From Chlorophyllum brunneum (Eukaryota; Basidiomycota; Agaricomycetes; Agaricales; Agaricaceae), in contig OY756141.1 in NCBI GenBank assembly GCA_963576785.1, positions 682,001 through 746,000 of the forward strand: a DNA stretch of 64,000 bases, in the 5' to 3' direction. The notes beneath the pieces are model-generated. The model was not told the DNA's origin. It saw only the letters and a list, made by a program, of their open reading frames with translations, and ran no database searches. Shown piece by piece: positions 1-64,000 of the stretch. The number at the start of each line of letters is the position of its first letter. Positions within the stretch are counted from its first letter, which is position 1. Position numbers and translations under genes: made by a program.

Positions 1-3000
1 AAACGCATGTGTACTATTTGGTCGGTAGCGAACGAAAATGTAAGTCAAGGGCGTAGTGCCGCGGGATCCTGCCGTAGGCGCCATCGTGTGTCAACCATAC
101 GCCGATCCAAACTGAGTCATCCTCGGAAAGGAAGAGGCGTTGATGCGTCTTGCACATTCTTATCACACTGTGTCGCCACAAGTAAGTACCTGATTGACAA
201 GGATTTACAACTTGACTCCAAAACAGAAATACCAAAGGGGTGGCAACCCGCCTCGGATTTCACAATGGCTCAATGGTTCAGTGACTAAACCACTTCAAGT
301 CATTAATAATGTGCCTACATACCTAGCTCGTGATATGATACAAAATTAGATAAATCTAATCGTAGACGATTTGGTAAGTGCTAGTAGGGCCCAACTAACG
401 CTCGATGCCTAGGACCAACAAAGCCAGTTGATAGTCCGCCAGGATGATGATAGTATCAGACCCCTCCCCACATTCGGACAAGTCGACGAATCCCCTAGTG
501 ATACCAAGCATCTAGGGCGCTGGCAAGTCCGAACTTAGGCTCCGAGTTCCCCATGTGCCAAGAATATGATCTCCGTTTGTTGGTCATTCCTAACCCATCT
601 TTTGAAATGTCCGCTGATGGGGGTTATTGGCCCACAATCAAGTATTGATCCTGAAGCCCAATCCAGTGAGGCTGGTATATTTAGCCTATTATAAGCCAGG
701 GTTCGGTGATTTAGTAAGACTTTTGACAACCTTCTGAGCGAGGACAACGGGGCCGGGAATTGCTGTTCCGCCACGAGGGGGCTCGAATGTGGAACATAGT
801 ATTGCGTATATATTCCATTATAATATGGGTCTAGTTTGAGCCTCTGGATACGGTTCTCCACACAATATCCGTGTCGTACGCTGTCAAAAATATATACATG
901 TTAAAACATGACGGACGGCCGCAAAAGTGATGTGGTGCGACCCACCGCCACTACACTTCCCAGGTGAGCAGCATTGACGAAGAGGGTTGAGTACACTGAT
1001 AGATGTGTGTGTGGGTTTTTCCATGATTCTGATTTGATCTAGCATGATGTCGAGGGAATCAGTGCCACCACGGACGGTTCACTTATCCAGTAGATAACGG
1101 GATTGACTGATGGGAACAGATCATCCGAAATGGGTGGGGAAGAACTTTCCGGACTTGTCGATGGAATAGATGGAACGGGTGAATGGATGGATGGATCATG
1201 CGTTCCCAACGGGACCTCCATTGGCTCGAAGAATTTCGAAGCTCGACTTGCTCAAGTGTGAGTCTGGGGTTGTGGCTTAGCGCTCATTGCTAGGTGCAAT
1301 GTTCCATCGGGTAAACGGTTATGTTCGGAAAACTCGGAATTTGCACGGCCAAGACTGGTGTCCAGCTGATAAGTTTCCCACTGATGTTTCTCTCTACTTC
1401 AAGTGCCTGAGTAGTCTGTTTTCTTTCGAGTCGTTGCTCTCCCAAAGGAGAATCCTCGACTGGGAATTTATAGTCTGGTTGGCGTCTGGAACTTTTCAGC
1501 CCAAGATATGCACAAGTGTCCGGGACGTGAGTAAGCCCAGATGAGTGAATACTCTTCGGATTTTCCATAATCGTCTCGCATCCGGGGGATTCATGGGTCG
1601 AGAAGATATTGATAGGATTGATGCGAGGAAGTAGTCGGGAGGCGGAGGGGAAATAGATCGCTCATTGTTACTACACCACAGGGTCTGCCTAATTCCGTCC
1701 TGTCATATGTATATTGTACCAATGTGGTCAGGAATCAGGTGTACCAGGTAATACTGGGTCCGCCTGGGCTTCTCACCTGAGGATCATCGATCGTCACTCC
1801 TGGTCCTAGGATGGTTGATGATGGGATTACTACTAACAGTACTACACTTGGACTATTACACTTGGACTAGGAGTCTGAGTGTAGGTTTAGTCACTACTGG
1901 GGGTATGAGCACCATCGGAAACTACGAGGCGGCGTAGAGTGTGGTGCGGTCTTGTTAAGAGGAGCAGTTTACTTCGAAAGTCGATTCTTCTTCGTGAGCT
2001 ATGAAAAGGTATTGATGCATTGGGGAACCTAGAATCGCAAAGACCCGTCCCTCGAGTAAGAGAATGGCATGACGAGTGATTAAGGCCGCAAGCGAGGTGA
2101 ACTAGTTCTGTTGTCCAGAGAAATTCCGAAAGAAGACGTTTGGAATTGAGGAATCATGACACGGAAAACCTCAAAGGGAAAGCGAGATAGGGGAAGAAGG
2201 CATTACCACGCTCTACCGAGCTCACGGCGGTGGGCGGTGAAGCTTAAAGATGGAGCGTTGAGCCCCTGCGAGGCCTCTTACTAGATTATCTGATCGTGGC
2301 CAGCCTATCTCAGGTGTAGGGCGGCCTTAAGCGACGGTTATGGAGGGGGCAGGTTAAGCGTTGCGATATGATGCTGATTAGCATCTAAATAAGCAAGTGT
2401 GAAAAGTGGTGCTGCGATTTTTGAGAATTGGGGTGGCTGCGTATTACGAAGGGCAGTAACTGCGATCGTACGATTCTCAAAGGGCCTGCTTTGCGTGCGT
2501 CATGGAGTATGTGTTGTATGGGAATTGATACGGATATACAGTCCCGGGCACGACATGGTCGAGATGTCTATTGCCATAGAAGGCAGGGGAGTGGAGTGAA
2601 TTGATGGATGCTCGCCGTCGGGCGAGCTGTGTATGTGGGTGGATACCATAAAGGGCGAGGCAACAATGATGGACGAGGAATGCGGGGCAGTGGTGCCTGC
2701 CACTGGCCATACGTATGCGGGTACTCTGGTTTCCGAGAGTGGTGGGCAAATATAGGCTACCCAGGTTGGTTGGTTGGCTGGTTGTATTCTTTGTCAGGGC
2801 TGCCCAAAGGTGCACTGTGCTGAGTCACGGCCGAGTCAGCGAGAGTGATGCCGCCATGACTCGTGGAGGACGTGTTGCGGCCGGCGGGAGTGGACGGATG
2901 TTAGTCAGCCAGGTGGGCTGGTGCGTGGACAGCGGGGCAGGGTGGGTTGGCGGGCGTCGGGTAGGCGAACTGAGCCGGCTCGGTGAGTGTGACGTGTGGA

Positions 3001-3091
3001 TCTGAGATGGCCCGATCGGTAGACGGACGGTTTCACAGCTCTGACTCTTTTCCGTATTTCCCGTATCGGCTCTCTGCCTCTCCGATTCGTT
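1..3091. other. No gene recognised
   Basis: Only short open frames occur here, on both strands and heavily overlapping. None has a recognisable domain, and none can be extended by credible GT-AG introns. A direct 14-base near-duplication (TACACTTGGACTA unit) lies near 1843-1871, and a GGTT-rich run near 2764-2784. I see no tRNA, rRNA or transposase motif. The stretch may be decayed repeat DNA, but that is inference. Confidence 0.5.
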
Positions 3092-3097
3092 TATATA
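3092..3097 (+). promoter_or_regulatory. Probable TATA box of the cyclin gene
   Basis: A TATATA motif sits about 46-51 bases before the cyclin start codon at 3143. The leader between them is pyrimidine-rich, as is common before fungal start codons. Assignment rests on position only. Confidence 0.4.
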
Positions 3098-3142
3098 TCC
3101 AAGCCCAACAATGCCCAATATTCACCGCCCTCCTCTCCAGCC

Positions 3143-4150
3143 ATGCCGACCTCTCCTGTCCACCCAAACTCTCTCGTAGACCCCGCTACCCACTCTCCAG
3201 CTCTTCTCGAGCTCATCAGCATCAAGGTTTCCAGGCCAGTCATCGGTAAGTCTTTTCCCCTCTTCTACCCAGCTCCCCACCCTTACATCTTCCCAGAATA
3301 TCTTGTCGACTGTGTAGTCGAAACAGTAGACTATGCCATGGGTCGCCCTTCTCCTTCTTCCTCCAGAGGACGTTCTCGCGGACGCCGCCCGGAGCACGCT
3401 AAATTCACCACCTTTGTGAAGAACGTCATCGAACGTGCAGAGATCACCACCCACACCATTCTCGCTGCCCTGGTCTACATTGACAGGGCCAAGCCCCATT
3501 TGCATATTGCTCTGGAAGAATGGGCACTTGAACGGGTTTTCTTGGGAGCCATTATCGCAGCATCCAAGGTAAGCACATCGGATCCACATTTCTCCTTTCC
3601 GTCTTGAACTCATTTCGGCCTATCATAGTACCTCAACGACTCCACACTAAAGAATGTCCACTGGGCACTCTGCACTGGTGTCTTTGGAAAGCGCGATGTT
3701 GGTCGCATCGAACGCGAGTACCTTGACGTCCTCGACTTTGAACTCGGCATCACAGAGGCAGACCTCCTCAGCCACCACCAGGGGCTCCTCAACGCAGTCT
3801 ACCCCACAACTCACTCCTACCGCAACCACCTCCAATTCACCCACTCCCATCCTGCCACAACCCGAACAACGTCATCGCGGGTCTCATCTGCTCCGGTTCC
3901 CGAGCTATCGCCGTCTAGTGACGAGTCTTCTTCTGGCTCGGCATCGCCGCGCACTCCCAGTACTCTCGATTCTTCTCCTTCATATTCTCCCGAACATGGC
4001 AAGCGACAGCCAAGTTCGCGGACACATTCCAAGAAATCCTCCTTCCCTTCATCAACACTAGAGCTCCTCCGATCTTTCCCCATACCTCTCCCCCAGGCGG
4101 CGCACCAACGACAGGAGCACGCGCATATTCCGGTTCGTCTTAGGTCGTAG
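3143..4150 (+). CDS. Pcl/PHO80-type cyclin
   Basis: Predicted 298-residue regulatory subunit of a Pho85/CDK5-type kinase. Three exons: 3143-3245, 3297-3568 and 3629-4150. Both introns have GT-AG borders, and the second splice restores the frame exactly at the conserved ASKYLND motif. After a short N-terminus the cyclin fold begins at about residue 35 (YLVDCVVETVDYA). A Ser/Arg-rich linker (about 51-68) follows, then the core with YIDRAKP, FLGAIIAASKYLND and the EYLDVLDFELGI helix. This order is characteristic of fungal Pcl/PHO80 cyclins (Pfam Cyclin, PF08613). The C-terminal third is Ser/Pro-rich and probably disordered. A Pcl1/2-like role in G1 or morphogenesis is possible, but the subtype cannot be decided. 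The first intron keeps the frame open, so its removal is inferred from the cyclin alignment. Confidence 0.9.
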
Positions 4151-7100
4151 ATGGATATTTCTGCTCCATTCTGGACCCTTCTCGTTCTTCCGTTCCCAAG
4201 TCGCATCTCCGGATATAACCCCAATACACGTTCTTTCCTTCATGGTTTTCTTTTTGGCCATATCTCTTTATGTCTATGCAATCGGCTGGTCTCCTATCAT
4301 CATACAGTCTCATGCTCTCAATCATCTACAATTTGCATTCTCAATTCGTTGCTTTCACCCGTTTATACGTAATTTTATCGTCGTACATAGGTCTACACTT
4401 CGCGCAAGCTTATGCAGTGTTGTTTTTCCATACAATAGTCTCTGTTATTCTACCACATCCACCTCTGCTCATATGTTTCATTCACACCCTTTGTATACAA
4501 TCTGCGTCATTTCAGTAACCGAACAAGATACTCCCACTTGAAGCTTGAAGCCTGAGTCTTGAGCCGGATACGTGTCTCTGAGCCTAAACTTCCAACCCCA
4601 GACAAGGATGACGAGAGGTATGCAAATACGTCAAAGGGGACATCAGTGGGGCTTCCAACCTGGCATCGAGCAAGACTACAAACGAGGACCGTAAGCCGAT
4701 TCGGCCAATGATGTCACCAATCCCTCGTGGAATTTGAAAGACCGAAAAGGACGCTCGAAACTATCTACTATACGGTGTCGCGCGGCTCCAACTTCTTAAT
4801 GCGTTGGCCCCTATGATTTGCACTGGGGTGGTGGATTCACACAGGGGAGAAGGGCCACGACTGCGTGATGACAAAACTCGGAGCCCTTGACGGGGGTTCG
4901 TGGTTGCCGCATCATGACTTATCACACATCACACCTTCTGGTCATGTTGACGTGGACAGCTTGCTCAGAACTCCTCAGCTGAGGAGGTGCCAGATAAATT
5001 AATACATTTCGGTGTTGGAACGGCTCTAGTACTGGGTAAGTCATAAGTACCGACCCGGTGAGCTCATTCTTCGGTAGAAACTCGTAGGACTGAACGAGGA
5101 TCTTGTTCCGGAATCATTTTTCCTCTCGTCATGGTGCCAGTGACCGGTTCTGTGTGGAGTTGTCGATTAACTTTTCCGCCGAATACAGCCATTGCACTGT
5201 GAGTCGGACTGAGCAACCTTTCCCCGCCGTCTTCTTCTTGGAATTTGCTCGTTTCGCGTAGCAAGGCGTGACTCGAAAATTTCCGTAAAGCAGTGGTTAA
5301 CATTGACCGTTTCCGGAATTTTACAACACATGTTCGGCGCCTGACACATTTTTGGTTGATTGTGGCTGCCGTGATGTGGCATAGGGTAGTTTGCTTATGA
5401 GCCTTATATTACCGTTGCTCACGTATCTGTTGGCGAAGCTTGTCTGAATCAGGCGAACAATCAGTCTCCATCATATTATCACTTACATATTAACTCTTTC
5501 GACCGGGACATCATCAGGTTGTAGAGTTTCCGGTTACTGAATATAAGATTTGAGGCTAACGGTGATGACAGATTCGAGAACAATAGGAGAACGATCTCCA
5601 CGCATGAAAAGAACAATCGAAGAAGCTTAATTCGGATGCTTAAAATGACAAATCTCAAACGAAGAAGGTTGATGATACAGCGCATGCACTGCCCATAATT
5701 GCCCAGACACCCACAACCCTTGTTCAAACCTCCTTGGTTTGTTCTCGGTGTGGCGGGATGCCCAGCTCAAACCTGTAATTGGAACGTTTATGTTATGATA
5801 CATTTCATTTGTCACGGACACGGTTCGCTTGCGACGCGTGCAAATCGCGTTTTCTGAGACTTTGGGCCGCTCAGAAGCCTTAGAGGCGGTGTCGATGTTC
5901 TGTAAACTCATGGTAAATGGCGGGTGCTATGAGCTCCGTTGAAGCGCTAGTACAGCACTATGTAACGGTGTTGTCATAGCCTAACCCCACAATGACACCG
6001 ACTGACACTGGTAAGGGGTGGCATGAACCGTGCAAGAGAGTGCACAACATGTAGAGTGATGCAGTAGGGTATATGAGCGTGGAGGAAATGATGACAGCTA
6101 CTAAAAACCCTGGTATAGGCGTTGGTCCAAGCACAGCTTTTTTGTTCGTCACTGATCCGAGCACAGCCGCTATAACAGTACCACCTGCCTCTCAGCGTCA
6201 CTCCTTAGCGTTAAGTCCTGTACTTGGGTTGAATTAATCTTTCCTTGCCTTGATGTTGAGCTTTGCTTTCATGCCAACGATCAAGGTCTTTCATCCGCCG
6301 GCCGTCAATTTACGAGCTTCGTGCGAAATTCATGGTTTTCCCGTGCAGGCACGCTATGACGAGTTTAAACTTATATGGCTGTGATGTGTGATAAGGAGTG
6401 CAAAAGCGATAGGGGCGAACGTTCATGGTCAATTCATGCATATGCTCCTCCAAATTACTAGTTATAGTCCGCCGTTCACCCGATTCTACAGTTTTGAGCT
6501 GGGTCCCGGGGCCCAAGCTCGTTCAGACAAAAAAAAGACACGAGAGAGGTGGGAACTTGAAAGAAATGGGTCCGAGGTTATGTAGGACTCAATTTGAAGG
6601 AGCGGCGGAGGGTAGTAACCTTGTAGACCGGGCAATCTTCGGGAATGGCTTTAACCTGCGAATTGGTTTCAATTACCCATTTCTGGCTTTGACAAAAGGA
6701 TTCAATTCCAGTGGGGCGACCATTTCGACCTAAATGAAAAGGCTTTAACGTGGCTTATACGGGTGGATGAATCCTGTGAATTGTACAAGTTGATTCGTCT
6801 GGGTTCCAGTGCTGGAATCTCTCATGTGATAAGATAAAGACTTGGGAATTCGCAGATTGTTGAATTGCGAGAGTGGGAGTTTTCTGGATAGCTGTGGGTA
6901 TTATGGGCCGACTGGCCCTCGGAATTTTCGGAAAATTCTCATTTGTTCGAGAGGGACACAGGCTTTTCTGATATGAATTTACGGCTCATGGGCAATTTAA
7001 CAGTGGCATTCATGTATGAGATTCGGGTCACTTGTCACACAGTGTCGTGAGGTTGGTGGATTCTGAACTGGATTGCGAATCGTTCTATTTATTATGGTAC

Positions 7101-10100
7101 AAGGCCACTTAGGCACCGCTACGTTTGTGCTTCCCAGTGGATCAGGTCAAAGATTAAATTAATTTGCAGTAAATTTTGAAGATTTCTTCGGACATCCCCC
7201 TGCAGTGTGGACCACATTTCGATGCTGGAAAGCATTTTACTAGATGCCACCTTTTGTATCTGGCCCACTGATATGCCCTGATGACTAATGCTTCATATTA
7301 GAGGGTGCCTTCCACTTTCGGACAGGATGTGATCGGACAATCCTTGGACCGCCGAGAAATAGTTTCGATCGCCAAAGAAAACCCCTCGGATGTTAAGCCC
7401 GGGCAAGCAAAGAAGCATCTTGTCAGAGGGATAAGAGATGTAAGAGGGTTTGACGACCTAATTCTGGTTGCGCAGGGGTGGTAATGTTAAGGTGGCTTGC
7501 ACATTGGTGTCAATAATGCTCGCGCACATGCCGGAACTCTACATCTCTGGCTGTAGGGGAATACAAACAGCTTCAACAAAAATACAAGCGGGCTCTAGGA
7601 ATGCTGTACTAGGTAGAAGCTTACGCTCATTTTCAATATAGGGTTTGCGATGGCTGCAGTGAACTTGGCCGACTTCGAGAGGCCTGTAAGGGAGCCGATG
7701 CGACATAAGGTATGGTAGGCTTCCAAAGGTAGTCTGGAAAAACGAATTTGTTGCACAAGTCTAACCCGTTGTTAATATAGCTGTTACTCAGCTGAGATCC
7801 TAAGCATATACGGAATCGAATTAGAGTCTGAGTGTTTATAAGCTGGGGCGTGGAGCTTATACGGAGCTTATGTGGTCAGTAATCGCCCTCCCTGTAATTG
7901 GGTCAGGCCCGAGCAGAGACGTCAGCATATTTGGTCCGGGGTATATTTCTTTGCCGTTTATCCGTTCCGCTCCGGCCATCAACGATCCGTTTGTCAAAAA
8001 AGTCAAGTCTGAGCTGGTCCGCGATTGTCACGCCCGAGACGTGACGGACGTGGCTTGGTCACTGACATTGACAAGTCTTTGACAATCAAGTCTACAACAT
8101 TGTTAAACAGCTGGTACTGATTCCAGACCCACGGATGTATGGATACTAGTGCTGGGTACGTGTCGCTCTTTCTCATATCTTCGAAATTGTTCCTCGGAAA
8201 AGACTACCAGGTAGCTTGCCAGCCACCACCAAAAATTTAAATCCCCTTCTTTGTGGTGCCGCAGCCCATCCGCAGCCTCACCCGTCGAAAAGTTGACTAA
8301 CCTATGCAGCCGGTTGTTGGTAATCTCCTCAGTTGACGTGATTGTTATATTATCAATACTAGTTGGTTTTCAATCGCGTCAGACGTTTATTCCCTCACGA
8401 CGCGCCCAATGTCGAGTGCCCTACACTAAAAGGGAACGTTAGGAGATGGGCGCCCAAGACACAAACTGCCGATCATGACACAGGCTTCTTTTCTCACTGC
8501 CTCTCCGGACAAATTGGCTGGGTCCTCTTTTCGATATACCGTTCGATTCGTGGATTCCGTATGCATGGCGGACAAATAGGCCTCTGACCGGGATAATGCG
8601 CAACAATATGTCATTATTGCAGTCAATCAACTGTATCAATTCGCTGACTAGAAAACCTGGACCTACCATTTCTGGCCGACTTTCTCTGTGGTAGGTCGAC
8701 GGGCTGCCCTAGCTGTTCAAGAGCTTCCTTTTGATGGCCGATTCCGGAGTTCGCGTTGCTTACTCGAAACGTTCGCGATTGATGAGGCTTGGATTTTGTG
8801 AAATTCTATTGTTCACAAGTGCCCTCAGGGCATGATACTCAGGACGCGATGCCGTCTGATCATCCCTACATCACTCACGAGACCCTATTTCCGGGAATGA
8901 ACCACCGTTGAAACATGCACCTCAGTATCCATATCTATTATTCTGTACCAGGGTTCAACGCTGCAACGGTGATGCGAAAGTTTCGGCGCCGCGTCTTAGC
9001 GGAGCATTACGACTATTCTTTAGAGGCGGATGTAGAACTCGGGCGCGCGTCGCCATGCTAACGTCGCGACTTTACGCTCGCAGGTGTGTCCTTGGTTCGC
9101 CTTTGTCAACCTAAACCCCTTTTATAAATTATGCATTGACCTACACAGCCATCGGACAATAGTATTGTCCAGTTCGTCACCGACAAATGAATACTTGTTT
9201 CTCCAACGGGGTCAACTGACATCTGGATACTCCCAAGTCCACGCAGACCGGAAACACGAGATAGGAATCAAGAGTCAGCATAATTCTAAACTCCGGACCA
9301 TTCGTCAAACTCAACCCGGTACTCAAACTCCAGCCTTAGAATCAAAAAATAGGCTTTTGAAGTTTAGAACAAGCTGTTGCCAGAAGTTACTGATACGAAC
9401 GACGGAAGAGTATATGGGCAAATAGGCAACAGATGAATTTAGCTAGGTCGACGCGTCACGGTCTATCGAAAACAGAACTTTCATTTACTTCCCTTTCGCT
9501 TTCGCCAGTCTCACCGTCGATATCCAGCATTATGAATGCATTTCGTACCTATCGCGAGCTCCAGGTGTCGGTGATTCCCACCATAGCTTTGCGCTCTCCA
9601 CACCTTAATTCGAGGAATAGTATTCGGTCAGGCGCCGTAATGGACGGTCGAAGCAAATTTTAAGTTGCGGACCCCTGATTGAGCTCTTGTTAGGCTCACT
9701 GGCGGTCGTTTTGAATCTAGGGTTTTGCCACAGCCATGTATGTAGTTTAGGGCCAGGCTTGGGCTGTGACTATTAATAGTGGTGAGTTCAGTACCTGGAT
9801 ATTCTAGCGCGATGGTTCGACACATTTTGTTGACAGTTTATTTTCGCAGGTGTTCCGGTCGATGCAGGTCAGGACAGAGTGAACTCCTCACCTATAGTTG
9901 CCAACGTCGATCTATCTCGGTTATTTGCCCAATAAACTGAAATTTGGAGTTTTGGTTGCGAAGACGACTTCATTTCCTCCACTGTGACTCCGAGTTCCAC
10001 GACCTTCCAGAATCAGCCTGAGCCAGAACTCGAAGTGCTCGCATCCGAATCAGAATCAGAAAGGGTATTGGCTAATCACAGGATGGTTTGGACTAGGCAC

Positions 10101-12454
10101 CACCCTCGTTTCAAACGCCATGCGGAATACGTATACGGCAGACCTTTCTTCTATTCTCCACCTCGGCGCTCCTCCACCGCAATAACCTTGCGGTTTTACC
10201 CTTAGCTCTGATGGGGTTCCCCTATTTTCCCTTGTCCTCCGTGGAGGAATTTATACTGTGTGGGGGTTTAAGTGGCTTGGTTGATGCTTGGCCATGTGCA
10301 TGGGGTCAAAGTGAACTTTTGTGACTTGATGCCGAGAGTTGCCACTGCGATCAACAGGGGAGGTCCGAAATCCAGGGGAAAACCAAGAAGGGGTTCAGCG
10401 CCGGGGAGGATGTTGGGTGAGTACTGCGCGATGAGTAATCGGTGTCAGAGATGATCGCTGATGGTGTGAGTCGGGGCATGATTCTTTCCACAACTCTAGG
10501 CGGACTTCTCGGGTTTTTCATGAAGGGACGTTTGTGAAACGAGGGAAAAATGCTTAGCGAGCTTACTTCTTTGAATTTATTTGCAAGTGCTGCTGGCTGA
10601 CAATGGCTGGAGATTAGGAGATACGATAATTGCGATGATCGACGATTGAGTAGGGGGAGGAGAGTGTGGTACATGAGGTTGTAGACTCCGCGGGGTGTGA
10701 CCGAGATTTTGACATTGAACCAGACATTCGCTAATGTACGATTGCTTCCGTGAATTCATAAACTTCGGTTGTTGAATTGCGTTTCTCCACGTCGAGGACT
10801 AGGTTTATGTCAAAATCCAAGATAGTCTTAATGAAATTGTACCCCTCGCCAAGACTCAGTTCCTCGTCCCAAGAGATCTGCAAAGTGATACAAAAGTCAT
10901 CATCCATCCTTCGGTTGTTTCCAGCTGTGAAATAGTCTGGTGCCTGGCCAATCGACTTCATAGGCCAAACGAACCACTCAATGTTCCGTAATTGTGTCGA
11001 TGTAACGCAACCATGGGACACCGTCTTCCAAGGGGTTATTGTCATTGATCACCCGTCATTCATCAGTACATCAACGAGTACCTGCGCGAAGCGCAGTGGA
11101 CGAGATTCGCCGGGTCAAGGGTTTTTGTTGAGGACAATCATGTATCATGGTGATTTGTCACTCGGTTGCTCAGACCCGCACGCAGATGGGCGCTAGAATC
11201 GGCGAACCTTTACTCAGAAGTGAGATGATACCTCTTGAACATGTGTACGACGAGCCGGTGATTGAACAAATTTGACCAAACCTGTTTACGGATATAATGC
11301 GCAATATGACATGTATTGATGAATTTCTGGTCGACAATACCTCGATGGGTAGCCAGTCAATTGATATCATGACAACCGATGTAGATTAAGAGGGAGAATC
11401 ATCTCGACAGCGAAAAATCCCTGAGAGGAAAATGTGAAGTTGAACGTGGTGGGCGCATGTTGCTGTTGTAATGATCACAATGGCAGCAGCAGCCGCAATT
11501 AAATCACAGGCGAGATTAACAAGATTCGTTGGGGTTGATAAAGATAACTCACCCGTCTCATGTGCCTTTCAGCGCTCAACTGCGGTTGACTACTTGAGCA
11601 GAAAGTGGGATGTGGGAACCGACGCGTCGGTGAGCTGAAGAGAGTTACGCTCAAAATGGTTTAGTTGCTTCGCTGCTGGTTGCGATGGTACGATGGTACT
11701 GCTTATTGTGACAGCCGATGTGCGTGTATGTGAGCTGGTTCGTGGCGATGAGTACGTATGGTGTGTGTTGTAGAAGTTTCTGGTAGAGAGGTTATGATGG
11801 TCGTACCACTTGCCACGTGGGAAGGACAAGCAGTAATTACACACTAAGTCTGGGACGACATATTCTTTTGGGAAGTGTTTCGACCACCGCCAAAGCTAGG
11901 TGATCAGGCTATGCAACTCCACGGCAATAGCATCGCCATGAGTAAAGACAGCGGAAAGGGTGACTTAGAGTCGAAATCTCCCAACTTAACCTAAAGAACG
12001 CGTCAACAAGTGTCTTGTCATACATATAAAGGCGTGCGTTTGGCTTGGTCGTCCCTCCCACCCATGGCCCCCTCTTCCAAGGCTCCTTCGTCCCCAGTGA
12101 CCTGCTTGACGTCCATCCCCGTCCACCATATTTTACTTCATCATCCACCGCTGCATGCCCCCTGCTCGATCCACGGACACTGCTCGACAGGACCACATTC
12201 ACGAGACTCGCTATCAACCATTCTTGCGCTACGGTCGCTAGCACTGCACCACCGAATTCCTTGAACAATTCGCTGAGACTCAGGAGCGGGAGCAACAGCC
12301 TCGAATAGGACCATTGACCTTTTAGCAACATGTGGCCTTTCGCTATGATCAACACTCAGCCAAATCGTGGTCTTACTCACTGGTCCCACCCACCAGCTGG
12401 GGCTCCTCCGTCTTGCTCACTCGGGCAGGATTGTCGTATGTAATTTGGACCTGA
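4151..12454. other. Gene desert
   Basis: More than 8 kb without a gene I can support. Open frames are short, overlap on both strands and lack domains. No reverse transcriptase, integrase, transposase or terminal-repeat pair was recognised. A TATA-like CATATAAAGG near 12022-12031 precedes a roughly 85-codon open frame (12045-12308) in GC-rich sequence. This could be a relic of a gene, but I recognise nothing in it. Confidence 0.5.
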
Positions 12455-14100
12455 GGCTCTGACTAAGAATTTTAAAACCTAAACTATACAATGATCTTTT
12501 GTAAATTCGAGTATGTAGTGCTATATTCACTAAGCTTCCACCACTCCTCAATGGTAGCTATATACGAGAAAACCACGTACTGTACCTCATAAATTGGACA
12601 TCTCTTATGGACTAGTTAGCCTCAAGTCTATTTTTAATTGAACTTATGGCCAGTGGGTTCAACAATGAACTTGGATCCAAGAATCAAAAACACATATTTG
12701 CACCAACAACCAGCAAGCAGATAAGCAGAAGTTGAAAAAAAGTAAAAGCTGTGATTGAGTGAGGAAGAGAGATTGCAATCAGAGAGGGAGAACAAGTTAT
12801 AGTCAGGAGACAGAAACAAGTCACAGAAAGAGAAAGAGGGGGGGGGATAAGGGTGGAAAAGAAGAGGGAAAAGGGTAGAAAAGAAGAGGGAAAAGGGAAA
12901 GTTATAGAAACAAACAATGCAAAATGTGAAATGTCTCACCAAGGCCTTCAATATCTCAATATTTGTGTAATGCATGTGAATTACACAGGTATTATTTAAA
13001 TATTATTGTACTTTAAGAAGGTAACAAATCTTAGAATAAGTAGTAGCTCACAGATTGTCCTTGGCAAGTTTGTGGTGCCTTTAAACTAGTAGAAGTTGTA
13101 TAACACAAGCATCTTGCTCTAGCCTTGAGAGTTCTGGGAAGACATCCTTGAACATCCAGAATATCAACTCAGAACCCCAGAATATAAGACTGAAAATCCA
13201 AAAATAGTAAAGATAGGCCTTAAGCTTAGAGATATTATAACAAGAGAACTTGATAGAAGAAACACTAGAAAAGTCCTCCTCCAAAAGATTGCCATAGTTG
13301 AAAAAGTAGTCTAAATTACTGTTGTTGGAGGGGAAATCCTTACTAATTCCTCTGAAGTACAGAACATAATCATTGCTGAACACTAGTGAATAGATATAAA
13401 GTTCCAAGGTATTCACTAGAAGAGTATAAGGTAAATTCTTCCAGAAAGAACTATATTACATGATTGAAGTGTAATAGATAAGAAACTTTGGCAGAAATTA
13501 ACAATAAAAATTTTAATAGCAGTTGTAAATAGTTTTTTTATGCAAAACAAAAACTACAGGTCTATAGAAAATTAATTTTTCTACAGAACTATAGTTGTAG
13601 ACTTGCAATCTATATAGGCCAAGAAAAGTTATTAGATATAAATGTAGAATATCCCAAATAAATAATACTTCAAAGTGCTCTCTAGCCTTTCTACATTATA
13701 TCAGAAATTCTCACAAAAGTCTTTATTCATGCCAAATAAAGTAAAATAGAATATAACAAATCTAGGGAAATATGTTGTACAAAAAAACAAAATAAAAATA
13801 ATAGAAAATCTAAGGAAACTGGAAATAAAAAAGTGAACCTCTTCTGTATCTTTAAGTGTACAAGTACCATATACAAGAAAGCCACTTACTGAGTATACTA
13901 TAGGCTCTCAAAGGTTCTGATGACAGAATAGGACTAAATTTATAAATTTGTGCCACATATGGTCATATATCATGTGATATAGCTAGCCCTGGAAGAAATC
14001 TACCTGACAAGTGAGTTAGTATAGAAAACCAATAACACATAAAAAAACTCACTTGTGGGGGGTTCAGACATTATACTAAGAGAGTTGACTGAGGAAGTGT
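12455..14100. other. AT-rich island
   Basis: Base composition shifts visibly to AT-rich for about 1.6 kb, with many A/T homopolymer runs, and returns to the local norm after about 14100. Borders are judged by eye. A purine-rich tract lies inside at about 12770-12903. Open frames here are low-complexity (Phe/Leu/Ser) and not convincing as proteins. No long terminal repeats or target-site duplications were found by eye. It could be an inserted mobile element or a relic of one. Confidence 0.5.
12851..12894. repeat. 22-bp tandem duplication in purine tract
   Basis: Two adjacent 22-base copies (12851-12872 and 12873-12894) differ at one base. The shared core is GAAAAGAAGAGGGAAAA. They lie in a purine-only tract next to a run of nine G at about 12838-12846. 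Confidence 0.8.
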
Positions 14101-15257
14101 GAGCATTCATTAGATTTGTCAAGTACCAAAAAGGGGCTGTGAGACAAACCAAAACAAAAGACTCTGGGAACTTGAAGTGCCCACGGAGTACTCACTACCA
14201 GAACATACAGCTCGAGTTGGTTCGGACTTGTGGTCACATAACGTTCTATCCTGATGACTCGGGAGATGCTGATGGGAAGCGGCAACGGATGTCAAGATCT
14301 GTGGAAGACAACCCTGAAATTGGAAGACAATGTCGTCCGTGGCCGCGATGTGTGCTCTCCCTTATGCTCTGCACAACTTTCAGGTTAATAATAATTACAA
14401 AAAGATTGCTGGACAGCGATGGTGATTTCATCAGAGTCAAGTCGGAGGTTGCACCGCCTGGATGATTATCGGAAGTATGGGGAGTTCATGTTGAGGTGAT
14501 GTTGTGTTGATGGATTGATCAAAGCGTGATCAAAGGGCGTTTAGAGGTTTTCTGCGGATAAAGAATTCCTACATTAGTACCGTGGCAACTCCGAAGGATG
14601 ATGGAACTGTGTAGTGCAAACCTCTTGAGGCGCCGCGGAGTAATCGTGAACGTGAGAAGTTGAAGGTCTAGAAGACGAGTATTCATCTCGGAACCAAAGG
14701 GTTCGATTGGTATGTTAATTCTGGATAGAAGACTACAGTGAAACAACTAGAGGATACGGACAACATCTGTTTTCGCGGAACCTTTGATGATATGATTCCA
14801 TGATGATGATGAGCTCTGGGGTTCTCCCGTGGATGGACGTGAGAATGGGCCAATCGAAAGTGTTGAAGACATGACACCGATTCCTGGGTATCCATCAGAG
14901 TAAGATGACTCTGAAAGTCGGATTCTCATGGAGTCTGATGCGATGAGTCCTGAAGCACCGGAGAAGGTACAGGGTGAGTTGATATCCGATGGATTTGTGG
15001 TATAGAGTTGGTCGTGTAGAGCTAGTTTAAACAAGGTTGCACAGTAAGTTCGTCGCCAGTAGTTTATCTGACTTGGAAGCAAATGGTGTTTAGCAGCAGG
15101 ATGGCGGCGGCGCAGCAACACGACCGAGGGCAGCCAGAGGAGGAGCAGCAGGCAGAGAAGCGTGTGACTGTGACGTCGAGTGACAGAGTAACGCGCCGAG
15201 AGTGGACGTCTTGGCTGCAAACATATCCCTTCGTCGCCGACCACAACCCCGACGCTC
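14101..15257. other. Upstream region of the PNS1-like gene
   Basis: No independent gene supported. Long antisense frames at 14747-15419 overlap the first exon of the transporter gene and have no domains. The stretch probably holds its promoter and 5' leader. Confidence 0.4.
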
Positions 15258-18200
15258 ATGGCGACGTCGTTCGCAGCGTATGCCTCGCAGTATCTCAACA
15301 GGCACAACCAGGATGAGTCTGCACTCTCCTCGTCCCAGCCCATGTTTTTCTCCTTCACCACAGACAACGAATCCCGTGCTGGTCATGACACTGATCTCGA
15401 TGACCTCGACGACCCCCATATAAGAGAGAGTGAGGTCAGCAGAGCAGCTCGGCCTCGTCAGGAAGAGGATGACGACCCATATCTTCGACTAGACGAAGAT
15501 GAACATACGCCCACGGGCGGTTTTGACTCGAGGCAACGCACCGCCCGAGTACAGCGCACTCCTCTCATTCGATCTGACGATATCTCGTCGGTATCCAGCT
15601 CACATCCTGGCGGATGGCTAGCGCATCTAGCGTCCTCGCCATTCAGACAGTCCCGTTCACCTTCACCTTCAACCTCTTCAACTTCGTCCGACTCCGGGCC
15701 TCCGCCAGACATGTTTTCTCCTGCAGGAGCTCAGGCCCGTGGACAACATCCACCCCCACCTCCGTCGACTAATCGACAACCCGCGTCGCTGTCGTTAACA
15801 GAATCCCTTCTCCCACGGGATGGCCGTGCTAGACCTATCGATGTGTTCAATCTCCCAGACCCACGGCACACACCCCGAAATCGACGAAAGTACAACGACT
15901 CCATCTGGACGGTGTTGTGGTTGGGAGGTGTCTCGATATGTGTTTTCTTCTCTATTCTCCTCCTCTTTCTCGCCCACAAACCCTCGAAACCGCGGACGAG
16001 ACTTCCCTACACAACCCTATTACATACTGTCCCGATGTTGACCATCTTGACGGTTCTCAGTGCACTCGTGGCCTATACGCACATCTTTCTGTTACGCATT
16101 TTTGTGCGACCAGTCATGATTGCGACATCCGTTTTCATCCCTGCAACGCTCTTCATATCTGCTGTCTGGGCATTTGTCGGAAGCTTTATGTGGGATGCCA
16201 GCGACCAAGAGCCAACATGGGGGGAAACTGTTGGGTGAGTCGCTACTCCTTTCTTCACCTTAACATTCCTTCCAGGATTTGTCATTATTTATTATCCCTC
16301 GGGACAAAAATTGCTATGGATGCCCCAATAATTCATTTTCGTTATCCCTTATCACCGTTAATGTTAATCCGCTGTACTAACAATCGTCATTTCATCAGAC
16401 TTCGGCTCTTTTCGTTGATCCCCCTTGCACTAGCAATCCTCACCTCCCGACGACTTGCTCACCTTCCTCACGATGTCCATGTCACCTCGTCCACTCTCAC
16501 GCTCACCACTCACCTTCTGATTGCGAATCCTTTTCTTCTTGCATTGTCTCCCGCAATCCTTCTCGCCACTTTAATCGGTTCCATTCCGTTTTTGACTTTG
16601 ATATTCCGACTTTTATTATATGGGCATACCCTGCCCATCTCAGAACGTAATACAGGCTTGGAGTGGCATATTTCTGGCTGGGCTAATTGGGCAATCATCG
16701 GGACCGTAGCAATTTGGTTATGGAGTTGGGGTGTTGCAAGAGGTATTCTTAGAATGACTTGCGCAAGCGTTATCGGGGCGTGGTATTTTGCCGAGTAAGC
16801 AGCTTCGGTTGTTCACTTCTTGATATTGACTAACTCGCCAGTAGTCCAGACATTCTCCCACCACCACCAGCGTCGACGCACACCATCCATGCAGCTGTCG
16901 TTCGCTCAACAGGCCCGTCTTTAGGCACAATCTGCCTTTCTGCCCTCATGCTGACAATCATTCGTCTTCTGACACTTTTCACGCTCTTCCTCGGGCGGTT
17001 AACGGCATACATTCCGCCGAGAGCCTTCTTCCTTGTGAATGGGATCCGATTGGCTGTGGGTTACTTGGATGGTGTTACAATGGCGCTGAGCAAGTATGCC
17101 TTAGTGTATTCAGGATTGACGGGAGACCCTTTCATGCCGAGTGCAAGGAGGGTCAAGGCGTTGACGGCAAGCGTCGAAGCGAGAGTGCAACAGGGAAGGA
17201 GGAAATTTAAGGCTGAACGTGAGTTTTTCTCTCTTTACTGTAATGTAGAACTCTATTGATCCACCCATTCCAGCGCCGCTGATGCTGCTAACTGTCGCCC
17301 CTCTTACCTTGTCGTTTCCGTTCTCGCTGCTCACGTATCTCTTTGTTGCACATACGCTAGGAGCTCCATCTCAGGCCCTAGGAGCTTCTGTACTTGCTGG
17401 CGGTGTCACTGCACTTGTGGGACTTTTCTGTGTCGGGTTGGTGAGAGATACAGCAGACACGTTGTACGTCTGCTATTGCATTGACAAAGACATTGGTGAG
17501 CAGAAGCGGGAGGAAGTATTTTTTCTGGTGAGTCTTTAAGCGTTGATTCAAACCAGCCCGTGAGGTTCATATACCCCATCAGTTCGAATACGAGAATCGG
17601 AATCAGAATCATTCCCAACCACGTCAGAATCGTCCGCGACAAGGTCTTTCTTCACAACCAGAAGAGATATTGCCACTTTCCCCACGTTCCCCGCCTAATA
17701 GATCGACGCAGCTTACTTCTCAGGGTCAGCAGCAGCAGCAACATCATGTACCTTCACAAACTGGAACGGAATCACGAGCATCGAAGGCCCCTGCTGTTCC
17801 GGTTCCTCCTCCATCAGTTAAGGTACCAACGGCAGTACCACGTTCAAAGCCCCTCTTGCAAACCCCAGCACCTCCCGTTGCCGCCGATGCAGATGACGTC
17901 GACCCTTTCCGGCACAGTTTTGCTGAAGAGCACCTCGAACCGGCACCTGAGCCTGTTCGTTCATCACTTCGAACACCTTCACCGACGCCTTCGCTCCAAC
18001 TCGAAGAGTCAGGACAACAACCCGTATCACAACCAGAGAGACAGATGAAGAGAAAGACAAGCGCAGAGTTGAATATGAAAAGTCATATTTGGGATCCGAA
18101 GAAACGCACGAAGGCATATGAATTGGGGGAGTCATCAGATGAGGGTGAGGAGGTCGGGCTACATAAGAAATATTTGGCTGGGTCGCTGAACAAGGGCAAG

Positions 18201-18329
18201 ACGAAGGAGAGTGGTGGACATAGGAGGAGTGACAGCTTGAAGAGAGCAGAGGGTGGGAGTGGGATTGGAAGTGGAAGCGAGAGAGGACAAGGATCGTCCC
18301 AGTTTTTCCCTGGTTCCGGGTTTTTCTAG
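15258..18329 (+). CDS. PNS1: Pns1/SLC44 choline-transporter-like membrane protein
   Basis: Predicted 914-residue polytopic membrane protein of the CTL/SLC44 family (Pfam PF04515). Five exons: 15258-16234, 16399-16794, 16842-17218, 17274-17495 and 17557-18329. All introns are GT-AG and the frame closes through all five. Residues 1 to about 210 are hydrophilic, rich in Asp, Ser, Pro and Arg. The first membrane segment is at about 217-238. Further segments follow in pairs up to about residue 650. The end of the core carries LYVCYCIDKDIG, matching the family signature in which an acidic residue follows the last helix. Residues from about 680 form a long Gln/Pro/Ser/Lys-rich tail, probably cytosolic. 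Yeast Pns1 is a plasma-membrane protein of uncertain substrate, so choline transport is not established. Both tails are longer than in yeast. Confidence 0.9.
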
Positions 18330-19679
18330 GATCCTGGTTGGACGCTTGTATGCCTTTTCCCCTCCCGAAGTTATATGTATGCACGAGATGTTGACGTTGG
18401 TTTTCCGCTTCACTACTTAACTCTGTTGCAACTGCTTCCTGCATCTTTTAGAGTCGGGGTGGGACAGTTCATTGGTACGACTCTGGGTGATGGTGAAGCG
18501 CCCGCGTCCTCCACTTTCATTTATTGAAATGGTTCATTGTCCTTTCTGCTGATTGATTCGCGTTGTACATATGTGTTCACTGGTCTCTGCCCTCTTGCAT
18601 TTCATTTCATCCATAATGACTCTTTCTCCAATGCATGTATCTACAACTACATACATACGATGCTTGACTTGGCTTTATTGTCAACGTGGTAACCCTTATT
18701 TCAGCTGCTACTTGAATGCCCATCATCCGTCCCTTGCGGCTTACCGAAATTAACCTCCGTCTGATATTTAAAATCAATCAGTGAACTGATATGAACTGAT
18801 ATGAAATTCTAGATCCTCCTAGCGTACCAGAAAGATTCGAGAAAACGTGTTGAGGGTGACAAAAGTGGTAATCTACTCATCTTGACTCACTCTCACTCAC
18901 ACCGAAGTTCCAGAACGCGAGTCGTACGATTCCTGATTTCGCCTTTACTGCGGGTAGCTCCCGGAACTTGATAACGTTCAAAAAATACACGTGGCACGCG
19001 CCCCAGCTTTTCGCGAAACTAATTACCATTTCGTATCCACGCACACCCCAGACACCCGAAGCATCCTGGGATGTGTTCTGGAACTACCTACATCCAGGTA
19101 TCAATCACCATTGGCACCGTCAAGGGTGTGGTTCCGTCAGACCGCAAACATCCTATACTCCACCATTACCTTGTGGAAAGGTTTCAAAATAAAGCTCATA
19201 CAACAACAACCAAATTTGTGTCTCCAAAGTCAGCGCAATTGTTCCTCAAAGGGAAATTCCAGTCGCTGGTCTTGGGGCTGTTCCCGAGTGCCCAGTGCCC
19301 TGTTATTCTCGTCAAGGGTTGCTCCATTCCACTATTCCGTATTTAAGCGTTCACCGGCGAGAAATCGCGAGCACCCGACCAAAATATGATACCCGACAAC
19401 AGCACTAATGATCTATGAATTATGCCCATAGCGAATTCGTGCAAATCACATGGAAGATTACCATTAGCGCATCACCGATGGTGTTTAGGTCCTGTTCGGC
19501 TCATTAATTGATCCCAGCTTTCATTTCTGTGCATTCTGAGGCCCTATGGCCGCTGGTATAAGACCTTGAAAATTTGTTGGTAAACACCCCAAACCCCACG
19601 AAAAACTCCATATCCTTCCTCAGCGAGTCCTCATCACTCAAGGCCTTCATTCCCATAATCAGCCAACGTCAATACTGCG
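18330..19679. other. Intergenic, no gene supported
   Basis: This stretch contains the 3' region of the transporter gene and a short direct repeat (GAACTGATAT twice, 18783-18802). An open frame of about 90 codons at 19071-19346 looks mildly protein-like but starts without context and has no domain. TGTTCGGCTCAT at about 19493-19504 resembles one arm of the foldback element at 20712. Confidence 0.4.
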
Positions 19680-20492
19680 ATGTGTCTTTGTGATTTGTTG
19701 TGTTGCAAGACAAAGGATACTCAGTCAGCAGCCTCATCTCTTGAAGAATTTACCCGACAGGATGAAGTGCTCTTGTGAGTGTTCGTTCTGGTTATAAGTT
19801 ACGAGACCGAAAAGACTAGAATCACCCTTCGATGCTTCTTAGACTTGTTGGGCCTGTCGGCGCGAAAATAGCTTCGGTTTGTTGCTTCCTAGCCATTCTT
19901 CAACTGTTGTGATCCTCATAGCATTTAGTTCCTCGAGAAGGCTACTCAAATAACCCCCAATGATTCTCAGAACTCTCTAGGGAGTCCCACCAAAGTCCAA
20001 ATTAGTGTGTCGCAGACCATTATCCAGGATCTGCGGAAGCGGATTGTGTTTCTCGTCCCAACCTTATTCGACGGTAACAATATCACGGAGAAGAAAACTA
20101 TTAGCGAGGTCAAACACTGGCTTGAGTGTGTACACCTCTATAACTCTCCCCCGAAAGATATCACTCACTACCATAGCAGCCAAACTCGTCCAAGCTACCC
20201 CCACGTGGACCATATTTTCTATTTCAACGAAGTTGGTAGACATTATAACATTCGACTTACCCCGGTTAGCGTATACCTTCCCGATTTGAAGAATCTCTGT
20301 GGAACGACCGACACAAGGGCCATGTGTAGCAAGGCTTATTTCATTGCAACTTCGGCAGGGAGGGATGGAGAAGTAGGGTTTAATGGTCCGAAAGAATGGG
20401 CCTTCTTACATGCCAATGGGGCTGAAAGGCTGACGTTTGAGGGGACGACGGCATCTGCTCTCGCCTTGATAAGGCAAATTACCCGGGGGTGA
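19680..20492 (+). CDS. Degenerate P-loop GTPase-like protein
   Basis: Predicted 216 residues from three exons: 19680-19774, 19843-19876 and 19971-20492. Phases agree and borders are GT-AG. The layout resembles the small stand-alone G-domain (AIG1/septin-like) proteins common in agaricomycetes. A short Cys-rich start is followed by LLVGPVGAKIAS (residues 32-43) where the P-loop belongs. RIVFLVPTLFDGNN sits where the family has a DTPGFD switch, then come a WLE helix, an LCG motif after the middle strand, and a closing ALALIRQI helix. The P-loop lacks the GK[ST] core (AKIAS), and the switch has VPT in place of DTP, so GTP binding is doubtful. The sequence may be a non-catalytic homologue or a gene losing function. 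Assignment rests on motif order only. Confidence 0.5.
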
Positions 20493-21382
20493 ATGTCGAC
20501 TAGAGTTCGTTCACATAACTTGTATTTGTAGAAATAGAGACAATAGACGAGGGCCGGATATTAGAGGAACGAGCTCAATTTACCTTTCAACGAGTGATTA
20601 GCGTAGGAAGGAGCACAAAGTTGATGAGGAGAGGAAACGCAATGCATCACTACCCTGACATGTGTTGACTTTCCGCGAAGCTACTTACCGCTTTATAGTT
20701 CACAAGATTAGTCCTTGTTCGGCTCACATGATCCAGATTATTTGCACCTGCATTATCACCGCCCGTGAGTGCGGACAAATAATATAGCATAATTATCCGG
20801 ATACCCGTATGTGAACCGAACAGGGCCCAAAATCTATATCCTCAAGGTGAGAGAAATTGTTTCCGCAAGGTTGGGAGGAACAACAAAGAAATGAGGTTTG
20901 GCGTTTCGGGAGGCGGTCGGAACTCTGAGGGTCGACTTTTCATGTTTTCTCTGTTAGAATATGTGCGTCATCACCAAGGGGTGAATTCGGAATGGACGGA
21001 TCGATGGGGAGTAGGGTTCATTCAAAATTCTTGGTTATAGAACTTGAAAGCCTGCTTTCCTGTTTGGATATTTGCCCAGATAATACAAGGCTTACATCCA
21101 ATGAAGAATGCTTCCAGACGATAAGCAAGGATGGCATAGCGTTTCTCTGAGCGCTGCAGACAGAGGCACTGGTGAATTCTCGAAGTGATGTGGGAAAAGG
21201 TCCAAGCGCAGCAGAGTTCAAGGAGATTGCCGAGGGGCGTGATAAAAGACGGTTTATGTTGATCAACGACTGCCAGTGACCATAATCCGCCTTTCAGTAC
21301 ATCTGCAGTCTCGGTCGATTGCATTTATCAAGGCTGCTGTCGACCTAGTCTACTCCTCTCGTAACCCAAAGTCGGATTGATC
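20493..21382. other. Intergenic with a foldback element
   Basis: No gene supported. The stretch contains the inverted-repeat element at 20712-20825 and the 5' flank of the Arb1 gene. Antisense frames at 21018-21324 have no domain. Confidence 0.4.
20712..20825. mobile_element. MITE-like foldback element
   Basis: About 114 bases whose ends are imperfect inverted repeats. The left arm reads TTGTTCGGCTCACAT. The right arm ends ATGTGAACCGAACAGG. Similarity continues inward (GATTATTTG on the left, CAAATAAT near the middle right). There is no coding capacity, as expected of a non-autonomous DNA element. A lone similar arm occurs at about 19493. No target-site duplication was confirmed. Confidence 0.55.
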
Positions 21383-23592
21383 ATGGCCACTACTACTATC
21401 ACTACCATGCCCGTTACCGTAACATCCAGTCTACCAAAACCTCCAACTGCAATGAGTATGAGCAACACAGAATTTCTCGTCCGATTTCCACCCTTCCCGG
21501 AAACTCCAGATGGCGCGCAGGTAATTCCCTGGAAGGAATTCAAAGAACGAGGTATTAGCGTACATCCAGGAGGCGAAGACAATAGCACAGAGATTGACGC
21601 ATGTGGTGTTCCGACCATCGCATTGGCGAGTGCTCACACGACGGATTGGTGCAAGACCGAAACCAAGAGGGCCAAATTCGGTAAAGGCGGGCCAGGGAGG
21701 AGGAACCGGAAAAGGAAAGCCGGTGGGGGTATGGGAGGAGGTCCCACAGCAATGGACTGGGAAGAATATTGGGAAGAGAGAGAGGTCGCGTACCGCGTCC
21801 AAGGAACTTATGATCCGTGAGTATCGCCCTATGTCTTCAATATGACTTGTTGAATTGGTTGTATACAGCCATTTGGACGCGTATGAGAGACTCTGTCAAG
21901 GTGCACTAGATTTTAAGAACCTCAGGCCTTGGCCGTTGGCCCAGAAACAATCAGGTCCTGTTTACGTATGGGGAGAGGTTTGTATCATTTCTGATCTAAT
22001 CTCACTTGATCCATTGACGCCATCCTGCTTCCAAAAATTGCAATAGTTCCTTCGATTTGCGGGCATACCTCTCAACCTCGACGGAGGGGGCGCCAAGGTC
22101 GAGGAGCCAAGTAAGAAGCAGAAAACCGACGATGATTCCGACTCCGACTACGGCGATGACGACGACGATATGGGTGGTATTTTGAATCCGCATAGTCTCT
22201 CCTCCATGGATGCGGTGATGAAGGCCCAAGTTAAGGGCGAGGCTTTCTTGAAGGACCCTGCTCTCATGTTGAAAGTCTTTCTTTCGTCCTATGCACGCGA
22301 TCGTGGGATCATCTGGTATGTGCATTTCCATCCAGTTTCGTCGATTCAGATGAGAGCAAAAACTAACGGGTTTTATTATCAACTTCTTCCCCAGGACCGA
22401 TGTCAACCTCGCTGGCGCACCTATCCTCATGCGTTTCTTTGTCAACTTCTTAATCGACAACAAAGTTCTCCCTAACCGGGAGGAGAAAGCCATCAAACAC
22501 GAATCGACGCGTCGCGTCCTCGATCTAGCGCTCAAAGAGCTTCCTATCACTTCAAAGCTAGCTAAGGTCTGGCCAGATGACTTCCACAAGGCTTGTAAAG
22601 AGTGTTGGGGTTCCAAGACGCATGTATTTGTCTTTAGGTCTGCTTCGCCAATGGAGGGCGTCATTGAGGGGGGTGGTGAAGAAACAGCTCCGGGCGCGAA
22701 TGCAGCTAACGAGGCTCCTACCCGTTCGGAGGGCGATGGGCTGGGCAACTCCGCTGATATGACTACCACGACCATCGTTGCCGAGGAGGGCACTGGATGG
22801 GGTTCCGGTGACTGGGAAAACTCCAATGGTTGGGGAGCTGGTACCACCACGAACTGGGATTCCGGTATAGTTACAGTCGATGTTGATGAGGAGGGCGAAG
22901 TCGAAACGCGCATTGTCGAGGTCACTGCAGACCCTGATGGAGACACCAATGTCGCCGGCGATGACGCCGATGCAAACGATGATGAGAATTGGAATACCTT
23001 TCAACCAGCAAGCTTCCTTCCCTTCCTTGGTCCTACGGCGCTGCCCCTTACTCACACCACCGGCATCGTTGAAACTTCGGTCCGTAGGATCAAAGCTTTA
23101 TTCCCTCCCTCCTCTGATACTTCCAAGTTCCCCGTCGCCAAGGGGTTGAGCGCTGAGGCCGTTGAGGGAGCGTTAAAGAGAACTTTTGGAGTCATTTTAT
23201 TCGAGCCATGGGTCAACTGGAACAAGGGCGAGGAACCTCATCTCTCTATGCCCAAGATCTTAGAGTCATCCCGTGGTGTAGTGAAGACAAATAACGCAAC
23301 ATCAAATGGCGAGTTAGCCGCCAGAAACGAGCCCGTAGCCAGTGTCCTCCCTCCTTTCGACCCACATGAGGACAGCATCCATGTTATCGTAGACTCGGCA
23401 AACATGGATCTCTTCTCTGTTGGTATGGGTTGTTTGGGCACTTGGGTACAGCTGGCACGTCTCGAGGATCTGGAGCCGCAGGACCCAAAGAAGAAAAAGA
23501 AGAAGAACGCGAAGATGGATAGGTTTTGGTATATCGAAGAGTCACTCAGGGTTATCCCGAGTTACTATACGTATCTGACCGACTCCGAATGA
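21383..23592 (+). CDS. arb1: Arb1-like Argonaute siRNA chaperone subunit
   Basis: Predicted 669-residue homologue of Arb1 (Pfam PF09692). In fission yeast, Arb1 forms the ARC complex with Ago1 and Arb2, holds duplex siRNA, and is needed for H3K9 methylation at heterochromatin. Four exons: 21383-21816, 21869-21977, 22047-22315 and 22395-23592, with phases consistent. Family marks seen: a basic KRKAG segment, then the MDWEEYW and TYDPHLDAYERL block (about residues 117-150), GEFLRFAGIPL, LKVFLSSYARDRGIIWTDV, FVNFLIDNKVLP, ELPITS, and a C-terminal block of VGMGCLGTWVQL, FWYIEESLRVIPSYY. Between them lies an acidic, Gly/Trp-rich insertion (about residues 380-475) with GW/WG motifs at W406, W411, W417 and W425. 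The ATG at 21383 was chosen as first in frame. The neighbouring F-box gene converges 219 bases downstream. Confidence 0.85.
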
Positions 23593-23811
23593 GCGTGTCT
23601 TGAAGAAAGATATCCACCCAGCGATGCCGTTTTATAATCTCGCTCCCTTGTTATGCTTGCTCCTTCTCTCCTCGTTCTGAATACTGCTCTGTTGTGAATT
23701 TGATGATTTTCTCTACTAATCACATGTTCAACATCCACCTTGTACAGTATTGTTGTCCGTTACGTCAAATGATAAGCGTCCTTTGTTCGAGCCACATCCT
23801 TGGAACACGGT

Positions 23812-25230
23812 TCAGTCCGAACCTGGAGGCTCTTCCAGGTCTTCCAAAAGCAACGTCCTCTGTGGCTTAACCCATAATGGCATCCGAGGGTCGGCCTCTT
23901 CCTCCCTATAAATCTCCGACCTCATGGACCTCAACCCATCTATATGCCCACTGTTCAACCACACACTAAGGATCTCCAGCCCAAGCACAACCCTCTCGAT
24001 TGGCCTCCCTTGTTCCCCCAATCCAGGCATGATTATGATCAAATTCTGGGCGTCCCGCTTGTCCACAGACTTGATCACAATTGTGTGAAGTTCTGGAAAA
24101 ACGATTGGTGGCTTCGTGGGTATAGAGCCATTTCTATCAAATGGAAGTAAGACACTACCCAGAGCGGATGAGTCGGACGCTCCGGTGTCAAAGACGAGCT
24201 CTTTAAGCGGCATGCAGATGAGTCTGAGGAGTGGATGTAACGAGGTTGATATTTCGCAATTGTCGACCAGGTGTAGTGTGTGCAGATTTCTCAACACCTC
24301 GGGCTCGCGGTTTTCAATGTCAGTCGGTGCGTCATACAAGCTCGTCCCGACGACATTCTGCAACATGAGCACCTCAACCAGTGGACACGAGAGCGTAGCG
24401 AATATACGCATGACTTCGTAATCACTGCCGTACTGCCCGCGGATGCCGAGGTAGCGCAGCTTAGACATCACTATCCGAGAAGAGGCGATGTCTGTGATGT
24501 CAGGTATGAGTTCCCAGAATTCGGTTAGGATAGTGAGTGTTGTGAGGTTGGGGATTGTCAAGAGCGCGTTTAACTCAGAGGGGGAGAGCTCGAGGTCGTT
24601 GAAGTCACTATGAAAATGAACCGTGGATAACGTCTCGAGATGGACAGGGCGCATGTAGTAAACCGCTGCATTCCCAAGCTCGAGGGATTGCAATTTTGGC
24701 GCGCTGCTCGAGAAGATGCTACAGGGTCCGTGACCTAATGATGCAGGTGATGGGCCGGATGTATCCTCGTCTTGGTTTCGGCCTGTAGGGAACGCCGTAG
24801 CGCACAGGGACTCGAGAAGGGGCACGGGCGCTTTGCGGAGGCGCGAGTTTATGATGGGCATAAGAACGTGCATGCATCGAAGAGTGAGCGACTTCCAGCG
24901 GGCGGAGTTCTCTAAAATGATTTGGAAACCTTCATCGTCTTTGCTGTAGAGGTGAAGGAAGAGGGTCAAAGGGTGGTTGGCTGACCGTTCGATGTAGGTC
25001 ATGAGTTTCTGGAGAGCAACGTAGTTACGATGATAACCAAAAGGTGACTGATACGTGATGCTGGACCATAGGCTTGGGGAGGCAAGCGACAGACGACGCC
25101 AGGAGCGACTGACATGAGAGAGGCGCATAGTTGTTAGGGTATCGCTCACATCATTGCTGAAGCATGCGAGTTTGAAGATCATAAGGAGAAGCTCTGGAGG
25201 TAATGAGTGCATCATATCAGGCTTTGACAT
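23812..25230 (-). CDS. F-box protein with LRR-like C-terminus
   Basis: Predicted 472 residues in a single exon. The F-box-like domain is at the start (LPPELLLMIFKLACF, then LSHVSRSWRRLSLASPSLWSSI, residues 10-58), which should bind Skp1 in an SCF ubiquitin ligase. The rest has irregular leucine-rich repeats (LQSLELG, LTTLTIL, LRYLGIRG, LHTLHLVDN, LKELVFD), as in the large agaricomycete F-box families, and probably recruits a target. The target cannot be predicted. A CCCCCTTAG acceptor-like sequence ends directly before the ATG, so the gene may have a 5'-leader intron or an upstream coding exon. No stop interrupts the frame. It shares strand with the thiouridylase gene 263 bases upstream. Confidence 0.85.
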   Translation of the reverse strand: MSKPDMMHSLPPELLLMIFKLACFSNDVSDTLTTMRLSHVSRSWRRLSLASPSLWSSITYQSPFGYHRNYVALQKLMTYIERSANHPLTLFLHLYSKDDEGFQIILENSARWKSLTLRCMHVLMPIINSRLRKAPVPLLESLCATAFPTGRNQDEDTSGPSPASLGHGPCSIFSSSAPKLQSLELGNAAVYYMRPVHLETLSTVHFHSDFNDLELSPSELNALLTIPNLTTLTILTEFWELIPDITDIASSRIVMSKLRYLGIRGQYGSDYEVMRIFATLSCPLVEVLMLQNVVGTSLYDAPTDIENREPEVLRNLHTLHLVDNCEISTSLHPLLRLICMPLKELVFDTGASDSSALGSVLLPFDRNGSIPTKPPIVFPELHTIVIKSVDKRDAQNLIIIMPGLGEQGRPIERVVLGLEILSVWLNSGHIDGLRSMRSEIYREEEADPRMPLWVKPQRTLLLEDLEEPPGSD

Positions 25231-25493
25231 CTAAGGGGGTAGATGAGGTGCGAACTATGAGAAAAGAGAGAAGCATACTGGAAGAGTAAGGAAGGGCAGT
25301 CTTCTGGCGCAGGTAGTAAGGATATAATGATCTTTGCTTAACGTTCCGTATGTTCCCAGGCGCATATCGAGTCCCAGGATTGCGTTGATTTCGGATATAC
25401 CGGATAAATTTCAATCTTAGTCGCCGTATCTAGGATGAAAGACTGGAAGCAGAGTCGTGGATCGAGTATATGAATCACCATAAAACCATTAAA

Positions 25494-26925
25494 TTACGAG
25501 GTTCGCTCTATGATACCACATCCTAAACACCAGGCCCCGTCGTATAATGCTGCGACTTGACCCGGAGATACAGATTTTTCGGGTTCGTCGAAGTCTATTT
25601 TGACATATCCGCTGTCGTGAAGCCTAAATTGTCTCCAGCTAATTAGTGGTGGCAGGAGAATCATGTATAAGACGCTCATACCTATGAACGGTGCAAGGTA
25701 CGTTTACCATGCGGTAACGATGCATAACTCGCGCACGGAAACCCCCTTCGGTGTCGATTTCTGGCGGTGGTGACACCTTCCATATCCAGGTAAAATTGGG
25801 AATGTATAGCACCTTGCAGTACAGCATGGAATTGTCTGTCCCGGGTACAACAAAGATAGTGTTGGAGGCTACATCCTTCTGAGAGACGAACATCTTCATA
25901 GGCATTCCAGGCACCCGTGCATTCTCGCCAATAGTGTAATTCCAAAGGCCGAAATGCTGAGCAATCACCTTGCCCGTCGTCTTGTCAATAATTGGGCCAG
26001 GATTTGGTGGAATGTATGAAGCTGCGAAGGCAATTAGAACTTGGCAGCGGAGAGAAGGGCAATTGTTCTCACAAACGAATCTACTGAATCGCGCCTTTTC
26101 ACCAACAAAGCAAATACCCATACTTTCAGGGCGATCGGCAGTGGGAAGTTGGTATTTCTTGGCTAGCTCTCGCACTTGAGGTTTCAAAAAGACACCAAGT
26201 GGGAAGAGCGCCCGCCGCAGACCGCTTTCAGATATTGAAGAAAGATAGTAAGATTGATCCTTGTGCGGGTCCAATCCACGGAGGAGTTGTGGTTGGAAAG
26301 ATCCATCAGGACGATTAGCCCAAGACTTGCGAGCATAATGACCTGTTGCAAACCAGGTGTTCCCAGAGGAATCAGTGGGCAGCCGTTCCAGAAGAGCGCC
26401 AAACTTTATTTCTCTGCGCATATAAGTTAGGAGTAAGGGCGTAAGGATCGAGACGCACTTGTTGCACCAGACATCGGGATTCGGGGTCACGCCTGACTCC
26501 CAGAATTGCAAGGAAGGCTCAAAAACATTGTGCCAGTACTCCCGTGACAAGTCAATCTGCACATGTTGTCGTATATGAATTCATAAATCCGCTGAGAACG
26601 CACCACTTGACATGGGATACCAAGCTTCCGACAAACTCGCTGAACATCTTCCCAATCCCTCTCCCACTCACAACCTCGGTCAGTTCCCGACTCATCGCGG
26701 GTATCCCAATTCCGCATGAATACTGCAGACAAATCATAATCCTATTGAACATTGATAAGCCGATGCGAACAGGGCGAAACAACACACCTTGTCTGCCAGT
26801 AATCTTGCAGCTACAGATGAATCAACCCCACCGGACATGCCAACAACAACTAAAGGGCAAAATAGGTACAGAACATAAGCGCAGCGAATAGATACACTGA
26901 CCTTTGTCGCCTTTCTTGGGAACAT
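25494..26925 (-). CDS. SLM3: Mitochondrial tRNA 2-thiouridylase (MnmA/Mtu1)
   Basis: Predicted 383 residues. It thiolates U34 of mitochondrial tRNAs for Lys, Glu and Gln. Seven exons on the minus strand: 26925-26898, 26849-26788, 26741-26604, 26556-26459, 26413-26073, 26021-25682 and 25638-25494. Introns are 43-60 nt and all phases agree. Motifs: PP-loop [11 protein letters not shown] (SGGVDS at 15-20), [13 protein letters not shown] with the first catalytic Cys at 107, [28 protein letters not shown] with the second Cys at 210, and [12 protein letters not shown]. It ends with the beta-barrel domain ([21 protein letters not shown]). The first intron uses a GTGTAT donor, which restores KVIVVGMSGG. 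Length fits the family. An obvious mitochondrial presequence is lacking with this ATG. It is divergent from the CENP-C gene, 204 bases away. Confidence 0.93.
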
Positions 26926-27129
26926 GGTGGTGAGCTGTGGATATCCAACGCCTCAAAGACTTGGAAAGATGTTGCATGGATGAAGAAGGGTCAGGGGATC
27001 AAACGCGTGACGCGTGGTGTTTGGTTGTGGTGGTCCAGCCAAATATCCCGGACGATTGTTTGTTTCCCACGTTCACTCCCAGACAACTCTTGATTCCATC
27101 AAACCTACCACTCTCTGCCACAAACCTCT

Positions 27130-29161
27130 ATGCCTTCGTCTGCCAGGAAGAGCAGCCTTGGCAACGCCAGGCGCGGTATCCAGAAGGCGCACATTCCCTA
27201 CCGAGGGGACAATCCAGAAGTTGGCAAGAAGACTGGAATCGGGATCGCCCATGTCGAGCGCATGTCCGACGGCTTTGAGCCGTTCGAGGAAGTCCTTCAA
27301 CAAGCAGATAAACGCACACCGCCGAAGCCGAAAGGGCGGAAGAAGTCAATCCTGGCAATACAGCGAACAGAATTCGATGACGAGGATGGCGAAATATCCA
27401 TGGACATAGACGAAAGTATGCCGTGGCTTGCTTCTTCTTCAACCTTTCGTTGTTCACATGCACGGCCCTTGTCCCTAGGTCCAGTACGATATCTGTCCAG
27501 CGCACGTATTCCTTCTACCCCCACTTTCCGAAACACAAGTGGATCATCAAGACCTGTCGCACGAAGTTCTGAAGTTGATTTTGACGACATTCCTTCCCCT
27601 CGCCCACGCACGTCAATATCACGCACCGCCAAGGCCGGTCCTTCCAACTTATCAAAGACTGTGACTACTCGGGGTTTGGCATTCGACTCGGACTCGGATA
27701 ATGAACCTGCAGATTATGGAGACTACGGCAATGACATGGACATTAGCGGCGTGACAGACCTGAACGGCAACTATGGTGCAGACGACTCCCCACCACCACA
27801 GAGGAGCTCACCCCGGAGGAAGAGTTTCACTCAGATTGATCAAGATGTTGATGGTCAAGACGAACTGGAGCAACAACTATCAGAATCACCCCCAAGGGCG
27901 AGCAAAGGAAAACGCAAAGCTCATCTGGATGACATACAGGAGGAGGAAGAGGAGATAGAGTATGAGATTGCACAAGGTCTGGCTGATATCGAGGACGGCG
28001 ATTCCGGGGCAGAACGCGAACCATCGCCACCACCAAAGAAGAAGCAGCGAGTGGTAGATACAGAGAAGGAAAAACAGAGGAAATTTCCATCATCGAGGTC
28101 TAAGAAGGAGAATCGGGGTGGGTCTCCCTCTCTTGTTCCGAAGCCCGGTCCTGAACTTTACTCTCAGAGCCGAGAGAAGGATCAAGACGGAGTAATCGAC
28201 AGCGTTTCACGCCCTTGGAGTGGTGGAGAGGTGAAAAGGTGGTTTACGGGCGTACCGGTGCTTCAGGTCCAATTCTCGTCCCAACAATAAAGGAAATACG
28301 TCGAATACCGAGCGAAAAGCCCTTACCCTTGGGCCGGGGGAAACGAGGGTACACCAGAGGAAGGAGCAAGACAGTGGAGGACAAAGCCGCAACAGCAGTG
28401 TATAATCCAGAAGAAGGTTGGGACGACGCGACCAATCCCTTTGGTGAAGTTTATGACGTCGAAAAGCAAGCTATCGTCGTACGGCGTACGTGAACTTTTC
28501 CCTCAAGTTTCTTTTCCCTCAAGTTTCCGTTCTCACGCTTTAAATTAGGCCTTGCCTGGACCACGAGCAGACTATCGTTGGCGAAGGCTGGTAATAACGA
28601 CTGGCTGTACGAGAAGGTTTTCGGCGACTCCGACTTCGTCGCGGCTGGCCAGCTCGTAATACCTCCTGATTGTCGTAAACCAACGAAGGCCACAAAGGAT
28701 AATACATATGTAAGGCACCAATAGTACACTTCTCATTCGCTAACCTCCTTCCTTAGATATTTTATGTCATTGAAGGGGCAGTAAATTTTAAGGTTCACGA
28801 AGTCAGTAAGGTAGTAGCGACAGGAGGCATGTTTATTGCTCCCCGAGGTTGTTCTTGTTCCCGAATACCCCACATTCAAACTGACATTCATTCGCCAGGT
28901 AACACCTATTTCATCGAGAACATCTCAACCCGCGACGCCAAACTCTTTTTCACACAAGCACGTAAGGTGCCCAGAAATGAATATGAAACTTCGGGCAGCG
29001 CCGTTCTACAGAGGAGGGAGAAAAAGAAGTCGTTGGAGGAGGTGAGGACCTCAAGTCCTAGTCAGCCTTTGTCCTCTGTGAGAACAGCACGAAGTCTACC
29101 CCCTACTTCCCACAATCGGCAGGCGAAGGCTGGAAAAAGAGCTCCATCAGCGAAAGCTTGA
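27130..29161 (+). CDS. MIF2: CENP-C/Mif2 inner kinetochore protein
   Basis: Predicted 585 residues. CENP-C binds the centromeric nucleosome and links it to the outer kinetochore. Six exons: 27130-27415, 27479-28117, 28168-28485, 28549-28709, 28757-28847 and 28899-29161. The N-terminus has the Mif2 N-terminal motif (PYRGDNPEVGKKTGIGI, about 23-39). A long acidic, Ser/Pro-rich linker with a basic stretch follows. The CENP-C motif is at about 315-335 (RRSNRQRFTPLEWWRGEKVVY). The cupin dimerisation domain (about 430-525) carries KVFGDSDFVAAGQLVIPP, FYVIEGAVNFKVH, ATGGMFIAPRGNTYFIENI, followed by a basic tail. The 50-nt intron 28118-28167 is essential: without it the frame misses the CENP-C motif. 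The first intron keeps the frame open and is inferred. Confidence 0.93.
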
Positions 29162-32100
29162 CATTCGATTTTGCTCTCCCTCCCCAGCAGCATTTTATTC
29201 CTCTGCAGTTTTACTTTCACGTGCGGGTAGTGTGGTTACGATCAGTATGAGCATCATGGATTTCCGGCTGAATTACTTTTATTCTTAAAAGCCCGCTAAC
29301 TTATTGGTATGGTCATTGTTGATTGTAAATCTTCTACACATTTTTGGCTGCTTTCTCTTCCCCCACCATGGTCTACGGACCCTTTTTCCGGCGACGTGTT
29401 ATACTTACCTTACATCCAATGTACAAAACGCAGCAGTGCCCCGCCGATACACCCTACGGACACCAACAGCATGGCCCAGTCACCTCGCCCCGCTTAGCCC
29501 TTTTTCTGAGCCTAACAATGAATTCTCAACGAATATTCACTTGTAGATCTTGCACACCGTAGGGAGCAAGAATGCAATTATCCAGGTACACCTGGATATC
29601 GCAGGTACCCAAGCCCGTCGACCTGGACCCGGCAGCCGGGATATGAATGCTATATGAACCTTGGGGTATTCGGCACCTGGGAGGGACCCTTTAGCAGGGA
29701 CTTACACGTCGGACACGCTGATATGAGCCCTGTGCGACCGCTCAGGAAGAATATAGGCGCTCCTGTGTATATTCCAAAAGGCGGTGTCGAAAGTTGATAG
29801 GGTCGATACCTTCGCGAGAAAGGTAAGTCGATTAACTAATGGGGATTTCTACTTCAGACGTAGTTCTAGTCCTCTCCCTTTTTGTTCGTCTAAACCTGCA
29901 ATTGGTTTCCCGAGTATAACATACACTATTTTAGTTTGTCATAACTTGTATTCTTTTACTCATCAAATAATTTCAAACTTGCTTATTTAAGTCATTCCCC
30001 AGACGGCAACGGAACACCATGCCTGCTCCAACGTCCCTGACACAAGTAAGAACATCATAAACTGCCGCCGGTGTATGACCCACCAGGAATGCAAGTATTT
30101 TCTCAGGTAGGGGACTCAGACACCGACTCGGCCTTCCACTACCCAGAACTTGGAGTCAAAATAGACTGGTCGGTCCGAAATGCTTGGAATATCTAGTCTT
30201 CAAGTCATCCGCATAATCGGCGAGCTATGAGCATGTGAAAATATATGTCTGGTGCCGGTGAACAAGTGATTGTTAGACCGATATCGCACGAAAGGGCAAG
30301 CCACCCTGACCCGATGCTTCCCTGAAATAATACTCCTGGATAAGTGGATGCGATGAGAAATGGCCTTTTGAGCTTACCAATCTGATTTTTGAATTAGTTG
30401 GGGTGCCGTTAGTTATTCAGAATACCTCAGTAACTTCCTCAAGCGAGAGCACCCTTATTAGTCTGCCACTTTTTCAACTAGGAGTTTGTGCCACGACGAA
30501 TACTCAGAGTGTCCTAGCCCATACAGAATTGGGTAGTAAATCCTATCGTCTGGTTCACGCAGAAGTTAGCTGATCAAGATAACTCCCGATGATATCGAGA
30601 TAGGCGGTTCTCGGGCGTTTGACATGACAGAAAGCGATACACCATGCACTACCGTGAGAGATACCTACTTCATTGGCGCATCGGCAACCTGCACCGAGCC
30701 CTAGTGCATGCCCGATGTTCCTAGTCAGCATTGCAAGAAACAAGGGCAGCGAGTGAAGTTATTAATTCCCAGTCCCATACAGCCTTTTCTTTCTGGTGTG
30801 AATCCGATTAATAGAAAAAACACAGAAGGCCTGGGACTCATTTGGATTGGTGCAAATAATAAAAGGAGCTTAGAAGAGTGCAACAATCCACCAGCGTCTA
30901 TAGAAAATGGTTAATGACCGGTGGGTATGGATCTTGATAAGCTGATCATGCTTCTACGAGACATAAACATAAGCACTTGTCTTCGTTCAATCAGCAGGTG
31001 ACCTTTCTGAGAATGCATTTCTGCAAATGATCACTCAGCAATAGCTTGCTAGTCCACCTCGAATCAACTTCCTCTACCATTCCCAGCTTCCATATCGGCC
31101 AATCCAGCTCACCTTCCGGATTCTGTCTCTTGGGAGTTGTCCATCTTGATAACCCACGCGCTATACGGCGACTAGAACACCAATCATCTTGATAACACAC
31201 GCGGACACCGTACCGTAGAACACCTTCTCGACCTTGACTTCCGCACACCATATCCGCTACGAAGAAGTTCGCGACTCCATCCAGCCACCAGTGACCGACT
31301 GGGAAGGTTCTGGGTCAACCCTAAGCTAAAGGAACCACAGTGGTGCCTTTGGGTCCGTGACCTCTTCAGACATAGTTCTATTCCAAGTACAAACACAATT
31401 TCGCACAAGAAAGTTAGTACATAAGTTTTTCCTTGATGACCGGATTATCGTAAGCAGCCGTGTGTGTATGTTCGAGCTGCCACGGTTTCTGCTTGAATCA
31501 GGTGTAAATGCGGACTCGTATTTTAGAATATAATGAACAAGAACTCTAGAAGTACCGCCCTCGCGCTGGTTGTGTCCCAACGAGCATGCAGTACCCACGA
31601 TGAGACCTGTTGTGCTTGAATGTTCATCAAAATCCACTCTGCCATGGGTCAGACCACGAATGATAAATCGATAATGTAGACCTCGCAAATTGTTGATGCA
31701 CGTTTCAGAGCTTGCTTTATACCCTTGGCTCCATTTCCTCGCCTTGTGTAATTAATTGCCGTCGAGGAAGAGTGCACAACTACACATCGATCACGAATAA
31801 CAAGCTCAAATCAATCAAAAAAGAATGATGTCGATGTAAATAGTTCATCTAGTTTGCGCGCTTGAGGGGGACATTGGGTTGGGAAATCGAGCCAACGAAC
31901 GTGATGGGCCGCCATATCCGGCCTACATCGCACGAAGCCATGTACACAAGTCAAACTTCGTCGTGAGGCCGACAGACTCGCACCTTCTAGGACCTGGTGA
32001 CTCTCTTCGGGGACAAAACGGGTATTTCGCCACTGCGCGAGTCATTACTGACCTGCGTTCATTCCGGGAACAAGATGTGTAAAGCGGACTGAAACTGACT

Positions 32101-35100
32101 CAGAATTCTCGTCCCATCGCCACTCTCAGTGATATTAATTCTTGACGAAAACGTCAGTTACATGCCTGTTAATCGCCTCCAAGCTCATCCCGGAGAGCTT
32201 CAAGTACTGATATTTATATGCACCATCCCGTACAAACTCAATGTCCGAGGCTCTCTGCTCGAATTCCATCGCTGAGAGAGAAGCTAAATGATCAAAGTTA
32301 ATAGTCAGATAAGATTAAAAGGAGCGAATTGATAATCGGACTAAGTTACCGATATCGCTCCGTTGAGTGAGGATCCCGGCGCGTTTCCTGCCCAGGATAT
32401 CTATAGTGGGAGTGGCTCGTTCAGCGACGGTTGTAACCGTGATGACGATTCCGCGGACAGAAATGGCACTATCTCCGAGCGAGCCGGTCAGTCACAAGCA
32501 AACGGGGAGAAGGAAAAGCCCAGCGATCACGATCGGAGTGATAAAGGTGCTGACAAGACAAGTCGAAGACAGGAAAACCGACGAAATTGGAGTTTGGGGA
32601 ACACCGGTCTGTTAACATTATTATCATGTAGCCGGCCACTGACAATCGTTGACATGATCGGGGAATTGGGCGTGGGGGGTGGGGTGATCGGACAGGAGGG
32701 TGACGAAATTAGTTTTTCCCCACTGGTAAGTGGCTACACGAACCGATATGCTGCGAAGGTTCAGTTTGGGCTCAATGAGCTTGCTTGCTTTCAAGCATTT
32801 GTTACTGCCATAGAGTTCGCCAACCATAAAACGAGTAAAAGTCGTTAGGTTGTCACGAAACAGTGTGAGAGGTTGCCCTTCCCTTGGCTTCAGGAATCAG
32901 TTTGATGAGAGAAGTTCCTGGGTCTTGGCTAAGGTGCCTATATCCCCCTGGTACCATCAGCTTTCAGGTTCTTGTGTCCAACACCAGCAAGTAGAGCAAC
33001 AGAACACAAGAAGCAAATACAGCCCAACGAACACGAAGACACGTGGGGGCGTGTAGCCATAGATGTACGCGATCGCCTCGTGTTTCTGTAACGAGGAAGC
33101 CTTTCGTGGTCATCAAACCCAGTGGCAGTGGTCCTGGTGTCAACCATGACGACATACTCGAGGAGAGGATCACTGCCGTGTACAGGGTGCTCTAGGACAC
33201 ACGACAAAAGCGCGGTCCCATGATCCCACCAGCAATAAAACAAACTCGTCCGATTCGCTGCGGGAAGCTGTTGCTAGTGTCGAACACTAGATCATGTCCT
33301 TGAACAGCAGTTACTATGTCCGTCAAGTTTGAACTTGAAGAGTGGTTCCACTGCCTATCCGTGGCAGTACACTCCCATACCCAGAACGTGAAACCCTGCC
33401 CGTACCTCCCTAGCACGCGAGTGGTTGCCCCAACATTCCGTGCCGCTTTTCATGTGCAACTAGTCACCAACAGGATGCGTAACTCTGCGTCCAAAGTCGT
33501 CCAAAAGGGGCGCATGAATAGTACGCAGGCACACGAAAGGGAGATCCGCTCTCCGGAGATAACGAAGCGGACGATCTGGTGAATGAGGGATCGGCATCGG
33601 GTCGTAGTTTAGTGGGATTCAAATATGAATTGGAATAGAATAATATGAACTCTGGGATGTGAGGGCTGAGAATGTAGATAAGTCACCGGTAAGCACCGCT
33701 CCAGTTCATTTATCCTTTGTTCAACGAGAAGGATCAGGAAACTGACCCAGCCGAACCAATGCAACGTTCCTGAGCTTTAAGCGTAAGTGTCCAATGAGAA
33801 AGGGCGCGTCGAGCTTGTCGTCCTGCATACATTGGCTCCTGTCTGGGTCGAGTTGGCTCGATTCCACGCGTAAAGTTGGCTGGTTTGGTCGTGGTTTATA
33901 GTCAAGAACGACGGTAACGACGTGTACGCGTGTACGGGCGTCAGAATATGATTAGGTCGCGTATGTTTGAGGTGAGGATCACAGGGAACGTGGATCAATC
34001 ACTGTGACCGAGGGGCGCTAAAATGTTCCCAAAGATAGATACGCATGGCAGATATGAACACAGGCCCGTCCCCCTGCCTTGAGCTGGCTGGAATAACATT
34101 GTCAGAGTGCACGTTCCACGATGAGAAGAGTATTTTTGTCCTTCCCGCGTGTTTAAACCTGAGAGATTAAGTGATCAGTGAGGGCCCACAAGCAAAGATA
34201 TACTTGAACACACCAGTGTTTCATGATAAGTGGTCACCGTCGGATCAACAGAGAGATTCCAGCGGATCGAAGCGTAAAATGTAGGGCAGGAACGACAGGT
34301 ATTTTTCAAACGCAGTGTTTTCATTCCGACCCATCGTGGGACACGAAATGGCTTCCGACACTGACGAAATAGGAGGTCCACAGAAGTAAAAGGCTTATCT
34401 TCAAACAGCTCCTCCACCCTGGCTTTCGACCAATTAATATCACCTTCAGTAATGCTCCAATCAAGTAAAATCCCTTTTTTCAACGACCCTGTAGTATACT
34501 TTGAACTCCAGTCCAACTAGAATCGAAATCAAACCGAGCCCTTCTCATCCCTGGGTTCGTGACTCCGTGATCGTACATTTGAACAGCCTATGACGCAACA
34601 GAAGGAGGACTCCGGACTAAAGATATGGCTTCAGTCACAAGTCACTAGCTCTTTGGAAGCTGCAAGGGACGTGAGATGAACGCTGAAAACCAGGGACCAA
34701 TGACGATTATGTGACCACAGCGTCAATCGGTCATGGTACCCTTAGTCCCCATCTGCGCTCTGCCCAAATTCTTGATTTCGATCCGGATAGACAATATCAG
34801 TTAATTGGATCAGAGACAGTCGGACGTGAGTGATGGCGAGGTGGAAGTTCCCGGGGGAGAGAAAGCCATGGCGTTAATCAGACTTTTTCAAGTGGGTCAT
34901 AGATCCTCCTCGGCTGAACATGCACAACAAGTATTGATTAGCTTCCACAGTCCGACCGGGTGAATGAAAGTTAGGGTTAGCAGGTGGTGGGTAGAGTTGA
35001 TCATCGGGAAGTTTCAGCATCTTCAGGATGCATAGTTCGATACTTCGAGTATGAACAAGGACCTGGAGAAATCGCTCTCAAGCTCAATAATAAGAGACAA

Positions 35101-38100
35101 ATATTGGACCTACTTTGAACTTAATTTCGGTCGGGATCAATATACATCCACAGTATCAGATATCCATGGTTTTCCTCCGTCTTTGCCCGGCATTTGCTGG
35201 GTTAAAATCTCCCTAGCACTCCACGACCGTCAACCCCGCCAACCAGGGTCTTGTAGACAGAGGGGCTCCCCTAAGAATAACCCTGACAGAAAGGATCGCT
35301 GCCCGACAGGCTATTCCAGTCGTGCCGAACCTGTAATCCCTGACATCTTGTCCGCCGTCGATTGATGATACTTCAATGAGCTGAGGTCGGGTCTAGAGTG
35401 TCTAATTTAGGTATGCATTGGGTCGCGGGAGTCTACCCTGAGCACCGAACACTGAGTACCGAAGTCATCAGAATTGGCCGACATCGAAATAGAAGAAGGT
35501 GGACCACCGCCTGAGACTTGATACAGCACTTATACGCCGAAACTAGTACGTTGAAGGTGCTCTCGCATTCGTCTCTTCTTGATCATCACATTCCCACCCG
35601 AGGTGATATGCGGAAACGGGAGATATCAGGTCGGGAGGTTATAGGGCGTGTATAACTTGCGGGAAGGCGAATTCACAGAAGGGCGCGGAGGAATCACGGG
35701 AGGGCGCAATATGGTTTATGCAGGCGGCGAAGTGCGGGCTCAGTTAGGGAACCCAGGAAAGCGAGTGGGAAGAACAAGGACATGAAGGGTAGATTGTCCC
35801 AATAAGCGCTAGAATATCCCGGAATGGAAAAGCCCCGAGTCTGAAGGACTGTAGACAGAAATAGCCGGCAAGATGCGGGAAGGTCACAAGCTCATCATAC
35901 AGGTTGGAGTCTGTTAGAACAAGCCGTCTGTCAACTGGAATCGGAGCAAAGTTCTCATAGGACGTACCATAATACCTGATGGTGGCCGTTATTAGCAAAC
36001 GCGTAACTCGGAAGGACCCCTCAGGCAGGCATACGTTCGTTGATAACCGTTACCGGACAGCAAAGAACGCGAACTTTATGCAATCCGGAAGTGAATTTGA
36101 GTCTACAGCTGTACTCCTCTTCCCAGCCTCCTGTCACTGCAACTCCTAAAACCGAAAGCCGAAGAACTGAGTGCAAACGAATCGATGGTGGGCCTAATAG
36201 TCCGGAAGCAGGTTGGAGCGAGGTGATGAAGTGGAGAATTAGAGAACATTCCGTATCTTGTGTCGGTGTCATGCTATCTATGAACTTGTAACTTACCAAA
36301 GGCAACCCTATGGTTGAACCGAGTCGAGAAGTATGTAAGCCTGCTGGGAGAATTATTTCCCCGCCCAACGTCTGTTTATGTTGGTGTGACCCTAGAATCC
36401 GATTTGAGAAACAGGGGATCACTCACCTTGGTGAATATTCATCGACAGATAGTCCAAATCAAAGTGAGCCCCACACAATGATCATAACAAGTCCCACCCG
36501 GTTTACGTAGCTCTTGTCTGAGCACAAGAAGGCAGGATTGAATCAATCCCCAAGGGACGACGAACAGGCGGGGAAAGGAGTTCGCGGAGGGGTCAAGTGG
36601 TTCATAGAAGAATGGACTACAAGAACGCTAAGAGCGCCTACCAAAAGCGCCCCCCCTAACAGCGATGAGAAAGAAGAAAGAAGATGACGATACCAGTTAC
36701 TCAAACACAGGCGGAAACAATAGTGGCTCAGCAAAACAACTCACAACCACAAACACGTCATGCATTTCCTAACCCTAACCCCCACTGTGAACCCCGCCCC
36801 CCTTGGCTTTCCAGAAATCCTTGTTCCTCCTATACCGGAGCACCTGCCAATCAGAATCATCAAACAGCTGAGAAGAGAATTGGGATGCACGAATATTTCG
36901 GACGATCCAGCTCGCGCCGCTGAGTTTTCGGCATCATCCCATTTATGTCAACTTTCGCCTTTTTTCCTGACGACGAATCCACATCTGCATCGGGTAAAAA
37001 CTAAGTCGAGTACCTAGATGAGCGCAACATGGGTAACTACTCAACTACAGTGCTATCAATCATGGTTTGATACAAATGTACGGTTATCAGGTAATGAAGT
37101 TGTTTAGGCGACGACGCGATGTGTAAGAGAAATTGCCGTGGGTGTTTTCGGTGATGTCCTGGTTTTCCGGACTGTGATGAAGACTGCTATATCTATTTAA
37201 ATGCTCGGATAATTGTAGCGACCCCGGTTAAGTTCCCTCAACCCTCTCTACTGTTTCTGTTCTGTAGGCGGCGAGCCAGTGTGCCTCAAGCTTAAACAGC
37301 GCACCCGCATGGTATTGATATGACATCACAATTAGTTTTCCACTTTCACCGGGGTACTACGAGCCTAACGTTGGGTAAAGAATATATGGGTACATGACGA
37401 TGTGTGTGTGAAGGACCACCACCGACAATTCGGCTAAGACCAGGACGATACTTGATAAGATCAGATAACCCACTTCAAGACCCTGAGATAAGATCAAATC
37501 AACCCAGCCCAGTTCCCGACACATCGTCTGATGTATGATGTCGCCTGATAAGTGCAATGTGGCATCCTCCCTCTTACTAGTTGACGCCCAAAGAAAACAA
37601 ACCACACGTCTTGCCTCGTGTATCAACAAGTTCCATATTCCCCATCCCCAAGAAATGACCGAACCTTCTGATAGTCCTACACGCCCTCCACCTCAACGCC
37701 TCAAGGCACATCTCCCCTTCGCTTGAACTGAGCACCAGAAGCCTTGGGTTCTAGGGCTTGGAGAGAAAGAGAGAGAGAGAGAGGCCAAGACCGTTACTCA
37801 AACTTCACAGGCCTCTCAAGCTCAGAGCTCCCAAGCCGTCATCTAAGCGCAACTTTCCCAGAATATACCAACTCTGCTCGGGTACCGCACAAAGGTGCTC
37901 AATTCCATAGAACACCCATATAGAAGAACCTAGGGATATACCTTTCAACCAACCTACCATTCCGTACATGAGCAGAGAAGGATAAAAAAGCGAGCGAACT
38001 AAGAATCAGAAGACCACCATTGGGGTAGTAAGCGCGCCAATTGCGATTAATGCAACTTGTGGCTATGTTGGATGATCCGTGTCTTGGGATGATGTTTACC

Positions 38101-40034
38101 CACCTCCAGCTGTGTAGCCCGCCTTGAGGCATCGAGAGATTTCGTGAAGGATACTTCGAGTCATATTTCATCACTTCCTTATGATTCATCTCCAACCCCA
38201 CAGAAACTTTCTAGTTCGACCGGTTCGTTTTCGTTGATTAGATGAACTTTGTTCATTTTTGATCATTCACCGCGAGGCATTGGGCATTGGGCATAGCGCA
38301 TTTGTGCAATGTAACAGCACTTTCAGATACGATAATCAGCGGCCCATAACAAGGCGCTAGCGCATCGGTTTTGGTGTGCCACACGAGGCAACTTGACTGC
38401 TGTTCATGCGTTCAGGTGGCTACTTTGTCCCGGACACATACGGGAAAACCCTACCTCGAGGAGGCCACGATATGTGAGCCCACAATAAAACCATTCGAAC
38501 TGTTTGATGTTAGAAAAGTCATACGCTTGGACGAACTCATCTAAGACGATATCATTGATAATTTTTGATGCGATATCATCTCTTGACAGTCGCGTGGCAT
38601 ATCACACGACTTAATCACCAAGCTTTTGAGGTACTTGAATGTCTCTTAGTAAGTGTTCGTCGATCACGGATATGATGACTTCACGCACAACAGCCTTCCA
38701 TATCTATACGGAGCTCAAAGTTCAAGCAACGATCAGCTGAGTATTACGCAGTCTTCGGCCCATAGCCGCCTACACCTCTAGTTAACAGCAACAGCAGCAA
38801 TATGAACAACAACGACGAGAACATGCGTTAATTTTCCAGAAACGACTGTGCATTATCCACATACGAAGCTGTGCAAAACTACCACCCTTTGTGGGATCCG
38901 CAGTCGAGTCATGTCCAAAATGTGAATGTTGGCTGTGTTTCTCATTTCGAACCTCGTTCATACATATGAGCTTCACAACTGCAAACCAGCCCAACTCAAT
39001 GAACTTCCTGAACCTTCCATCATACTCTCGCATAGCTGTAAACTGAACAACCACATGGAACAAAACACTTTCCGATCCATAGCACAACTCGCCACCATCA
39101 CTAATTATTAGCGTTTTTGAACACCCGTATAGAGGAATCACACCGCCTTAGGGTTTTCACCTACCTACATCCCGAGGTAAAGAGTCGGGAACAATATTTC
39201 CGAGCGACATGGAGAATTATGAGTGTATTGGAGCACCCACAAACCCCAGCAACAGCACCACACCGGGTTCAATGACCATTCGGATAATGGCCACGTCCGA
39301 GACCGCTTCTACCTACAGCTCGCTCCTTCCATTTTCCACGTTGAATGTTTCCAGTAGAAGACTTCTTCCTTATCTAGGGATTTCTAGACGCTGAAGTATT
39401 CCGTGCTTCTTCGGAATTCACATGCTTCTCCAAATGTTCTAGCGCAGTCGATTGTATAGGCGGCTGTTTTGCTATTGTCTTTGACAATTGGTGGAAAGGG
39501 GTTATTGAAGATAACTACCTTCGGGCTGGTATTGTGCTACCTTTTAGTTGTGTTGGTTCCGAATTGCTGTTAGCGGATGTGTGCACTTGGTCAAAAGGAT
39601 GTTTACTCGAGCAAAGGAAGATTTGCACGATCGAATTTCCAGCTTGTACTATTGTAGAGCGAAACGCACCGGTTCTTCTTGAGGAGCAGCACACGGGACT
39701 CACGACGTGTGCAGTAGGAGATATCACGCTTTACCAGTATATGATGCCACTGATATTCCGCTGATATTCTCGGAGGCCCGTAACATCTAATCAATATAAA
39801 GATGACATCATATCTTACCCACCAATCCTCCATCGCATCCACCCTTTAATCCTTATTTTCCTACCCCTTCCCCACCCCCCACCTTCCCCACACTCGTCAG
39901 GTCCTGCGCAATTTCCGACTCCGAAGGATTGCGTCCCGCCTCCTCTCAGCTCCAACAGTCGAAGTTCAACGGTTCGGACACCACGGACAGCATCATAGCT
40001 ACTAGCATCTGAATCATAGAAGCCCCTGGCACAG
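29162..40034. other. Gene desert
   Basis: Nearly 11 kb with no gene I can support. Open frames are short and domain-free. The longest (32363-32848) lacks an ATG start and is compositionally random. A GA microsatellite lies at 37761-37783. Two short runs resembling the fungal telomere repeat (34971-34980 and 36769-36784) are no longer than chance allows. No retroelement or transposase motif was recognised. Confidence 0.5.
37761..37783. repeat. GA microsatellite
   Basis: A run of GA dinucleotides with one interruption (GAGAGAAAGAGAGAGAGAGA and a few more bases). Seen directly. Confidence 0.9.
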
Positions 40035-40731
40035 TTACGGATATTCCGAAAAAAGATATTCGGACGGTGAATGGTCGGAAAAGATTGGTATACAGTCGAG
40101 CAGTGCCACGATCGATAAAGTGCCTGAAAAGTCAATTCATTCTGACCCGCCCCTTATTGGCGCCAGTGGGGCACGATTGGGGCGGGAGGTCTTACCGACG
40201 CTGAACCACCGAGTCGTCGTGTGCGGAGATCCGAAAGACCATTGTTTTAGAGTATATGGGTAGTATTGACCGTAGGCATCCCGAGAAAACGGCAGCTCCT
40301 GATGTTGCAATGACCATATCGTCATTCTGCTGAGTATACTTGCACGTCTCAGAATAGAAGTCAAGCGAGGTAGTTCCGGAAGTTGTCGGGACGGTCGAGT
40401 CATTGAGAGGTTATTGTGCTGACTAGGACCTAGGGGAGGAAGAGCGCCATGTACTAACACGGATAGTTGAGCTGCGGGTATGTCGTGCGCTATGGAGTTT
40501 CTAGAGCGTTTTGCGTGTCTGCCGGGCCGGGGAAAAAGGTCAACCGATGGGTGATTGGAGATGGTAAGTTGTTTGATTAGGAAAATGATACCGATTAGAG
40601 ACAATCTCCTGCATGATGTACGGTACATCGATGCGGTGCAAGCTGTCAGTGGGAAAGGGTAGGCGTGTTTGCAGGCAGGTGCGGCAAGCTCGCGTCGAAG
40701 GAAGACGAACTCGACTTCTTCGAAGGTTCAT
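40035..40731 (-). CDS. Weakly supported hypothetical protein
   Basis: A possible 173-residue protein from three exons on the minus strand: 40731-40622, 40518-40196 and 40123-40035. The phases agree. The second intron (40195-40124) has a good GTAAGA donor, an ATTGAC branch-like site and a TTTTCAG acceptor, which is the main support. The first intron uses a GTACAT donor and is less certain. The N-terminus (MNLRRSRVRLPSTRACRT) is Arg/Ser/Leu-rich with no acidic residue for the first 28 positions, like a mitochondrial presequence. No domain was recognised, and the rest is Ser/Pro/Arg-rich. It may equally be chance open frame. Confidence 0.25.
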
Positions 40732-40737
40732 GAGGGT

Positions 40738-41224
40738 TCAGGTGGCCGGTAGGAACGCGTTTAGCCAAGCTCAGTCAGCATGGAAGGCGCATGAACCTTT
40801 CTTGGTCCGAGAGTCAGTTGGACGCGGAGAGAAAAGCAAAGGAAGAGGCTGGCCATGAGTTGTTGGTCATCAACGATAGATGCCGGTGGGATGTCGCATG
40901 CCTTTCGCCAAATCGACCGGAGCGTGCCGTGCGAATGCGAGGTGCGATAACTGCGGGGGTGATCTGATAACTGAATCGAAGAAGAAGTTGGTCGCAGCGG
41001 GTTATTCAGCAAGTGAGTCATACTATCGCAACCATCGCAGGCTATTCTGCAGGGCGTGCAAGATGGAGAGGGGTGTGGCTGGGGAGATTACATAGCAGGA
41101 CGAGGTGACGTGAAGGGACGAGATAAACCGGGCAGCAACGCGGAGCGGGGGAGGCATGGGCGAACTGAGCTGGTTCGGATCTGGGATCTCGATCGGATTG
41201 ATGTGTTGAGCAGGTGTGGGGATT
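40738..41224. other. Upstream of the Tyr-rich gene
   Basis: GC-rich stretch. A 71-codon ATG frame at 40880-41095 contains paired cysteines (CDNCGG and CRAC), which could bind zinc, but it has no further support and is not called a gene. Confidence 0.3.
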
Positions 41225-41230
41225 TATAAA
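41225..41230 (+). promoter_or_regulatory. TATA box of the Tyr-rich gene
   Basis: A perfect TATAAA lies 39-44 bases before the start codon at 41269. The ATG itself sits in a strong context (CCCACCATGG). Confidence 0.5.
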
Positions 41231-41268
41231 GGAAGGTTCAGAGTTGGACTGGGCCAGCAAAGCCCACC

Positions 41269-42060
41269 ATGGCATTCCTCTCCAAGGCCAGGCGCAATGC
41301 CCTCAACGACGACGTCTCCCGTCTGCTTGACCCCCAGTACTCCCCGCACAACAAGTTCCCTTCCATCGTCAAGGACATCCACGGCGACTTCCACGACCCA
41401 GACTACCGCCCCTTCACCCCCATCGCCCCCCCACGATCTGCCTCTCCCCGCAGACTCTCCACCCCCCGTCCCTACTGGGAGACAATATCAATCATCGATG
41501 ACGATAACACTCCAGATGACGAAGAAGACGACGCGTGCGACGAGCGCAGGCTCTCCGACGGCTACGCCTACTCGAGCAGGTATGCCCACCGCCGCTCCTC
41601 AGGCCAGTACCGTCGCGATACCCGCTATCCATACTCGTACACGTACACTTCGTCATATACTCCCTCATACACAACCTACTCCTATACTCCCTCGACGTTG
41701 GCGGAGTACTCTCCCCCTACGTCGTACGAGTCCGAGGTAACTGTCTTCAACGAAGACGAAGAATTTTTTGGTGACAAGGAGAAGCAAGGATGGTCAGGAG
41801 TGCTGAAGCGCAAGAGGAAGGACAAAGGAAAGGAAAAGGAGGAAACGCGCGAGGAAGACGTTTTGGAGTGCACACCATCGCCCATCATCTCATCTGCACC
41901 CCGCTCAGATTTCGTCGCGAAGAAGGAAGAGTACGTGCCCACATGCAACGAAGTCTTCCAGCGACACTGGCAGACTCTCTGCCTCGCTTTCAATCTGAGC
42001 GTCTTCCGCGCTCAGAGGCGGATGAAGCACCGCGTGCACTCGCTCATGTCTACGCATTGA
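41269..42060 (+). CDS. Unknown Tyr-rich basidiomycete protein
   Basis: Predicted 263 residues, single exon, not recognised. It has no signal peptide or membrane segment. The N-terminal 35 residues are basic and amphipathic (FLSKARRNALNDDVSRLLDP). A Pro-rich block follows, then an acidic run (DDDNTPDDEEDD, about 77-88). A Tyr/Ser/Thr-rich section (about 98-155) has repeated YSYT/YTPS units. A Lys/Glu-rich charged segment (GVLKRKRKDKGKEKEE) comes next, and a compact hydrophobic C-terminus (CNEVFQRHWQTLCLAFNLSV, then basic) closes the protein. Codon use is strongly C-ending at wobble positions, suggesting high expression. That, the strong start context and the TATA box support a real gene. The C-terminal segment looks like the conserved part. 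Confidence 0.75.
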   Translation: MAFLSKARRNALNDDVSRLLDPQYSPHNKFPSIVKDIHGDFHDPDYRPFTPIAPPRSASPRRLSTPRPYWETISIIDDDNTPDDEEDDACDERRLSDGYAYSSRYAHRRSSGQYRRDTRYPYSYTYTSSYTPSYTTYSYTPSTLAEYSPPTSYESEVTVFNEDEEFFGDKEKQGWSGVLKRKRKDKGKEKEETREEDVLECTPSPIISSAPRSDFVAKKEEYVPTCNEVFQRHWQTLCLAFNLSVFRAQRRMKHRVHSLMSTH

Positions 42061-45000
42061 TCACCCCCTATCCTCCTCTTCTATTCTCTCTCGCATTTAC
42101 ATCGCATCGCATCCAACCATCATCGGACTCCTGCCTTCACGCCTTCCCATGTACACCATCACTTTTCTTATCTTTATCCATGCAAGCCCACGACTACCAA
42201 AGACATCGCGATACCCATTTCACATTCAATGCATTCTCCACTTGTATTATCAGCTTTTCTCATCATGCTCCATCCACTCTTCATTGTGCATATGTTTCTC
42301 GTTTTCACACCATCGACGTCTGTGGTCGGGCCTTGGGCCCTGCAATCCTCGCTCCGCTTTTTCTTCTCTTCCACTTATCTCGGCTCTTTCACGAGGTCGC
42401 CAGTCGATCTCGTCACGCATTCACCGCATCTCACGACACTTTTCTATCACATGCAACGTTCTTCAGGTGTATCATTAGCCTCACGACACCTTCACGATTC
42501 GGATCCACCTTTTTTCACACATTCCTAGACCGCATTAGGCGTTCTCTTCCTTTTCGCTTTCACCATCACACTCCACTCTCGGACCTTGGGTTATACATAT
42601 GATATCGTATGATACCTTGGGACACAAGTCTCAAATCCAGAGTGCATTACTACTGCTTGTTACGACACGTTCTACCTGTCCTAGCTAGACGTTTTATTCT
42701 TGACGAATGATACGATTTTCGCGTTGAACGAATCATGTGCAAAGGTTTTGAGTTTAGCCAAGCAATTTGAGCAACTCGGAATAACGTGATTTTCCCACTC
42801 AAAAGTGATTGGCGCCGTCGGGTTGGCGACCGGGAAAATCATTAAATTTTTTTAAATTTAGAAAATCATTTGATCAGGAATTAACAACGACTTGATTGGA
42901 CTGTTGAGTTGTCCAGTAACCTTTCTGAAATTCAAAATTATTCAACCTCTTGTGCTTTCCGTGACATTCCGAACCCACCTGGAGGTCCCTCGGAATGCGG
43001 CCTGGGGGAAACAAGTGGTTCAGGAAACTGTAATGACAGGAAATATGGCACAACGCCGTAAACTTGCACGGTAACTTCCTGGGTTGGTCGTCGGATGTCG
43101 TACTGTATACATGATCTTCCACGTTATCACTACACTAGTTTGGGACATGTGTTTATGTTTGCATTTTATCCCTCCAACCCCAACTGATAACATTGACTGA
43201 CCCTTGCTCTAGAAGCCTCCAAAACCACTGACCCTAGATTCGGCGCGAGCTCATTTCCCCTCATACCGGCTTGCTTTTTTTTTTGGTGTTCTTCGCTGTA
43301 AGCAGTACATTCAAGCAATCCAATCATCAACACATGTATGTCAATCTTATCAACCGTGGATACACGACAATGAGGCGACATCGTGATTCGGATGTAAATT
43401 CGCTTTTGGAAAAGTTAAAAGCAGGGTTTAAAATTCTCGGCCCAGTTAACCGGGCATTTATTATTTTTTCCAAAGTGAAAAGTGAAGAGTCCTTTTTCTC
43501 TGGGGTAGATACATATGTATCCTAATGACCAGTCACAAGCCCCGCCTTGAGGTTGTCGTGCGTCCCCAAAAAAGACCTCCGGTGATTTACTTACGTGTTG
43601 ACGTTTAATTCTCGTTACTTAGTTCGAGAGAAAAGGGTTGATGCAGTGGGTTGAATTTTTTTATTTACCGGCGCCCATGAGTTCCGCCGGGAATTTGATT
43701 TTCTATTTTCGCCCCGCCTCGCCCTCGCCCGAAAACAGGATTGCAAAAGAAAGCATTGATGAGGCGTGGCTTTTTAGGGGGCAAGAAGAAATTGGGTGGT
43801 TTGATGGACTCAGCGCACGTTTCTGTACGTGTTTTGATAGGGGTTTCGTATACTCACTATTGTGGGGTATGGAGTCGAAATTAAGGCCTCCCGAGCGAAT
43901 GATAATATTTAATGCTGTACGTATGCTTTTTTGATACTTTTACCCTCGGCGGACGTCGTATTGTGAGCCTGTTAAAGGGCGGTCGTCGGGGCCCGGAACG
44001 CTCGAGGAAAGGGCCATTCACGTTCTTTGCACAGCCCACCGTTCGTTCGGTACAGTTCGGTACGAAGTTGTTGTAATCAGATATTTGGGAAGAACGCCAC
44101 AATGCCACATTACAACGGTGTGTTTGTGGGCTGGTCTTTGGGGGCCATGAGGAGTGTGCTGTCAAACTTGTAAAATGGGGACTCGGAGAGGAGAAGGAAT
44201 CCAAAGAAGCTGGTAACTTTTTTGGATATACCATAAGGTTTAGTATCCACTTGACGACGGGGTTAATGTTCATAAACTTCTGTGTGGAGTTTCGAGGACC
44301 TCCAAGGCTTACCATGGTAGTGGGTTATAGAGATACGTAAAGGCCGATGACGTTGTCCTTCGAACTCAAAGACGCCTGGGCAAAGTTACGAGTAGGTTTA
44401 CTCGACTTGCTGACCGAGGAGAGCGGAGAACCCTGGACAGTGAGGTTTGAGTCTGTCAGTGATACTCGTCAGTGCTTCGACTTCTCAATTCTCAACTTGG
44501 GCTTCGTGATACGCTAATTATAATCTCACTCGGACTTTGCAGAGTTGCCCCACAGAAGATTGCTCGGAGTTGAAGTTGAGCATTCGAATTTCTTCCAAAA
44601 TTCTCGCACACTGAAATGGGGTTTGGGAAGTTTGAATGGTAAGACTAAGAGTGCGAATAACGTTGTGAAAGAGGTCCAGAGCACCCATTGACCGATACGT
44701 ACAGGGCCCACGCCAAGCACGAAATCAGACAGCCGGCAAAAGTTAAGCGGAGCGGTTGTCGCGAATGGACCGCTACAGTGTCGCTGGGCCACATAGGACC
44801 ACTTTAGACGAGGTTAGGTTAATCAAAGGACGTATATGTTTGCACCTTTTGTTGTAACCAAATCTAAGGCGAGTAATGGGGGTGAGCGGGCTGTTCCGAG
44901 ACAGCCGAAACCCCCGACCGCCCTTTTTGGCCCAAAAACGACTGGTATGGGAGCTTTCAGTGGCTCTCTTTGAGAACAATAGTTACAATAACCCGTCACT

Positions 45001-48000
45001 GCTCTACTATTGTACTGACTTGAACTTGGTGGAGCGGAAGGACCACGCGTTGGTCAGACCCTGTTGGACTAATGACCTTGTAACTGGGCCCGACCACTCA
45101 AGGAGCCTTACTGGAAGAAGTGCAGGACAAAAGGTGCCGCAGTGCAAAGCATATGGGAACTAGAACTGGCCTAGGTCATGAGGTTTCATGGTCCTTGCTT
45201 AGCGGTTACTTGGAATGGACAAGTGAGGAAACTGAGCCGGCATCGCACGGACAACTGGGGGAAAAAGTGGGGGAAGGAAGACGGTTATGCAACTCGCCAT
45301 GTAGGCTACTGCAAGGTGCTGTATACTCATGTAGCTGAGGTGAACTTGGCGTTGAGAGTAGCTCGACCTTTTCTGGCAATCACTCTTCTAAATTATCTTC
45401 TACGAAGGTGAGCCACTTTCCATTCTGTCTGAAGTAAGAAATGCTCATCACCCTTGAACATACGGCGGGTCGAAAGCACGACGTTCACGCTACGTTGAAA
45501 CATTATATCGCGTGGCTTTGAATGCTTTTGCATTAAGGTTCAAGTTTCAGAAAGGCGAGGGGGGTTGATTATTGGACGGTAATTAGTGCACTATTCGTAG
45601 GGACGACAACTCGTGAGGCCAGGGCCATTACTGTGAAAGATACTGATGAGCTGAGGGCTGTAAGTCTTGAGGACAACAGCCTACAACCTCGTTGAAAATG
45701 ACCAAAGGAGGTGACCGGACCCGGGGCTCGATCCTTTCCGAGTAGTCAACAACGGCATCAGACGAGCTGGGTCGAGAGAAATGGCTGGAACAGCACCATT
45801 CTCGTGACATCAGATCTACAGTTGTGTGGACTGTGGTCGCGAGCATCACGCAGTGCCAGTTTCGAAAACCCCAGGACCACCAATCAGGTTGTCTCGTCTC
45901 GTAGAGGCGGTTCTCCCATTACTGTTCCCCCTCAGGGTCCAGTAACATCGCCCCCTACCCCAGCAGAAAGGATCCCCTTTGAGTTTCAACCAGATACATG
46001 GGATTTGAAACGCGAAGGCTTTCTCTTTATAAGCACCGCTGATCTTCGTAAGAGGTCGTCAAGGCGGTGGAGTCTCCTAGTAGCACCGCTTCTGAGTTGC
46101 ATCATAGGTCGACTAAGCGCCCGGTGCTAGTATACCAGTGGTATCAACCCTATCGCCTACGCATCGTTATGCGGTAAGTGGTACGCAATTCCCATTAAGT
46201 CATTGAGTTACTTGATATATGAAAACGGCATCGCCTCCCCCACAAAATGAAATGTTCGGAATGATCCAGAAAACTTCGGGGAGTGCGTGTGCCGAGTCTT
46301 ATGATGTAGTGCGTTGACGCTGACCTATGCAGTCATTGGACCGTGAATCTCGAAGCCAAAACGCCGCAGTAAGGGTGTGTTGACGTCGTTGGTTGACCCT
46401 GAATTAACTGATAAGATAAGTGGGTGACTTCAGCGGCGTTGATTCAACCGATTGGGCGTCCTCTCCTAGATTGACTAGGCCTGACTCTGCAAAAGCTGCG
46501 TTCATCCGGACCTGCAGCCGGCTCCACAGACATTTGGAGGCCTCAGCAATAAATGCAAAGATCGAAAAGTGGAATCGATGAGCCAGACGATAATCATGAG
46601 CTATTCCTCATGATCATTGATTGGCGTCCTTCGTGCCGACATTCCAGACATCCTCGAGGATTAATAAGGCTGGCATGTGTTAAAAAGACATGGTTCAGAT
46701 GTGTTTTCCGGATAGCAAACCCGGATGGAGCTTACGGAAACTACTTTTAGGCGTCTTCCAGTCAGCAAGAGACAGCAAATCGATGCCCGATCAAGCAATT
46801 CTTACTCACGGGAACACGTCAGTGATCTTAGCGCCTCGAGGATGACACCTGTATCATGCTTCCATGTCCCTCTTCATATCGATTGAAGCCCTAGGATGTC
46901 ATCGAGTAGGAATTGTGCCAGGCATCTACAAGCGATAAACACCTCATCGGGAGTTATTCTACGGAAGGTATTGTTAATTACACCGAGTCTCGGAGAATAA
47001 TGCATTTTAGAGATACGGTTGAAGTTCTGTCACTCTACGGACAAGATAGATGAACCAACTGGCATGAATTCAATGTAGAAACCCATGTGGAACCGTTGTA
47101 GCAAGGTGATTATCCGAACAACTTATTTACTAGAATCGCACATATCGGCCAAATATCGGTGGCTCTTGGCGGCTTCCAAGTTCGGACATTCCTTGCTCAG
47201 TCACTCGTGTTCTTATAACAAGCGAGAGGATGGCGCTTCAATAATAGGCGGACACGATTCCTCTTATCTAAATTACATGCCAGCGAAACAGACTCGCTGA
47301 ATTTATCCGCTAATGCATGGTCCTGAGAGTGAGGCCCCTGAAAAGGCTGCCAAATTGACGCCGTGTATTCATCGGGGGATTTCGCTGGCAGAATCTTGTA
47401 TACACTAGTCAGAAGGACACTACATGTGAGAGCACGCTTGAGCGTAGGCATACAGAAACAACTAGCGGACCATCTCAGTTAGGGCTGGACTGGCTTGGAT
47501 GCTTAGGTTGCTTGGGTTGCTCCTCCGGAAACGGAAACCTCGCTCTGACTTCTGAGATCTTCTGATACCATAAAACTAGCTGAAGAGCTGATGCTGCTCG
47601 TGACATATCCTGACCCTGCCCACCTTCAGGTTCAAACGTCTACATTTAACCTGCACCGCTACAACCCGACCGCAAAGTCAGGTACCTTGGATACATGGCC
47701 CTCGTGACAATCAACCTTTCGGCGCGGCCTACTTCGAAGAGCCAAGGAACCTTGGCATGGTTTGTAGTGCTCTGCGAACCAATGATGCATTCACTGAATC
47801 AATGATGACGTCAACGGCGATATCACCTACGTAGATCCGAGACCATCCAGTTGCTCAGCAGTGTGCACAAGGCACACAACGATTACTAGGCGTACTTCCA
47901 GCTATCGCTCCTGTCATCATCGATTCGGCATCAAGTCGCTTACCTTTATCAGTCACTGACTGCTTGAGCATCCGGAATCAAAGTTTGAGGTCTAGCTCAC

Positions 48001-51000
48001 TGCAATCTGAAGACTTACCCTTCAGTTCTATTTACTCTCACCTCCACGTTCCATAGTTAAATATCTCCAGACTATGTCGATGTCTCCAGTAAGGATGTTT
48101 TATTTAAAGATGCAGATGCGTTTACCAATAGGAGCACTCGGAGGTGTACGAGGAATAGTGTGCATTAAAAGGTCCAACCCTGCTCCCTCGATCCACTCAC
48201 TGTGGCATCGTTGCATTTAGACGTGATTTGTCTCGTACTCCTTCGTCCGTGCACTTGCGCTACACGACATGACTAGTCAAAGGTCTGAATTGCTATATGT
48301 GATTCAAGTCGCACTTAGGAACACATCCAAAGGCGTAGTAGCTGTTCCGTCGGAAGGTCCAGACTATTGGAAAAACGGGACTATGACAGACTCGGACGGG
48401 AGTAGCCATGAATTCCCTTGGTACCGAGTTATTTGCGCACCGCCCAAGCATTTGACCTGCAAAACATTACGATGTGAGAACGTTGGACCAGAAATTGAGA
48501 GGCCGAAGCGGCTGCCACTGTCGTGATTGCGAGGTCTTAGGCCTCAGGTCACTTACTAGAATTCAGACAAACGCTCAAGAGGACATCCGTCTCACCCGGA
48601 TGGATGACGAAGGAGATAGGGTTCCGGATAGTGACCTCATCTAAATTGTTCCGTCTATGTCCGGTATGACCTATAATCTACAATCCGACGTTAAAAAAAG
48701 CCTCCGTCCCCCGCGTGGGGACCGGTATATCCTGAACCAGCTCTCTATAAAACTGTAGCTGGTTCGAGGGATACGCGTTTTCAGGGCGCCTCCTGGAATA
48801 TGCCTGGCCTGGCATAGGCGGCAAGGTCTTCGAGCACGCAGATTTAGACAATGATTATCCTGGTGTAAGTGTCTCAGGTTCACAGTACAATGATCACAGC
48901 GAAAGGATGTACGTGTGAAGCATAGAAACAAATTAATGGGACTTGGTACAAACTTTCAATAACCAATACTATCGCTTCCGCTTATTAAACCCTTTCTATG
49001 GTATTCGATTGATCTTGGGATGGATTCCCTTCTACGACGACGTACGCCTTTAGTAAATATACAGAGGTTTGCGCATCTGCTACAAGCAAAGACTCAGGAG
49101 ACATGGTCGGATTAAGTGATCGCAAACAGTGGTTCGCCAATATCCCACTCGAAGCCAGGAAGACATATCTGGCGAATACAGGGATTAGATTTAGTGACCT
49201 TCCTCAGAATATTGAATATCCAGACTAAGAATACGCAGCTCTAGTGCCAGAGACTGAGACGAGTTCCTTGGTTTATGAGCTCCTGAAAGTCATCCCTGGA
49301 GGAGACCTAGGGCTAGGGAACGTCGATCGTCCGAAACGATCGCCGTTCGAGAGAGATCGACGATCTCCGCAGGACAATGACCCCACCCTCTGACAACTCC
49401 TTCATGCGCATGCACAGCCTATCTGCTGTAACCAAGACGAAGCTTGGCAGTTTCCGAACCGAACTCTGAACTCCACCAATGACGAACGGAGGACAAACTT
49501 ATCGGCGCCAGATCGCTACGCTGATACACAACGCAACTAATAATGCAAACCCGTTTCTCCTAAAGGCTCTGCAGCTGAACCGGGGAGTATCTGATGTCTC
49601 AGGCAGAAGCGACGAACTACTGCGTGAAAACCATCGCGATCTTGGCGTAACTTGTCTTTATATGCGTCCGGGTCGATGGGGGAAAGTATCACTTCGGGTC
49701 CACTGGATAAAATGAAGTGTTGAGAAGACAACATGACAAGATGGATCAAACTGGTGTTGTCGTTACTGACCCGTCGCGGGCTTAGTGTTTCCGTTCGAAA
49801 GGCCACAAAAAACGGCTTGTGAGAGGGCATGAGATGATTCTGGAGCAGGGATGGGGGGCAACGGCCCAAACGACAAGAGGGCACTTGGCGGAAGTGACTT
49901 GATTTTTGACAGCTACTCGGGTAATTGGGCGACTGCAAGTCCTCGTGGGGACGTGGTGAAGAAACCTGGTAGACGTGAATCCGGTGGATGAAAGAGCTCC
50001 AAACAGGACTATGAACGGAATAACTGAATGCTCAAGGCAGCCAATACAAGAATGGAGAATACCAAAGTGGGGTGCCGGATGAGCCTGTTTTGCCTCGTCG
50101 ATGCCCTCCACTTAGCATTAAGCGATGCACACACGCAGGACCAGAACTCCAGATAAGATGCCGCCGCCCCTCCCCAAACTTTTGGCCGCCATAAAAGTCA
50201 ACTGAGTTGAGTCAATATCAAACTCGTGTTCTAGGGTCGCAAGGGGTTCGGCCTCTTCCAGCCTCTTCCATGATATGGCGCTCCGAGTGCTTCTCCATGA
50301 CCCTGGTTGTCTGCGTCTTGAGGAATACGTGTGCGTGTGTCCTGCTGGGTTGCCTGCCTATGACAAAGCTATGTTTCGTTCGTTCTGGGAACGGTAATTC
50401 AGTGGTATTCAGGGAGTACAGGTTTGAGCGAGTTCGATACGGTTGCGAGCAGTATACACACAACATCCCAAATGCGTAGACCCCTGCAACCTTGGCCCAC
50501 TCGAAGATGGGCATTTTTCACAGCAAGGTGGGATTCTCCGCAGGCCCGAGGATCCAGGAGAACGACAGTTGTACTCAGGATCTAACACATGGTTTCCCTG
50601 CTTCTCTCGCGCAGATGTCCGTTTTGGAGGATAGAGACAAGGCGTGTTGGCTGAGGTTCATGATCAAGTTGTCGGGTTTGGCGATCATATGGCCCCAGCA
50701 CGAGGTGCGCCAAGGTCAGAATAGAATGTCAAAGCGAGCTCAGTTCTGCTCCGAATGGTGAATAGTGCCCCGTGTACTAGAATATGTAATCGAAGACGGA
50801 TTTTTTGAGCGAAGAGGAGCTGCCTGGAGGTAGCACTCGCGGTTGGCACGAGGAGGGTTACGAAGGTTTGTATCCACTCTAGGCCTTAGACGTCGCTTAC
50901 TCGAAGAGTTACCGCCCGAATGACGAACTAGAATGGAGATATTACTTGTTACGGGCTTCCGTAATCTAACGCTCAGCGTGGCAAGAGCGAAAATGATGTA

Positions 51001-53559
51001 AAATTTGGAGCTGAAAGGTGCGTACAGTGAAATACGGGGTTGCACTTCCTTGGACCAAAATACAGGTACACGGTTCTCATGAGCTATCTGCGGCATTAAA
51101 ACAGGCACCATACCACATTGCTTGGGCAAGGCAGACCACAAATGGGGGGGCTCAATCTTGGAACCACCCGGTGAATGAGGGTACATTGGGCCGGTCGACG
51201 GAAATGGGAGGATCCTGAAAATGCGCGTGGAGCGGAGCCAGATGGCTGCGACAACTACTTTTCGTCTGTCAGGGCACAGTACCGTGATCGCAGAACGATG
51301 AAAAACCAGTCCAGCAGTGGTGGACGCTGGGCCTGATGGTGGATCAGAGAAGGAAACGGGTCATAAATTAGGGTTAAGGTTTGTGACATATGTGCGGCCG
51401 ACCTCCGATACAGCTTTCTCTCATTACATCCATCTTGTGCCTATGAAAGAGGTGTTCTGCAATGGCCTATCCACGTCTTACCAGTTCCAAATGAACAACG
51501 TGCAGTCCCCCTGTATCTAATGGGATCCAAACGCTGCGTCGAGTCATTCACGGGGCTGGCCCCACAGCAGAACGCCCAATGTAGCACTGGCCCTCTCCCG
51601 CGATTTGCGTGGACGCTCTGCTGTATCCGCGAACATGCTCAGGGCTCAATTTGAACGATTCAATTACTTTCTATGGACATTCCTGGGGCACTTTACACTA
51701 CGCTTCTTGACCCGCAGAATGGACGGATGTGACGATATCTATTGTGCTTCCAAAGTAGCCTGGCTGTGTTCAATGCAATCGAGATGCGTCTCACTGCTCT
51801 CGAGAGATCATCTTATCACTCCAGGCAACTTCTCCCAGGCAGTGTTCTATGTAAACCCTGGCTCGATGGACGAGCGCTGACCTCGAGTATACCCTTGAGT
51901 GGCGAATTCAGACTCCGCACCACCCTCAAGGAACGTTAGCTGTTACCCTTGCTCAAGATTGTTAAGCGTCGATCCTACAAATGACTACTGTTCCGTTGAT
52001 GCTTACACCTAGATCGTCCCGGGGGCTGAAAGTACCGGCATCTAAAGTAAGTGTGCCCGGGTGACCGTCATCTCTAGGTTGTCCTCGGAAACTTTTACCC
52101 CACCAAGACGATTGGTGGAGATTGAGGTACCTGTACCTGAAGTCGTCCACTTCCTCGGGCACCGATGTTACACTTTCCGATTTTCTAGGGATTTTAACTG
52201 GACTCATATCGGTTTTTTGTGGCCCAGATCTCCTCCGGAGTTTGCAATCTAGTTTTCCCGTATTTTTTTTTGGATTTTTGGGGACTCGGCCTCGAAAAAA
52301 ATACAGATTAAACATATGCGAATCCGTTACAAAATATAATCCAACCTACTAGCATATTTCCAAGTGGACCTTGAACCGTTGATCGACATCCCACTGGTAT
52401 CACCAACTCAAAATCGTGATAAAATTTACATTCTCCCGTTTATCGCATGTTACATATTTCCATCAAACATCACAAACTTGCCCGACGCATTCCCTTAAAG
52501 TCACCCCACCACCGTTTTGCTTGCAAACCACCAAAACGAACCATGCGTGCATTCATTCATCTAGGTCCCATCACACATCCACTCAATCCCGCTGTCTCCT
52601 AACACTGAACCTTCAACAACAAGCTTGCACGCAACCTAAACCAGAAACCTAAATAATAAAAAGCCGGTGCATACACTTCCGGAGAAGCCAAACGCCCCCC
52701 TTCCCTTCCTTACTCATTCCGAAAAATCTTTCTTTAGCTTCGCCCCTAGGATGCTATTAACCTACAAAAATCACACACACAATATCACATTAATACCCAC
52801 ATCCATATACTTACTCTACGCCGCAGTTCTCTTCTTCTTCCAGCCCACAACTCACGACCATCATCAAAAAAACCGTTCGCGTGCGCCGCGGTAACTCTTG
52901 ATGTGGCGTTTCAAAAGTCCAAAACTAGTCCGAGCATCAAATTGGGGGGGAAGGAAGGATTTAATAGATCGAGAACTTAGTACTTCAGTATGTATCGATA
53001 GGATCAATCAGTTCAAGAGATTATATATATAGTTTCAGTAAACGGTTCGATGTGTGAGGGATAGGATAGGCTTTTGTAGCAGCGGTCGGTAAAAAAGATT
53101 ATTTTAACTTTTGCTCGTGCATTTCATTTCCGAGTACTTGCTTACTCTTCAAAACTCTTGGTACGATCGAGAGAGGTGTATTAGTATAGTAGTATACTTA
53201 CTACCGTTCATCGTACTTTGTTGGTTTGTGAACTAGGGGCTCAGATTCGTTCGTTTAGATTGTCACGCATTGCACACCGAGTCAAGCCATGCGAAGTAAT
53301 TAAACTTACACAGTCCGCAAGTAGCACGCTAAATGATACACCTAGCAGGTCGTCTCAGGATCAAACTTTTGCTAATGAACTAAGTACTAAAAACGTGTAG
53401 GTAACAAAGTATGAATAACTCCAAAAAAAAAGAAGAAATAGCGAAATAACGCTCAAAAATACAAAACAGAAAAAAACAGCAAGATAGGAAAAACACCCCA
53501 AGATACGGCAACGGAAAAGAAGTGTTACAGGTCCCAAAAGTGAAGGCGGGAGGGAATCA
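42061..53559. other. Gene desert
   Basis: About 11.5 kb without a supported gene. The first 550 bases are pyrimidine-rich, likely the 3' region of the Tyr-rich gene; the 270-codon frame there (41790-42602) is a shadow plus this low-complexity tail. The last 1.1 kb (from about 52400) is AT-rich and A/C-rich downstream sequence of the coiled-coil gene. No transposon domains, tRNAs or long repeats were recognised. Confidence 0.5.
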
Positions 53560-56500
53560 TCATCGATCATACATCTTCATCGGAGTACCTCCACTTTCAC
53601 TAGTAGGTCCAGCAACGGCCAAAGCGCCATTTGCACTTCCACTTCCGATGCCATTAGCCATGCTCCTAGCAAGACCTGAAGTCATACCCGTACTACCTCC
53701 ATTGGCTGTAGAACCGGCACCACCATTCACAGGCTCACTAGTCACAGGTTTCCCCGAGCCCCCTAACTGTACCTTTTCATCCACGACCATAGAATGCATA
53801 CTCCTATTTCCACCTCCACCACCACTACCATCAACACTATTAGCACTCCCCAAAATCGCACTCAAATCAATCTCAGCACTCTTCTGCACCTTCCCCAAAA
53901 CCTCCCACGTAAACTCAACTTTACTCCACATACTCGCATACATCTCTTCCCTCTGCGCATTAACCATTTCTTCCACTCTCCTTCTCACTTCCTCAACCAA
54001 AGGTTTCACACTTTCTCGTAAAAGTTGTGTGAGCTGGGGTTTAATACTCTTTAAGAGGTATTCTGTTCCTGGACCAGCTGTTGGTTTGTGATTATTATTC
54101 GTATGGCCGTTGGTCGTATCCATGGCAGTAGAAAGAGGCAGAAGAGGAGGTGAAGGTGGTCGTTTGATATATGCGTTCAGCGCAGCTTCAAGCGCACCAA
54201 TCCTCTTCTGATCATTCTCCCTTTGTACTTCATATTCGTTAAATTGAGATTTCAACCCCGGTAATTCCTCCTCGAAAAACTTTTTCTGTCCCGCCAGAAG
54301 TGTATCACGTTCATGCCGAAGTTGACGAATCCTCTCAAGCGCTTGTGCGGTTTCATCTACCACACTGGTAACTTTGGTATTTGTCGCATCTACGCGTTCG
54401 GTAACTTGTTCCAGAGAGGATTTAAACTGCGTAGCATGTTCTTCAATGAGAGTTTCATGTTTCTTAACGCGTTCCCGGACAGTACGTTTTTGTTCTAAGA
54501 CGAGGTCTTGAAGCATTTCTTTTACGCCTGCCATCCAACTCGATTGGACCTGATCTAGCGAATTAGCAACGTTTTGTACCAGGTCTTGTAGTGATTCGAA
54601 TTTTGCATGGATATCAGCGAGTTCTCGTGAACGCGTCGAGGTTTCGACGTCAGACTCAGTGTCACCTTCATCTTCACCATCCGCAGTAGGTTGTTCCAGG
54701 CCGGAAAGCGTAGATAACGCTTCAGTCGGGACCTCCATATCAACACCCATCGTGTCCGCTCCAGCACGACCTTCCACTTCTGTCTCTTTCGCTTTCTCCT
54801 TCTCCTTCTCTTTGTCTTTATCCTTCTCCCACCTCTTCTTTCTCCTCGTTTTCTGCTTCTTCCTCCCAACATTCGCAAGCTCAGACAAAGTTTTCAACGT
54901 CGTACTAACCTCCTTCATCGCATCCGCCAATCCAACAACATATTCCTTCATCTTCTCATTCTGTTTCTGCACATCCTCCGCCGCCGGAATACGAGGCCAC
55001 GTATCAGATTCAGCTAGCTCATCCAACTGCTTTTGTATAGTTTGCTTCGTTGCATCTTTAGTCGATTGCAGTTCGTCGATATTGGACTCGACGCGTTGTT
55101 TTTCTTCAGCGTCGATGCCAAAGATGGAAGAGGTCGAATATCGAGTGAGATCCTCGATATCTGAAGTGAGCTGCTGGATCTTGTCATTATGCGCAAGAAG
55201 CTCCGCCATTATTCTGTTTGGAAATGGTAAATTAGTATCTGCATAGAATAAAGCAGTCCGCGGACACGTACTTGGTTCGCTTGCTCCATAGTTCCAGCTT
55301 GGCTTCTGGTGAGAGTTGAGGCGTTGTTGTTTCTGTAAGTTCAAAATTAGGCAGTGGTGGAAGTGGCGGTAAAAGCGGCTGTAATAGTGAATCTGGCAGG
55401 TCTTGGGTTTCCAGGGGTTCTGGTGGTTGTTGAGGCTGAAGGTGAGCCTCTTGCACTGTCGAGGATGGCGCCTGCGCCATTTGAGCTGACGTCAATCCAG
55501 GTATTGCTGCAGAAAGTGAACGAGTGGACAGAGAAATATCGTTATCACGAGACTGGTCGGGAACAGAGGTAGGAATAAGTGCCGTGGGAGTAACGACAGT
55601 CGAGATCGGGGCAGAGGCTGCGACGTCGGGCGGTGGCGTTGGTTGTACAACAGGACTCGAAGAGGCGATATCCGTGGTCGTTAAAGGAGAGGAATTGGCG
55701 TTCGATGGATCTGGATTTTTCAATGGAAAGGCCGACTTGATGACCAGACGCGTCCGTGGCTGTTCGCTTTTCGAATTGGGGACTGAGCGGGTGGTTGAAG
55801 GTGGCCCGAGTAGCGCAGAGGAAGAAAGTAAAGGGGAACTAGTCGAAGGGGGAGGTGGTATAGCAAAATTTGAGGTAAAGGCGCTTGTCGATGGAGGAGG
55901 TAAAGAAGGCACAATAAAGCCTCCGCTGGACGCTGTGCTTGGTAGTACCGCAGTGGGGGTGGTGGTCCAGGCAGGTGAAAAAGGTGATAATGGGGGTTCA
56001 GCCGAGGGAGGTGGAGGAAGAGGTGAAGGAGTTCTGGCAGGAGGCGGTGGTGGACTATTAACGTTAATGTTGATGGGGGGAGTGAGTTTGACAGTCTGGT
56101 GTGAAGATAAGTCAGTGGATGTCCGCATGCCAGAACGATACCAGGCTGGTGCTGTGGGTATGCTGGGCGTGCTGGGCGCCGTCTTCATAGTCGTCTGCTC
56201 GTCTTCACGCGACGACGCGACCGAGTCTTCTCTCTTTGGAGGTCCATAGCGCACGGACGCCTGAGCCCCTTCGTTCGACCTCGACCTCTCCCGTTCTCTG
56301 CCCCTTACTCCGTCGCGGTCTCCCCATCCTCTGTCCCTGTCCCGCTCTCTCGACCGTGAACGATCCCTACCACGCCGTGAAAACGATCCCCTTTGATCAC
56401 GATGCGATGGTGGTATATGCGGGAACTTTCCACCTAAAAACCTCGACCGACAGTCTTTCCACTCCGGTTCGTCGGGATGGGTAAAATAACACTCAAAACT

Positions 56501-56683
56501 CCTATACGGGCATTCATCCTTCTTCGCTCTGCCATCGTCGTCAAAGTGCTGTTAAGATCCAGCGACGGGAGGTGAAAAAGCAAGGGTAGAAGAGATTATT
56601 TCGAGCCGAGCGAGTAGACGGCGGGGACATACTTTACATCGCCGTTCCTTGCGCGAGAACGGAAAACGATCGCCGTATCCCAT
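53560..56683 (-). CDS. CCCH-like zinc-binding, RS-rich, coiled-coil protein of unknown role
   Basis: Predicted 993 residues from three exons: 56683-56633, 56548-55272 and 55213-53560. The phases agree and introns are 84 and 58 nt. Exon 1 is only 17 codons and supplies the first Cys of a CCCH-like cluster: C16, C30, C37, H41 (C-x13-C-x6-C-x3-H). An Arg/Ser/Asp-rich stretch (about 75-110: SRRGRDRSRSRERDRD) follows, as in RNA-processing factors. A long Pro/Ser/Thr-rich linker runs to about 430. Coiled coil starts near residue 443 (MAELLAHNDKIQQLTSDIEDL), is broken by a Lys/Glu/Arg block (KKRWEKDKDKEKEKEK), and resumes to about 740. The tail is Gly/Ser-rich. It may act in nuclear RNA or chromatin work, which is inference. 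No catalytic domain seen. It lies 94 bases downstream of VPS11 on the same strand. Confidence 0.85.
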
Positions 56684-56777
56684 CGAGAGAGAGCAGAAAA
56701 GAGAACATGCAGCCCACCAGTGGCTGTGTCACGCTTATATCCAACAAAGTCACAATTAAAAACAGCAACTACAATAC

Positions 56778-59700
56778 TCAGCCGACCTCTCCTGCACGCG
56801 GCATGTTCAGAATACCCCGGTTGAACGCTGTAGCAATAGCCTCGAACCCCCGCTCTTTCACGTCTCCAAGGAACACCTCATGGTGGTCCGCCAGTCTCTC
56901 GTTGTTCCTCCTGATCTCCTGAATAACCCCATGTTCTCTCGCACAGTTCGGGCATTCCGTGTCGTGTTCTTGTATGCATCTAAGGGGGGAAAAGTTATCT
57001 GTTGGTTCTAAGGACGCAAAACTACTCGCGTACCTCTGATGATAACTGTGATTACACATAAAGTGCACCGCAGGCAGATCTAATTGAGCATTACATATCG
57101 CACACCTCGTAACATGGAACACATTTGGACGCTCCGTATCCGTCAGTTCCTCCACCTGCTTCAATTTCTCCGCCGTCTCAAGCCTGTATGACCTAATCAA
57201 GTTCTTATCCTGCAGTGTACAATGAATATACACATCCACACATGAGAAAAACAAGCACTCACATTCTCAATTTCCTCTCGACTCTCCCTAATCCTCATCA
57301 TCAACCACTCCTTCACAAGTCCCACACTCGCAACTCCATTCCTACTCAACAGCTGAACAACTCCAAGTGGCGGCATAATTCCCTCTTCTTCAATATACTC
57401 CAGTATACTCCTCAAATCTTCTCGATGTTCAGCCAACAATTCGGGGGTAGACGTCAAAAACCTCAATACGAGTGGATACAGCTGTAATTGATCAGCCCCA
57501 TACGTCATCAAGCATTCCACCACCTTCTTCGATGCGTTCGCCTCATTGCCGGTTTTGAATCTTTCAATCCAGAATCGCACAATATCTTCATACATCCCCA
57601 CTTTTTCCCAAAGCAACACCAAACCATCGGTGAACCCATGCGTCGAGCAAACAATAAGTGCGTGTGTTGGGTCATAAGGCAACTGACTCCGGAGTACTTT
57701 CATCGCCTTTTCTTTAAGCGCTTCCTCCCTTTTCTTTTCTTCCTCCTTATCCGCCCCAGCTCCTCCTTGTCCAGGGAGCGTCAGATACAACTCCAACAAC
57801 GTATTCCAAATCGCCACCTGATCATCTTTATCCTCACTCTCCTCCTCCCGTGGTGACGAAGGTGCCCTCACCAGTTTCTGCTGTGTCGAAACATGTTCCG
57901 CAATAGATCCCTCATCCACAGTTTGCCCATACCGCCTAAACGCGACCGTCTCCAAAAACACAACAAATTGCTCCATATGATCCACGAAATGTGCAAAGTA
58001 CACTCGTGGAGAGGGTAATTTCACAGGCAGTGGTTGTGGTTGGGTTTGAGTTTGGGTTGGTTGAGCAGTGGGCGTCATGCTTTGTTGTCCTTTCATTGAT
58101 GATGCGGTAGGTAACGGGGGAGTGCTAGATCCGGACACCGAGACATTCTCCGGTCTAACAGTTTTAATTGAAGGGGAAGGTGGTGTAGCGTCTGAAGCAA
58201 CCGATGTCGTAGGCTGGTTTCTGTTGAGGGCGAGATACGACAGGTACGACGGCCCACTAGTTGAACCAGTCGAAGCTCCAGCAGGTTGTTTTGTCGTGGG
58301 CGTCGTCGCTTCTTCGGGTTCGACTGTAAGTGGCCCAGTCGTTGTACAGAGATCGATAAGCAGCTGTGTCGTTTCCTCTGGCAGGCTATGTAACATCGCG
58401 CGTCCATATCTGGCCAAATTGCTTTCGGCCTGTTCACCGCCTTAGCATACACCTTCAACTAGGAAAACGAAACTCACAATTTCAGGCCCCAGCCTCCGTA
58501 AATATGCTCCAGCACCTTTAAACTCTCCCGCATCCTCAATCATAATTCTCAGATAATCTTCGTGCCTTTCGTACTTCTTCGCCAAATACGCCGCGTGCTC
58601 ATAAAACCCTGCCTGTCTGCACACCCTAATAGCTGTATCCAAATCGAATGGTAGTTCATCCCCTCCACTAGACTTGGAGCGCTTGGATTCGGTTTTGATA
58701 AAAGTATCGAGGCGAGTGACGTCTTTGAGCTTGGTATAGGTGTTCAATAATAGAGTTGTGTGATCGGAATTTGCCAAGCCGAGAGTATGTAGTTCTTGTA
58801 AGTATGTTACCAAGTTGTGGATTCGCTGGGCGTCGAGGAACTAAAGATGACATAGTTGAGCCCTGGACTTTCTGGTAGATGTAAAATACATACTTTGCGG
58901 ATGACATAGCTGGGCTGTAAGTGCCCAATAGTCTGCACAAATTGTTGCATCGCACCATCATAGTCGCCTTTCAGATATAAATGATCTCCATATTGCCGGT
59001 GAATATCAGCAACGCTCGATTCATCCAGGTTTTGCGTCTTAGCTACGTTCAATGCAAGAGGGAAGTGGGTCTTGCGATAGAGCATGTTCAACTTGTCTGC
59101 TGTACCCTTCTCTTGCAAGCATAACAGCTGTGAACTCCGAGTCAGCCCCATCCTCCCATCGGTGCTAAACGTAAGAGCTAAGAAACATACTTGTCCGTCC
59201 GATGTAAGGACGTAGATATCCCCCCATTGTGATATGACCTCTCTCACACCCTGCCTAAAAGGCCCGGAATACGCAACGATTTTGTTTTCCGGATCGAACA
59301 CGGTCACCTTCGTTATATCTGTCTCCCCAGCATTCGCAGATCGCGCGACAAAGTTTCTGACGGTAGCAGATGCAGCAGATGCAGACGGAATAAAGGGCGG
59401 TGAAACGATGACAAGATAATTCAGGTGTGTATGAATTGACGATTTGCTGCCTACACAAGACGTTAGCGACGAAAGGTTGCCAAGAAGAACCTTTTCGTGC
59501 ATCAACATACCCTCGTAGGCCCAGCAATTACCTCTTCCCTCAGTATTACATGCATAAATCGCCTCATCTCTTGCTACTACAATATCTTTGGCTTTCCAGT
59601 CCATAGTCGCACATCCAAGCCCCGTACCAATTTCATCAACAACACTCGGCGTACCACCACTTCCCCTCCCGGAAGCTTGGTAGCATAACACACGATTCGT

Positions 59701-60622
59701 CGTGACGACAAAGAGGTATAGATTCGGAATCTCATCTGTAGGTTCACGAAAACCAAGCCCTGTGATGGGCTCTGTTGGAGATTCGTGTACAGTACGTGTT
59801 TTTGGGAGAGCCGTGAGTGAGTTGGAAGAAGCAAGGGATTGGTCGAGGTGTCGGTAGAGAATGACAGTACCGTCGCCGAGACCGATGGCTAGGTGTGAGA
59901 GGGTGGCGGAGAGTGCGACGGTTGTCACCTGGAGAAGTTCAAGTAAGAAAATTATGGGAGAGGACGAGTCGAACGAACTTACTGGGTGTGGCCGATTGCT
60001 GAGCTGGAGTTTTGTCGAACGGAGGAGGACAGGGGCACCACTCTTCTTGTCGAAATTCTGCATGTCCCAGATCTTGAGAAGAGGTGACTTGACAGCATCT
60101 TCTTCCTGTGTTTATATCAGAAATAATCCTTCCTATGATGAACGGTACACGTACACCTAGTGTTACGAGGACATCCTTTCGTTCGACCATATGCGTTACT
60201 CGACCACCAACATGGGCAATCCAGCTGCTGACTGACTCGAAATTGCGATTGAGTAGATGTATACTGCCATGGATATCTGCGGCAAGGACTCCAGAAGATG
60301 ACGAGACCACAGTGGAGATCTCTGGTGTCGCCTTTCGAAAGCAATTGAGCTTCCAATATGTAGAATACACCGGACCACGTACCTTGAAAATATCCGGGGG
60401 ACTATCGAGATCATGAACATCTTTAACCGGAACGACGTCGAAGAACGGAAATTGTCGCCACTATATTTCTCGTCAGCAAAGGGCATCCTCAACTTGGACA
60501 CGAAATAGTGTAGCATACGTTTAAGAATATGACAAGATACTTACAGCAGGTCCGGCTGTCCCAGCAGCGCCTGAAGCCCCCGAGGCCGCACTAGCAGCCA
60601 GTGTCGTCAAGTTAGAAGCCAT
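56778..60622 (-). CDS. VPS11: Vps11 (Pep5), HOPS/CORVET core subunit
   Basis: Predicted 1091 residues. It tethers endosome and vacuole membranes as a shared core subunit of HOPS and CORVET. Eleven exons: 60622-60545, 60460-60383, 60331-60155, 60105-59983, 59928-59511, 59450-59191, 59127-58894, 58840-58478, 58429-57263, 57209-57034 and 56979-56778. All phases close. The N-terminal part is a WD-like beta-propeller, opening with WRQFPFFDVVPVKDV (residues 27-41). The alpha-solenoid has the clathrin-repeat region with LYLKGDYDGAMQQFVQTIGHLQPSYVIRKFLD and AGFYEHAAYLAKKYERHEDYL. The C-terminus is a RING of C3H2C3 form: C1002, C1005, C1018, H1020, H1023, C1026, C1034, C1037. A Pro/Thr/Gln/Ser-rich insertion (about 610-712) interrupts the solenoid and makes it longer than many homologues. 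It is divergent from ATP18, 258 bases away. Confidence 0.95.
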
Positions 60623-60880
60623 TTGTCAGTCCTCCGTCGTCCAGCAGTAAGAATGCAAGCAGAAGCTCGAAGTCGTTCAGCAAACACATCCTAACCGATG
60701 AGGTAGTGATGTCACAAAGAGGAAACAAATTCCCACGCGAGCACACATCAGCGGGAAACGGTCCTGCCCGAACATTCACCCTTCTCCCTCCAACCTCTTT
60801 CCAGGTGAGCTCGTTGCCGTCGTTGATCTCAGAGAGTGACGTCTAACAGAATCACTTCAGTACACACACCCACCAAAACA

Positions 60881-61200
60881 ATGGCCTTCCTCGGACTCCG
60901 CAAATGGCCCACACCCGTGCGTTTCCAATGCGTGTTTTTTTGTCGAGTTGGTGAATGACCAACATATGTGCTTGGACAGGTCGCTAAGCCTCTGTGGCCT
61001 TTCGTGGTTGCTGGAGGCATTACTCTCTACCTCATTTCCAAAGCTCAGGATAGCGGTGTTCGCTGTGCGTGTTTTGTCCTTTGTGCTGGGAGCGATTGTA
61101 CTGACATATCTACCTTTGACGTGTCACTCTAGCCGTCGAATGGCGCAACGACGCGCGTAACCCTTACGCAGCTCAGATTGCAAAGGAATCCCTGCATTAG
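60881..61200 (+). CDS. ATP18: ATP synthase subunit j (Atp18)
   Basis: Predicted 62-residue subunit of the mitochondrial F1Fo ATP synthase membrane sector (Pfam PF04911). Three exons: 60881-60916, 60980-61064 and 61133-61200, with introns of 63 and 68 nt and all phases agreeing. The start MAFLGLRKWPTP, the single membrane helix (WPFVVAGGITLYLISKAQD), the VEWRNDARNPYAAQI segment and the KESLH end match fungal subunit j throughout. The gene is small and split, so automatic annotation easily misses it. It is divergent from VPS11 and convergent with the lectin gene. Confidence 0.93.
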
Positions 61201-61903
61201 TAGTCCGACTGGTCGACTGTTTTTCCGCATCCCATCCTGAATAATAGAAGCATCTTATTCTTGACTTGCTCGAGCTGTTCAGTGAACCCTCCTGGAGGCC
61301 GAGAAAATAGATCAATAATTTATCTCCTAGTCGTGCGTTATCAAGTCATCCTGTCCAACTACATTTGCCACCCCAAGAGCTCGCTTAGTGTGATGGAACC
61401 TACCAAACAGGACCTCATCTGTCAACCCGTACCCCGAAATAGTTGCAGTCGTACACAGGCTACATGTTACAGATCGCATGGCATTCACTAAAGAAAAGGG
61501 ATCTTTCAGGTCCCGCCATATAGGAGATGGCGAACGCCCAGCACACGGACAGCTAGCTACGGACGTCAAGTTCAGAATTCGTAACCTCATGACACTGTGT
61601 TAGCCACTTCAAACCCATACCGTGTAGACCGAGCATTCCGCTCCCAATGGCAACATGGGTCAAGCCTCAGACAAAATGCCTCATGGTGTAGTAGTTTTGT
61701 CGACCTTTATCTGACCCATGATATCTTCACGGCTCCCCCGGGCCCATCCTGAGTGCCCAAGCCACAATGGACTTAGAACGACATTCTTGTGACTGTTTTA
61801 TTGATCTCGGGGTTCAAAAAACCGTAATGAACTTTGAACGGTCTCAAGATTTGTCTGGCTCTTCTAATGAATTCAACATCCAGTACTGGTGTGTGTCCTC
61901 TTC
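61201..61903. other. Intergenic between convergent genes
   Basis: 3' regions of ATP18 and of the lectin gene. No further gene supported. The frame at 61767-62183 is an antisense shadow of the lectin's last exon. Confidence 0.5.
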
Positions 61904-62697
61904 TTATATCCAAAGTTCAAGATCATCATCGGGGCCGTCGATGCTCAAAACAAACGGCGTCTCGGGAACACCGAACCTAAGTTTGGAAAGTTTGGATGGT
62001 GAGAGTTGTCCAGTTCTCCCGCCTATCGTTGACTTGTACGAAATGACAGCATCAGGATCGTCACCAATCTCAGATTCGACTTCCCACAGGAAGACTGAGT
62101 CGGTGACGACGATAGGAGAACCATTTCTAGGACGCCCGGAGACAGCAGTGTATTTCCCGCTTATTACACTCCTAATGCTATAGAGGCCTCCAAACTCTTC
62201 GATAACGAACCACTGAGGGCTGTGTTAGAATAAGTGCCCTGTGTAGAGGTTCTCAAGGCGCATCGAACTAACCTCTTGATTCTCACCACCAGTAGCCGAC
62301 CATCCGAGAACTAGCAGTGAAGGAGCATAAATTTGAGCCAACGCAGTTGTGGGTAAGAAATTTGGTATTGTAAAGGCTTACCTGTGTAGTGATCCTTGCC
62401 GGACAGATCAAAGAGCGTGTCGTCGAAATCGGCATTGACGATGCGGTATATTACTTCTTTCTGTAGCCTGAGACGTTAAAATTTGATCCAGACCCTACCC
62501 GTGTACCATGCAATCAAACTCATGAATACTCACGAGCCGGAACAACCCTGAGTTCCTATCCAGTGACTTCCTGGACGTCAAGCCCAGGCTTACACCACAC
62601 GCATGCTTGCATCACGACTTTCACATCCCCAACCCTTACCTTTATTTTCGGGTGCAGGGATATAACGCTGACCCTCACGTATCCACTCTAATGACAT
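61904..62697 (-). CDS. Small beta-trefoil (ricin-B-type fold) lectin-like protein
   Basis: Predicted 175 residues from five exons: 62697-62640, 62570-62534, 62467-62382, 62310-62273 and 62212-61904. All borders are GT-AG, introns are 60-71 nt and phases agree. From residue 38 (IYRIVNADFDDTLFDLSG) the sequence follows the first trefoil repeat of small mushroom R-type lectins. GWSATGGENQEW carries the QxW motif (72-74). Later strands YSIRSVISGKYTAVSG and FLWEVE repeat the pattern. Such proteins bind sugars and are used in defence or recognition; ligand unknown. There is no signal peptide and no catalytic chain. Exons 3-5 are solid. Exons 1 and 2 are tentative, and the chosen ATG overlaps the start codon of the divergent STAND gene. 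Confidence 0.7.
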
Positions 62698-64000
62698 GGC
62701 CAGAACGAAGCAAAGTGCAAGAAAATCGACGAGTGGTGCTACTCTCTTCTACTCCAGGAGGAAAAACAAGATCAGAAAGAATAAAGTCATCACGGATATG
62801 CCTCGCACGAAACTTGCTGTGGAATCCAAGGCCAAGTTAGCTGATCGTCGGGCATCCGGCTCTGTCTCTGCGCTGCTCCTCACAAGCCGACCCAAGACTC
62901 GAAGCAGCCATAGCAGTAGCACTCTCGTAGAATCCTGGCACGGAAAAAACCAACATCAACCGCCTGTGGACTCGCTCTCGGATGCATTGTCGAAGTTAGG
63001 GAGTCCATCAGCCGGTGACGGGAATAAGTCCAGTATTCTGTCGACCAACTTTTTCTCCAACTCGACGAGGGTGCTGGGAGTGGTCAAGGATGTGTGCGAG
63101 GCCTTCAGTGGCGTGCCTTATGTCAAGGGTTTGGCAGGACTTGTGGAGCAAATCATCGAGGTCGCCGATGTGAGTGAATCACCAGTCATGAATCAGAGAT
63201 GGCTAGAATATTCTGTGCGTTATAGCAAGTGCAGGCATACAAAGACCGATGTCAGGCCCTCGTCGATAAAGTTGTCCTCTTTTCGCAGGGTATTTTCGAG
63301 GGTTTGCTCAGCCTGTCAGGGGACGCCAGTGCAGGAGAACAACTTCAGAGCCTTGAATCAGACTTGACAGCGTTCCTTGGGTATGTTTTTCCCCATGTTC
63401 GTCTTACCAGCCCCTTATACATACATGACGACAGCGTTCTAGAAAGTATCTATGCCACTTTGAACAGTCTTACAGCCCAACGAGTCTCCTCCAGATTCCT
63501 TCGCTATGTTGCCCGTGTCGAATATTTGGAAACGCTCACCGAACAGAACAGGAACCTGGCCACATATATTCAATACTTCAATGTACGCTTTATGTTATCT
63601 GTCCCCAGGATTTATGCACATAAATGGGTTTTAGACAAGATCCAATGTCGCCATTCGCCTGGGCTTGGGTACAGGCTCGGATCATGTGAGATTTTTGGGT
63701 ATCTCTTTCGCCCTCAGTTAATCCCTGCCTATTTCTCAGAACCTCAACAGAGCATCCCGACCTGCGTCTGCGACTAAGCGCTTAATTCCTGTACCTCCAA
63801 CGCTCTACGGAAGGGACAATGAGATTGGCATTGTCACCGACCTCCTCGTAGCGTCCAATCAGCAAGTCCATTTGGCGATCCTTGGACCCGGTGGAATGGG
63901 AAAAACCTCCTTAGCCCTCTCAACCCTCACAAACGAAAAAGTCATATCCAAGTTCGAGGACAGGTTTTTCCTCCCTTGCGACAGCACCCCCTCTCTAGAA
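62696..64000 (+). CDS. STAND/NLR-type NTPase with histone H3-tail-like N-terminus (partial)
   Basis: 5' part of a gene that leaves the window; about 343 residues seen. Exons: 62696-63169, 63235-63380, 63435-63582 and 63740 onward. The last intron (63583-63739) is long and may hide a short exon at about 63635-63668. Residues 2-14 (ARTKQSARKSTSG) match the histone H3 tail at 11 of 13 positions. A basic, low-complexity linker follows to about residue 110. A helical region (about 120-256: LGVVKDVCEAFSGVPYVKGLAGLVEQI, CQALVDKVV, YVARVEYLETLTEQN) resembles the MLKL-like four-helix N-terminus of mushroom NLRs. LYGRDNEIGIVTDLL and the Walker A loop LGPGGMGKTSLAL (about 304-316) then mark an NB-ARC/NACHT-type ATPase. 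The repeat domain is expected beyond 64000. A recognition and cell-death role is inferred from the family. Confidence 0.8.

Follow-up and report, generated by a model that had tools for sequence, protein, structure and literature searches.

We found that a fungal gene of the STAND (NLR) type is predicted to begin with a nearly exact counterpart of the histone H3 tail, a feature that, judged from sequence, is real, conserved and unusual. Positions 62696..62737 on the forward strand of the window (the whole 64,000-nucleotide stretch analysed here) encode MARTKQSARKSTSG, in which 11 of 13 residues equal H3 1-13 and the two differences are T6 to S and G12 to S. The 11/13 identity stated in the original prediction is therefore what the translation of the open reading frame gives, and the presence of an H3-tail-like N-terminus on this predicted receptor gene is confirmed by the translation, by the alignment of relatives, by a genome-wide pattern search and by residue identities, which together delimit a conserved core of codons 2-10 (H3 1-9).

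When the H3 13-mer is slid without gaps along the rest of exon 1, the next-best match reaches 4/13 residues. The ninth codon before 62696 is a stop in this frame, and no ATG lies in between, so that 62696 is the first ATG of the frame in exon 1 and an upstream start within the same exon is excluded; a start in a further exon upstream is possible. Provided that the initiator methionine is removed, the H3-like residues stand at the mature N-terminus, where an N-terminal H3 mimic would carry them. The product is not itself histone H3, as it has no match to the histone fold (PF00125). Searching PDB sequences with the first 50 residues of a relative, P0004, retrieved five matches (E up to 10), all of them histone H3 or H3.3 aligned to the tail, with E values of 0.17-2.5 that are weak because the similarity is short. 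Beyond the tail lies a linker that is basic, as the tail is: across the six tailed proteins, residues 2-50 hold 15-17 Lys/Arg against 2-4 Asp/Glu. In a low-confidence structure prediction for exon 1 (mean pLDDT 50.8), no secondary structure is assigned to tail and linker as far as residue 93.

Such a start is rare in the genome, which comprises 38,908,447 bases in 14 contigs. The pattern ATG-GCN-MGN-ACN-AAR-CAR (ATG followed by ARTKQ) matched three times, in the receptor gene and in two H3 genes on contig 7, while a control pattern had no match; the pattern is blind to tails split by introns, such as that of H3 gene L003, where an intron follows K4. A crude composition estimate for eight fixed residues, which assumes generic frequencies and an assumed number of 12,000 genes, gives 1.7e-6 expected cases. 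This rarity, together with the conservation among relatives described below, disfavours a chance match. Searches of the genome with exon 1, the tail and the NTPase yielded no convincing second tailed receptor gene: exon 1 gave one stray match on contig 8 (E 0.135), the NTPase query matched its own locus alone, and the tail query is weak as evidence because the H3 genes themselves are absent from its matches.

The uninterrupted frame that begins with the tail spans 62696-63367 (223 codons). With the first splice donor put at the end of codon 158 (63169), removal of four GT..AG introns is predicted to give a single frame into the NTPase, in line with the original prediction of 158 codons that then splice into a STAND NTPase. 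All features lie on the forward strand. Exon 1 (62696..63169) would thus carry the tail, a basic and Ser-rich linker whose residues 23-112 (62762..63031) are variable and poorly conserved in the alignment of relatives, and the start of an N-terminal helical domain, conserved in the alignment and predicted, at low confidence, as structured (residues 113-158; 63032..63169). Intron 1 (GTGAGT..GTGCAG; 63170..63234), exon 2 (63235..63380), intron 2 (63381..63434), exon 3 (63435..63582), intron 3 (63583..63634), exon 4 (63635..63685) and intron 4 (63686..63739) are likewise predicted from the sequence. Exon 5 starts at 63740, occupies the window to its end at 64000 with the beginning of the STAND NTPase, including the P-loop GPGGMGKT (63884..63907), and runs on past the window in the locus we call L012.

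The NTPase matched the Pfam families AAA_16 (35.9 bits), AAA_22 (33.8 bits) and nSTAND1 (28.9 bits) above their cut-offs, with the best stretches inside residues 294-512, and we therefore assign it to the AAA_16/nSTAND1 type. NB-ARC (23.1 bits, cut-off 23.5) and NACHT (21.2 bits, cut-off 26.7) scored below theirs, and NB-ARC exceeded its cut-off in the six-frame genome search (24.6 bits). In having a STAND-type NTPase with a P-loop, the gene shows one feature expected of a fungal NLR/STAND receptor. TPR repeats follow (TPR_12 at 79.3 bits, with many other TPR matches), but in a reading frame other than that of the NTPase. In this genome the H3-like tail is followed by the basic linker, the helical domain, the NTPase and the TPR repeats, in that order. 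The NTPase frame gives 646 residues and ends in a stop at L012:2859-2861, and no stop interrupts the TPR frame between L012:2732 and 4633; by-eye inspection found no intron joining these two exon 5 frames. The frame change (L012:2732-2861) may reflect a broken copy or an assembly error, so that the gene may be broken in the assembly. Upstream of the NTPase no Pfam match was obtained, and thus no recognised N-terminal effector domain; the helical part found just weak and unrelated matches among PDB sequences, and it presumably resembles the MLKL-type bundles of basidiomycetes.

Searching for relatives with exon 1 and the start of exon 2 retrieved 5 proteins of 1084 candidates, all five starting with MARTKQ[ST]ARK, and four of them with Thr at position 6 as in H3. 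An alignment search gave the same five from at least 8000 candidates, of which 8000 were scored. Two of the three protein searches had the tail in the query and are thus biased toward tail-bearing matches. The tail-free query (residues 114-167 of P0003, in the helical part) passed four of seven candidates, namely P0003 itself, the tailed P0005 and P0004, both already known from a tail-containing search, and the untailed P0007. The tail is thus present in five of six relatives of exon 1, and its absence from all close homologues, named beforehand as an outcome that would speak against the prediction, is not what we observe. P0007 has an N-terminus that is unrelated to the tail and not basic; of the nine residues aligned in positions 11-20 it shares 3 to 7 with the tailed sequences (7 with the receptor gene), and in the helical part 29 to 34 of 46. 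It may represent tail loss, tail gain in the others, or a wrongly assigned start of P0007. The interpretation offered in the original prediction accordingly holds for an H3-like N-terminus on a STAND gene, and is tempered by this untailed relative and by the shift of reading frame that separates the NTPase from the TPR repeats.

The relatives are single-exon reading frames corresponding to exon 1, and the link between tail and NTPase is seen in this genome only. In all seven sequences Val-Ser follows directly after the end of exon 1, with divergence beyond, which fits a common splice donor and would suggest that in the relatives, too, the gene is longer and spliced. Reading exon 2 of P0006 in a shifted frame, as a candidate for the same downstream gene, gave a score reached by 0.11 of shuffles and was rejected as not significant. 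At the DNA level no relative was confirmed among 162 pattern matches in genome contigs and 152 in viral contigs.

Across the six tailed sequences (the receptor gene included), no stretch of the exon is better kept than residues 2-10, which correspond to H3 1-9 and have a mean pairwise identity of 0.94, with eight of nine columns invariant. Identity falls to 0.66 in residues 11-20, 0.62 in 21-44, 0.44 in 45-95 and 0.55 in 96-117, and the helical residues 118-158, at 0.83, also stay below the tail. When the columns of residues 2-117 were shuffled 200,000 times, a fraction of 5e-5 gave as many invariant tail columns, a value that is no clean probability since the sequences are related and the tail itself helped to find some of them. 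A, R, T, K, Q, A, R and K of the core are invariant in 6/6. Thr occupies position 6 in four sequences and Ser in the other two; position 10 is evenly split, with three Ser and three Pro; five sequences have Thr at position 11 and the sixth has Ala; Ser is constant at position 12; and position 13 is Ala in four and Gly in two. The predicted tail family therefore keeps H3 1-9 (ARTKQ[T/S]ARK, that is the K4 module with R8 and K9) without S10. The equivalents of R2, T3, K4, R8, K9, S10 and T11, all described earlier as kept, are so in the receptor gene itself; family-wide, S10 (Pro in 3/6) and T11 (Ala in 1/6) are not. The variability of position 10 argues against S10 kinases as partners and weakens a reading based purely on K9; a proline at this position would probably disturb H3K9 enzymes.

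The reading that we favour, at even confidence, is that the tail is a putative N-terminal H3 mimic to which proteins acting on H3 tails would bind or add marks, thereby tethering and gating the receptor. Removal of the methionine would expose a free ARTK end imitating H3 1-9; the protein, if nuclear, would then meet factors that handle the H3 N-terminus and bind or modify it, most likely those of the K4 class, with PHD-type readers, Set1-type writers and LSD1-type erasers as candidates; and occupancy of the tail, or a mark on it, would tether and gate the receptor. Partners of the K4 class fit the position of the tail at the very N-terminus, the invariant A1-R2-T3-K4 and the basic linker with no predicted structure. 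The genome contains 10 PHD matches and 2 Pre-SET matches (one above cut-off), which show only that possible partners exist.

Alternatively, the tail may be an integrated decoy that baits parasite or viral effectors acting on H3 tails, a change in the tail then triggering the receptor. We consider this doubtful, although a STAND NTPase and TPR repeats are present, the genome is rich in NACHT matches (at least 88 places), and putative integrated decoys in the form of CHK-2-like kinase domains are described in Sordariales NLRs in the available part of PMC12258605. No effector is known, and the nearly frozen core would suit a ligand whose partner is conserved better than a participant in an arms race; moreover, the NTPase query matched no second locus in the genome, unlike what a radiating receptor family would show. 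As these last two considerations, the frozen core and the NTPase without a close second copy, would both point to docking on H3-tail proteins, we prefer docking to a decoy. That a fungal NLR-type lineage carries an H3-tail peptide as a sensor bait, by which the receptor would directly detect interference with the H3-tail machinery, whether from parasites or from failed genome silencing, is a tentative idea; if true, it would amount to innate surveillance of chromatin-modifying activity.

It is unlikely that the tail is kept for some other reason, for example as a basic segment for nuclear import or nucleic-acid binding, its likeness to H3 being convergent. The strongly basic character of tail and linker is what such a segment would have, but the exact residues of the core are retained beyond their charge in every tailed sequence, and the match lies at the very start of the protein.

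The origin of the tail was examined at the DNA level. Over the 12 codons of identical residues, the receptor tail and H3 gene L001 share 26 of 36 bases, compared with 27.8 expected from the codon usage of receptor exon 5, and 0.90 of draws reach at least 26; L001 was the gene used for this codon-by-codon comparison. There is thus no excess DNA identity to L001, and a recent copy of an H3 gene is disfavoured. For a decoy, whose bait part would derive from a host gene, this means a strong match in protein without excess DNA identity to L001. L003 has introns after K4 and within the G13 codon, so that its exons 1-2 cover H3 1-12 and a single base of the G13 codon, and the second intron lies near the end of the similarity between tail and H3; H3 exons may have been captured long ago. 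That the receptor gene took up the 5' end of an H3 gene and that the tail is its relic, with no function as a mimic, as the nearness of this intron might suggest, is very improbable, since the base identity is no better than chance and speaks against recent capture, and a functionless piece should not remain the best-kept part. Among the H3 genes, L001 and L002 (G000:C7, ~749.5 kb and ~680.5 kb) lie ~69 kb apart on contig 7, are nearly identical over the compared stretches, and are each accompanied by an H4-like reading on the other strand. L005 (G000:C4, ~1302.8 kb) encodes a divergent H3-like protein that contains ARATARKSTGGHPPRQ and may be a centromeric H3 variant.

The SNAG domain of Snail1/GFI1-type factors is likewise an N-terminal peptide imitating the H3 tail; its sequence is just loosely H3-like and it sits on transcription factors, whereas the receptor is predicted to carry an almost exact H3 1-9 on a STAND protein. 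By its title, Chen et al. 2021 (Biochem J 478:1943) concerns H3 N-terminal mimicry that drives methyl-effector interactions, a likeness to the receptor tail. According to the available parts of the sources, SNAG domains are N-terminal in position (PMC7649360), and recruit LSD1 by mimicking the H3 tail (PMC12612597). A short H3-like motif also occurs in influenza H3N2 NS1, where ARSK engages host chromatin factors, being recognised by PAF1C and Chd1 (PMC10208167, in part); this is a viral, C-terminal motif of four residues, whereas the receptor has a nine-residue N-terminal match in a gene of the fungus itself. The Sordariales NLRs with a CHK-2-like kinase resemble the receptor in fusing host-protein sequence to a fungal NLR, but there the putative decoy is a folded C-terminal domain rather than a short N-terminal peptide (PMC12258605, in part). 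The word "histone" does not occur in the main text of PMC12258605 or of PMC9815663, and the histone mimics in the available parts of PMC10611923, PMC10208167 and PMC12612597 belong to viruses and animal regulators. Among the papers listed in searches of the literature on histone mimicry and fungal NLRs, none describes a fungal NLR that carries an H3 tail.

A conserved, near-exact H3 1-9 on a fungal STAND gene would tie an immune-type switch to chromatin readers and writers, and H3-tail antibodies used in such fungi may detect a non-histone protein. The mimic idea could be put to a direct test by means of a nine-residue peptide and H3-tail reagents that already exist.

Upstream of the receptor gene and divergent from it, frames on the reverse strand at ~61910-62470, joined by eye as spliced, read as a ricin-type beta-trefoil lectin-like piece (PF14200, 28.1 bits). 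A reverse-strand ATG at 62695-62697, which overlaps the receptor ATG (CATG), opens a 35-residue reading that begins MSLEWIREGQRYIPAPENKG; if this is the first exon of the lectin, the two start codons overlap.
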